From: Polytrichum commune
Lineage: Eukaryota > Streptophyta > Polytrichopsida > Polytrichales > Polytrichaceae
DNA length: 64,000 nt
Direction of reading: 5' to 3'
Assembly (NCBI GenBank): GCA_950295325.1
Contig: OX485803.1
Coordinates: 16,244,001 to 16,308,000, forward strand
The position numbers were made by a program, and so were the translations under genes. Under the pieces are notes generated by a model. It was given only the letters and a program-made list of their open reading frames with translations. It was not told where the DNA came from and did not search any database. This document shows positions 1 to 64,000 of this stretch, piece after piece (within the stretch, counting starts at the first letter, position 1; each line of letters starts with the position of its first letter).

Positions 1-120
1 AGGTTGGTAATTATCCTGACAACTCAAACGTCAGTCTCGTTATTTCTCAAACTCGACCATTTCATATGTACATGTAGCATCACCGGGAGGTAATTATTTC
101 CAAGTTTCTTTCATAATAAA

Positions 121-190
121 GCCCACACATACTGGTGGCAGTGAACTGAGTTCGCCCATTCACTGTTGCCCACCACCAGTATGTGTGGGC
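121..190. repeat. Perfect 18-bp inverted repeat (hairpin)
   Basis: The arms GCCCACACATACTGGTGG (121-138) and its exact reverse complement (173-190) enclose a second short stem, CAGTGAA (139-145) with TTCACTG (159-165). The whole 70 bases can fold back on itself. It may be a small fold-back element or a hairpin RNA source. No flanking target-site duplication was identified. Confidence 0.7.
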
Positions 191-890
191 AGGGTATAAG
201 ACTAAAAGTATTTTCTAAAAATTGGGTAAAGCTCCCTCAGTTGTAGGGGAGGCATCCGGCTATCCCAATGCACTTACAAGAACTTGCTCCGGAGATTTTT
301 GAGTAGCTTTATAGTTAAGTAGCTTTTGCACATGTTCATGGTTTAATCTACCAAGCAATGAATGTTGGGCAGTTTTTGTCCCCTACCCAAATGCCTTTCT
401 ACTCATCTATCTTACCATCAGTTTTTGTTAATGGAGCTCCTCGTGCCCTTATAGCTAAGACTAAAGAGCAACCAATCATAAGGGCGGGAGGCGACACTTT
501 TAAAGGTCCTACATTCTTGCCTCATGTCTAGGTACCGATGGGAGGGAGAGTCAGTGGTTGAGGCTTAAAACCTCCACTTGTAAGCCATGCCACATCATTT
601 GCCAACTAGGCTGGGCACTGGATAATGTCGATGGTGTGAAGGCCGGGTTGTTAGAACTAACTTTTAGTCTTAACTAAGGCAATTGAGATCTGTCTCTGAC
701 AATCCGACACCTGCAGCTCATAAATTCTCATGTAGAGTTATCGTCAAAGACCATCCTTAGTCCATTCAAGAGCTTCACACTCCGAAACTCTTTTAAATTG
801 TAGTTGTACGGAACTCTGACCTAACAGGTGTTCAAGCATTCACGTTTTTATTAAGTGTGCGTGCAAGCAGGTAGTGATCGACAACATGGC

Positions 891-945
891 TTTATTCAAA
901 CACTCAACTGACTTTATTCAAACACCCAACTGACTTTATTCAAAC
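891..945. repeat. Short tandem repeat, about 22-24 bp x 2.5
   Basis: The phrase CTTTATTCAAACAC with the spacer CAACTGA recurs three times in direct tandem. The last copy diverges after TTCAAACA. No coding sense is apparent. Confidence 0.7.
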
Positions 946-3900
946 AAAAGCCCTCAGGCAATAGCACAAACATATCAATTTCACTCTCTTCCTGAGAGCT
1001 CAAACAATTGTTTTCCGGAGGGATTCAGAGCCCACTGTCACAACCTAATGAGGCACATAAAAAGACGATTTCTTTTTTATAGAAAGAATGGGCTTCATTC
1101 CCAAAGTTTCACCACAAAGTATTAAGACACAAAAGGAGTTCGAGCTCCCTTCTTGAGAGTCGAAACCGTTGATTTCATTAGGGAATGCTCACACTTAAGT
1201 GAAAATCATACAGGGTGTTTTTCAGAAACAAGGCTTCCCACCTAATGTTGAACAAGAGACAATTGTTCTACTCAAGCTCAACAAATCCACTCTCTTCCCA
1301 AGAGGGATACAAATTTTTTAATACATCTACTTATATATATATATATATGCTCCTTCTGACTATGGCCTACAAGGTTAAAATGGGAGAGGGGAGCATAGTG
1401 CTAGACCCTCGAGAGTGGTGATTGTCCATAGCCAAAGATTCAAGCCACAAAACAATTCATGCCTATAGAATCACACCGGTCCATACACTAATAAGTACTT
1501 CCATTGAATTTTATCACAACCAACAAACACAAACACCTATCTCTTTCCAAACAACATAACCCACACATCACCTTACTATGCAACTATTTCATCTAACAAA
1601 ACACCCCTTCAACCCAAACCACGTATCTGTAATTATTCAAATTGGATTCCTATGCCTCTTCTCTACCACACACCTACCTACCATCGGAATAAATTTCAAA
1701 TGTTTTTTATAAAATAGACACACATAAAAACACAACATAACAACCACACACACACCAACCAATACAACGCCTACCAAGAAACCATCACACCACACATACA
1801 TAAAAACCACATTCACATGACCATGGGGATCTCCTTTATGTTGGAGAGGATATTGAAACTAACCTAGATCCCACCAATGCCCGCACCAAATAAATCAGAA
1901 TATCCATCCTCAAAGTACATCAACAACACCACATACACCCACATATTCCCCTTTACACTATCACTTGACACCTTTCTAAGAAGCCGCAAATTCTCCCAAC
2001 AAAAAAAATCAAAAAATCAAAAAAATCATACATATAAATTTCTACCTTCGCCTGCATAAACAACACCAATGAGAGTCATGTCACAATGGGGTGGCATGGC
2101 CTCAAACATGAATGCTCTTTATTCATGACTATGGTTCAATAAATCAAGCCAAATCACAAAAACATTTAGTTTATAAACCAAATCAATAGCATGAATCAAT
2201 ACAACACTAACTCGTGCAACAAAAAAGTGGCTATTGTTCTAACGTCACATATGTCGACATAAGGATGACATGGAGAGAACTTAGTTAATGTGGCACTAGG
2301 GAGAGTGTATTAAGACATCCTTGTGAAAGGATACACAATACATTGACAAACTACTCATACTCCTTTGGTAAATGACTTCACAAAAGTGCAAACTCAATTC
2401 CATGAAGGTTCCAAGCTAGTTCATGAATCTTCCAGAAGCTGTTACCAAAGTGTTCTATCAATTTTATAAACATTCTAAATTAGTTCAAGATTTTTCTAAA
2501 CTAACTTGACACGTGGCACACCCCAAATTCAAAGTAATGGACCTTTACCTCTAGCAGCTTCATGAATCTTTCAAATCGATTTCATAAATATTTTCGCACT
2601 GCGTGGTTTTTGTATTCTCAACTTTTCGTCTCCTCGTTTGGCATCCTTTGCCTTCTTAGTGTTCATTGGTTCTTCTTTGTTTTGTGTTTACCTGGAAGCC
2701 CTCTAGTTTGAATGTCAATTTATTGTCTTCTTCTTCTAGTCTTTCAATATAGTACCTCAAAGTCGGAAGCAAGCAATGTCAATTATTCTATGGTCTTTGA
2801 CTACTGTACATGGAAGTAAGCAACACAAACCCAATATAGTTGGTGTGCGCAGTCTCGTGGATTTGATTATGGGAAGAGTGTTGATTGCGTGAGCAAAGCG
2901 CATAGTGTGTTTGAAACGATTGAATGTGTTTGAACAATCCAATCAAAATTTTGGTAGAGCTAGACATGAGGAGCAATTAGGAGAATCCTTATACATGATG
3001 TACCGTTCTTTGTGAAATGAAGTACTACAGTTCATGAAATTGATTTCGTAAAGTTGTGAATATGGGTACCAAATCATGAAGTTGTTCACAACATGTAGTG
3101 AAATTGGTTGAAAGCTCAAGCTAAATTGGTTGTCGATATAGTGAACTTGATTTACGATTCCAATGAAATTGGTAGAACCTATTGCTAAATTGATTCGTCA
3201 AATCATGAAATTGAGAACACAGATTTGTGAATTCATCTTACCAAAAGAGTAATGCAGTTACTTATCCTAATCGAACACTCACATTGAGTGATATGTGGAT
3301 CTAAAAAAGGACACCAAAAACCCATTTGTGTAATAAATAATGGTTATAATACCATGCTCATAATTTGTTAACTATTATAGGTTCCATAGTCACCATTATT
3401 TCATGAACATGTGTGATCATTCAAGACAAAAACATTCCTGACTATGATCATGAATACGATCTCGATACAAGCTCCGAAAATAATGCGAACTTTGGCAACA
3501 ACCTTGATTTGGATTGTCTAATAGTTCACAAGCTTAATATGCTAATCAGAAAATTAAGCAACTCTTTAAGACGGGTCTATGGTTGACCTTAACTAGTGTG
3601 AGAATCTCGCACTCTAATTAACGTCCATAAGATCTCATCCGTTACGGGATGGAATCCCCGATTCCTTGGGCACTAGATAAACGCTGCCCTTGAGTTATTG
3701 GACGGTGGACCTCCAATACATCCACAAAACCACAGATATGGATGAATGTCCGGCCAACTCTAGCCCTATGTATGGATGAATTCCGTTCCCAATTTCAAAC
3801 TGTAAGTATATCCGGCTGGGTGAACAATACCCGCCGTCCAGCGCGGGTCGCCGCGCATCCAGCCCGGCCGGTGATCGAGGCGCAAACCGGGTACCCGGCC

Positions 3901-4991
3901 ACCCCTCGCATCACGGCCCGAAAGTCCCGGCCTGAAATTCAAATTTACGACGGGTTCGGCACCGGACCCCCGCAAAACGCTGGGAACCTCCGGGAACCCG
4001 TTGGGAACTCGCACAGGACCCTGCAGCCTAGAAACAGGAGACAGAAGGGAGTCGTCGCGACGACAGTTTGCATTCGTTGCGTTCATTGTTTGGGGAATTG
4101 GGCTTCGAGATTAGTAGTCGTCGCTGGGATTTGTGCTTGCCGGCAATCCGGGGCGCTGTATCTGCGCTGTTGTCGTGGTTTAATAGCAATGTGTTTTTGC
4201 TCCTTGGATCTGGTGCCCCATAAACTCTGTTTCTCTGGGTTCTATGTACATATAAAGCTTGCGGGGGCGAGAGACTTTGAGCTTTGAAGCTTGCTTGGCT
4301 TCAGAGCCATTGACGTTCATCAGCATTTGGTGATAGCGTTGGTTGCGTTGGGGTTAGAGGGTTGGTGATGAAATCCGTCATCAGGTGTGGATGGGGTGGC
4401 GTTTTTATGTAGGCAAGTAAATATGTGTGTGTATGGGTGAGTCAATGAAGCTTGCGTTGAATTGCTTCTAGGGTGATGACGAACACATGTTTGCTGCTGT
4501 TTTTGAAGACTAGGTTGAGTTTTGTTTTTAGTAGGGTAGTTTCCTGTCTTGGAGACATGGAGGTCTCGAGTGGTCTTGACCGATGAGACTCACTCGCATG
4601 GGCGATGGTCCTTGTCTCTATAGTTTAGTGTCTGCAATTTAGCTCGCCCGTTGAACGAAAAGAAAGGCCCCACTCTTGTAACTGGTCATTAAGCCTTCCA
4701 AATTTATGAACTCAGCTGAACCAAAAAGAAAGCGCTCTGGCGTTTAGAATATCATCAGTGTCAACCGCAATTGCAAGAGGTAGTTACCCGAATATCATAG
4801 CAATTTGCACTAGGTAAATTATCCTGATGTAGAGTTCTACTCCTGGACACCGAGCATAATTTATTCATTGAATGGGGTACGTGGTTGTAAGTTATGATGG
4901 TTCGACAAAGAAGTCCATAAGAGGCAGCTGCCGTTGCTACTACACACGGATGATGTTGGAGGTAGAGAAAAATTGAGCACAGAAACACAAG

Positions 4992-7900
4992 ATGCCGCCA
5001 GCTAGACGCTCGAAATCGGTTATCCAGACGCCACGAACGACGACGACAAGAAGACTTCATCGCAGTCCAAGCGCAGACCCCACAAGGAGAGAGAGAGCAC
5101 TTCGCAGTACTCCGTCCACAAGGTTTGCATTAATGAGTCACAGTGTGGCTGAACAAGAAGACGTGGAGGAGGAAGAATTCTCCTTCCACCCTACCCCGAG
5201 TGCATCAAGGTTCCACGATGAGACAGGGTCGCAACAACAATACTTGAGCTCTGTGCTATCGAAGAGCAGCCATCCGAGTGTTGCTTTGCAGTCTCCAAGG
5301 GTAACGAGGTCTTCCGCAAGGTCAAGGCTGTCGAGGGCGAGCAATGTGGAAGCTGAGAGCCAGACACCGAAGGAGAATACTGATCCCTCAGGAAGTCATA
5401 ACTGGATTAATGGGCTGAGAGGAGAAGGCGGTGACGAGGGTAAAGCTCCTGTCACACGGAGCAGGATGGTGCAGAGTGTGGTACCTGTCAAACATGTCTT
5501 TGCCATGCAAAACCATGTCCCAAGGTCTGCTTTCCACATTTTCTTCTTCTCACAACCTCTGTGAAGTGATGTATTCATCTTTTAGGGTACATGAAGTGCA
5601 TGTGGATTTTTGTGGTTTAGTCATGGTGCTTTATGGCTTCGCAGCCTACGAAGTCCCAGGGTTTCTTTTCCACCTTTCGTTTTTCTCACAAACTCTCTGG
5701 ACTGAGCGGGAATCTGATCATTTTTAAAGACACATGAAGTGTATGTAGGTTTTTGTGGTTTTGTCGTGGTGCTTTATGGGTGTTGATGAGTAAATTGGAT
5801 GTGCATTATCTTTCGCAGCCTACGAAGTCCCAAGGTCCGTTTTCCTCCTTTTGTTTTTCTCACAAACTCGCTGAAGTGATCAGGAATCTGAGCATTTTCC
5901 AGGAAACATGAAGTTTATGTGGATTTATGTGGTTTAGTCATGGTGCTTTATGGGTGTTGATAAGTGAGTTGGATTTGCATAATCCTTCGGAGGCTAAGTT
6001 TGGTTTCGAACTTGGAATATTGTGTTACTGGTGGGATGGTTAGGCAATTGTCGCAAGGGTGCGAGGACAGGCTTGGTTCTCAAAGTATTGGACCAGGTTG
6101 TTGGGAATCTTTAAAATTTGAAGTCTAATGAAGTCTGGGGTTTATACAGGTCAGCCGTGTCGGAACAGCGGAAGGGGAAGACAATGGGACTAAGAGGTCG
6201 ACACTTAGGCGACGAACTTGAAACTCTTGGAGAGGAGGATCATGCAGGAGGGGCTGGAACCCGCATCATGGTGTATGTCCGGCTGCGGCCCATGTCCAAG
6301 AAGGAGAAAGAAGCAGGCGCTCAAAGCTGCGTGCGTGTTGATAACAAGCGGGACATCTATTTGACAGAATTTGCAAATGAGAATGACTATTTACGTCTCA
6401 AGCGCTTGAAAGGGCGACATTTTGCGTTTGATGCAGCATTTCCTGATACCACTGCCCAGCAAGAGGTCTACAGCACGAGGTGTGTCTGGATTCTACCCAC
6501 ATTTGTATTTCACCATATTTGGGCCATTTTTGAACATGATGGTCACTCACGTTTGCTCGGTGACCACCATCATCATAGACAAAGTAACCTTAGTCCGTCG
6601 ATGTGAAACATAAGTTTACGCCATTTGGAACACGATGGTCACTCTTAGCATTTCAATATGTTTCTCACCGCACGTGCTCGGTGACCACCATCATAGCGAA
6701 ACCGACCTTAGTCCGTCGATGTCAAACATAAGTTCATGCCATTTCCAAATAGAATGCTCACTCTTAGCATTTGAGTTTGATTCTCACCCATGTGCTCGGT
6801 GACCACCATCACAGCGAAACCGACCTTAGTCCGTTGATGTCAAACATAAGTTCATGCCATTTCCAAACAGAATGCTCACTCTTAGCATTTGAGTTTGATT
6901 CTCACCCATGTGCTCGGTGACCACCATCATAGTGGAACCAATCTTAGTCCGTCGATGTCAAACATTAGTTTATACCATTTCCGAACAGAGTGGTCACTCT
7001 CAGCATTTGAATTTGATTCTCATCCATGTGCTCGATGACCACCATCATAGTGGAACCGACCTTAGTCCGTCGATGATGTCAAACCAAAGTTTATGAATTA
7101 CATTCTGAAACTCGGAGGGTGCAGTACGGCAGCTCTGGTGGAGGGAGTATTACAAGGGCGGAACGGGTCGGTGTTCTGCTATGGTGCCACAGGAGCGGGA
7201 AAGACGCATACAATGCTGGGTACAGTCCAGAATCCGGGAGTTATGGTGTTGGCTCTCAAAGACCTCTTCAATAAAATAAAGCTGCGGAGCACCGGTGAAC
7301 ATGTTGTCAAGCTTTCCTACCTGGAGGTTTACAACGAGACTGTCAAGGATCTGCTCTCACCGGGCCGTGCACTCGTTCTTCGGGATGACGGCAAACAGGT
7401 AAATTATCTTCGAGCACCTCCTATGGTCACTTTAAAATGATTCTCTCAGCAATCGGCTTACAAAGTATTTTGAGCCAATGCTGCATACTTCTCTCACGCA
7501 TAGACAGGATATATATCATAAATCTCCATTGCTCACTGATCCGATTATTTGAGAGAGAAACTACCTTCTAAAGTCATTCAACCCTCATCTTGAGGTTGAG
7601 ACAGGGATTGGAGGGTTGCCTCTCTCTCAATAATCGGTGGGCAATAAGTATAAGGCTATGTGGGCGGGGGTGGTATGGTATGAGCATGAGGTCTTGCCCT
7701 CAAAAAACATAGAGAAAGGCGATTTTTGAGAGAAACATTTTCCAGTGATCATAGGAGTTGCTCTTACTCTGGAGGGACTTTCCTTAGTATACGATATAAC
7801 GATAAGGATATGAGGATGCGTTGATGTATTAATGTGTTAGGAATGAATACTAAGGCATTTGTCAATTTTCGGAAGGAAATAATTGTTGTTCAGGGAGGCA

Positions 7901-10900
7901 ACTTACACCTTGACGCCATGTTGACGCCATGTCTTGGTCATGGTTGTCGCTATGGAACACGAGGTATCTGGTCTTCTGACCTCGGTTTTCTTTGTGTGAC
8001 CAGGGAATAATAGCAGCAGGGATTACACAGTATCAGGCATATTCAGCTGATGAGGTATGGAATCAGCAGTTGCGTCGATAGGTGCTTGTTGTTGGCTCTA
8101 AAGGATGTGATCGAAGAGTAACCTGCAGTGGTTTTTAATTCCCTCAACTTTGATTTCTTATTTATGTTGTGCAATGTCCAGATCATGACACTGCTGCACA
8201 GGGGCAACCTGAACAGGACAACAGAACCGACTCGTGTCAACGAAACTTCCTCACGATCTCATGCCATTCTACAGGTGCGTGTCAAGCTCAGGTCGACATG
8301 GTAATATGGGGATATTAGACCAACTTTGTTGAATTCGCTTCGTCTTTGGTAGTATTAGGTGCTTGTTTGACTTGAGAAAGACCCACTGGTACTCTTTCAG
8401 CAGATTTGCGCAGGAGCCTACTTTCACGAGAAATTGCAACTTATTCTGTTCAACAACATCCATCCCCGAATATATGTGAATTGGATTATGTGGTTCATAC
8501 TTAGGGATCATAAAGAGACAGCATGTGGACTTGTGGTGTAGGTGGTTGCAGAGTACAAGATGCAGCAAGAGCTGGGAGTTGTGTCGCGAGTTGGTAAATT
8601 GTCTTTGATCGATTTGGCGGGGTCAGAACGAGCACTTGCAACAGATCAAAGGACACTTCGGTCAGTAGAGGGTGCCAACATAAACCGCTCTCTCCTGGCT
8701 TTAAGTAGTTGCATCAACGCACTATGTGAGGGGAAAAAGCACATTCCTTTCAGGAACTCTAAGCTCACTCAACTTCTCAAGGTTAGTGAAGTTTTTGGTT
8801 TGCGCTTTTGATGTGAGCATGCCACCCTTTACAGCTGCCATAATGACTCTTGGTGAGATCTGGCACATCGGAAATTCTCACTGGCAACCAACTAGGAAAC
8901 ATCAATGGGTCAAAAACTACAGTCTGGAGGTTTCTCAGTAAACCTCAGTCTCCGAGTTCCTCATCTCTCTTAACCCTATCTCAGATATGAAATTGTGTTC
9001 GCGTTCTCACTATTTTCCTCGAGTCAGTTGACACTGGCATCCATGGCACACTTTGTTCTTATAGCTGATCGGGCGATCTTGACAGGATTCCCTAGGAGGA
9101 GCATGCCAAACAGCCATGATAGCCAATATCAGTCCAAGCAACGGCTCTTTTGGAGAGACACAAAACACTCTCCATTGGGCAGACAGGGCCAAGGAGATTA
9201 GAACCAAGGTGGGAATTTGAAATCCTAAAAAGTGAGGAATATCTAGCGAAGTTCTCTCAAATGCCTTGAAGACGAAGACGTATTATTGTCCAATTTTCTG
9301 ATTGTGCAACCTGTGTCTATCTCATTGTTTATGTGACAACGTCATTGTGCTTCAGGGTTGCGAAGCACAGGAAGAGTTAAGCGTTCCAGAGGATGATGCT
9401 GAGAAGTCGAAGCTGTTACACCGAATCCAGAAAGAGAATCAGCTGCTCCGAATGCAGGTTGAGCAGTTACATGAGAAGGTGGTTGGGGGCAGTCCCTCCA
9501 GGACCACCTCAATGGAATGTTCTCAAGGCTTGGCGGAGCTAGAGAACGTCGTGCAAGTGACCTCGCCGCCCTTTGCTACGTCGATGGTCCCATACTCTCA
9601 AGAAAGTCCCTCATATGTAACTTACCGCAATTATCTTATCACTCTCGGGTATTGGTGGATTAATTGAAGGGTAGTGACTACTTGTCACTGCATTGGGATG
9701 CAATCTGACAGATGTTATAGACAAGCACATGGTCATTTCTAATTGTGTTTGTCTTCCTTAACTTGTGCTAGTTGGAAGAACTGCTGCTGGCGTGAAGTTG
9801 ACAAATATGCAAATGATGAACCTTGGACTACATATGTCGCCTTGATGCTCTCGAGAATCATAATTTATGTCTGTATCTTGTCAAGAAACAAGGTAGAGTA
9901 TAATCCGGTCACCATTGAACTGACTTCGTTTGACGAGTTTTAGGTTCAGGCTTTGATGAAATCTTTAATGCTTTGGGTACAGGCAAAGACACCCGGACGG
10001 CTGCACAGCACTCTGAGCACTAGGGAATTTCCAGAGAGAGTGACTTCAGAACAGACCATTCGGGACCTGCAACGAACAATCCAGCTACTGGAGATGGACA
10101 TCGACCTCCTGAAGAGAGAATCCAGTCAACGAGAAGAGAAGCAACACCAGGCACACATGCAGGAGCTAAAGAAAAAAGATGAACTGATACAGAGGCTCTT
10201 ACAAAAGAGCTCAAACGACGAAATCAGAAGAAGATCTATTTGTACACCAACCAAGCGCGACGAGAACAACACGGTTGGGTCCAAGCGAAGTGCCCTTGAG
10301 CAGAGAAGGTTGAGCACACCGGCAGTGAACATGAAGTCAGTTTCTGGTCTTCCTCCCACGGGTTCGAAGCTCTATAACCTGAGTGGCCGCGTTACAAGAA
10401 GCCAAGTGACCCCCAAGGTTACGTTGAAACAGAGTCTTAGCTCTCCAGCCAAGAAAACGGCTGTCAAGGGGCTTGTCCCGGAGAGTGCCAATCGTAAACG
10501 AACCTTCTGGGATATAACAAACTTGAACACATCGGCGGAGATGGTCCCTTCCAAATCCACAAGGAGAAACACGACTGCGGCGGCTAAAACCCCATCCATG
10601 CTCCTACAAGTAAGCCAGCCATTTCCTCGTCCCTTCTCTTGAGCAACCTCTGATTGCAGGATGTGCTTGAACATTAAGGTAGAGGGTGTAAACCGTCACT
10701 ATTAAACGCTTAGCGTATATACTATAATTAGATTTAAAAGTGTAGAATGATTCTCTTTAGCAATTGAAAGAGAATTCCAATCCACCAAACCCAAAGTTTG
10801 TCTCGATTGAGTTCCTTATGCAAAGTTATATGGGTGCAAAGTTCTATTGGGAGATGACCCAAAACGAACACAGGAGCTAGATGATAGGGTACTGGACATT

Positions 10901-11302
10901 CTCAGAATCAATGTGTACTTATTGACCAAGATTTTAGGGTGTTGGTTTTGGGTGGAGTTTTGGCTTTAGCATCATCTACCTTAGGGAAATTTGGAATTTT
11001 TGATATACAATGTCGTGGGATTTCGACCGGAATCTGTGAAACGCAAATCGGTTGGAAACAACAAATGCGAGGATGTGTTCATGTATTGTGGTCGAAAGAT
11101 GATCTGTTCACAGATTGCGATTCACTTCCAACAGAACTTCTTATTTGTCATTTCGACAGCTATCGATCGATGTCTGCCTGCTGCTTATAGTTTTTCCTTA
11201 ATCTCTCCTTCATATGATGCAAGTGGGAGAAGCTTACTGACAAATTGGCACTCTCATCCTTGTTCTCAGCCGGGCTTTGCAACTCAGCGCCGACTTTCTT
11301 GA
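4992..11302 (+). CDS. KIN-8A: Kinesin-8A (KIN-8A), microtubule motor
   Basis: Proposed coding exons: 4992-5524, 6150-6479, 7125-7398, 8004-8054, 8182-8274, 8542-8781, 9086-9208, 9356-9616, 9983-10609, 11270-11302. All introns are GT-AG and the phases join without a break to give 854 aa. Visible motifs: motor start [11 protein letters not shown] at about residue 215, P-loop GATGAGKT at about 308, switch [10 protein letters not shown] at about 416, switch [10 protein letters not shown] at about 451, and motor end ADRAKEIR near 545. A basic N-terminal arm precedes the motor. A coiled coil lies at about 655-710, then a basic tail containing RTFWDIT and ending [10 protein letters not shown]. From memory of the family, the WDIT and PGFA tail motifs and the [17 protein letters not shown] block match Arabidopsis KIN-8A rather than KIN-8B. 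Kinesin-8 proteins are plus-end motors that control microtubule length. The junctions around 9617-9982 are the least certain. A short extra exon near 9774 is possible. Confidence 0.93.
5505..5990 (+). repeat. Degenerate tandem triplication in KIN-8A intron 1
   Basis: The block beginning at the exon 1 end and donor (CCCAAGGTCTGCTTTCCAC, near 5519) recurs near 5655 and near 5831 with a few changes. Each copy is followed by the same kind of text: TTTTTCTCACAA, then CATGAAGT, then TGGTGCTTTATGG. Copy spacing is about 135 and 175 bases. The duplication therefore includes the splice donor itself, leaving two donor-like sequences inside the intron. Confidence 0.75.
6540..7095 (+). repeat. 118-bp tandem array (5 copies) in KIN-8A intron 2
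   Basis: The anchor GCTCGGTGACCACCATCA (or one-base variants) occurs at 6555, 6676, 6794, 6912 and 7030, giving a period of 121, 118, 118 and 118 bases. Each unit also carries CTTAGTCCGT(C/T)GATGTCAAAC and a CACTCTTAGCATTTGA-like stretch. The array fills almost the whole intron and stops about 30 bases before the 3' splice site at 7124. Confidence 0.92.
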
Positions 11303-12841
11303 GGATTGCCTACCTTATCCTCGAAGTGCGACAGCAGTATTTTCAGCTCCAAGCCAATCCTCTCCGATTGTCTGCCACTGTAATATGTCACAGATTTGGT
11401 CCTTTTACACATTGTCAATTTATTTCCAAAAAAAAGAGAGTCAATTAAACAGAAAAATTAGAAGCAGAAAAATTCCGTCATAGATTCAATACTGTACAGA
11501 TTGGTTCCTTCCGCTTACCTGAGTATTCTTTAGTACTTTGATTACAACTCAATCATGATACACAGTGCGCAGAATACAAAGATTGAAAGACATGTAACTG
11601 AGTCGATCATATTCACCATTTGATGCAAAAGCTGTTGGACTTCATCGGGCATGTAATGATTTTTGCATTTTTGTATTCTTGAATTACTGTGTCAAGTGAT
11701 TTGCTGCATTGCAGAGTTCTCATAGCAGTTACATTTTAGAGTTCATATCGATCACCAGTATTTCAAGAGGATTCCTATGTTTCAGTTATCACTTGCTAGA
11801 GGTTTTTGCTGTTAGACAGTCAATATTTCCTCAATTGTTGTTCTTCTTAATCATATGATCTCAAGTTGACACACTTTGATAGGGGGAAATAGATCGTACA
11901 TTCTTCACAGTTTTTATTTTAATTCTGTACAGCTACATGAGAAATGTACACCATGATTTGAGATCTGTTTATTTAATTTAAATACCTGGAGGATCAAAGG
12001 GGTGATAAAAGTCGCAAGCCAGTGAGTGCAGGTAAACAATATAACCTGGTTGTTAGATGTAGAAAGCATTGAGATCCAGACAGTTATAAAATGCTTCGTG
12101 ATATTCAAGAGCAAGAATATTTAAACGCTGAATACATGACCACAATATCTGGACATGAACCATTTTCCTCATGTGAAAATGGCAAGAGAGAAGATGCTTT
12201 TGCTTTAGACCACTGCTTGTTAGACCATTGCAGTTTTGAAGCTTTATTCCCAAGGTATCTAAGTAGAAGTGATGAAAAACCATTCCCTCTCTTCACATGG
12301 TCAACTTCCAAAATCGGACTAAAGAGGCAGTACCTTTCACACTTTGATTGACCTATTTCAGATTATATTTTGTGGTTCTGGCATAATTTGTGTGTTTCAG
12401 TCATCACTTGTCTATAGCTGGTGGGAAGTGTGCCCTATGGACCTTGCTTACCTGCGAAAAAGTATTGTACAACAGAGTGGCGATGATATTCAAGTGTTTG
12501 GAGCAAGATGCATTTAGAAACAATATGAGCAAATTGTATCTAGCATAACGGAAATATTGTACAGCAGATAACTCTACACCGATGGCAGAGCTTCATGAAT
12601 CATACACATCATGTAGGAAGTGATCCAAGTGTGGTTGGTTTCTTTTCTTTCGGAAGTCTTTGTCCTCCTTACTGGAATAGGTCTGAAGTACAAATTAAGA
12701 ATGTTGTATCCTTGCAGCCCTGAGAAAACAGAACTGGCAATCCACGTGAACAAGTAGAGTTTTATCACACTCGAGAGGGAGAAATTCTTCATCACGGTTG
12801 CACCATCATACCGTTTTTTCATTGCAAAGGACACAGTTGCA

Positions 12842-13020
12842 GGGAATTGCTAAATCAACCACATCGTTCGCTAAAACGACCATGTAGTTGCATCACACAG
12901 TCACATGACTTGTCGAACTTTGATTTTGTCATTGCACACATGAAGAGGAGCAAAGCATCAGCGTTAGGTTAGAAGCAATAAACTTGGCCAACTTGGATGA
13001 CAAGTCAGAGCCTCGTCGAC
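12842..13020 (-). mobile_element. Truncated copy of the 44122 MITE family
   Basis: The segment starts with GGGAATTGCTAAATCAACC, which matches the reverse complement of the right terminal repeat of the element at 44122-44354. It runs on through GACCATG..., CATGAAGAGGAGCAAAG and CTTGGCCAACTTGGATGAC, all present in the other copy in the opposite orientation. The far terminal repeat is missing, so the copy is incomplete. Confidence 0.7.
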
Positions 13021-14747
13021 ACCCTACATATTGACTGTAATTGTTTTCACCAGCGTGTGCTCGATTTCCCAATCCCCTCAATTAATTTGTTATAGTTGTG
13101 GGAATGATTTGCATAAGTTTTGCAGAAATTCTGTCCCACATTGTTTGATGAATCATGCGAAAGCAGGATAAAGGGGTAAGAAATGAGAGCAGTGATGTAA
13201 TTCATGGGCGATGATATAATCAAGGCACTTGAAGGGCAGACCTGCTCTTCAACAATCTTAATCCTGAGCTGGAGAGAAGTGTGCCTCATGAGCCTAATTT
13301 CTTGTTTCTAGGAAACTAAGGATTTCCCAAGTTTGGCTATGGTATTCTATGAAGCATTCACAGTTGAATCTAACCTCTTTCTTTCAATCTGATGAGCAGA
13401 TGAGATTATACACCAAATGAGCTATTTTGCTTTTTCCTAATATAATACACTATTGACTGTATAAGTGGGAGTGTTGTGGTCTTTAAAAGGCCAACTGAGT
13501 GGTCTAGGTTGAACTACACTGATTGTTACTTGCGGAGTTAAGCAGTGCAATAATGTGTCACTCAGGGGTCCAATTTTTACTAACAAAAGTTCAATAGGTT
13601 GTTCGGACATTATAGAACATGAATGACTTTGCTCTGTAGAATATTACATTCTCATTAAATAGTTATAGCATTGCATAACTCCGATTAGTAACACGCACTA
13701 ATCGGGATAATTTGTGTAGTATTTCCCGCCTATTGCTTTTCTCTCTCTCCAATAGATATGTTTCATCACCTCCATTCAAAAGCATTTGGTGCAGTAGAAA
13801 TTGTAGGTTAGAGAAATAATTTATTGATTGCATTGGTAGCACATATGTAGCACTTCATTACAAGTGCATCAATAAAGCATTGCAAGTTGCAAGTTTCATG
13901 TGGTTACAATTCTTGTCTACTTAGTTTTGTGTATGAACGTATACTCATTCATTTTAGAACTGATGTTCTAGAGCAACAATGACACAATTTGTCAACCACA
14001 ACTTACAAAAAATGTTCTAAACTTATTAAGTGGGGGATAATACAAGTGATTAACATTGCGTCATAGGTTCATACCAACACACCAAGTGCTTAGAATTTGT
14101 GTGTTGTAAGGGGGATATTTGAGGTTGTCGGGTGTTATCCTCAAGGGTATTGTCAGGCACAGGGCATCTCAAGACAAGGTTTGGGTCTTACATTGTAACC
14201 TCCTCTAAAACTGCATGTTGGATTGTTGAGGGGTCTATGCAAAATTCTAGGTTATCATTGTTGTTGCTATGTTTATGCTTCTTTTGAATTGAGAGGTTCA
14301 AAATGTGAGGAATTGCAATGTGTAGTTAGGAAAAAGAGAGGTTTTGTTTCCGGGGTTTTTTTTTGAGGGGGGGGGTGGGTTTGGGAATGTTCATTTTGTT
14401 TGGTGATGAACTAAGTTACAGTAGTTGGGAACAAAAGAGAGAGGCATATGGTAAAGGCAAACAACAATTTCGAACCCCAGTAGTGCATAAAAGTAGATTT
14501 GGGCAAACCGACCCATACATTCATTCCTTGTTGGATGCTTAAACCCTTGCCTCCAAGGAACCAATGTACAAGTTGGTTCGCCCCAGCCCATAGAAGCATG
14601 ACTCAAGCATAATTAAAGGAATTGGTATTAAAGTAGGACCACCCCTCCAAATCCCACATACAGATGGATGATGACATCAACCATGCAAGAGGTTAGATTA
14701 ATGGATGGTAGGGTGGAGCATCCGGTGAGTTAACCCAAACCATGTTG

Positions 14748-15010
14748 ACCACAAGGTCCAATTTAGACTACGGTGAAGAAGTGCACTAGTCAAGAATTTT
14801 AGGGCAATGGAGCAACAAGATTGGCTATGAAATGGGTTTTTCACCGGCCAAGGTTTTTACTACGCCCAAGACTCCTCCAGTGGAGAACTTTTGAGCATGG
14901 ATGAAAAATTGACATGGTTGTCAACATGCATGGCAACATTATTATTATTTTTACTAGGGGAGTTCTCTTAAGTTAGGCACATGGCTTGGACTTCAATAGC
15001 CCGGGCGGCC
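14748..15010. mobile_element. Truncated Tourist-like MITE (family of 57868-58276)
   Basis: From GGTCCAATTTAGACTACGG onward the sequence matches the reverse complement of the element at 57868-58276: GTGAAGAAGTGCAC, CAATGGAGCAACA, GATTGGC, AAATGGGT, CCAAGACT and AGGGGAGTTCTC. The second terminal repeat was not found, so this is a partial copy. Confidence 0.65.
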
Positions 15011-15920
15011 CTTAGAGGTCATGGGCCGCAACAATAAAAAGAGAGAGTAAAATATGAGCATGATAGTAATTTTTTTGTAAAAATCATATTTTTATCATTG
15101 AGTAAAACACATGCAATGTGTTTATTGCGTTGGGGTAAAACACAAGTTGCCTTTTTACTACATTCTATAGCTTGAGTGTCGGCTTGCTCAATTGATAGTT
15201 TTTTGTGTTTTTTTTTTTTTGGTTACAAATCAAGATTGTATTTTGATTATTCAAAACATTAGTTTTTCTAAAATATTGTGTAACCCAAAATTGAGGTGAC
15301 ATTTTAAAATAAAATGTATTCGTCAATTGACATTCATGCTTGTTTTTGAAAACATCACGTGACACTTGGATTTGAAGTTGAATGTCAAATGAAATTTGTG
15401 AAACATACACACTGGGGCCGGGCCGGGCCCAAGCTCAAAAGAATAACCCTACTAGCCCTTCTGCCTTAGGTGCATTCTTAACCATATTAAGCCTTGCCAG
15501 GCCTTATATTACTCAAGTCTCATAATGGAGAAGAACGACCATATACTAGCAACGGCCACATACCTACCTTAAACATACTGTAAGAATCTGTAGGAGCATA
15601 CATGTTTGCCGAAAAAGGATGAATACTGGATGGATGGATGGATGGATGAAGGTGCCCAAAAAGGTGGCTCTCCCGCCTTCCGTCCACATGGAGGGAACAC
15701 GACGCGTGTCATAATCTCCCATTTCCTAGATCTATGTGAGACTTGCTAGAATTTAGCACATAGGTACATGACACTTTGAACATCCTCGCTGCTTGAGCTC
15801 CCGCGCGCGGGAAAACTCATTTCCCTCCACTTCCCTCCATTTCAAGCATATTGATGCCGAAATCTAGGATGTGGATAGATCTACATGAATCTCCACGTTA
15901 CATTTTGGTTTTAGCCTCTG

Positions 15921-16130
15921 CCTTTGAGCCTTTGGAGCCCTGTTTATCTCCAAAGGGCTCCAAAGGCTCCAAAGGCTCACAGAGACCTATTTATCGCATC
16001 ACCTCACAGAGCCTTTGGTTCACGTACAGAGTGATTGTGTGTCTTCTGTGTAGGAACCTTGCTGTGAGTAATTCTCGAAACTTGGATGCGTGTCGAGATT
16101 TCTGTGAGGTGATGCGATAAATAGGTCTCT
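15921..16130 (+). repeat. Strong nested inverted repeats in the probable 5' leader of the 16464 gene
   Basis: A perfect 30-bp inverted repeat has arms at 15981-16010 and 16101-16130 (left arm begins AGAGACCTATTTATCGCATC), separated by 90 bases. Just upstream, GCCTTTGGAGCCC (15928-15940) pairs exactly with 15955-15967, and the pairing extends outward with one bulge through repeated CCAAAGGCT units. If transcribed, both would be very stable hairpins 330-540 bases before the ATG. They may be regulatory leader structure, a small RNA precursor, or an inserted fold-back element. Confidence 0.8.
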
Positions 16131-16463
16131 TCCTTCGCCATAGAGAATCATTGATTCTTGGACAAGTTTGAAGGCTTGAGAGTAGTCGCTCTTGTGGTGT
16201 GTGTAAAGAGGTTTGTTTGTCGAAGTATTGTTTCTTTCGCTGTCACTGAGTTTTCTTTGGTCCTCTAGGCTCTGGCTCTAGCTCAAATTGTGTCCGCCCG
16301 TGTATACACGTGTTTTCGATAGAGAGAGTGATCCAGGCTTCGAGGGTTTGAAGAATCTGTTTCTAGACAATTGCAGCAGGAAGCAAGTGGATCACTAGGA
16401 GAGTTGGTTGTCGCGAGTCAGATCTGAGTTGACAGGTTTTGAGTTGGTTGAAGGGGAGTGGGG

Positions 16464-17297
16464 ATGGGAGGACTTAACCCCGTCAGATTCTACGGGAGTC
16501 ATTTGCCTCGCCCGCGAATCTACTGTGATGTTAAATTCAATGAAACGAGGGTGGACCCGCCGGCAGGCGTGAATGCAGCATTACTAGAGTGGGCAGGCAC
16601 TGTTCCTTGGAAGCAGGGAGGAACTGCTGTTAAGCGCAAGCGGTTGCAAGGGAAAGTGGAAGGCCGAATGAACAAGCTACGCAACATGGAGGAGAGTGAT
16701 GATGAGGAGGAAGCACCGGCGAAGAAGCCTGCTAAAGAGCAACAACAGCGGGCCAGCGCTTCTAGTACGAAGTCTAAAGCGCTGTCACCTGCCTCAGGCT
16801 CTCGGAAGGTGATGAACTTGACGCCTATTGAGAGGATGCTCTCTTCACCAGAGGCGAAAGAAGGCAAAGCTCCGCCGAAGCGTAGAATTTTGACCCAGTT
16901 CAACGTTCAGAAGACCGACGACGATGATAAGCGCCCTACCACCGAAGGGAAGAAGGATAGGAGTCCGACGAAATCCGCAAGGAAGCAGACAAGGATTGCG
17001 GAGAGTGACAGCGATAGCGATGATGGATTGGACGCCTTCTTGGAGAGATTGGAAGCTTCTAAAAAATCTGATCGCGGGATTCGACGCAGCACACGGTTAC
17101 AACAAGGGAGCCCTCGGACACCTTCGGCCGCCACAAATAGCGCTTCACCGAAGCGTGGTTCGCCTGGCAACAAAGATACGAAAGATTTTACGCCAAAGTC
17201 TTACACGACTCCAAAAGCTCGAGTTCATGACTCAGCATTAGAGTCCTACTCAGAATCGGAGTCCGACACGGAATCATCTCAGTCACAGTTCTTCTAG
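16464..17297 (+). CDS. Plant-specific nuclear-type protein of unknown function
   Basis: A single-exon frame of 277 aa. I start it at the ATG at 16464, because the following MGGLNPVRFYG is the conserved beginning I recall for a plant-only uncharacterised family. The first ~70 residues are the conserved part (LPRPRIYCDVKFN, RVDPPAGV, LLEWAGTVPWKQGG, KRKRLQGKVEGRMNKLR). The rest is low complexity: acidic runs (ESDDEEE, DSDSDDGLD), basic SPxK-like patches and a serine/glutamate tail ending SSQSQFF. The composition suggests a disordered, possibly nuclear and phosphorylated protein. No enzyme motif, signal peptide or membrane segment is visible. No function is known to me. A long leader with strong hairpins lies upstream, and a KIN-8A relic begins 88 bases downstream. 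Confidence 0.82.
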   Translation: MGGLNPVRFYGSHLPRPRIYCDVKFNETRVDPPAGVNAALLEWAGTVPWKQGGTAVKRKRLQGKVEGRMNKLRNMEESDDEEEAPAKKPAKEQQQRASASSTKSKALSPASGSRKVMNLTPIERMLSSPEAKEGKAPPKRRILTQFNVQKTDDDDKRPTTEGKKDRSPTKSARKQTRIAESDSDSDDGLDAFLERLEASKKSDRGIRRSTRLQQGSPRTPSAATNSASPKRGSPGNKDTKDFTPKSYTTPKARVHDSALESYSESESDTESSQSQFF

Positions 17298-17384
17298 GTT
17301 GGAGAATTTCGCCACTTGGTATGAGGAGATTTTTGTATGTGTCACAGCAGCAGCAAAGCTGCATTAGGTAGTGTGCTTCGCTTC

Positions 17385-17840
17385 AGGTCTCCCACTGACT
17401 CACCAGTTGGAAGCTTTGTAAGCTGAGTGGCCATCTCACAAGTAGTGAAGTGACCCCAAAGGCAGTCCTGGCTCTTAACAGAGAAAATGGTTGTCATCAG
17501 AGGGGCTTTTTAACGAACTTGAAACACATTAGTGGAGGTGGTCTTTTGGGGGTCCACGAGGAGTACAACTGGAGGTGTTTATCCTCATCTACGACCCTGC
17601 AAGTAAGCTATTCCCTCTTCTCTTCAGCATTCACTGATGTATGTCTTGTGAGCATTTTTCTAGTCCGTCTTTTTGACACGCCACAACCGCAAGCTTATTG
17701 ATATATTGACTCTCCTTACTCTTCTCAGCCAGGCTTTACAACTCAGCGCCGCCTTTCTCGAGGAACAAGATTTGCGTGTACACAGCAGCTTCAAGCAAAT
17801 CTTCTCGAATTGCGAAGGGCAACGGTCGTAGTTTTGTAAC
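17385..17840 (+). pseudogene. Relic of KIN-8A 3' end (last two exons plus 3' UTR)
   Basis: The sequence aligns with KIN-8A from about 10345 to 10640 and then 11262-11390. Shared stretches include GAAGCT(T/C)T...CTGAGTGGCC, GAAGTGACCCC/CAAGTGACCCC, AACTTGAA(C)ACA, the donor CAAGTAAGC, and TTCTCAGCC(A/G)GGCTTT(A/G)CAACTCAGCGCCG. The copied intron is only about 140 bases against 660 in the gene. Several frameshifts interrupt the coding part, and the KIN-8A stop TGA has become CGA. Because the intron and 3' flank are present, it came from a DNA duplication and not from mRNA retrocopying. Confidence 0.85.
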
Positions 17841-18671
17841 ATAAAATTATGGAAGACAGTCGATTTAACAGGAATAGCTGGCAGTAAAGTTTCGATACTG
17901 TAGGGTTTAGTAGAATTGCCAGTAGTTCATTACAATGCAACATGGTGGACGGCATGAAAACATATACAGATTTAACATTTTACGATTTCACAGTATTGTG
18001 AGTGACTCTTATTGTTTTGAATGAAATGCTGCTTGGAAAAATGCTTTGTGTCATCCATGAGCTTGGTCATTGGTAAACAATCATTGACAATGACAGGTGC
18101 AAGAGGATGTTGATTACGAACTGAGTTGGTTTAATTCGTTCCTGCTTAATTTGCGAAATTGCTGTGACCGGTGATTGTTGAAGTCTGATCCTGTGATCGT
18201 GACTGCCATCTGTGGTTGCAAAGACAGTGAGATGTGCATATTCATCTACAATACTGAGTAGCATATTGACAGCTTCACTCAACTGAGTGTAATGTAAACA
18301 TGCTGCAGGCAATTAAGCAATAGAACAACAGCAATGCAACTTTGTTCACTCTGCACTTCAAACACGTCTGCATAATATATGTCGACGTAAATTATAAATG
18401 CAGACACTGTATTCAATCAATATTCGCCCCAACTTGTCAAGCTGCTGCATTTATAATTTCTCTCGAAGACCATTATTGAAAGAGTAGCATACTATCTTGG
18501 GTTGACTGCGCTCTTTCCCTTGTACTGCACTGACATGAAAAAGTTCAAATTTCATAAAATACATGGAGTTAGACCAAAAAATGTAATGGTCCTTTCAAGC
18601 TCCAGCATGCTAAAATACAAGTTGCAAGGCTGCAATTTTCATCAACAAAACGAGAGTCTGGTAGGCAGTTT
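17841..18671. other. Intergenic region, 3' side of two convergent genes
   Basis: No gene is supported. It holds the decaying 3' flank of the KIN-8A relic on one side and presumably the 3' UTR of the minus-strand Vps62-family gene on the other. The sequence is AT-rich with no conspicuous repeats. Confidence 0.5.
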
Positions 18672-21600
18672 TCAAGATAAAAATGAGCCTCTCTCATCTC
18701 CACACCACATGTCCTTCTCCTTGGGTCCAGTGGGGCCCTCCTGGCCCATGACCTCATCAGGAAGCTTGTTGATGACATCCTCTACAGAAGTGCGTAGTTT
18801 AGAGGGCAGGAACCTCAACATCTTGTCGAGATACTTCTTTCTGTCATATTCAATTTTGGGACCCCATTCACGCATGTATTGGAGCCATGCTGGTTCCTCG
18901 GGTGCATCTGGATCTCCCCTCACATGCATGTATTCAGCTGAAATGATCTGGTGGCATGTCCAATTTAAGCTTAGTAAATAGAAAATATAGGAATATTCCC
19001 TAAACCCAATATGCAGGAGGAGAGGTAAGTGTCTATTCCTCAACAGGAGAGACCATGTATTAAAAAGTAATCTACACACTGCAAATTCCTCAATGTTACT
19101 GTCGAATCACCATAAGGTAAGTGGGCCTCAAATGGACAATTTTTTAGCTCTTTTCTCCTAGGATTAAACACATACTAGTATGAGATAAATGTCATGTCCC
19201 CCCCCCCCCCATATGTTGGCAACTGAACCTAGAACAGTTAATGAATTTTGAGCAGGTAGTTCAATCTCTTTTAAACACATCATATCTTCTTGGTGTCTGT
19301 TCTTGGATCCCAACCCAACCACACACAACTCAAATATAGGTGTCCAATAGAGATAAATAACCGAATTAGACCCATCTGCTTTAATCTTTCTGGCACCAGG
19401 TCCTATGTGGGTGTTCTTCGGTTCATTCTTCATGTTCTCCAACTTCTATCAATTAGATTTACACAACGAAACCTGTGTTGCATTAGCAAATCTATGATGA
19501 CGCGTCAGCCAAACCAGATTGAAAATCAGACCTCCCTTGATTTAGATCTAGTTATCAGAAGTGCATGTCTGTTCATTCCTAAACTCCATACATAGGTCCT
19601 CCCAATTGTGTTCACTATAACTGTGGAGTAGTTAATAAATTTAAAAGACATAGTCCAATCTCTTTCGGACATGTGTGTTTCTGGTGTTTGTTCTATGATC
19701 CTCACCTAACCACACACCAATCAAATATAGGTGTCCGGTTAAGGAAAGTGACCGAATAACACCCGTATACCTTAACCCTATTTAGCAAATTGAAAGCCAT
19801 CCTCTCACAAGCTTTACTCACCTGGTACTTCTCTGCACAGTCGAGCAAGAGGGTGCTCATCGCCGTGTCGTTCTTCAACCCAATCCCACGTCTCTCATCT
19901 CCCTGAAGATGATCACCCGCATGAGCGTAACAAGGATGACCATTCTTCGCAACGTAGACGACCTGCTTGTTCCCAGAGACGTATTCCAGATCAAAGGGCC
20001 TAACCCAATTGCCCCCACTGTGCTGAGAAAAGTAAACGGCCTCTAACTCTCCCGTAAAATTGCTAATTCTAAGGGTATGGTGCTCCCAGTCACCCACATG
20101 CTCTCCGACGTGCCCAAGCGCAATTGTCAATTTCCCAACTTTCGCAACACTAGGCCCATTGAACGGGAAAAACTCCCACGTTTGGAGGTCTGTGAATGTG
20201 CCCCCGTATACAGGCTTCACATGGACATAAGCTTCCGCACTTTCCAGGTTCCCCTTTTTAACTTCATCTTCCGTTCCATCGCTCGGAAGATCGATCCAAA
20301 ATGCGTTGTCATTCGTGCCCCCTTGAGGTAAATTTGATCCATCACTTTTAATTGGCTGCGGTGGCAGGTTGCTCACGTCATTAGTGTACAGCATTGCGCC
20401 CGCTTCGAAAAACCACGACACGGAGCTTGGCAAAAATATTTCCTTTGGGTGGAACACCAAAATTGATCCATGGTACTGTTGTATCGATCGTACTTGCGCT
20501 AACGTGGGCATCGCGTCTAGGTTGAAGTTTACATTCTTAAGGCACGCTATTGGAAGCGTTGATGTCGTGTCCTCAACTTCCTCGGACCGCGCACAATAGA
20601 AGCTGCCCACATTCACACCTGTAGCAGAAATTCCTCTTACTGCAGGCCGAGTTCGCCAGATACCGAAAGGGAAAACAAAAGATTTGTCGTCATCATTGCT
20701 ACTGCTCGTGGTGGTGAAAATATTTCCGTCAACAGCGCAAGCCTCCGTCAGATCTGTTCTGACACATGTCACTTCATCGAGACCGGGTTTCTCTTCAGTG
20801 TTTGTGACTACGTATCCAAGGGTAGAGTATCCTTCGGGAGGTTGCGGCAACCAAATCCACCCGTTTCCAACTTGTCGGCCACCCCAAGTGCAGCTCTTCC
20901 AAACGAGCCGGAAGTCCACAGGTTTCTTCAAGGCAGGGAGCAACGACGGAATTCTGAAAGAATGCTTTGATTTACTTGGAGATCGTGGTGAGTTCTCTTC
21001 TGCTTCATCTCCACTGACTGGACCACTACCAGCAGCACTTTCTGCTACACCTAGAGATAGTCCTGCAAACTTCTTGGGAGTTTCCTCAAAAGCAAGAGTT
21101 TTGGGAGATGATGATGGTAGAGGGGGCGGGAGATTGTGTGCTGGGCAAGTTTCAGTCTCTTTCTCTGATTTACTTGGAGATGGTGGTGAGTCCTCTTCTG
21201 CTTCATTTCTACTACCTGCACCACTAACAGCAGCACCTTTTGCTGCACCTAGAGATAGTCCTGCAAACTGCTTGGGAATTTCCTCAGAAGCAAGAGGTTT
21301 GGGGGATGATGATGCTGGAGGGGATGGAAAAATGTGTGCTGGGCAAGTTTCAATCTCTTTCGTTGATTTGCTTGGAGATGATGGTAAGTCCTCTTCTGCT
21401 TCGTCTCCACTAACAGCTTCGTGTCCACTAACAGCAGCACCTTCTGCTGCACTTAGAGATAGTCCTGCAGACGTCTCGGACGTCCCCTCAATAGGAAGAG
21501 TTTTGGGGGATGATGATTCTGGAGGAAGTGAGATAAAGTCTGCTGAGCAAGTTTCAGTCTCTTTGATGGCAAGAACCCAGCCGACTCGAGGCAACGAATT

Positions 21601-21945
21601 GCGCTGGCCATAGTGACAGAGGACGTGGTAGCCTGAGGGGACCTCAATCGGCTTGTACAATGTCACGCCCTTGTTATCAGAGCCACCCTCGAGGGCGCTC
21701 CACACTTCCTCAAACGTCGACACTTGAATCAGATCGACTTCACCAAGTGATATGTGTCCGGTTGCGAATCCCGTGCCTGCATCATCACGTTTTGTGTCGG
21801 TCCTACAGACGTTAGGGGTCGCAATCTCATTTCTCAACAAGGCTCCAAAATCTGATGGTAAATTATTTTTGAAGGAAGTATTTGTTGTGATGATCGAATT
21901 GCAATACATACACATAGCCGAAGTGTTTTGAGCCATGAAAATCAT
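18672..21945 (-). CDS. Vps62-family protein with an internal 3-unit repeat
   Basis: Two coding exons: 21945-19822 and 18947-18672, GT-AG, phase 0, 799 aa if the ATG at 21945 is used (a second in-frame ATG lies at 21936). Diagnostic family blocks: GHISLGEVDLIQVSTFEEVW and GGSDNKGVTLY near the N-terminus; WKSCTWGGRQVGNGWIWLP and PEGYSTLGYVV in the middle; GEHVGDWEHHTLRISNF, YFSQHSGGNWV and GHPCYAHAGDH; and C-terminal YMREWGPKIEYD and EEGPTGPKEKD. These are typical of the plant Vps62/DUF946 family, whose biochemical role is not established (the name comes from a yeast vacuolar sorting gene). Odd feature: three ~66-aa proline/serine/glutamate-rich repeats at about residues 128-327 split the usually continuous N-terminal part. 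The single intron carries two copies of a dispersed repeat. Confidence 0.92.
19160..19800 (+). repeat. Two copies of the poly-C dispersed repeat in the Vps62 intron and exon edge
   Basis: Copy one (about 19160-19400) has a run of 13 C at 19198-19210, then TTGGCAACTGAACCTAGAAC, TAGTTCAATCTCTTTTAAAC, GGTGTCTGTTCTTGGATCC and CTCAAATATAGGTGTCC. Copy two (about 19620-19800) repeats the second half, from TAGTCCAATCTCTTTCGG to AGGTGTCCGGTTAAGG. The same text occurs at 27.8 kb, 30.9 kb, 32.9 kb, 34.1 kb, 62.4 kb and 63.8 kb. Confidence 0.75.
20964..21563 (-). repeat. In-frame tandem repeat, 3 x ~200 bp, inside the Vps62 gene
   Basis: Three units of 68, 66 and 66 codons follow each other without a break. 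Each begins KE(T/I)ETC(S/P)A, contains SSSPK(T/P)L and FAGLSLG(A/V)A or SAGLSLSAA, and ends with acidic DEAEE then SPSKS. Unit lengths are multiples of three, so the frame is kept. Units two and three are closer to each other than to unit one. Confidence 0.93.
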
Positions 21946-22489
21946 CCATGATGCGGCCAAAATCGATATGCATTGGTACAGGGCAAAAGGAAGGTAGGAG
22001 AATGAAGGTTGTTGTTCAGACTGATATCAGGCTGGCCTGCTCTGATAAGTTACTATGGTGGGAGTCTGCTGAGTCGAACAGTTCAAAAATCACCTAGGAC
22101 TCAAAATCGGTCACAAGGTTAAGTTTAGTCTCGTGACCAAATTCCTTCAAATTATAATACGTCACACACTCTCCTCAGTCAGTCAGTCAGTCAGTTAGAA
22201 ATTACTCACCCAGTATGCATCGTTGGTTTCGTCGAGACTCATATTAAGCATGTAAGATTAGATTGACCAAAGTCATCAAACACAATTTACGCAGAGATCA
22301 CTTGAAGAGTCAATTAAGAATTTGCACCTGGAGGCAGTGGGGAACGGAGCGGGATGCCAGTGCTGTGGCAGATGGACTTGGTCCTGTCAAAATCCACTTT
22401 TGTCTCAACTTGGTCCATTATATTCAGATCTTCCGCTGTTTCCACAATGTCGTCGCAATCAGCTGCAGCACCAGCCACACCGAGGGGTT
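21946..22489. other. Upstream region of the Vps62-family gene
   Basis: This is the probable promoter and 5' leader of the minus-strand gene. It includes a short (GTCA) microsatellite, about five units, at 22176-22195. Nothing else is recognisable. Confidence 0.5.
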
Positions 22490-24440
22490 ATGTTCAACAA
22501 GACAACCAAACCACCTGTTATTCTCTGTGACTTTGCATCAGCTGAAAGCAGTTTTTGTATTTACTGACGTCTTCAGCCTCCACATAATGCACGACAATGA
22601 ACAATACCATAACTTTGAACCTTGCCAACGTAACCCTCAAGCCAAAGATAGTCACAAATGGCAATTGGGAGGCGAGCTCCAATTTCCAAACTCTACGACT
22701 CTCATTCACAAAGCTTCCAGACATCAGCTCACATTGCCCAAAAGCTCACCTACAAAAAAATTCACATAAGACAATTAAACCACCTGACATTCTCTGTCTT
22801 TGCATCAGCTGAAAGCAGTGTTCGTATTTACGTACGTCTAAGCCTCCACATGATGCACATCTAAGCCTCCACATGATGCACAACAATCGACAACACCCTC
22901 ACCTTGGAACCTTGTCGACTTAACCCCAAAGCTAAAGAAAGCCCCAAATGGCGATTGGGAGGTCCCAAGCTTCCAACTCTATGATTCTCAATCACATCTC
23001 CTCACATACCCCAAAAGCTCAAACTTGCAATTTACTTGTATAACAAGGCAAACCAAACCATCCGGTATTCTCTGTGTCTTTGAAAACAGCTCAAAGAATT
23101 TTTCCTAGTAATTTACCTCTCACCGTCCACATGATGGACGATAATCAACACCTTAATAATGAACTTTGTCGACTGAACCTTAAAGTTAAAGGAAGTCACA
23201 GATGGAAATTGGGAGGTGAGTTCCATGCTCTACGCTTCTCGATCACGAAGCTTCCAAACAGCAGCAGCTCACATTGACCAAAAGCTCAACCTACACTTAA
23301 TCCGTGTAACAAGACAACCAAACCCCCTGGTGTCTTCGCACCAGCTTAAGGAATTTTTCGCATCTACTTCCATATAATCATCCATATGATACACCCTAAC
23401 TTTGAGCCCCGAAAGAATTGACCCCAAAGCTGCAGAAAGGCACGCATAGCAATTGAAAAGTGCCAAGCTCTAAACCCGACGAATCTCGACCACAGAAACT
23501 TCCAAATATCAAGCTCACATAGCCCAAAAGCTACTCAAACCAACACTTTAATCGTATAACAAGACAACCAAACCTGAGATTCTGTGACGTCTTGGCATCA
23601 GCTGAAAACAGTTTTCACATTTACTAACGTCTAAAGCCCCCATATGATGCACGACAATCCAACAACACCCTAAATTTGAACCCTAAGTTTATGAAAGTCG
23701 CATATGGCAACAATCGGGAAGTGCTAAGCTCCAAACTCTAGCAAAATAAGAAAACGCATAGCTTTCTTCCGACGTTTTTATGTCGTAATTCTGCAAAAGC
23801 GCATCGTTCCCACTTAGGCTCAAAGAAGTAGGGTGTTTAGAGGCCATCCCCGGATCTCGATTACAAAGATTCCAAAGATGAGCTCACATTGCCCAAAACC
23901 TCAAACCTACACTTTATTCTCTGTGTCTTTGCATCATTCAGCTGAAAGCAGTTTTCTGAACTACTTGCAACTAAACCTCTACATGATGCACGACGATGAA
24001 CCAACACCCTAACTTTGAAACTCACCGACCTAAAATTACATAAAGTCACACGTAGCAATCGAGAGGTGCCAAGCTCCAACTTCATCGACTCTCGATCACA
24101 AAAGCTTCCAAACATCAGCTCACATAGCCCAAAAGCTACTCAAACCTACACTTTCTTCATATAACAAGACAACCAAACCACCTGGAAATCTCTCTGTCTT
24201 CGCATCAGCTGAAAAATAGTTTTCGTATTTACTTCCATTTAAGCCTCCACATGATTCGCAACAATCAAACAACACACTACTTTGAATTACACCTAAACAA
24301 ACTTAACCCTAAAGTTAAACAAAGTCACACCCAGCAATTGGGAGGTGCCAAGTTCCAATTCTACTTACGACTCTCCATCACAGAAAGCTTCCAAACATCA
24401 GCTCAGCACACCCTTAGCCCAAAAGCTCCTCAAACTGGCT
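22490..24440. repeat. Degenerate tandem array, ~270-bp unit, about 7 copies
   Basis: The anchor ACAAGACAACCAAACCACCT and close variants occur at 22497, 22766, 23043, 23309, 23559 and 24163, with a further unit lacking the anchor near 23910. Each unit continues with TCTCTGTGTCTTTGCATCAGC, TGAAAGCAGTTTTCGTATTT, AAGCCTCCACATGATGCAC, ACAACACCCTAACTTTGAAC and CAGCTCACATTGCCCAAAAG. Copies have diverged by substitutions and small indels, so the array is old. Short open frames appear in both strands, but none is kept through all units. Confidence 0.88.
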
Positions 24441-25930
24441 CCGCCCCTGGCTCAAAGTACCTGAAACAGACGACCCCATACAGGATCTGACCGAAGAGCA
24501 CCCACACAGCTTGCTCACAAAAGATCTCCACGCCAATCTGCTCACCACCATCCACAACCAAGTGAATCCGGCTGCCTCAAAACCGTACCTGAATCCCGCA
24601 GGTTCAACACTTGCGCCAACAATTCCTTCCAAATGCAGACCACATCATCCTGGTATGTACCTCCCTCCCCTCACATTGCTTCAAATCCACGATGCGGCGA
24701 CTTATTCCAAAGTGAACCGAGCCCACAGTGACCCCACATCCGCATGTTGGAAGTTTACCCACCACATGCACAGGAATGAGGTGAGTGAGTAAGTGGATTG
24801 TCAGTTGTTGTTATTGCTTCTAGGAGATTCAAAACCCGGGTCACTTGTTGTTGTTGTAACTTAGAGATTCAAATCCCGGATGCCAACACATGTGCTGGTA
24901 GCATGTGATAAGTCTTTTGAGTTTTTACTTACATGATGAGAAGATTCGGTGATGGCTTGGGATTCCAGGGTGCAATTACTTAAAAGTTATGTAAGTTTAA
25001 GCTCAGAATCTGCTTTGCCTTCTTTACCATTCGACTTGGTTCCAGCGTCGAGGCCGGCGAAGCGAGCGACGGTGGCAGCTTTGCTGTCTGCCACTTGGAT
25101 CCCGCCACGTGTCATGCCACCCAGTTTGTCTGGGCCATGTGTGGTCACTCTTCTTAAATAAGGGCCGCTTCACACACGAGACTGAGAGCCCGTGACCATT
25201 ACACTTCAAGCACTCTCATTGGTGGAAAAGGCGGAGCCGGTCCAAGCTCGCGTCACACTACGCTTGAGGGACCAACGGAGTATGTGAATGCAAGATGGAT
25301 GTAAAACCTACATGGATTCTTACATGGTATCAAATGGATCATGTTTCAATGTCACTTCAACTATTTCCAAAAAACCACTTATTGGAGGTAGGCCTAACTC
25401 AAAGTCGGGACACCATGGCACTCTGAATGCTCACAACTGTTGATTTATTCTATTTTATCATGTGTGAGGACCAGCATGAATAGAAATTCATTAAAATAGC
25501 ATTTGGTTGAGGGTCCGGTCGCATATGACTTCACACAACACTTGAGGATCCATGACCACACTACATGATTTTGGAGGTGTCTTGGGACAGGCCTTTGGAC
25601 ACTTTCTTTTGGGCTCTCACAGTTTCATGGTCATGGTTCTTGTTTCATGTGTGAAGTGACCCTTAGTTAACACAAAGGGGTGTGTTATATTGGGTAACAT
25701 TATTCTAGAGTGGGAGTGTCTCATTATATGTCCGTCCACAAATTTACTCTAGAAGACTTCCCAATTCATTTGTTGCTCCTTTCATTTGCGATTTCTCAAA
25801 TTCAAAATACATGGCAAAATTGGCACACCAATTTGCATGTAAAATTTGGGAATCCTCCGACTGTTTCATATGATTTGGGGATTCATCTCTCTCCACACTT
25901 GAAAACACCACATAATAGCATGCCTTAAAT
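24441..25930. other. Unassigned sequence with a promoter-like island
   Basis: Two stretches have higher GC than their surroundings. At 24440-24790 there is an open frame of 93 codons on the plus strand and 72 on the minus, neither recognised. At 25030-25200, a CCACGTGTCA motif (G-box/ABRE type) at 25105-25114 lies about 40 bases before a TTAAATAAG TATA-like motif at 25154. No gene follows within readable distance. This could be a stranded promoter or chance. Confidence 0.4.
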
Positions 25931-25939
25931 TAGGCATCA

Positions 25940-26490
25940 TTTCCTCAAGTCCTAGTGAATACAAGAATCAAACTAAGAGAGAACCCATTCCAAAAGCTTC
26001 TTCATATACCAAACTTTGAATGAAGCAATTATTCCCTAATCCAAGGGTTGCACCACACTTGTAACATTAGGTAGTAAGAAAGCAATAGAAATATTGCTCA
26101 AATGCAAGTTGAAAAAACAAATAATTCACCCCTACCAACATGCTTAAGGGAATGAGTAGCAATATTGTCCATAATTAAAAAAAAAAAATTTTGAAATTTG
26201 AAATGTACATTGAAGCCACCATCCAACTTTCAAATACATATGATGTCATCCTTGTCATTTGGTGTGCAAACCACCACACATAATTTGTTGGTAACCACCT
26301 TCCAAAGCATCTCGGGCGTAGAGATTAGTAAATAATCCTAGGTTCAACTTGTTAGTGCATGTTATGTTTACAACAAGAGCAAAAGTGAGACAATCCTTCT
26401 AAAATTTTCACCCACAAACTTTTCCTTGCGCTATGTCTTGTTGGTTGGGCTCAATAAATAAACCAGTCTCATCCATATTGTAAACATCTT
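25940..26490 (-). pseudogene. Decayed pogo/Tigger-type (CENP-B-like, DDE_1) transposase
   Basis: Reading the minus strand with a few frame changes gives, in family order: VYNMDETGLF (first catalytic Asp block) near 26480-26450, DIAQGKVCG, then LTFALVVNITCTNKL, a CFGRWLPTNYVWWFAH-like stretch, MTSYVFESWM, IMDNIATHSLKHVGRG (second Asp block) near 26165-26120, and VTSVVQPLD-GIIASFK near 26050-26020. This order is that of the DDE_1 domain in plant pogo/Tigger-like transposons. At least three in-frame stops and several frameshifts show it is dead. Terminal repeats were not located. Confidence 0.82.
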
Positions 26491-27794
26491 CCGTTGCCAT
26501 GAGCAATGCGGAGTAGGTCAATGCTTACCAAATTTTGTGCAAGTTGTTTTGTGTGCAAATGTGGTCATCAACACTTAAATTGTTGAACCAATAACCAACA
26601 TGAAAAGCATCCACCACTGAAGATTGTTGTCACCTCCAGAGCCAAGAAACTGAAGACCGGCATGGGCAAATATAAAAGTTTAAGTTGGCAAGGACTAAAA
26701 TTTCCAATATGAAGAGATGCGAGGTTCAAGTGTGAGGACAAATTTTGAATCAAGAAGATGAATCAACAACTTCCAAATTCTAGTTTTTAGATCCAGCAAT
26801 CCCTAAACCCTCAACCTCCACCCAAATCCAAAGGCTGAAAAATGCAACTATTTTGAACCAATATTTTAAACAATTAGCTTAAGTTAACTTAAGTTAACCC
26901 ATCGGTGAATGCATCATTAACTCCTTGATCCCAAGGCAAACCATAATGTGGGCCCCCACCACTACATGCATTAATTACCTCTATTATATGACAAATTGGG
27001 CCTACAACCGTCGTATAATCAAGGTGTTGTATCATTGGGGTTAGATTGTAGATGAAGGCGGGTTTCTATCTAGAGCAAACAAGCCTATTTCCGTTAACTT
27101 AAACAAATTTGCATAAGTGTGGTACATGTGTGATATTGAGGTGATTTTTCACACGTTTGGAAATTGATATCACAACATTAACATGAAATTTTAAAAAAAA
27201 TTAAAATATCACATTTTATTTCCAATTTTTGAAATTAATATAAATTTCCAAAGGCAATATTCTCTCCCAACATGTATTCACATTATAGGTCAACCTAGTT
27301 TTAATAACCATGAGATGAAAACTCGAGTAAATTAGGGCCCATTTTCAAGGCACCCAAATCCATAGCCTTTTAACTTACATCTTTTTCATAGTAAATGAGA
27401 CGGCTACATGCATGTGTGATTCTTTTTGACTTTTTCAACCACGTTAGAAAATGACAACTACATGTATGGAACTTCGTGACTTTAAAGAACTCTATGTATT
27501 AGGATTGGGGGATATCAGAAATAGATTTATCTACTCTAGTCCAAGATTGTGAGGTGTTAATAGTTGATTATTTTATAGAGTTGGAAGTCGGGCCAAGTTA
27601 TACCCAAGTTATTCCGGCCAAGGATGACTTTCCAAGCCCCACCAACGATACATTAGCAATCAGGCTTGACATATGGATCCAACTTGCAGGCTAAACTTGA
27701 CACTAACTTGTTGGGGCCATGTAATGATAACAAGTGGTCATGCTCTAAGGTAATTGTGATGTGTGTTCTTTGAACACCTTTCTCTCCACACCCA

Positions 27795-28145
27795 CTTCTC
27801 CTAAGATATGAAACACAAGGTTAGTGTGAGATGATTAACAAATACAAATTGTGCATGTAGCCATTTGCCTCACACATTTCAAAGCTCGCACGATTTGCTT
27901 TTGTATCATCCAAGTGAAGATTATTGTGTTCATTGAGTGGCCATATAGATCCCCCTCCCCCCCCCAATCATGTCGATTGTTGAGCCTAGAATGGTTAGCA
28001 TATTTGAGTATGTAGTCCAATCTCCTTTATTAGAGATGTTTTTTTGGTGTCCATTCTTGGATCCACACCTAACCACAAACCACTAAAATGTAGGTGTTCA
28101 AATTGTTGCTATGTTCAATTTAGACACGTCTACCTTAAGTTAAGG
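27795..28145 (+). repeat. Poly-C dispersed repeat, longest copy
   Basis: It starts around CTTCTCCTAAGATATGAAAC, passes CAAGTGAAGATTATTGTGTT and a C-rich tract (27952-27965), then GAGCCTAGAATGGTTAGCAT, TAGTCCAATCTCC, GTGTCCATTCTTGGATCCAC and TAGGTGTTCAAATT, ending near GTCTACCTTAAG. It matches the copies at 19.2, 32.9 and 62.4 kb along most of its length. Confidence 0.75.
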
Positions 28146-30294
28146 AAGACATATGGGATACATGTTGATAACACTTATAACAAGGGAGGGTGAAAACATT
28201 GATTCCTATGTAGAGGTTGGGTATTCTATTTTGATCCAAATGATCACTTAATTGCAATCACACATCGCTATATATTTAGTTTTAGATTAGTTAAGTATGA
28301 GTTAGCAATGAACACATGGGAGCAAAAACTTATTGCACTTCCAATGGTAAGTGTTGGGAAACAAAGTTCATACATTTCTTATGCAAACACCTACATACAT
28401 GATTAAGCTACCTTTTTTCTAATTATGATATACCCTCTTTGAGCATTATAGCATCATAGTTTTTGTTCACCTTTGACCAATAGTCATTGTTGGATCCCCC
28501 TTGAACCCCAACATTCTCTACTTATATGCTTTGTGATAATATTTAGCCTAACACCTCGACCTATCGAGAATATTCCCTGTAAGATTCAGAGGAATCTATG
28601 GAATATTCCCAACAAGAGGGAGCGTGCATAGCTACAATTTGTGTGCAAAATGATTTAATGTGCTCTCATGGAAAAATGATACATTTCTATTATTCTTTTA
28701 GGGGTTAATACAACGACTCGCTAGTTAGGATAGCCAAAAGTCAATGCTCAATACCCATTAACATTGTTTGTTTAAGCACATTTATGTAACCACTTGAGAT
28801 TATCACATATATGCATGGTCTTTGAGATTTAAACACAAATACAAGTCTTATTGTTATGAAGAGAAACAACGATAGGATTGGTTAACACCATAGATATAAT
28901 AGATTGGTGCAGAGTTGCAAGCATCATAAAATGAGTACGAGGTGATAAAACTGGCAAAATGTCCCTTGAAATGTGAGCACTTCACAACATATGCATAATA
29001 ATCACTCATGATATTTCACAAACAAGCTTTTAGAGGTGATGGAGGATTTCGATGCCTATATATGTTTGGGGGAGGAAATTTCTAATAAAAATATTTCGTT
29101 TTGAACAACATCAACTCATTTCAAATTGAGAGTCCATATATGGACATTCACATTTTGAAGGCCCTAATTCATATGCAAGGGTGCAATGGGCTTGGACGAC
29201 ACATGTCCAAATTAAGTTTGGTACATAGTTGTTGGCACAATCACAAGTTGTGACGTAAAATGCAACAGATGCTCAACATGCATGACAAGCATTTCGGGAT
29301 ATGCATAAATGGCCAATGCTACAATGGACGGTGGAACCTGGACTTTGCAAAGGACAACCAAACTTTGCGTCGCCATAATATATATAGAGTAGACAAACTC
29401 GTTTCCGATACCCTCCTTGATCTTAATCCATAGAGTCCCATAAAATTGTGAAGTTCCAAACATGCAGTAGCCATCACTTTCTAACGTGATGGGAAAAATC
29501 ATGAAGAATCACAAATATAGTTGTTACATACGACGGGATGGAAAAAATAAGTTAAAAGGGCACGGATTTGGGTTCCTAATGAAAAGGGCACTACTTATCC
29601 TTGAGTTTTTGTCTCTTAGTTATCATAAACAAGTCAATTTATGATGTGAATATGGGTTGGGAGAGAACATTGCCTTTGAAATTTTACAATGATTTCAAAA
29701 CTTGGAAACAAATTGTAATTTTTTGTTAAATGTTGTGATGTCAACATTCCAATGTAGAGCGAGCCATCTCCAACCAATAGCCTCATACCAATGCACTTCC
29801 AAGTAGTCGAAGGTGGCTAGGTTGAGCTCCTCCAAACCTTTAGGCAATCATGTTTTTTAGCCTTCGTAGCTAGAATTCGCACCCTTTGTGGACTCGGATG
29901 CTAGTTCCACGACTGACATGGATGAGGAAAAATTGCAAGAGTTAGAAGATGACATAACCAATAGCTCGGAAATCATTGAAGGTATATTGGGAGATTTTAA
30001 ATCCCTAAACTAAGCATCAAATACACATTTGAGGAAATCAACGTCATCGCCATACAATATGCTATGTTCATAATTCTATGCAAAAGGAGAATAAAAAAAT
30101 AAAATGAACCATTACCAATAGACACACAAATACCATAGCAACCCCGACTACCCACCAACCAATAAGTAATTAACATTATAAACGAATAAATGCCAACACT
30201 GATTAAGGAATTGTCACAACTTAGGGTAGGGGTTGGTGGACATACTTTCATGCCAAGTAACCTACATAGCAGATGCCAAGTCATTTACATCACG

Positions 30295-30402
30295 AGGTAG
30301 TGCTCGTACAAGGCCGTCAGGAATTGAACCCGGACCACTAAACATGTGATGCTAACCCTCACATATAATGAACCACTGAGAAGTCCTATGACTCGGCAAC
30401 CA
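30295..30402 (-). repeat. SINE-like segment with tRNA-type promoter boxes
   Basis: On the minus strand, CTCAGTGGTTC (A-box-like, near 30380) is followed about 45 bases later by GGTTCAATTCC (B-box-like, near 30326-30336), the spacing expected of a tRNA-derived RNA polymerase III promoter. The segment between them does not fold as a tRNA cloverleaf, so a tRNA-derived SINE head is more likely than a tRNA gene. No second copy was found in the window. Confidence 0.45.
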
Positions 30403-30554
30403 CCTCACGAAGAAAAGTGATCGATACCCCTACAACAACCCAACCACGCTAACCCCACCAACACAAAGACCATCCAGCCACTCAGCTCCCATGGTCACTT
30501 TGGTTACCCTAATTACTATAGTGCCCACCCCGAGAGGGGTTAATAATCCTGCAT

Positions 30555-30589
30555 CATTGATATTATGTCCAGTGGACATAATATCAATG
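30555..30589. repeat. Perfect 16-bp palindrome with 3-base centre
   Basis: CATTGATATTATGTCC (30555-30570), AGT, then the exact reverse complement (30574-30589). It may be a cruciform-forming site or the remnant of an inverted insertion. Confidence 0.85.
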
Positions 30590-32834
30590 GTGGGTCGAAT
30601 GGACATTTCAATCACGCTGATCCCAACGAGGTCACCGTTTCTTCTCTATATTGGGAGATATATTAATTTAGAGTTGCTTCCATCCAAAACCAACGAAAAG
30701 CAAGCACAAAAATTACACATCATCCTCGAGTCGATCAACATTGAGCGACAACGCGGGTGTATATAGGACAACCTAGTTGCTCCCGTATTTGGACCCCTCT
30801 TTATTTGGTCGAACAAAGTTCCTAAGGTTAACAACTAGGGCCATTAACTATTTAGCCAAACCCCCTATTAGTTAGTGGATAACTCTAATATCCTAAGGTA
30901 GACATGTGTTTTTTGGTGTCCATTTTTCACACGCACCGGCATACCACTCAGATGTCGAGATTATTGCTATGTTGGATTAACACATGTATACTTTATTGAA
31001 CCCGAGATGGGAGACTTTTCGTGCACTCTTCTCTTCCTAACTCAAAGGGCCTTTGTAAGCTTCAATTCCTTGCCTCAAATGGGGACCGAGTATGAACGAG
31101 TCCCTCATTCTCGTTGCATGAAAACCGTAAATGAAGCCACATTGACATCGCTAACTTCAGTTAGTCAACTTAGGGTCACGACTCTTGATTCAATGTCTAG
31201 GGAGATAGATTTTCGAGTAGAGTCGGTCGAGATCCTAGTGTTTCTAAGTCCAACCGGTTACATGTTGTGATCTTTCGGTTTTTTTCTTTACTAATTTGAG
31301 GTACATCCTATAGATCTCTCTAAAACGATCGGTAATGTTCCCAAAGTCTTGAACTTCAACCAATTATTTCTTGAATATTACGGTTCATATGTAACACTGA
31401 ACGATAAAAGAGTCCCCCCTTATAACACCATATTGAGAAGCACTGTCCGGGGAGAACCGGCGGTTAGTTGCAGATGTACCGGTTGAGTTCGGGAAGTAAC
31501 CGGGTGAAGTTGGAGACTCGTGAGATTTACTGATCATTTAAGAGGTATCCATAGAATATATCTCAAATGAATAAAGCAAAACCAGAAGATGTCAACATAT
31601 AATCGGTTGGGTTTAGAATCACTAGGATCTTGACTGACTATGCCCAATAACTTCTCAGGCACTGTTGGGAAGCATGGAATCTTCAATTCCGGAGTCTAAA
31701 TCAACACCTTCCTCAACTTCGATTTTAACGGTTTCAAATTCTTTGACTGTAATTCGCAGTTGCTAACATGCTCAAGCTTCAAATGCTTGAATCCGTTGGC
31801 TGGATGATTCCACAAAGTTGGAAGTGTCCACATTAGCGTCACCTACGTTAACGGTTGATTCTCCCCGCTCATCCACACAACTATCTCGTCGTATGAAGCT
31901 TCACTTCAAGTTCACCTATCTACAACATCAATAAATCTTACTAATGCTACCAAACCCGCCTCATTTAAGGCCTCGTCCCTACTTATTTATGAAGATGGAG
32001 GGTTTGGAACTCCACCAAACCGTCGTAGATGCATAGAAATGTATGCCTTTGAAGCATCGTAAATACATGGGAGCCCCCCTAGTTAAATGCAAGTGTCTTG
32101 GGAGTATCGTAGTTTTTACATGCAAAATATTGTGCCTCCGTCACATTAATCGTATCAATTATGAAGCATCATTCAATCTTCTTTGAAGTTCGCTACAAGG
32201 GGTTTGAATAGTCAGTCTCACCTTCACACACAGTCAAATGTTCTCTTGGGGAAAGATTGCATCCTTCCCTAGAAAATAACTTTGTAACTCAATTATTTAG
32301 TGTAAGGTAGATGGGTCTAAAATGGTTACTTTTTTTTCTTCTTCCGTCAAGTCCACTTCTCCTAGGATGTAATTGAAGCACGTGATTAGTAGTACTACAA
32401 TGTGGTTAGCAAATCCAAACCAAACCATAGCCACTTTCCTTGTGAAATTTGGAGCTCGGGTCCCAAGTCATTTGAGGACAATCCGTGCAATCTTAGCCGT
32501 TGACAGCATGGAAGGTCGGATTTACCACTTCGAACGGGTCCCAAGTATGACATGGATGCCTGCATAGCAACACTTTTTGGAGGTGAGGCTTGGGAATTGT
32601 GTTGAGAGTTGCGTCGAGCAAAAAGCTCGGCCCAACTCTCAACACAAGTTATGTGACTATTTTTTTTTTTGGAAAACAATCAAGGTTTGACTTGAATGAT
32701 AATTAACCATACAATACTTTATTGGTTTTTGGAGGCTCCAAAGTTGGGACTTTGCCTCCATGTGGGGACTTGCTAACATGAGTGGGACTTGGGACTTGGG
32801 ACCTCGTGTGAACCGGCCCTTGTTCATTATTAAA

Positions 32835-33100
32835 GTGAAGATTTGTGTGCTCATTCAATGGTCATACATGCCCCCCCCCCCAAAGAAAAGAAAAGAAAAG
32901 AAAAGGTCGATTATTGAGCTTAGAATGGTTATCACGTTTTGAACATGTAGTCCAACCTCTTTTAACATTTGTTTTGTTTTTGTGCTTGTTCTTGGAGCCA
33001 CACCTAACCACATAGCACTCAAATATAACTGTCCAATTAAGAATGGTGATGGAATTACACGTATCTACCGTAACATGACCTTAAGTTACATCACTTGGAT
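32835..33100 (+). repeat. Poly-C dispersed repeat copy
   Basis: GTGAAGATTTGTGTGCTCAT leads to a run of 11 C around 32871-32881 and an (AAAAG)n microsatellite. Then come GAGCTTAGAATGGTTATCAC, TAGTCCAACCTCTTTTAAC, TGTTCTTGGAGCCACACC and CTCAAATATAACTGTCCAAT. A shorter copy, only the second half, lies at about 30890-31000. Confidence 0.75.
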
Positions 33101-34014
33101 GATATTGAATTTGATGTTATTAATTACATGTGAGGTGGGTTTACATTATGGTTTGGGTCCAAGGAACTTAAGGTCCAAAACACTCCTCAACCCTTAAAGG
33201 CATGAGGTTTTTGATATACGGTCATAAACGCAATTTATACAAGCCTCGTTAATTTCCATAAATCACATATGGTAAATGATGTTTGTAGTCTCACTTTACA
33301 AATTTTAGATTATGTCAAAGATAAAAGAAGATATTATCATGCTTGACATCGATGATCAAAATACAATGCATAGATCTACGTCCAAGGGCGTTCATACCGA
33401 GTATTTGAACCTAACTCTTTAATAATGTTTAACCCATTCAAATAGAGTACTTGGAAGAATAAGGCTAAGATCATAATGGGATTTGGAGGATAGTCATTCC
33501 ATATTAGAATCACTTCTATTTTTCTCGTACCTTAGACCCAAACTCTAGTGAAAAAGTCCTTGAGTCCAAAAAAAATTCTAAGCCTTATTCTTCAAGTTCA
33601 CTTTTTCTCTCCCTTATGCGTTCAAGAAGCCCATGTACGCAATGTTGTAAGAAGTGCACCTTAAGTTACATTGTTACTTTCAATGAGTGGGGATTGTCAT
33701 TTGGAATCATGAAGGAATATAACTTCTTGCAAAAGATGCCACATTGTAGTATCAAATCTTACCATGGTTCATAAAGTGCACACCGTCAATTCAAAGTGTA
33801 TCCTCGATTAAATTGTTAATGTGGCACCTTTTACAATCTAGGCACTTTGATTGATAAATGTGAATTGATTTCGTGCCACATCAATTCTACATACCTCAAC
33901 CAACCATTGCGTGACACGTGGCATCCTCACTCTAGAGAAAAAAGATACTATGGTATACCACTATGTAACTCCAAACGACAACTTGGCAACTATTACGTCA
34001 AAGATGTAGTAGTA

Positions 34015-34170
34015 TGTACAAAGCAATGGTGATTCAAGTAGACATGCCTCGATTGAAACGATTTGGTTCGTGGTTAGGTGTGGATCTAAACCGACACTAT
34101 AAGAAACACGTGGTTTACATGAGATTGGACCACATGCGCAAGATATGCTAACCATTCTAAGCTCAATAGC
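34015..34170 (-). repeat. Poly-C dispersed repeat copy, reverse orientation
   Basis: The plus strand reads CTCAATAGCC at the outer end and GGTTAGGTGTGGATC at the inner end. In reverse complement this gives GAGCTTAGAATGGTTAGCAT, then TGGTCCAATCTCATG and GATCCACACCTAACCACG, in the order seen in the other copies. The C-rich tract is replaced by GCGCCGGCTATT. Confidence 0.65.
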
Positions 34171-34936
34171 CGGCGCGATTGAGAGGACCTGTACGACCGC
34201 TTGATGAGCACGAACTTCTTCACTTTGACAGCGAACAAGTTACTCGTTACGAAGCCCGAAAATCACGAGGCAAATGGCGATGGGCACGATTTGGCTTTGT
34301 TAATCATCTTGCACTACCACTTACGTGTTTCCATATCATACGAGAAGTGCATGTAGAGAGAGAGGGAGAAAAGAATGCTTGATCTACACACGTCATGTTA
34401 GCTTATGAAATATTTGTCGTGCTTTTAATGGCGTCCCAATTTCCATGAAAAGCACAAACCCCGCCACGACTAGGTGAGTCGGATAAATAAGCAAGTGATT
34501 GGTGTTCTAGTATCTTTGTACGGGGCCTTGGATAAATTGGAGCCTCCAAATCCCAAGGAAGAGCTAACTTATTTAGGGGAGGGGGCTACTAAGTTAGGCG
34601 GGGACCCATAATACTCATTCCTTGTTAGAAACATCGAGACGCGTACATTTCGGTGGAAAGAATCAAGGCCCAGGCGTAGATTTGGGATGGGTGGTGCAGT
34701 CGCTTCATACGGTTGATTGCTTGCCCTAGGGGCCTTCGCTTCAGCCATAGCTGCCGACCGACCTTCCGCCTTTTGATCGCAGATTGCAGGCAGTTGTCTG
34801 CCACCGTCGTGGATTGATATGCTCGAGAACGGAGCGGGGCGAGACGATCTGTCAGACAAGCCATCCGGCGCCAAATTCCTCGCACTACAGCGTCAGAAAT
34901 CGTCGCGTGAGCGCAGTAGGATATCGTTTCGTCGCC

Positions 34937-37900
34937 ATGGCATCGCAGGACGTGGAAACGTTCATGAGCATCACCGGATGTGATCGAGCCGTGGCGGAGC
35001 AGAGTCTCAGGGTAAGAGAGGGAGTGTGACGGGAAGGAATTCGCCAAGGCAAGGGGAGGAGCTAGGGGCTCGGATATGCGTGTGTACATGCCGTCTCGTC
35101 ATTCCTAGGGTTTGTCTGTGGCATCAGTGATGCAGCCGTGTGGTTCATCTGGAGAGGAATTGGATGCGTGTGGGATGATGGCTGTCTTGAGAATTAGTGT
35201 GTTGTGCTCTGCATTTTGGCATACCGACGCTATAGCTCGGGGTGGAGCTGAATTGTGCTCCTTATATATTGGCCCTGAACCCGTAGTATCTTTTACCTGA
35301 AATTTTGTAGTCCACAGCGTATACAATTTGTAGATGTGGAAACAAGCCTATTGTATTTACGAGGAAAAGACTCTAGTTATGGAGGAAAGGACTCCAATTC
35401 AACAAGACGAGGAGCTCTTAACGTGGCTTAGGGTTCAGGCATGCGTTTGTACATTCGGTCTCATCGCACCTAGGGTTTTTCTGTGGCATTAGTGGACCCG
35501 TGTGGTTAATCTGGAGAGGAATTGGATGCGTGTGGGATGATGGCCGTCTTGGGAATTTGTGTGTTGTGCTCTGCATTTTGGCACACGATGCTATGGTTCA
35601 GTGGAACTGAATTGTGCTCCAAATATTGGTCCCGAGCCCGTAGTATTGTTGACCCGAATTTCTAGTGGACAGTCTATATAGTTTCTAGATGTGGAAACAA
35701 TCCTGTCGTGTTCACGAGGAAAGACGGACTCTAGTTATGGAGGAAAGGACTCCAATTCAACAAGGCGAGGAGCTCTTAACGTGGCTTAGGTTTCAGGCAT
35801 GCGTTTGTACATGAGGTTTCGTCATACCTAGGGTTTGTCTGTGGTATCAGTGCAGCGGTGTGGTTAAACTGGTGAGGAATTGGATGAGGGTGGGATGCTG
35901 GCTGTCTTTGAGAATTTGTGTGTTGTGCTCCACATTTTGGCACAAGATGCTTTCGCTCGATGGAGCTGAATTGTGCTCCTGCCCTGAGCCCATAGTATCT
36001 GTTACCCGGATTTTTCCAGTTCACAGCTTTTTTTTTCTACAGATGTGGAACAGTCCTGCTGTATTGATGAGGAAACAAGGACTCTGGTTATGAAGGAAAG
36101 AAGTTTCCTTGCTGCTCCTGGTTTCCTCCTGAGAGATAAATTTGTGCATGTGGCAGAGTGGTAGACATCCTTGTCGCAAATTAGGGTTAACTTCACGTAT
36201 TCCTTTGACAGTCATGCTTTGTGTTTGATTTGTCGAGAAGTATTCGCAATTGAGTGCTCTCTTGTCAGTTGATTTTAATGACTCCATGGTGCTATGCCAC
36301 TCTCTTTTTATCAAAAGACTTTATGGAGTTTTGTTCAGTAACGTCTCTTTCGTTTATTTGGTAGTTATGTAGACAATATCCAGCTGCAAGTTCGGTGAAG
36401 TTTCATCTGGGACTTACTAAAGTGTATGATGTGTTCTTTTGTGGACCAGGCACATGGAGATATAAACAGAGCAGTTGATGCATTTCTCAATAATGAAGGA
36501 GTGCCTATATCGTATGAAACTTTTGAACCCTTTACTCATAATAGGAGGTTGCTGAATTGTCAAAGTCGGAGGCTATTATGCAATATTGCACCCATAAGCA
36601 GTTTAATGCAAGCATTGGCAATAGTAACTGGAGAAGAAGCTCCTTTCCATAATTTGATCATGCCTTGAAGACTACGTTGTGAGTACTAGATAATAACGGA
36701 CTTCCGGCATGATTCAACCAGATTAGGTTTTCTTATTATGGTCTTTCACAGTGTGCAATGTGGCACTTTGTTAATTGTTTGTCATAAAGGCTGTGCGAAT
36801 AATAAAGTCTGAATGGATGCTATTGGGGATTTATATGCTTGTGTAGGCCACATGAGGTGGAAGATATGGAAGAGGATTTGCCATCTACTGCAACAACTTT
36901 TGTGCAGCCACCACCTCCATTTGGCATATTGTCACCTTTTCAGCGAATTTCAGCTCCCAATGAACCCAGAGCACCCTGGCCATTTGAAGGGAACAGGTTC
37001 TCTGAAACCTGGGGACTTGGGGACAGGACTAGGCCTCTGCAAAACACTGCCCCCCAAGTAGCTTTTCCACCTGATGTGAGGGATGTGAGGGATGTACCCA
37101 TAGAGTGGCATGATGAAGAAGAAGATGATAATTCAGGATTACGCCATGCTCATCCACGAGGACCAGTTATTGAAGAATTGACAGGTGGTGATGACTCTTA
37201 TATGATGAATATCCCTGGCCATGTTGATCCTTCTGTTGAAGAGTTACCTAGTTCTAGTCCTCTCTTCAGGCCTGCTATGGATTTAACAAGACCTCGAGTC
37301 ACTGAAAGACATGGGTATAATGTTACAGACGATGTGGGGCCTTTTAACCCACATGCACCTGCTATTGCTGAAGTCTCTGGAATCAATGATGATGATGACA
37401 TTCAGGAGCAAATGCTCCAAGCTGCAATTGAAGCATCAAAAAGAGAGGCTGAAATAGCTTCTCAAAGAGGGGGTCCTATCATCTCAGAGGTTAGTAAGAA
37501 CATCCCCTTGTCTTAGTGTGACCCAATAGGAGCTCATGTATTTAATCTTATTGAACTCCTCTCTGTTTGTTCTTTATTCATATGGTTATATTGTGCATGT
37601 CTACCTATCTCCCTGAGTCAGGCGTTTAGTCTTTCTGTGGGTTTTGATTTGATCTCTTGTGGATACCACTTAAGAACTGAAGGCTGGAGGTGAGGATCAG
37701 TGTCTTGGTTAGGTTTACAGGTGTTTGAGCCTGTCTGGATCTAGTGCAAGTTGGATAATTTTTGTCTTAACATGAAAGCTAACTTCAAATATCATGGTTT
37801 CTTGTTGGTTATTTAGGTTATCATTTCATGGTTTTTAGAATACTTGAGATGCTTAATTTGCAGCATGCATGTTGCCATGCAGATAGATTCCCCCACTAGA

Positions 37901-40900
37901 GTTGGCTTGCGTGCCACTGGTGCAGCAGAGGATGATGACCTTGCACGTGCTGTCTCTCTCTCTTTAAAGGTAGTCCTCTTTCTCTGTGTTATGAATTTAG
38001 GGCCTGCACATTTGTGGAGCATTACCTATTTGGGAAGGATGCCCTGCTTGTTGAGATGTATGCAGGTCTTAAGAGAATCAAACATGCTGTTCATTTTGAA
38101 TTCCTCATCAATGTGGTTACAATTTTGACTTTATTAAATTGTTTGTTTAGATTATATAAGAACTCTGTTGTCTGTGAAGATGTAGTTTATATGTTCATAC
38201 CTTGTGAAGTCTATCAGGTTATTGATATTCATTTTATTTATCAGACTCTAGAGGAGGAGAAAGCATTGCGTGAACGTGGAGAGGGGTCAGGAGCTGCATT
38301 TATGGTGGAGGACGATGATGACAGTGATGAAGAGCGCTTGAGAAGACTGGCGTTTTTGAGAGGGTTGTCATCTGTTCCTGTTCTCTAACTTCCCAGATTC
38401 TAGGCTAGCTATTTGTTTTTTTCATCTAGTGTAGCTGCGTCAATGTCTCCTGTACCTCTCTTTAGGTATTGTGTGAAACAATGGTGTCACTTCTCATTCA
38501 CTTAGAACTCCGATTGTGAAAACTGCAGTGAAATGGAATAGCATGGTCGTTCACTATTGTATACATCTTGATCACTCGAGCAATGAGGTTGTTTTCCAAC
38601 AGTGTGTTCTGATCATGTAGTGGGGATGCTGATGATTGTTCAGCTCTTCCTTTGACAGGAGTACTGAACTTGGAGGGAGAGGTTTAGGTGGAAATTCATC
38701 AACTGGGTTTGGGCAGGAGGGACAGCCTAGGGGAACTGAAGGTAATTTAGCAGGTGACGCTGAGCAGTTTCATATAGAGGAGATTGAAGATACTGAGGAT
38801 GATCAACCGTTGTTCCGACGACCCTCAAGTAGGCGCACCAATGTCAGTGCTGCACCCTCAGGGTCAGCTGCCCTCCCTGCTCTGTCTGTGATGGATGTTT
38901 TACCAGCCAGACCTCAGCCCTATGAAGAAGATCAAGCGGAGCAGATGCCTCCTGCTGAACAGCATGGTTTAGCTGCTGCAAATTCATCACAGCAAAATGG
39001 TGGTTTTCCCGAGGAGGTATGCACTTTATTGATTTTTGACTTCTGAGGTGAAAAATAGAAACTCAAATATACACCGTTCCATTTCCAGAGGTAGAAACTC
39101 GAAAATGGAAATTTATAAAATGATTTTTTTGTCTGTCTCAGACTTGGGGATAGAGGCTTTGCAGGGACTCACCTCGAGTGGGTTTAGGGAATAGGGAACA
39201 GATGGTAGGCTGGATGGATAAAGTTGGCAGTGTTCCAAACTTGACCTAAATCTAGTGTGATTGGAGCAATGGAAATTGTTTGACCTTTAGTAACTTTGTG
39301 TTGAATGGAGAATAGAACAAGAGAGGCCAGGTTACATCTAGAAAGACAAGGTCATTTCCATCAATTGTGTGAGTTTGACAGCTTGCTTTTTGGGTGCAGT
39401 GGGGAGGTATATCATCTGAGGAACATGATGAGGCTGTGATGTTGGAGGCAGCAATCTTTGGTGGACTCCCAGAAACAGATATTCCACACCCTTATCAACA
39501 ACGCCACCCAGATTTGGATGCTCTTGGAGTTGCTGATAACATGTACCCTCGTCGGGTTCCACAGCAACCCTCTCCAGCTGTTGAAGCACAGCGTCGAATT
39601 CGTGAAGAGCAGGTTACCTCACTGTTTTATTATATGATTTCTTTTGGGTTATGCTTTCTTGATTTTCCTGAAGCTGAGTAGGTGGCTACAACTGTTCATT
39701 ACAAGTTTCTAGGCTACTAATTGTCTCTTTTGTAAAGTTCAATGCATGAACTGGATGCTTTTGGCACCTTGTTAGTTGGAGACAGCCATGAAAGCGATGT
39801 GAACAATTGGTCATGTACGTGCTCATCTGTACTCTGTGTTTTGGTTCAACTTACTTTGATCAGAGATGACTCAATGTAATTGTGGCTGGTATGGCAGGAT
39901 GCGGAGTTTCAACAATCACTGGCTGCAGACCATCAAAAAGCATTGAGGGCTGCTCAGGAAGCTGAGGAAAGGCGCAGGCAGGATGAAGCTGCTGCTGCTG
40001 CTGCTGAGGCCCAAGAAAGGCTTCGCCAAGAAGAAGAACTCAGGCTCCAGCATGCTCAAGAGGTCTGGATGTGATAACCATTTCCTTATTCTTGGTATAA
40101 AAGAAGTTGTGACAAATATAGGCTTTTGCTAAACGAAGTTTATCAGTCATTTTTTCTGGTGATGTCAGGAACTTTGATTTTTTGATTATCCTTACAAATC
40201 ATCACAGGAAGTTTTTGATCCCATTATGTTGGCAACACTATTGGATGTATGTTTATTTTTACTTCTCAATTGTAGGCATGTTTTTTTTTACTCATTCTGT
40301 CACTGAGGGATTTTTACATCTCAGATGAAGTTTGGTTGGTAAATCACAGCTACATTACATCAGGGTTATGAATATTGTAGGCTATATATCTTCATGAGCC
40401 TTTATGAGCCATCTCAATTAAGATCTTCATTAGATGCGCATTTTCTACTTTGAAAAAGGGACCGTCTTGTTCATCTTTACCCTGGGTCTTTGAAGGAGTT
40501 GGAGAGGCAACTTGCAGTCAAAAGAGCATCACTACCACCAGAGCCTGCTAGTGATGATGAGAATGCAGTGAAGCTTGTGGTTCGTATGCCTGATAGCTCC
40601 AGGCGTGGTCGTCGTTTTCTAAAGTCCAACAAGCTTCAGGTATCCTGTTCTTTGAAAGTATCAGTTTGTCGCTTTTCCACTGCACGTGAGTTGCTCATCA
40701 TCTGTGTTCCTGGCACTGGAATTCCACTGTGTGGAAGGTATACATGCCTCCTGTTACTATTCATATTAAAGTGACGAGTCTGAAACTCACATGATACTGT
40801 CAAGGTGCTGGCATCCAGTACATCTGTTCTGGTTGGATTTGACTTTGATACATCTGCCCTTGAGCATAGTGTTCAAGGTCGATGAATATGTTTCCCATAA

Positions 40901-41367
40901 TTGATAAACTGAATTTGTTTCTTGTACGCAGGTGTTGTTTGATTTTCTTGATTGTAGTGAAGACATCAAACCAGGTTCCTACAGATTGGTACGATTTCCT
41001 CTTTCCACTTGCATGTTCAATTGGACCGACTTTTTCTGAAACATGTACTTGAAATCTCATGCATTGTGCAGTAGTATACATCCAAGCTTGAGACAAAACA
41101 CTGGAAGAAAATGGATGGTTATGAAAGACCCACTTTGCTGACAGGGAAGGTTCACGGTAGCAAATACTTATTCTTATATTTGATAGCCCCAGCATTAGAT
41201 CACTTGAGAGTTGTATGATACTACGTTAGCTGAGACTTCATGCCTTATAATGGATGCAGGCAACAGCTTACCCTCGGCGCATGCTTACAGATAAACAACA
41301 TGAGGAGACATTTCAAAGTCTTGGGTTATCTAGTAAACAAGAGCTCCTTAATTTGGATCTGATTTGA
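34937..41367 (+). CDS. PUX8: PUX8/SAY1-like plant UBX-domain protein
   Basis: Eleven coding exons: 34937-35011, 36450-36511, 36847-37489, 37883-37969, 38245-38363, 38659-39016, 39400-39612, 39898-40062, 40496-40639, 40932-40988, 41260-41367. GT-AG throughout, phases join, 676 aa. Layout: UBA-like N-terminus (residues 1-45, [12 protein letters not shown] then [13 protein letters not shown]); ubiquitin-interacting motifs at about 230-250 ([16 protein letters not shown]), 276-289 ([13 protein letters not shown]) and 455-470 ([16 protein letters not shown]); charged coiled coil about 520-585; UBX domain about 593-676 ([20 protein letters not shown] ... YPRRML ... [10 protein letters not shown]). 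The [18 protein letters not shown] block matches what I recall of Arabidopsis PUX8. Such proteins bind ubiquitin and dock on the CDC48 ATPase through UBX. Exon ends at 36511 and 38363 were chosen to keep phase and are the weakest. Confidence 0.93.
35100..36095 (+). repeat. Tandem triplication (~360 bp) in PUX8 intron 1
   Basis: CCTAGGGTTTGTCTGTGG (one-base variant in copy two) occurs at 35104, 35469 and 35827. Each copy continues with CGTGTGGTTA(A)TCTGG, GAGGAATTGGATG, GTGTGTTGTGCTC, CATTTTGGCA, GAATTGTGCTCC and a GGACTC(T/C) phrase. Copies one and two are close. Copy three is more diverged and shorter. Confidence 0.9.
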
Positions 41368-42348
41368 TGAGGAGTTTCCAACCTTCTTGGCTCCTTTGAG
41401 GTAAAGGGCCTCCAGAATATTGATACTAGGGAACACATCCTCCAACATATACACAGATGTAGTACACAACGGATGGATTGAAGGGAATAATGTATTGGCC
41501 TGTTAATAGCAGTTCCTTCCTCAGTTGGTATGTTTGTTCCAGATAACCTTGTCATTTTTGGACTCTGAAATATCTTTAACGGGGTCAGTTTTTCAACTTG
41601 GACGTGGCTGGCCCATCTTGTTGGAGTTGTCTCATTCCATAAGTGCCACTAGATGATTTCCCATAGGTGGTTGAAGAACCAACAGGTTCAAGGAGGTGGC
41701 TATGGTTTCCCCCAATGTTGAATTGCTCAGTGTTTAAATTTGGGCCATGGTTATGCCAGTAGGTGCAATCTGTACAATTCATGGATTGAGGAACTCGCAT
41801 GCTTCACTACTCATCTTGTATTAATGTAGTAATAAGACTTCACCTTATGCAGTGCCCAGAATGCACCTTCCACCTCTTAGATAGGCCTTCGATCCTGTTT
41901 TGCAATACCAGCTTGTGTTGCAGGATTGTGTATGAAAGAGTGCATATTCTTTGCCTTCCATATTTCTGTTAGTTACGCGCATTAGATGACGGAATGCAGC
42001 CAAGAATTGTGTTCAAGGGTATGTTGTTACAAGTGTGTTCTTAGGAAAATGTATTTTACAAAACAGTGGTCCAAATAGCAAAGATCTATTCAGACAAAGT
42101 TGAGTGAATACTGAAAAGGCAGCCTCACTGTGATTACAGGATACTTGTGTCTTCCAACACCTGCTGGTGAAAAATCTAAACCCTATATCTTGCATTATTT
42201 GGACCATTTTCCAACAAAAGCAGGTGTTGGAAACCGTCTTGATCACAAGATTGCGGATCCCAAGGGCTCGTTTGTCAGGCTGATTTCGAGGAGTTTTAGG
42301 CACTTGATTGTTCTAGTACCTAGGAGCCAACAGAGATTTCAATGCAGC
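41368..42348. other. Intergenic region between tail-to-tail PUX8 genes
   Basis: This is the probable 3' UTRs of the plus-strand PUX8 gene and of the minus-strand paralogue. CCAACACCTGCT (about 42156) and its reverse complement (about 42221) form a loose hairpin. No frame is convincing. Confidence 0.5.
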
Positions 42349-43003
42349 TTATGATTTCTGATGATTTGAAACATCAGTGACGGTTGGTGCATTTGGATTG
42401 TACGTGTAATTCGAGTCACTAATTTCATGCGTTCCATTCCTTGCGGGCTCACTTGGCATCTCCACCACGCAGCTGTTTCCGGGAGCTGAGGCTATGTCTC
42501 GCAATCGAGGATCTCGAGATGCGGTGACATCTTCAATTCTTGGACCCTGGGGTGGAGGATCGTCGAGCCATTCAATCGGGACCTCGCGGACATTCCGAGG
42601 AACAGCTGCTTCGGGCCTTAAGTTCAGTGTCTGAAAAGCTTCTCCTCGGCCTGCCTCAAATTCCGGGAAGAGTTGGAGCAGCAGCAGGGAGGGCGAGCTA
42701 GGTTGTGACCTGCACGGGACGGGATGGCGGTGAATCAGAAGTATGATCCATATCGGTGTGTGTTTTTGTTTTGGTTGGATTGCTAAATAACTCGGAAATC
42801 GAGACTGGGAACAATCTACCCCTACCTATTCGATTTTCAATAGCATAGCGTCCATGTTTTTGTCATCCATACATGGCACGAAGCTGCCTTGCATCGATAC
42901 CCGCATTTGCATTTGCAACCACGAGTATGTGCCTTGCTAGTTGTGGAGATGCTCCCGTGGCCCTCATGAAGGCTTGCAAATCTTCTTCGTCTTGGTTGCT
43001 CAT
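42349..43003 (-). CDS. Short PUX8 paralogue lacking UIM and UBX regions
   Basis: Exon 43003-42873 starts MSNQDEEDLQAFMRATGAS, the same UBA-like opening as PUX8 ([15 protein letters not shown]). Exon 42709-42349 reads PEFEAGRGEAFQTLNLRPEA, then VPRNVREVPIEWLDD, GPRIEDVT and YTYNPNAPTVTDVS before a stop. It corresponds to PUX8 exon 3 ([13 protein letters not shown] ... [14 protein letters not shown]). The exon 3 acceptor has the same phase as in PUX8, and a GTATGG donor in the right phase ends the first exon, giving an open 163-aa protein. The stop falls just before the first ubiquitin-interacting motif, so all UIMs and the UBX domain are absent. The first exon appears to fuse PUX8 exons 1 and 2. 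It is either a reduced functional gene or a young pseudogene; the open frames favour at least recent function. Confidence 0.72.
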
Positions 43004-43175
43004 CTTTGTCTTCCGTGCACTTGAAGCTTGCAAAGTTCTCTCACGGAAACCGAGATTGAGAGCAACCTACCTACTTACTTACCTATTTGATTTTCCTAGC
43101 GTAGCATAGCCTAGCATGTTTTTGTGGCACATCGAATGCATCGATGTCTGTGTGTGTCTTCTCTTTCCCCCATGA

Positions 43176-43277
43176 TCATGTGTTATTTGCCACCGCCAGT
43201 ATGATTTGCTTTCCTAGTCGCCGCGGAGATGCTCCAATGGCCCTCGTGAAAACTTCCTTGTCATCTTGTTCACTCAT
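43176..43277 (-). pseudogene. Second copy of the paralogue's first exon
   Basis: MSEQDDKEVFTRAIGASPRR then LGKQIILAVANNT and a stop: 33 codons, the same UBA-like opening as at 43003. The surrounding ~270 bases are also duplicated (GGAGATGCTCCCGTGGCCCT / GGAGATGCTCCAATGGCCCT and GTGCACTTGAAGC in both). Start codons are 274 bases apart. It could serve as an alternative first exon or be dead. Confidence 0.7.
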
Positions 43278-44121
43278 CTTCGCCTTCTGTGCACTTGAAG
43301 CTCCCCATTCTTCTCCCCTTTTAAGGACTACTGAACTCCACTCCTTGTGTGAGTACTTGAGCAAGCTTGAAGATGGCTTTTCTGACATCAAGGGACGTAC
43401 ACGCTCGTATCACATCATGTATAAATTATAGTCATTTAATGAAAAGCCTCAATTTCTTTTAAATCTATTAGAGTTATTTGTAAACTATCTCAAAGAGGGA
43501 TGAAACCGAAAGTTAAATAATGTTCAATCCAGCTATGTGCTGGTAATTTAAAGATAGAGTGTTCCATGATTACTCCATGATTTCTGTGGATGAAATAGCC
43601 AGGAATATCTGTAAAAATCATTAGAATTGGACAAGAATGCCAACTTTTGGATGAAAGTATATAAATTTGGTGAAAATTTGTACAACCATCCATATGTGGT
43701 TATGTTACTCCAATAGTTGTAGCCAGTGCTCCTCTCTTGAAAACTTGAGACTAAATCATTGGTGGGTTTGATCCTTCTTTGAGAAAACTTTCTATTGAGA
43801 GCTTGTTGGCTTGTTATGTTTTGAAGCCTATTTTTAAAAGGCGGGTGAAATTTATGAAACCTCCTCTTTCCACCTCAAACTTTGAGAAAGTTTTAGGATC
43901 TACAAATAGGGTGTTTGCATGAAACTCATTGTCCTAAATCTTGGATTGGACCCATCCTATCAGGACACACTAGGAAGCCGGTTTTAATAGCTTGACACCA
44001 CTCTCTACGTATGCTAATTTAAGCATCAAGAAGACATGGATGACTTTGTGTTAATTCTCGTAAACTCAAGGTTTAGGACTAAACCCATGGTTTCATCTAC
44101 TTCACTTATGGAAAAACTCTA

Positions 44122-44354
44122 GGGGATTGTTAAATCGACCACACATTGGTTAAAACGACCACAATCACTATGCAAGGTGTCAACTAGGCTAACTCGTCAT
44201 CCAAGTTGGCCAAGTTCATTAACTCTAACACAGAGTTGATACCTTGCTCCTCTTCATGTATGATGGAAAATCAAATCTTGACAGATCATGTGACCATGCG
44301 ATGCGTCTTTGTGGTTGTTTTAACAAACTATGTGGTTGATTTAACAATTCCTTG
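44122..44354. mobile_element. 233-bp MITE with ~40-bp terminal inverted repeats
   Basis: The left end GGGGATTGTTAAATCGACC and on to AAAACGACCAC pairs with the right end (GTGGTTGTTTTAACAAAC to TGATTTAACAATTCCTTG). ACTCTA flanks both sides (44116-44121 and 44355-44360), a plausible 6-bp target duplication. A truncated relative lies at 12842-13020. The superfamily is not assigned. Confidence 0.75.
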
Positions 44355-44564
44355 ACTCTATTCTCTCAAAAGTATCAATTTGGTAGACAAGGTGTCTATA
44401 TCAAATTGCAGTGTGAAGGGTAGGCATCAATTTCCCACACAAGACACTGGCTTGAGATATGTAGGAAATTGATGATCTTAGTGCCATGAGAGGATAAGGA
44501 AAGAAGGAAGAAAAACTTTATGATGGTTACAAATCAACCTAACAAACATCACTCCTCATAGTAA

Positions 44565-45011
44565 GAGCAAGCCCACTCTCCTTGCATTTGCATCTGAATT
44601 TGCACTTTAACATTTGCAACGTAGATGCAGATGTAGGGAAGTCACCCACTCACTGACATAAATATTAAACACAAATGAAAGTTTATGCCAAAAGCCTCGA
44701 ACTCCTTGCATATGTAAGAGACATGCATGGAGGGTTATAAATAATAAGACAATTTTTTTTTTATAACCTTTGACCTATTATTTTTCTCTAGTATCAACTA
44801 GTTATAGATGACGGGATGAGTTTGAGAAATAACCGGTTGTGGTTTGGGACTTCATAACATTACCCGTCACTTTAGAGGAAACTCAAAAGTTAGTATCAAA
44901 AACAACACATGATGAGTGGCAATTTTGCATGGGTCTGCATCTACATCTTGGATGGAGGTCACTTTTCATTCCCGGATGCAGATGCAAATCCAAGAACAAC
45001 CAAGCTTGCTC
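44565..45011. mobile_element. 447-bp Tourist-like (PIF/Harbinger) MITE
   Basis: The ends are GAGCAAGC and GCTTGCTC, with further subterminal pairing (TTTGCATCTG against CAGATGCAAA). TAA flanks both ends (44562-44564 and 45012-45014), the target duplication expected for PIF/Harbinger elements. The interior carries no transposase. Confidence 0.78.
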
Positions 45012-45189
45012 TAAGGGGACAAAATTGCGAAGGATACTTTGGTCATCCTTAATCTCATTATTTTATGTAGACATTGAGATTCAAGTAAAATCATGCTTTT
45101 TGTACGCACTTTTCTAGAATCAAATTTTCTTAATGTAAGATAAGGTCAAGAAATGCGCTATATATGGGTGGGGACTATTGACATATTAG

Positions 45190-45854
45190 ATGGAAATAGC
45201 ACCAAGGCAACTAAGTCTTATACACAAACTTGTATATGCAAAATACGGTTGTGTTGCTTATGGGCGTAAGAACAACAATGCTCGTATAAATTTGACACAA
45301 TTGAGAATATCGTCGTGGGTGATGTTTAGACTTCCCGCAAATTCCAATGTGAAGTTAAGCCAACCTCTTACAAGTGTTCAATTTAGATCTACTGCTTACC
45401 GTACCTAGTACAAGTGACAAAACTTGAACCAAAGGCACCGGAACACGTCCCATATATGAAGGAGGCACAACTTGAATTATTTCATTCAATGCAGATGGAT
45501 AAGGTTACGAGGAAGTGTCAGGCGGCATAAATTTTTGAAGTACAACATCAACCCTTTTAGGCCATCTTGCAACCCAATGTGAACTCGTAGGGTGACGGTT
45601 TATTCTTGAAAGCTCAATCATCGCTATTTCAACATGAAGTTGGGCTTTATATAACACGGCCCTCTTGTCTTGATGTTCAAATGGGTAATGTAAGCAAGCA
45701 ACGGGCCTCTATGAGAGGTGTTTATTTTAAAGAGGATGGTAACCTTCTATGTTCACGTCGCATTAAAAATGGAGTGATTATCCGTTCGTACACCAATGAA
45801 GTACCTACCAAGGTCTACATAGTAGGTAAGCTATTCCAAATCCATTTACCGTGA
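45190..45854 (+). pseudogene. Decayed coding-like stretch, unidentified
   Basis: One frame runs from about 45456 (MKEAQLELFHSMQMDK) to 45854 with three stops in the first half and is then open for 83 codons (GLYITRPSCLDVQMGN ... NGVIIRSYTNEVP). Upstream, a second frame at 45190-45408 is open for 72 codons. Composition resembles coding DNA more than the flanks do. I do not recognise a family. Its place just before an LTR-like segment suggests a retroelement remnant (inference). Confidence 0.35.
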
Positions 45855-45949
45855 TGAACCATGGTGGAACTTTGATTAAGAGATTGATTGATTGATTGAT
45901 TGGGGAAGAATGATGATTAACCATATTCTGATGTGTTTAGCATGTGAGC

Positions 45950-46610
45950 ATACGGTCATTGGAGTCAAATAACTTTGGAGGAAGAAATGGGCTAGACAAC
46001 CCATGGACAGACTGTGCACGGGAGTTAGACAACTTCCGAACAAAGGTCTTTGCATTAACGTTAGACAACTCCAACTGGGAGTTAGACACCTCCCTCTGAA
46101 AGATCTTTGCGTTGGAAGTTAGACAACTCCAACTAGAAGATATGAATTGGAGTTAGACAACTCGTAGCGGATAGATGAATTGAGTTGGAATTAGACAGTT
46201 CCAACTAGATGAATGGATGAATAAGTTAAGTTGGAATTCAACGATTCCAACTGGAAGAATGTGATTGAGTCAACAGATGGAAGCAGGGTTTAGAGGAACC
46301 AAAGATAGAAGATTCATTGTAGAACTAAAGCTAAAGCTATGAATATAAGATGTTTACTATATTTGGAAATAGAAAGTAAAAGCAGTGCTTTTTGGCATAA
46401 GAAGAAGCTCGGGGGAGGAGAGAGGGTCTCTTCTTTTTGTCTCTCTCTTGTGGTCGGGTGGTTCAAGCTTATAGTCAATCACATTGTATTTGTTAAGGGT
46501 AAAGTTTTATGTTATACTCAGTTGAAAGCTCACAATTATTGTATTGAGCGTAAATGTTTTTTGTTTTATTTATGAGCGATTGAGGTAAGTGAGACTTACC
46601 TCGTTTGGGT
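45950..46610 (+). repeat. LTR-like segment, copy 1 of an inverted pair
   Basis: It has repeated (G/A)GTTAGACAACTCCAACT phrases with AAGATCTTTGCGTTG spacers, then a GGTCTCTTCTTTTTGTCTCT stretch and TGGTTCAAGCTTATAG. The same series occurs in reverse complement at 55180-55930. The low-complexity repeat of GTTAGACAACT plus the downstream unique part resembles a plant Copia-type LTR, but the boundaries are not clean. Confidence 0.5.
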
Positions 46611-46650
46611 TCCAAAGGACGATCCAAGAATCCCAAAGTAGAATGGGCTA

Positions 46651-46873
46651 CACTAAATTATCTAATTTGTGTGGGTTATCATTTGGAGTTACATGTTGCT
46701 ATAACTTTTATTGACATTATCATTTTTTACCAACTAAGTTATATCACACTTCAATGTGCATACTAACTACTTATGCTATTTAGAAGAAAAAATGATACTC
46801 TCAATAAAAGAAATGCTATAGCTAGCAATGTGTAACTCCAAATGGCAACCCACACTAATTAAACAATTTAGTG
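46651..46873. mobile_element. 223-bp MITE with 43-bp terminal inverted repeats
   Basis: It starts CACTAAATTATCTAATTTGT and ends as the near reverse complement, with about five mismatches in 43 bases. TA flanks both sides (46649-46650 and 46874-46875). A second copy is at 63284-63494. The TA target fits Tc1/mariner-type or related elements. Confidence 0.85.
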
Positions 46874-49302
46874 TAGCTTTTCGTCATATACTCATTGCAA
46901 AATTCACCATGTGCATGTTTTGCCAAATCTGTCTACTTACCCATTCTCAATGATTTCGTCTATCAGCTTGTATTAATTGATCCAAATACTGTTCTCCCTC
47001 TTTAGTATGACACGTTTGGGAAACACAAAAAAAAAAGTCAAATTATCGAGGTGTTGTCTTCTCATTAATATGACAAATGGCGCAAAGTTGTCGTATTATT
47101 GAGGGAATACAAAAACATAAGTATTACAAGCTTAAAATATATATTTACAATGAGTTTAAGCAATACAAGATGGTATGAAACAATAACTTATAACTCCAAA
47201 CAAATACAAATGTTCTCAAGAACTTTTGAAATAGGAGTCCAAAGATTTGTGGTATTGCCTACCCAAGTTAGCAATTGTCATATGATCTAAATTCCCTACT
47301 AACTTTTGCAAACTAATAATTTCATAATAATAACACTGAAGTATAAAGAGTTCTCTGATAAGAAAATATACAACAATGATGCATGACGTTTAGCATCACT
47401 AAACTTTATTATAGGTGGAGCAACATCATCCACATCTACACTAGTAACCTTCACTACAAGGAGAACACGGAAAAATGACTACGGCCATATTAAGCTTAAT
47501 CCTCGTTAAGTTCCCAATGATAAGTGAAGCTCCCACGTAGTTCTCAAGTGAAAGTTGATGTATTTTAGATGTACATAACATAGATGAAAGGAATTTTAGC
47601 ATTAAGTACCTCTTTAATATGACAAAACGGAGATTCTAAATGTCGCATTATTGAGAGTCGTAGTCGTATAAAAGAGGGAGTCTTGAACTAAACACTTGGG
47701 TCTCGCAAAAATGTGTCGTAATATTGAGGGTGTTGTATAAACAAGTGTAATATTAACTAGGTTAGACTGTACCTCAATACAAATTTTCATTGGAGGGATG
47801 ATGACAATGGCTTCCGACTAGCGATTTAAAATCATCCATATTGGATGAAGGAACAAGCTTCAAAAAAAAATTCTCCTCTTATAGGTTTGTAATCCTCAAG
47901 CAAAACATCATAACCTTCCACCCTTCCCTCCTCCCCCTCAAAATACATCAACAAGCAAGGCTAGGGATTTGTAGTGTCTACGTAAACTCATCCATTGCGA
48001 ATGTGAAAATGCAATGAATTACATTATACTTTGTAAATGACTATTTACAAACAATTCGACTCCATAAATGGAGTGAAAGACCCCAAATTAGTTTAGTGGT
48101 GTTGAATTGGAATGAATCGGCCCCTCAATCTTGTAGGGAACTTTTTTAACTGGATTCCTTTCATCCATGGTGGATGAGTTAACACAAACACCACAAATCC
48201 CAAGTTGATGAGCAAAGAGAGAAAAGATGCATCATGGGGGATGCACTCATTGTTATAACTGGGAAACACATGTGTGCACGACCCTAAAATTAATACCCCT
48301 AATATAAAAGAGTTTCCCCTCCTTAAAAACGATATACGTATAATATGTAGCTAGGAAATCCCCTCAAATACATAAACAAGTGAGAGATAAATAAATCATT
48401 TAGGCCCCAATCATATGTATATGCCGGAAATATCACATGTAAAATATGGCTAACATAGTACGATCAAGACACATTCATTTATCATGATCAAATCATTGAA
48501 TATTCATTCATCCATTGGATGTAACTCATAGAAAATTTGTTTCTACAATATAAAGTCATTATAGCCAATGCAATGATGGTATCTAACTCTACCACCAAAT
48601 GATTTGTCCAATCGTAGGTCCACATTGACCCTTTCTTATTTTGATACCAACATAACCTTATTTCCATATTGGAAGGCCATTTCTAGAGGTCAATCAGTTA
48701 TCAATACTCAATCCACATGTTGCCAATATTGTTGCGCATCCTATAGACCCTTCCCAAATACGAAGTCTTGATGGTCAATGTTTTAGCCAACTTGCTTCTT
48801 TTTTTAAATCTATCTTTTCTTCACTCCTTCAACTACTGCTTGAGAGACAAATGATACCGCACAATCACATCTCAACTTCAATGAGTATTCATTATCCCTG
48901 GCTCTAGATATTCGAACTTTAGGTTTGACATACAACATACCAGACTTGATTCTAGTGAACCTATTATTGGACAATGCGGGGTTACCATTCAACTCACATA
49001 TTGGATGAAATATTCGTTTGGACCTTTTGTAGATTACTCAATCGTTATGATTGACTTTGAGCCTCAAGGTAGAAATACAACTAGGAGTATATGAATAATA
49101 CACCTAGTATATTTATAAAGCCATAATAAATAATACCCATACCTTATGTATAGTTTGTAACCCCCAAGCACAATTAATACCCCTTCTATGCACCCATGTG
49201 GGTCCATACTTTTAACAATGAGTGCACCTTGCGAGCGATGCACGTACTACATATGAACTATAGAAGCAAATGGGGTTGTATTCTACCAATTCCCTAGCAT
49301 AA

Positions 49303-49852
49303 GGGGTTGTTTACACTATGGACCTTGAAATTGTCCCAAGGCCCTGTAAAATTTGTGATTGGTTGTTGAACTCATCCTGGGACCACTTCGGTTTACACTG
49401 AGGAAAAAAAAATCTCAAAGTGACCATGGAGTTCGAGGTCCCCAAAATATTTTAAGGCTTACGTTATCCACTGACACAATCCAACGGTTTTGCGTTGGGA
49501 GAGGCAAAAAAGGTGCTTTGGTAGAACAAGGGAGGGGCCCATGGTAGAGGAATGTTGTTATTATGAAATAAATAAATTAAGAAGCGAAGATGAAGACAAG
49601 AGAATGGTCAAACTTGGATTTGATTCAAAATTGCCATTTTTTGGACATTTTTTTTTTAAATAACACAATCACTTTTTGGTGCACAGTCATTCCTCTTGGT
49701 CCACATTCGGCTTACACCTGGTGAGGGACCCAAAGGCTTTATAAATTGTTTTTTTTAAAATCGGACCATGGAAGTTGGACCATGAAGTCGGACCTCCGAA
49801 AAAAGGCCATCTTCCATGGTCTAACTCCATGGTCCATGGTGTAAATCGGTCC
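49303..49852. mobile_element. 550-bp Tourist-like (PIF/Harbinger) MITE
   Basis: The left end GGGGTTGTTTACACTATGG pairs with the reverse complement of the right end, GGACCGATTTACACCATGG. TAA lies on both sides (49300-49302 and 49853-49855). The interior is non-coding. Confidence 0.75.
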
Positions 49853-49929
49853 TAAGTACGACGAGAAAAGAAATAACAAACTAATAGTTCTCTAGCACTA
49901 GTGCAATGAGAATATATTAATAGATTATT

Positions 49930-50105
49930 ATACTAAGTTTTTGTATTGCTCAATACTAACTGTAAACTGCCTGTGTAGAGCCACCAACACTAAAGGTGAA
50001 CCTAACGTTATTCTAAATTTGGGCATTGTAAATTTACAATGTTTCAAAGTTTGTCACTTACTAAGTAGTTTTTCATCCAAATTTCAATCGCCCATGACAA
50101 TATTT
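49930..50105 (+). repeat. Duplicated block (second copy at 51100-51275)
   Basis: Shared phrases in the same order are TTGCTCAATA(C/T)TAA(C/T)TGTAAAC, CACCAACA, GTAAATTT, TTTACA(A/G)TGTT and TTTTTCATCCAAATTTCAA, followed by GACAA. The copies are about 1.15 kb apart in direct orientation. Confidence 0.7.
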
Positions 50106-50999
50106 CATTACTAAAGTGTTAGGATGCAAAATGTACCAAACTTTATCTCAATGAAAGTGACATTCGGATGAACTAAAAGTAAGTTGGGATGACAATACTT
50201 GTAGACATTTTCATAAGGAGTCTTATTAGAAATGTTACCACTTTGAAATAATATATCATATGACTCTAAATACAATGTGTAGTGTAGAACTTTTGCACTA
50301 GTGTAATGTAAAGGAAACTTAGAGACTGATATCTCTCTGCCACTAGACACATGAGGGATACTAAATGTCTCCCACTAGAGCCTGGGGGGCACACCCTTTA
50401 TTGGAAACCTAAATGACATGTGTGGGTGACTATGTAATAAAGCCCTCCCATATACGAGAATTCTATAGAGAAAACAAATGTACACACACAAAAAATAGCC
50501 TAGAAAATGGACTCATGTATTTAGACTAAGATTTCCAATTTAACGTGAGAAACGCCTCCACTACATACAAAAATATAAATCATGAAATAAATAGCCCTTT
50601 ATTAAATATACATTTCACTTTTACTTTCCAATAAGAAGTTCAATGAACATTTTTTCATTCAAAGGATGTAACTCTTAATAATTTGACCCTAAAACACATG
50701 CCCATTTGGATGGAAAATGTAATATGGATGTAACTACCACATCTACTATCAAATAAAGTCTCTAAACCTTAGGGTCCTCTATTATGCATCTAGCTTCACT
50801 TGAATATCCCTAACAACCTTCTTAAATGTACAGACTAGAGAAAAACAATACTTCTCCCTTATATAAACTATGCATGCTAATGCCACAAATAGTACTTCAT
50901 TTTATAGTCAAATGAGTTTGCAAGTGATATAAAAAGTTCACCCCTTGGGCACTAAAGACATCGCCGGGGGGGGGGGGGGTCATTGTAAGGGAGAGGATG

Positions 51000-51905
51000 A
51001 GATCAAGAGGTGGCTCTACTTGATGCCCATGGTTAACATGCCACAAGATTACAATAGAAACTACACTAAATATGATATTTAGTGTCACCAATTCTAATTG
51101 TCTTGCTCAATATTAATTGTAAACCGCGGTGTAATGTCACCAACAATACATGTTAACCCAACATAATATTGTCATTCCTTGTAAATTTCATGGGGGATTG
51201 TAGATTTACAGTGTTGGCAATTACTATCACATACCAAGTGATTTTTCATCCAAATTTCAACCATCCGTGACAACACTTCAGACCTCGGACAACTAACCAA
51301 CTAATTCAACTATTGGTTAACTAGTTGCCTTTTGTTCACATAGTAGTGTGTTATTGAGATCAACATGTTCTTGAAGATGACCAAGCCTTTACTCAATTAT
51401 GACGTATTTGAGATAGTCAAGCTTAACTCGCAATGGGAATCTTTTATTTCCAGGTGACCAACTATGTTGGAATACAACACCAACCATGAAGACAACGACG
51501 ACATCGAGACAGATGATGAATACGAAGCTTAACGTTGATTATTCATAACTACAATTGCCTATAGTTTTTCTTTTTAGTTATCTATAGTTAGGTACATAGT
51601 TATAATTGTCTGAAATTGTTCTAGTTAATTATAGTTGTTCCTCAAATCGGTTTGAAAATTGTCTAGTTAACTATAGTTATTTTGGCAGTTGTCCAAGGTT
51701 TGCAACACTTCATCACAAGTTGCTGACAAGAGAAGGTAGGGTTTTGGACAATGGACGAACTCATCCATCATCCATGATAGTATCTATTCATTCATTCATA
51801 AGAAGTGTCATCCGAAAAGTTACCATAGTGACACTAAATAACATATTTAGTGTAGCATTTATCATAATCTTTGGGCATGTTAAGCTCCCAAAAGGGAAGG
51901 AGACC
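51000..51905. repeat. Inverted pair around CACTAAAT-ATTTAGTG motifs
   Basis: The 75-bp block at about 51020-51090 (ending ACACTAAATATGATATTTAG) reappears in reverse complement at about 51820-51900 (ACACTAAATAACATATTTAG), including TAATCTT and GGCATGTTAA. The terminal motif is like that of the 46651 MITE, so these may be ends of a larger related element. Confidence 0.6.
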
Positions 51906-52549
51906 GACAGTGAAGCAGATCTACGGTTAAAAAACATGAAAAGATAAATCCCGTGTCAATAAGATTGAATACTAGGTGAGTGGGCGATCACTCGGGTTAA
52001 ATCTCTAAAGTAGGTCATGAAGGGAATTACATACACCAACAAAAACTATGGTAGCTCTCTAGCAGCGTGGGCACCTTTATGCCTAATAATTAATTAAATT
52101 GTGAAAGTAAGTTAGGCAGTCCAAAAAAATATAGTCTAAAATTGGGTATAAGAAAAAAAAAAGTCAGACATTCATCCAAGCCATTCTCATAATTCATAAT
52201 TGGTTTTCCTAATTTTGTCTATGGCGGCTACAATTAACCTAAACACTTCCCTTACCCAATATTCGTTATCATAAAGTTTGTTTTTTACTTGTATGACATG
52301 GTTTTGCTTGGCAACATATTTTGCTTTGATTTTATGCTACTTTGTTGGATTCTAGTGAATGTCACTTGCATTATTATGATTTTGAACACTCTTTGGATGT
52401 TATTTCCTCCCTTTTTTTGAATTAATTTCCCATAAATCTAGGCACCTTTAAAAAAAATCTACCCAAGTTGCTAGAGAGCTATGGTACATGACATGAAATG
52501 AAAGAGATAGGAAGGGGGAAAAAAAAAACATCGTTTTATGACTCAACGT

Positions 52550-52748
52550 TATTTTCTTTTTCCTTGTTCCTTTTCTCCTTTTTTATTAACTCTTAAATAG
52601 AATCCCCATCACTCCCACCACTGTCTCTTGTCACTCACACTCCTCCCCCGCATCATCTTTATCTATGAGCAAGTAACAAGTGCTATCTCTGCAATACTTA
52701 TTTGCACTAGGACCGGATACAAGTTTGTGACAACTACTTTTTTCTTTT

Positions 52749-52780
<32 letters not shown>

Positions 52781-53300
52781 AATAAATAAATCGGTTTGCT
52801 CTTTTTTCCCGCATCCTATTATAATAATCTAAAACATACACAAAACATACATGGTGAGAGATGTTGCTTGTGAACACGTTTTAAGAGGTGGGGTTTGTCC
52901 TTGTTGTGTGTCGCATCCAACTCACAAAATATAATGTAATAAACACAACGGTGTAAAGGTGCGCTTACAAACACATGAAAAGAGAGGCTACGGAGGTCTG
53001 TGAAATACAACATGTAGAAATGCTTAGAGGTATTTTGGATTTTCGCAACAAAATAGTATATTCTAACAAAAAATCAGCCAAAGGTGGGACCTTGACAGTT
53101 TTCTGCCAATATGAAAATGGCATTTGTTATCATGCACAACAAACCATTGTACATCCATGTGAGTTTACCCATTTAAGATGTTGACTAAACTAATACCAAT
53201 ATTCAACAAGGTGTAGAGGAGAACAAGAATTTGAGGATGCACCAACGTCTTCAAAAAACATATAATGAAACATTTGTGGAATATTGAGAGAAAATTGTAA
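52550..53300 (+). repeat. Duplicated segment, copy 1 (others at 56030-56700, 58440-58610)
   Basis: Shared phrases with 56.0 kb are CATC(C/T)CATCTTTGCAATACT-like text, ATGAAAAGAGAGGCT, CAACATGTA, GGGA(C/T)CTTGA, and TTATCATGCACAA/TTATGCACAA. A shorter third match at 58440-58610 shares AAACCCTAAACAA, CACTGTC, ATGCCATCTCTGCAA and GAGCAAG. The third lies in the 5' flank of the SKP1-like gene and is the least degraded. Confidence 0.6.
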
Positions 53301-55179
53301 GATAGAGAAAAATATGTACATACACATAAAAAAACAATAGTGTCCCCGACATAAACATGCATCTCTCTTTCTCTCTCTCTCGCTCGTAAGAGAGGGTACA
53401 ATGATGGGACCTTTAGTCCCTAAGATGTGATGTTGAGTGGATGGCCTTACCCTATTGTGGAGTTAGTACACATAGTTATGGCGTGTAGGCACTCAATGCG
53501 ATAATTATCTTTGGTCTATGCATATAATGCTTTGGAGCTTGCATACTTGTGGGTTACTATGACAAGAAACCAAGGATGAAAGAATCTTCTATAGATGCAT
53601 AGGTTCCTTACACACGGGGTTTGATTCTATGGTTTTTGGGTTTTCTAATTATGAAGTTACCTACATGTGTAAGTATATTGACAAAATTTTAATGAGTAGT
53701 AGTATTATAAGAACACTAATCTCATAAGTATTCTACACCATGGACATCAATAATGAGATTTGAGGTCCGCTAACACATGTTGTACGTTCCTTCTAAAACT
53801 TTTGCAATGATGTGGAAAACATGGGCACAATTGAGGACCTCTTCTATGATGTGGATCACCTTGGAGATAGATGTAGTTGAATGGCAAACCTACTCTAAGG
53901 ATGTTGCCAATCTTATGAGCTTCCTATTCTCCTATTTATTTGTAGTTGTTGTTCATAGGCGAATTTGGTTGGAGGGGTGGTGCATATTGGCTTACATAGG
54001 ATATGCCCATATGTGTTCCATATCCTTGTTGTTTGAAACGTTCCTTGACACTGGATCACTAAACATGATTTGATGTGATTTGCTATTACTATGGTTGGAC
54101 TTCCCCTTTGTGAGGACTAATAGACGATTGATGGAACTAATGCGGACTCTATAATGTATGTGAATTTACACTAGATATTATCTTGACAAAAGTTGATCTC
54201 ATCCTAAAACATGCCTTAACAAAACCCGTGATTGGGATGTATGTTGTTTTTTTTAAACTTGTCAAGACTTATTAAAACGAAGACTTAAGTCTAAGACTAT
54301 GGTCATGCCAAGACATGCCCACATTCCATCATTATGAAGGTGTATACAAGCGTAAGTTCCTCTTGGTAACAATTATACACATATCATAACGTATGAAATA
54401 AGAGCAATATCCTTCTATATGTCTACAAGTTGTGGAGGGCTTGCATCACTTGCACCCATAAGAGCTAACACCATTGCAACAAGGCTAGTTCTCGCGTGCA
54501 TGGTAGACACTAGCAGTGCCCAATTCTCATTCATGTCACACATTCACAACATATTATGATTTTATTGTCATAGTTTAGATCATGTTTAATGGTGATATTT
54601 GTATAATTTTGATTGAAATTTTTTAATGTAATTTTTAATTTGAATACATTAGATTCTTTCATATGATCTCATTGATATGAATATGTTTGGGTTTTTTATT
54701 TTCTACATGTTGATTGATAATATTATTTAGGTGTAAAATAAATTGTGAATATTATTGTTTCATATGCTTATGATTAAAAAAAATTATGAAAATCTAGCAG
54801 AAGGTTTGTGTTTTTTTTGTATAAATTTTAACTCAAATATAGTAAAATTAAATATTTAGATCAAGAAAGTTGTAATATATAAATATAATTTTATCATATA
54901 AGAACAAGACTACCCTCACCTCAACTCCAATCTCAAACTACATCAAAATCTTTATATTATATGACAATATGGATTGGAGAAAGGCGACACTCTTAGTTCA
55001 ACCTCAACCTTGACCTCAACACCCCAATATGTCAATATTCAATTAGACCTTAAGTTTAGGTTGGATGTAACATGTGAAAAAACTTGCATGAAAAGATCAA
55101 TAAATCATAGGAAACAATAGCAAGAAGTTATCTTACTTGAAGAGGTCTTGAGCTCAAGAAAACCACAAACAAAGAGATC

Positions 55180-55930
55180 ATGAACCACCTCTTCATAGAG
55201 CTTGTAAATAGAAGTCTTTTTGTATCCTAAGCTCACCGTCACATTTTTCATTTTTCACATTAATAATACACTCATGATTGAACATAAAACACTAGATTAT
55301 GAACTTCCAAATTTGTATATTCCAAAAGCTTTACTACTTAGCCAGAAGATTGTAATTATACATGAGCTTGAACCACCAATCATAGGAGAGAGAAAAAGAT
55401 CCCCTCTCCTTTCATGAGCTCCCTTTTATGCCAAGGGCACTACTTTTATTTTTATTTTTCAGATGATAAATATCTTCTATTGATATCTCTATGTTTGGTT
55501 CTACTATGTTTGGTTCTATCCTTTGGCTCAATCACAATCCACTAGTTGGAACTGTCTAATTCAAACTTGATGCATGCATCTATTATTCCAGTTGAGATGA
55601 TCTACTTGCAACTTGCTCCAATCATCCATTCTTCTAGTTGGAACTGTGTAATTCCAATTAGATTTATTCATTCATTGAGAGTTGTCTAACTTTAATGAAT
55701 AATACTTGAAGTTGTCTAACTTCGACACAAAGATCTTCTAGAGGGAGGTGTCTAGCTCCCAGTTGAAGTTGTGTAATTTCAATGCAAAGATTTTTGATCA
55801 TGAGTTGTCTAACTCATGTGTACAATTCTTTAATTGATTGTGTAGCCCTTGTGCACCACTCTTTCCTCGATTGTTTGACCCAATCTTTTATCCAATTATC
55901 ACACTTACCCTCCATGCCTCTCTCGTCAAG
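55180..55930 (-). repeat. LTR-like segment, copy 2 of the inverted pair
   Basis: This is the reverse complement counterpart of 45950-46610: GTTGTCTAACT phrases, AAAGATCTTCTAGAGGGAGG, AGTTGGAACTGT(C/G)TAATTC and TGAGCTTGAACCACC, in mirrored order. The copies are about 9 kb apart in opposite orientation. Confidence 0.5.
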
Positions 55931-57451
55931 AGTCTGAGTATGGTTCACTTAAATAAAAACCATGTGTTTTAAGTTAGGCAAAACCATGCCTCTACTCTTA
56001 AGAGATGAGGAAAAAATAAAATTGCAATATTTCTTCATCCTCCTTAAACCCTAAACAAAGTCTTCATTTCTTCTCACATTGTGTCTATTCGTCCACACTT
56101 CTCTGAATCATCTCTCTATCTTCGAGGAAGAACCACATCCCATCTTTGCAATACTCATTCACATGAGAACTGGATAGAAGTATGTAACGACGAATTGTTA
56201 ATAAAAAAAGAATGGTTTGCTATTTTTCATCTCCCTCCCTCTTCCCTCCTTATCCAACACAATAAGACCCATTTATGGAGAGATTTGCAAAGAGAGAGAG
56301 AGAGAGAGAGAGATGTTTCACGTGGATGCATTTGAAAGAGAATTATGTCTATCTCATGTAATACGACAATGGCCATGTGTTGCATCCATTTGTATTTTCA
56401 CACAAATACAATAAAAAAAGACAAATTGATATAAAATCACGGTTATCAAATATGAAAAGAGAGGCTTTGCACCAATCAAAGGCAACATGTAAATAAAATG
56501 ATAGGTTTGACAACACTTTATAACAAAATTGGTTGATTTTAGAATCCAACAATGGGATCTTGATGCCATTATAAATATAATGTTGACATTGGTCATTATG
56601 CACAATATATCTTCAAAGGTCCATACCCACATACCCTTTTGAGAACATAGATTGAATCGTTGTCAACATTTACAAGGTAAAGTAGATAATAAGAATTTGG
56701 ATATCCATCATTGTCTTTAAATAGATTACATGAAACACTTGTGTAAGATTAAGAAATATTTATAAATATTGGGGTTGAGGTTGGGGTTTCTTTATTTTAG
56801 TATAATGGCTTAGAATCGTCTTTAAGAATGATGATAATCATACGAGTTTAATGTTATTTTTCATAATTAAATTTCAATACTCTAGAGTTACATATGATTT
56901 TTTTTCCAATTTCAATTTATTTAAAATTTAAAATTTATTTTTTTATAAATCATAAAATAAAAAATATTTTTTCTGGTAAAAATCAGTGCAAAGGGCTTCT
57001 TATTCTTGTATTATCTCAAACTTAAGAACTATTTGATACATTATTAGTCTAATAATAATCAGATATAATAATTATGAAATACATTTGTATTCTAAATATT
57101 TTGGGTCATTATGTAATTATCATACAATCGATTTGCTACCCTAACCTCAACCACGATGTCAACACCCGATATGCCAAAATTGGATGACAATATAGGTTGA
57201 CGTTAAAGACATTTCCACCCTCAACCCCAACAACAAGATATCATCATTTATAGATATAAACAAATGTTTCATTATTTTGATCTTTGGCTCTATGCTATTC
57301 ATGATACTATATGAGAAATGCATAATATATATTCCATGAAAATATTATTTTGTGCATATTTTTATAATTTGATATAAAATTATGTGTATATATATTTATA
57401 TATATTTTTTAAAATAAAAATTTAATACAAAATTTAAATTGTGAGACTCAA

Positions 57452-57634
57452 ATCATAACATTATTAAGCAATGTGTGTTCATTCATGTGGGCCTTGAGAA
57501 TATAACCATGAAATTCCCCAACCTAGTGCAAGGAGACTCAAATTAAGACTAAATCTGCACTAGGTTGGGACATCCCATGATTATATTCCCAAGGCCCACA
57601 TGAATGAACGCACATAAATTAATAATGTTATGAT
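57452..57634. mobile_element. Fold-back element, ~78-bp arms
   Basis: Nearly the entire 183 bases form an inverted repeat. ATCATAACATTATTAA at the left pairs with TTAATAATGTTATGAT at the right, and AACCTAGTGCA pairs with TGCACTAGGTT around a ~25-base loop. About ten mismatches lie along the arms. No coding content. Confidence 0.88.
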
Positions 57635-57867
57635 ATGTACATAAAATATACATTATAGATATGTCATACATTATAATTTCATTCATCCATTATTCATGCG
57701 GACGAGAGTTTTTTCAACCCCCCTTTACCGTGGTATCTACTCCAAGACTTAGGATTAAGGCCAAGGCATGGAAATACACGCTTTCAATAGCTCCTCATTC
57801 TCAATCCACTGTCAACTTTTTCATCCTCTAACTTATTGAAGTTGAGGTCGAGCTTGTGTTACTCTAA

Positions 57868-58276
57868 GGGTTGGTTCAGACTACGGTGAAGTAGTGTGCA
57901 GGTCAATCAAGCATTTTCGCCCAAGACAAGGCTATTTGAGGCGACGGTTGGTATGACGAACAAGATGGAAAAAAACACTAATAACAATAAAAAAAAAAAC
58001 CCTCGAAGTTGGAGCACTCCGGAGGCCAAGTTGCTTGTCCAAGGGTTTGAGGTTGCCCAAGAAACTTGACCTCTGGAGAACTCCCCTCGCAAAAAGTGCT
58101 GTCATGTTGGCAACCATGTCGTTTTGTCACGCATGCTTGAGGTTCTGCACTAGAGAAGTCTTGGCTGTAATTTAAACCCCAGCCGATGAAGACCCATTTC
58201 GTGGCCAATCGTGTTGCTCCATTCTCCTAAAATTGTTGACTTGTGCACTTCTTCACCGTAATCTATAAATGGACCG
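57868..58276. mobile_element. 409-bp Tourist-like MITE
   Basis: The left end GGGTTGGTTCAGACTACGG pairs with the reverse complement of the right end, CGGTCCATTTATAGATTACG, then GTGAAG(T/A)AGTG. TAA flanks both ends (57865-57867 and 58277-58279). A partial copy is at 14748-15010. Confidence 0.75.
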
Positions 58277-58411
58277 TAAGTATAAGCGGGCCAAGGCTCC
58301 GAAAACACACACCAATATAAGTTGAGGTATGCTTACATAATACATGAGGTGAAGAGAGAAGGAGAGAGAGAGAGAGAGGGCGAGATGCATGACATGACAT
58401 CATCTTCTTTC

Positions 58412-58442
<31 letters not shown>

Positions 58443-59250
58443 TCCCCTCCTTCAAACCCTAAACAAGATCTCCATTTCTCCCACCCACTGTCGCTCCTCA
58501 CTCGCACTCCTCCGCTTCATCATCATCGTCATCATTTCCGAGCAAGCACCACATGCCATCTCTGCAACTGCAACTCTCACTCAATCCCGTGTCAACTTGC
58601 ACACTGTTGAAACGCAATCTTGCTGCTTTGATGCCAGCCAGGGGTGGCGTTGCTCCTTCGGTGTCAAAATATGGGGGAGCGACGGGGTTAACGGATGAGG
58701 AGGGGGTCTCTGATATTGTGAGGATGCCGTGAGGGTTAGGGTGAGGGAGGGAGGGAGGGAGAGAGACAGAAGGAAAAAGGAATCTTTGTGGCGGTGTGGG
58801 AAAGTGCGAGTGCAAATTTTGAGTGTGACTGGATGTGGAGGTGAGAGGAGAGGAGAGGTTGGGAGGGTGGAGTGAAGCTGTGCGGAGGGGCGGAAGTTGC
58901 GGCATTCTTGGAATTGAGTGGAGGAGAAGAGAAGAGAAGAGAAGAGAGGGGAAGCGTTTTGGTGGTGGCAACTGATGCCCGAAGTTGGTAGGAGGGTTTG
59001 TGAGAGGAAGGAGCATAGATGTGAGGGTTGTGGAGTTGGATGTGCCGCATTGTTAGGTCGTGTGTTTCCGGCGGTGGCGAACAGGTGGGGAAATTTGGTT
59101 GTTGAGCACCGGGTCAAGTCCGAGGAAGCAGCAAACCTGTCGACAAGGTTAACGGAGAGTGGTGGCACCATGGTGGGTCTTCGGGGACCGTAGAGCTGCA
59201 GCCATTGCCGAGCCATTGTGGCGTTGCGGAGAGCTGCTGCTGCAGGAGAA

Positions 59251-60861
59251 ATGGTAGGGAGCGAGGAGAGCGGGGAGGCGCTGGCCGGGGTGGAGCAGCA
59301 CCAGCACCGGGGATGTGCGTGCCATTACCAGAGGGCCGGGGTGGAGTATTACGGCATAGAGGAGGAGGAGGAGGAGGAAGAAGAGGAAGAAGAAGAGGAA
59401 GAAGAGGACGAGGATCAGGATCAGGAGGACAGCAGGGGCAGCAGCAATAGCACAAATAATGACAATAATACTAGGAATGGCAGTAGCATAGTAGTGTCGC
59501 CTAAGCATAGTTGTCGGAGCCTGCTGGCGCAGAGAGGAGGAAACGGAGGCGGGGGCGCGGTGGAGTTGGTGTTCTTAGAAACGATTGACGGGGAGGTAGA
59601 GGAAGTGGAGCGAGATGTGGCTCTCCTCTCTCCCCTTGTGCAACGCGAGGTTCTTCGTCACGGCCGAGGCGTTACGCGCAACCTCCCCGTCGTGCTCCCG
59701 AAGCAGGTATCATGAAGCTTTAGCTTAGGTTTTCCTCTCGATTTTGTAGTTTGCAATTCCATGATGTTTTCACACAATGCGATGCAGCCACAAGGAAGGA
59801 GAGGTGTTTTGAGCAAGTTTTTTTGTGGGTATGTTTGATTGCTACTTCCTGAGGGGAAGGGAGGTTTAGGAGGGAGTGAGGGTTTGGTTTACTCATGCGG
59901 TGCAATGGTGCAGGTCAGTCCAGGGGCGCTAAAGTTAATATTGGACTACTGCCGGTTTCATAGAGTGTCAGGGAGGTCAGACAAGGAGCGGAAGGTGTTT
60001 GATGAGAAATTCGTGCGGCTGGACACACGAAGGCTGTGCGAATTGACGTCTGCAGCAGACAGCTTGGATATGAAGCCGCTGGGGGACTTGACGAGCCGGG
60101 CGCTGGCGCGCATGATCGAAGGGAAGACCCCGGAGCAGATACGTGAAATCTTCCACCTGCCAGACGACTTGACGGAAGAGGAGAAGCTGGAACCTGTAAA
60201 AATTAGCACAGACGATCCTCGCATTAGGCTATTGAACCGGTTGTACGCCCGGAAGCGGAAGGAGCTCCAGGAGAAGAAGCTGCTCAAGAGCTGTGGCGCC
60301 ATGGAGTCCAGCACGGAGAAGCAAATGAAGGACGAGCGATCGGTAGAGGAATTGGTTTCATTTATTGACGGCAACAACAATAATAATAGTAGTAGTAATA
60401 AGAACAACCGGGTTGGCAGCAACAAGGGCAAAAGGAAAAAGAATAGGCGCAAAAAGGAGCCTGCTGACAACGTCATCAACAACACCAACGCCATCAACAA
60501 CAACATCAGGCGCGGCGCAAGCAGCGCCGCGCAACATAGGATTCTTAGGGAGCAGTACAAGGAGCAGTACAAGGTGTTTGAGGAGGACGGCAACTTCGAC
60601 GATGATGATGGGCTGGACCCTGCCCTTAAGGAGATCGTGGACAGGGAGGTTGAGGATTTTGCACGCAGGCTGAATTCAGACTGGTTGAAACGAACTCAGG
60701 AGATTCTCACACTGGCTTCCTCCAGTCAAGAGCAGAGACACAGGGAGGCCAGGTTGCAGACTGAGGATAGAAATCATATTGGCAATGGAAACTATGGCAA
60801 ACCATTATTCAGTTTATCAAAGGATAATAGACACCTCCAACAGGAGAAACAGGACTCATGA
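59251..60861 (+). CDS. SKP1-like protein of the ASK20/ASK21 type
   Basis: Two exons, 59251-59706 and 59914-60861 (GT-AG, phase 0), 467 aa. The ATG at 59251 is the first in frame. An N-terminal poly-Glu run (about residues 35-52, from a GAG/GAA repeat) precedes the BTB/POZ-like SKP1 part: VELVFLETIDGEVEEVERDV, LPVVLPKQ, then VSPGALKLILDYCRFH. The SKP1 dimerisation and F-box-binding end is intact: LCELTSAADSLDMKPLGDLT, ARMIEGKTPEQIREIF and LPDDLTEEEKLEP. A long extension follows, with Asn-rich and Lys-rich stretches and DGLDPALKEIVDREVEDFAR, which I recall in Arabidopsis ASK21. SKP1 proteins link F-box proteins to CUL1. The long-tailed ASK20/21 type is poorly studied and may not act in SCF complexes. 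Confidence 0.93.
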
Positions 60862-62349
60862 GTCGTCTGTCGGCTAGTTTAGAAGAAAGAAGAAAGAAAG
60901 AAAGAAGAAGATGGAGCCATACCAACATTGCAACTCCAGGGCGTCCCTGCAAAACCTGCAGGCTGGCGTTTGGTTGAGGTGCAAAATGGGCGGAATAGTG
61001 TGCGTAGAAAATTTGTTCAAAATTCATGGATGGTATTCTGGAGATTTGTAAAAATACATTGTTTGCTACCCTGCCCACCTGCGGAAACAATCTCAGATAC
61101 TCACTGTCTGATTCTCGTTCCTGTAGTTCCCTTCCTTTTCACTGAACTTCCAGTGATTCAATTTTGCTCTTTAAATATCAAATTTGCTCAAGGGTGGAAG
61201 AGTTCAACTGCCTGCTTGATGCCTACTACTACCATTTCCAGCCTCATGTTGCAGCATTTTTCTGTAAGTGATTGGTGAGTCACCAGCGTCCAGTTGGTAC
61301 TCCTCGATTGTATTCTGCCATGACAGGTTTCTAATTTTTAATCTCTGCTCTCCCCTACCTTCGAACCGGCTGAGTTTCTTTTCTCATGCCCTTGTCTGCA
61401 GTTATTGACCTTTTTTTTGTATCCGAAAACTGGTGGGATAACTTCCACAAATTGCTCACAATTTCATGCCGTCATAACATATACTGAAACATGTATTCTT
61501 ACAAGCGCATGCTTGGCATCCATGAGGAGATACGTGGGAACACTATTGGTAGACAGGACTTTTAGGTATCTGGAGTACATCTTCCTACACTTCCCAGTGC
61601 TGACACATTATGTGAAGATCAACTCCTGCTTTCTTGCCAAGTGATTTGAACAGGCAGTTGTTCACTTCAACTTCAAAACTGTAGTATTGATACTTGAATA
61701 ACAACGACATACAACAGGTTCATGCAAGCACTTTGAGGATAACTTTCTTCATTGATGGAAACTCAACATGATTGTCCTCAGGTATTAAGCAGTTCATAAG
61801 TTCTCAGTTAGTCATTGTTTTATTCAGTGACTTAGTACTTGCAAAGCGATGTACAGGTTTGTGTCATGTTTCCTGCAGGCAAAATGCATAAGTTTGGGCT
61901 AGTTCTGTATCTGCCAATGGTGGGAAGGTACTTCGATGCTGGCAAAAGTTGTGCTCTTTGAATTGTGTCCCACTGCTGTGCATGTAGCTTTTTGAAGATT
62001 CATGCATAAACACTTGGGAAAGGGTATTTCTGAAGGTTAAATAAGTCCAAAGCTATGGCTAGCTTGGTACTGGCCTTCTTTCATCTCCAATTGAATTGCA
62101 CACTTGAGTAGGAGCAGAAAACCTGTGCAAAGGTTCGTAGTGCTCAGGTCTATAATGTGCAAAATAGACAGTATGGTGACTAGTATACCTCTACCATCAT
62201 GAATATGGTATCATTGTTGTAAGCTGTATTCCTCATCACTCATAGGGATGGTAGAATCATTGCACCTGACAGCATTTCTGGATTTTTATGTGCAGTCAAG
62301 AATATTGCAGGAGTGGGCAAAATGTTGCAGTCTGAGCACTCAGGTTTGG

Positions 62350-62640
62350 CAAAAGGTCAAGGTCTTAAGGTATGTGGGTCTAATGTGGTCACTCTTCTAA
62401 ACGGATACTTAATTTTAAGTGGTATTTCGCATGACTTGGAGTTAAGAATGGACACCACAAAGACCCCTGTCATGACGAGATTGGACTATTTGCTCAAGCT
62501 ATAGGCACCATTCTAGGTTCAATTGTTAACACAATTTGGAGGGCCTATGTGATCACTGAAACAAGAAAGAGAATCTTCACAATGCCCTTTTATAACTTTT
62601 GCATCGAAATTGCAATTTTGAAAGTTGAAATGGAAATCTT
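62350..62640 (-). repeat. Poly-C dispersed repeat copy, reverse orientation
   Basis: In reverse complement: GTGAAGATTCTCTTTC, GTGATCACATAGGCCCTCC (the C-tract position), GAACCTAGAATGGTGCC, TAGTCCAATCTCGTC, GTGTCCATTCTTAAC and CATACCTTAAG. A direct duplicate with weaker match lies at 63720-64000 and runs off the window. Confidence 0.7.
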
Positions 62641-63283
62641 CATGGATTGAAATGCTAACTGGATGAGACAATCCTTGAGCTGACCCAACTGGCAAACTTG
62701 TCTATGGACTTGGAAGTGCTCACATTAAGGTCCCATACCATGGGCATCAAAGTAGACGAGGGAATGGAAATCCCTCTTCAGACCTGCGTCGGATGACAGC
62801 TATTTGATATTGAACCAAATTGTTAGAGAGTTGCATGAGATATTGGTGTTACAAGGCGGTGTCGCTTGATTGACATCCATTTCAGCAACATCAAATTTGA
62901 TTAGTCTATGAGAACTGAAACGTAGTAGAACTTGCTCATTACTAAGGTTATCTAGCTGTTAGTCACTCAAAACTTGTCTCTACCTTCTAGGAATTATATT
63001 TCTCTATGTGCATGAAGTGCCAGAGTGTTCCCAAAGTATTTCTGCTTCCTACTGTCATTGGAAACCTGATTATCTGAATTTTTTATAACGGAGTAGGAAT
63101 CACCTACTTGTCAGGTCAGCACGAGTATTCTAAAATTGCCTTCAAATTATCCAGATGAGAGACTTGCAGAAATGCTAGTTATGACTACACTTGTATATGT
63201 CCATGAAGCGGACTGTAACTTAGTAGAATTTGGGCTCAAGAATTGAACTCTTGGACTCTGCAAGATAAAATGTCTGTTGGCTA

Positions 63284-63494
63284 CACTTAACTGTCTAATT
63301 AGTGTGGGTTACTATTCGGAGGTATGTGTGGCTATAATGTTTTACTGACATTATTGTTTTTTTACCAACTAAGTTATATCATATTCTTTGGCGTGCATAC
63401 GGACTACTTATGTTAGTTGGGTAAAAAATGATTCTCTCAGTATAAGTAATGCGTAACTCCAAATGGTGACCCACGCTCATTAGACTATTTAGTG
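63284..63494. mobile_element. Second copy of the 46651 MITE
   Basis: It starts CACTTAACTGTCTAATTAGT and ends near GACTATTTAGTG. The interior shares TTTTACCAACTAAGTTATAT and GTAACTCCAAATGG with the first copy. The right-hand TA has mutated to TG. Confidence 0.82.
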
Positions 63495-63719
63495 TGCAAC
63501 TATGTTGTTCCAACTCTAATTTTGCCTTAGTAGCAATCTGATACCAATCATATGATTTAGAGTGGCCCACAATATTCAACATTAACCCACACTAGTAGGC
63601 GGTAACTAGATAGGGAGGCAACAAGTCATGAAGACCACTCCATTTAACATGGTACACCAAATTTAATGCCACACTATATCAAATGTTTAGTTTAGTGTTA
63701 AAAGTGGTTGTATAATTTG

Positions 63720-64000
63720 GATTGATCATGTAAGGTATGTGAGCTTTATGTATTCACTCTTCTTAATCATATGTCTTTATTTGAGTGAGTGGTATATGGC
63801 AAGGCCTGTAGTCAACGATGGACACTGAAAAGGCATGTGATATGATGAAACTGAAGTATGCGCTCAAAATCTATGCACCATTTTAAGTTCCACAACGTAT
63901 GCGATTGGGAGATCCTATGTGATCATTCAAAGAGTAGAGAATCTTCATGTTGGTCATGCACAACTTTTGCATCTCTGCTTCGATTTTGAAATTTGAATGG
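63720..64000 (-). repeat. Diverged poly-C dispersed repeat, cut by the window end
   Basis: Direct repeat of 62350-62640. Shared text includes GTAAGGTATGTG..., ATGGACAC, CACCATT(T/C)TA(A/G)GTTC, CCTATGTGATCA, GAGAATCTTCA and ACTTTTGCATC. It is the most diverged copy seen. Confidence 0.55.

What the first reader, a model, noticed from the sequence alone, without database searches (positions are those of the whole stretch)
42349..43003. Compact PUX8 paralogue: UBA-like start without UIM or UBX domains, tail-to-tail with the full gene
A two-exon open gene of 163 codons sits 1 kb beyond PUX8 on the opposite strand. It keeps the first exon, the exon 3 core (REVPIEWLDD, NPNAPTVTDVS) and the same intron phase, but stops just before the first ubiquitin-interacting motif. 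A protein with only the ubiquitin-binding-like end and no CDC48-docking UBX domain could compete with PUX8. The two convergent transcripts could also form overlapping RNAs.
Basis: partly seen in the sequence, partly recalled or inferred. Interest (0 to 1): 0.78.

Follow-up and report, generated by a model that had tools for sequence, protein, structure and literature searches.

The report
Short UBX-less relative of plant PUX8
Next to a normal gene for a protein-recycling adaptor lies a shortened, heavily diverged copy that kept its front part and reading frame but lost the parts that dock to the CDC48 machine; it could be a small decoy protein or a recently dying gene, and only expression data or relatives can decide.

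Summary
On the minus strand a 163-codon two-exon frame (43003-42873, 42709-42349) is a real relative of the PUX8-type gene at 34937-41367+ (BLASTP E 2e-9). Its exon 1 corresponds to PUX8 exons 1+2 with intron 1 missing; its intron sits at PUX8 intron 2, in the same phase 2. The frame ends at about the first UIM; no UIM or UBX is recognised.

The copy is old and was constrained as protein for at least about half of its life: protein similarity is far above shuffles (116 versus maximum 71 of 1000), DNA similarity is weak (p 0.40 strict, 0.018 loose), and simulated copies neutral from birth never match it (0 of 400 in each of four settings).

Whether it still works is open. The UBA-like match is below Pfam's cut-off, and a possible UIM1 remnant at the stop hints at late truncation. 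The decoy idea is plausible (trans-microProtein-like) but untested. Nothing here supports overlapping transcripts; the stops lie 981 bp apart. No related plant genome or RNA data could be reached.

The parts
42873..43003 (-). Exon 1 of the short gene (copy B): UBA-like N-terminus, MSNQDEEDLQAFMRATGASPQLARHIL...RAM; matches PUX8 exons 1+2 fused
   Evidence: UBA_4 18.1 bits, profile 1-26/43, below cut-off 21.8; AlphaFold2 of the unspliced 46-aa frame: three helices, pLDDT 93.5, against 60.8 for one antisense control frame of 49 aa
42710..42872 (-). Predicted phase-2 intron at the position of PUX8 intron 2
   Evidence: GT..AG, phase 2 in both genes; no RNA evidence
42349..42709 (-). Exon 2 of the short gene: homologue of the PUX8 exon 3 core (REVPIEW, PQGPRIEDVT, YNPNAPTVTDVS), ending in TAA
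   Evidence: BLASTP E 2e-9 to PUX8 exon 3; protein 116 versus shuffle maximum 71 of 1000; DNA p 0.40 strict, 0.018 loose
42338..42351 (-). Stop codon (42351-42349) and possible remnant of UIM1 beginning in it
   Evidence: AAGCTGC-ATTGAA against PUX8 AAGCTGCAATTGAA, p 0.007 strict DNA, 0.40 as protein
43176..43277 (-). Second copy of exon 1 (copy A), 33 codons then in-frame TGA
43042..43317 (-). Upstream unit of the tandem duplication of leader, exon 1 and start of intron
   Evidence: local alignment score 537 with 43044-42791
42791..43044 (-). Downstream unit of the same tandem duplication
34937..41367 (+). PUX8-type gene, about 11 exons, UBA-like + two UIM-like + UBX; the intact relative
   Evidence: 675-aa model: UBX 7.4e-12, UBA_4 5.9e-10, UIM 0.048 with two stretches, below cut-off; exon edges placed by eye, the exon 5/6 edge is uncertain

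Best explanation
The frame is a truncated, old local paralogue of PUX8 that was for long, and probably still is, a small protein gene. An inverted partial duplication (or duplication plus later loss) left the UBA-like front end and the conserved linker but no complete UIM and no UBX. The protein was constrained at amino-acid level for at least about half of the time since the split (supported by simulation). Most likely it works, if expressed, as a trimmed adaptor: the UBA-like end or the conserved linker binds a partner of PUX8 (ubiquitin, a ubiquitylated client or PUX8 itself) without bringing CDC48 or ATG8, so it buffers or competes with PUX8 (inferred, untested).
For: Protein similarity is strong (116 versus maximum 71 in 1000 shuffles) where DNA similarity is weak (p 0.40 strict; 0.018 loose). 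Third positions differ in 55 of 84 aligned codons. In a two-branch simulation with PUX8 constrained, a copy neutral from birth never reaches the observed protein score without a stop (0 of 400 in each of four settings); neutral for the last three quarters: 0 to 0.010; for the last half: 0 to 0.092; for the last quarter: 0.048 to 0.195 (indels not modelled). Three anchor blocks keep order and frame with differences 8, 3 and 22 by codon position (p 9e-5, but chosen for protein similarity). Surviving as a 163-codon frame without stop or frameshift has simulated probability 0.079 at 0.05 and 0.006 at 0.1 substitutions per site, assuming 0.1 indel per substitution. The phase-2 intron is kept. The exon 1 frame folds alone into a confident three-helix model (control). 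GC at codon positions 1 and 2 resembles PUX8 (position 3 is higher, 0.45-0.47 against 0.35). Where copies A and B differ in residue and PUX8 matches one of them, my reading by eye of the hand-placed alignments gives B 4, A 1.
Against: No RNA or relatives. UBA-like match below cut-off and covering only profile 1-26 of 43. The fold model is not specifically UBA: best Z 5.0 is EutV, UBA chains score 2.0-2.8; Foldseek has no match with E <= 0.001. Between copies A and B exon 1 is no more conserved than the leader and intron (70/87 versus 32/39 and 61/72), and their third-position excess vanishes with DNA alignment (p 0.15-0.17). Nine ATGs precede its start within about 305 bp. The donor has T at -1. 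A last quarter of neutral drift is not excluded (up to 0.195).
Confidence: 0.47

Rival explanations
1. A recent pseudogene: a long-functional paralogue that lost its 3' half and then picked up a stop in UIM1; the remaining frame is open only because little time has passed.
For: Possible UIM1 remnant with a one-base gap at the stop, stop-bearing tandem copy of exon 1, ATGs upstream of the start, no PUX8 exon 4-11 peptide scoring above its 100 shuffles in 41380-44600 on either strand, A/B exon as diverged as the A/B intron, a last quarter of drift not excluded.
Against: The frame of 163 codons, splice sites and intron phase are intact; neutral survival without stop or frameshift is already under 0.1 at 0.05 substitutions per site under the assumed indel rate. 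The UIM1 remnant is not significant as protein (p 0.40).
Confidence: 0.4
2. The exon model is wrong: copy A, copy B and exon 2 belong to another transcript layout (for example alternative first exons, or intron retention giving a 46-aa UBA-like peptide ending MYG-stop).
For: Copy A carries AG|GTAAGT at its end; the unspliced 46-aa frame is modelled with pLDDT 93.5; the donor used by the two-exon model has T at -1.
Against: In copy A that donor follows an in-frame TAG; PUX8 donors, as placed by eye, also vary widely from consensus; of the donors I looked at only GTATGG keeps the frame and PUX8's phase.
Confidence: 0.1
3. A non-coding antisense or convergent RNA locus regulating PUX8.
For: Convergent arrangement only.
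Against: 981 bp between stops; DNA similarity between the copies is weak (p 0.40 strict; 0.018 loose), so extensive base pairing with PUX8 mRNA in trans is not expected; overlap would need long 3' ends.
Confidence: 0.03

Closest known systems
PUX8 / PUX7 / PUX9 / PUX13 (plant UBA-UIM-UBX adaptors of CDC48 and ATG8; PMC8181520, passages seen)
   Same: N-terminal UBA-like segment and the exon 3 core of the neighbouring PUX8-type gene, intron 2 phase
   Different: No complete UIM, no UBX; so no known CDC48 or ATG8 docking part
TaPUX8.2, a wheat splice variant lacking the UBX domain (PMC10959940, passages seen)
   Same: A PUX8-type product without UBX
   Different: Made by splicing of a full gene, not by a separate gene; UIM content not stated in the passages I saw
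trans-microProteins (duplication followed by trimming to one interaction domain; PMC7534434, passages seen)
   Same: Separate trimmed duplicate of a multidomain gene, small product
   Different: No demonstrated interaction with the parent; the retained segment is ubiquitin-binding type rather than a dimerisation domain
Isolated UBA domain of human FAF1 (PMC3410879, abstract seen)
   Same: UBA part of a UBX protein acting alone when overexpressed
   Different: Artificial construct in human cells

Membership tests
PUX (plant UBX-containing) protein | UBX domain | tested here: not met
   No UBX match in the 163-aa product; no PUX8 exon 4-11 peptide above its shuffles on either strand of 41380-44600
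PUX7/8/9/13 subgroup | UIM motif | tested here: not met
   Frame stops at the UIM1 position; no UIM match in the product
PUX7/8/9/13 subgroup | N-terminal UBA-like domain | tested here: inconclusive
   UBA_4 18.1 bits, cut-off 21.8, 1-26/43; three-helix model; UBA chains Z 2.0-2.8 only
PUX8 paralogue (common descent) | significant homology to PUX8 exon 3 with the same intron phase | tested here: met
trans-microProtein | small separate gene from duplication and trimming of a multidomain gene | tested here: met
   163 aa, homologous to the neighbouring 675-aa model; that it is expressed is not shown
trans-microProtein | binds and modulates the parent protein | not testable with these tools
   needs binding assays
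Processed (retro) pseudogene | all introns lost | tested here: not met
   A GT..AG intron at PUX8 intron 2, same phase, is predicted, although intron 1 is absent
Unprocessed pseudogene | disabled reading frame | tested here: inconclusive
   Copy B frame intact for 163 codons but shorter than PUX8; copy A has a stop

The most novel reading that the evidence does not exclude
A long-maintained stand-alone gene for a UBX-less, UIM-less PUX8 fragment acts as a built-in decoy (trans-microProtein) on the CDC48/ATG8 adaptor pathway, possibly with a second product, a 46-residue UBA-like peptide made when its single intron is retained.
Probability: 0.25. Interest if true: 0.6.

Novelty: new variant of a known kind. 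Interest (0 to 1): 0.4.

Why it matters
If the short gene is expressed, it is a natural separation of the ubiquitin-reading end of a PUX8-type adaptor from its CDC48- and ATG8-docking ends, encoded as its own gene. Deleting it would show directly whether such adaptors are held in check by trimmed relatives. If it is dead, it is an ordinary local duplicate caught in decay.

Tried and rejected
Dead-on-arrival duplicate: rejected, since simulated copies neutral from birth never keep the observed protein similarity with an open frame (0 of 400 in each of four settings). A first, one-branch version of this test charged all divergence to the copy and so overstated the case (0 of 200 at 1.2 substitutions per site, but 0.065 at 0.8); one search replaces it, and the claim is now 'at least about half of its life' rather than 'most'. 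For that reason I lowered the best explanation from 0.50 to 0.47 and raised the pseudogene rival from 0.37 to 0.40. Retrocopy: rejected, as an intron is kept. Purifying selection shown by the A/B tandem pair: first seen with a codon-aware alignment placed by hand (positions 2, 7, 13; p 0.012), then withdrawn because DNA alignments under five settings give p 0.15-0.17. UBA fold by structure comparison: inconclusive; the best rows are EutV, Rv1626 (their ANTAR regions, a label I recall) and designed helical proteins. A PDB sequence search gave only three HSIE1 chains at E 0.012-0.072, not taken as meaningful. The C4:18123155 UBA-like hit was checked as a possible closer relative: it appears to lie in another UBA...UBX gene with an intron at a similar place in the UBA segment (read by eye), and shows no exon 3 core above 60 shuffles. 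Other copies of the short gene in the genome: none found, but the first look is insensitive; searches did not even pair the short gene with PUX8, so absence is not shown. Rfam: no match at gathering scores in 33500-46000. Full dN/dS against PUX8: synonymous sites saturated (pS 0.77). UIM1 remnant with loose scoring over a longer stretch that includes coding sequence: p 0.005, not specific to the remnant.

Literature searches listed no separate PUX8-derived gene without UBX among the titles and abstracts shown; they cover open-licence papers only. Seen: passages of PMC8181520, PMC10959940, PMC11410653 and PMC7534434, abstract and outline of PMC3410879; the others only as listings.

Full report
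What is there. The window lies in a 408-Mb genome held in 64 contigs. On the plus strand, 34937-41367, sits a PUX8-type gene. My exon-by-exon model (675 aa; exon edges by eye, the exon 5/6 edge uncertain) matches UBX (7.4e-12), UBA_4 (5.9e-10) and, weakly, UIM in two stretches (0.048, below cut-off). On the minus strand, its stop 981 bp from the PUX8 stop, lies the short gene given in the finding: exon 1 43003-42873, intron 42872-42710, exon 2 42709-42349 with TAA; 163 codons.

Is it a PUX8 relative? Yes. Exon 2 matches PUX8 exon 3 with E 2e-9 and 37 identities in 116 columns, in order through REVPIEW, PQGPRIEDVT and YNPNAPTVTDVS. Exon 1 aligns with PUX8 exon 1 (score 35 against a shuffle maximum of 33 in 100), which is weak by itself, but it lies upstream of exon 2 and ends in the same intron phase. 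In PUX8, intron 1 (phase 0) splits the UBA-like segment after SLR and intron 2 (phase 2) follows VPI-S. The short gene has no intron at the first place and a phase-2 intron at the second. A UBA...UBX gene on C4 also seems to end its UBA exon at about the intron 1 position, so intron 1 is probably ancestral and was lost in the short gene (inference).

How it evolved. A strict nucleotide comparison of the short exon 2 with PUX8 exon 3 gives nothing above shuffles (19, mean 18.4, p 0.40) and a loose one only a weak signal (206, mean 157, maximum 230 of 500, p 0.018), yet the protein comparison gives 116 against a maximum of 71 in 1000 shuffles. Third positions differ in 55 of 84 aligned codons, so the split is old. 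In two-branch simulations with a constrained PUX8 and branches of 0.8 or 1.2 substitutions per site, a copy neutral from birth reaches the observed score without a stop in 0 of 400 runs in each of four settings; neutral for the last half in 0 to 9.2%; for the last quarter in 4.8 to 19.5% (indels not modelled, which favours survival). The short gene was therefore constrained as protein for at least about half of its life; a late phase of drift is not excluded. In the three anchor blocks differences fall 8, 3 and 22 on the codon positions; the blocks were chosen for protein similarity, which favours this pattern. Over all 84 aligned codons pN/pS is 0.47 (bootstrap 0.35-0.64), with synonymous sites saturated. 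The open frame itself would rarely survive 0.05-0.1 substitutions per site of drift without stop or frameshift (0.079 and 0.006, at an assumed 0.1 indel per substitution).

What speaks for decay. A tandem duplication of about 250-275 bp (43317-43042 and 43044-42791) doubled the leader, exon 1 and the start of the intron. The upstream exon copy (A) has an in-frame TGA. If transcription starts upstream of it, nine ATGs (43308 to 43107) precede the one at 43003. Between A and B the exon is no better conserved than the leader and intron (70/87, 32/39, 61/72). A hand-placed codon alignment gave a third-position excess (2, 7, 13; p 0.012), but DNA alignments under five settings did not (p 0.15-0.17); I do not count it. 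At the stop, AAGCTGC-ATTGAA resembles the PUX8 UIM1 stretch AAGCTGCAATTGAA at the collinear place (p 0.007 strict DNA, 0.40 as protein; looser scoring prefers another alignment, p 0.023). If real, exon 3 once ran on into UIM1 and the stop is late. No PUX8 exon 4-11 peptide scores above its 100 shuffles on either strand of 41380-44600, and the 981 bp left before PUX8 could not hold these exons and introns at PUX8 size. So the UBX end was either never copied or deleted; the order of events is unresolved.

What it could do. The exon 1 frame read on to its first stop is 46 aa (the spliced product shares all but its last two residues) and is modelled as a confident three-helix bundle from a single sequence (pLDDT 93.5), against 60.8 for one antisense frame of 49 aa. 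It is not specifically UBA by comparison: no Foldseek match with E <= 0.001, although UBA or UBA-like domains are at ranks 1, 2 and 4 with E 1.3-3.2; VIA-align gives its best Z, 5.0, to EutV and 2.0-2.8 to UBA chains. Pfam UBA_4 scores 18.1 bits, under the cut-off of 21.8. PUX7, 8, 9 and 13 bind ATG8 by UIM and CDC48 by UBX (PMC8181520, passages). A product without either would be expected to dock to neither; in rice OsPUX8B.2 the UBX is needed for both (PMC10959940, passages). Precedents for part-molecules are a wheat splice form lacking UBX (PMC10959940, passages), the FAF1 UBA domain acting alone when overexpressed (PMC3410879, abstract) and trans-microProteins (PMC7534434, passages). Competition with PUX8 is thus plausible and untested.

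Convergent transcripts. The two stops are 981 bp apart and the scanned downstream stretches have no AATAAA or ATTAAA (AATAAT at 41486+ and 42199-). Transcript ends are unknown; nothing here supports overlap.

Verdict. It is a truncated paralogue of PUX8 that was long under protein-level constraint. A working small decoy gene (somewhat under even odds) and a recently disabled gene remain the two serious readings.

Noticed in passing
35061-36050: Intron 1 of the PUX8-type gene holds three tandem copies of a roughly 358-bp unit, one pair 89% identical over 182 nt.
   Followed up: no
43466-43508: A stretch of about 43 bp upstream of the short gene recurs at 29 other listed places over the genome at 81-94% identity, a lower bound; no Rfam match in 33500-46000.
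   Followed up: partly
42152-42232: Short inverted repeat (TTCCAACACCTGCT...AGCAGGTGTTGGAA) between the two genes, seen by eye; the 970-bp stretch around it has no other DNA match in the genome search.
   Followed up: partly
L015 (G000 C4:18118400-18123300): Another apparent UBA...UBX gene whose UBA-like exon seems to end at about the same intron position as PUX8 exon 1.
   Followed up: partly
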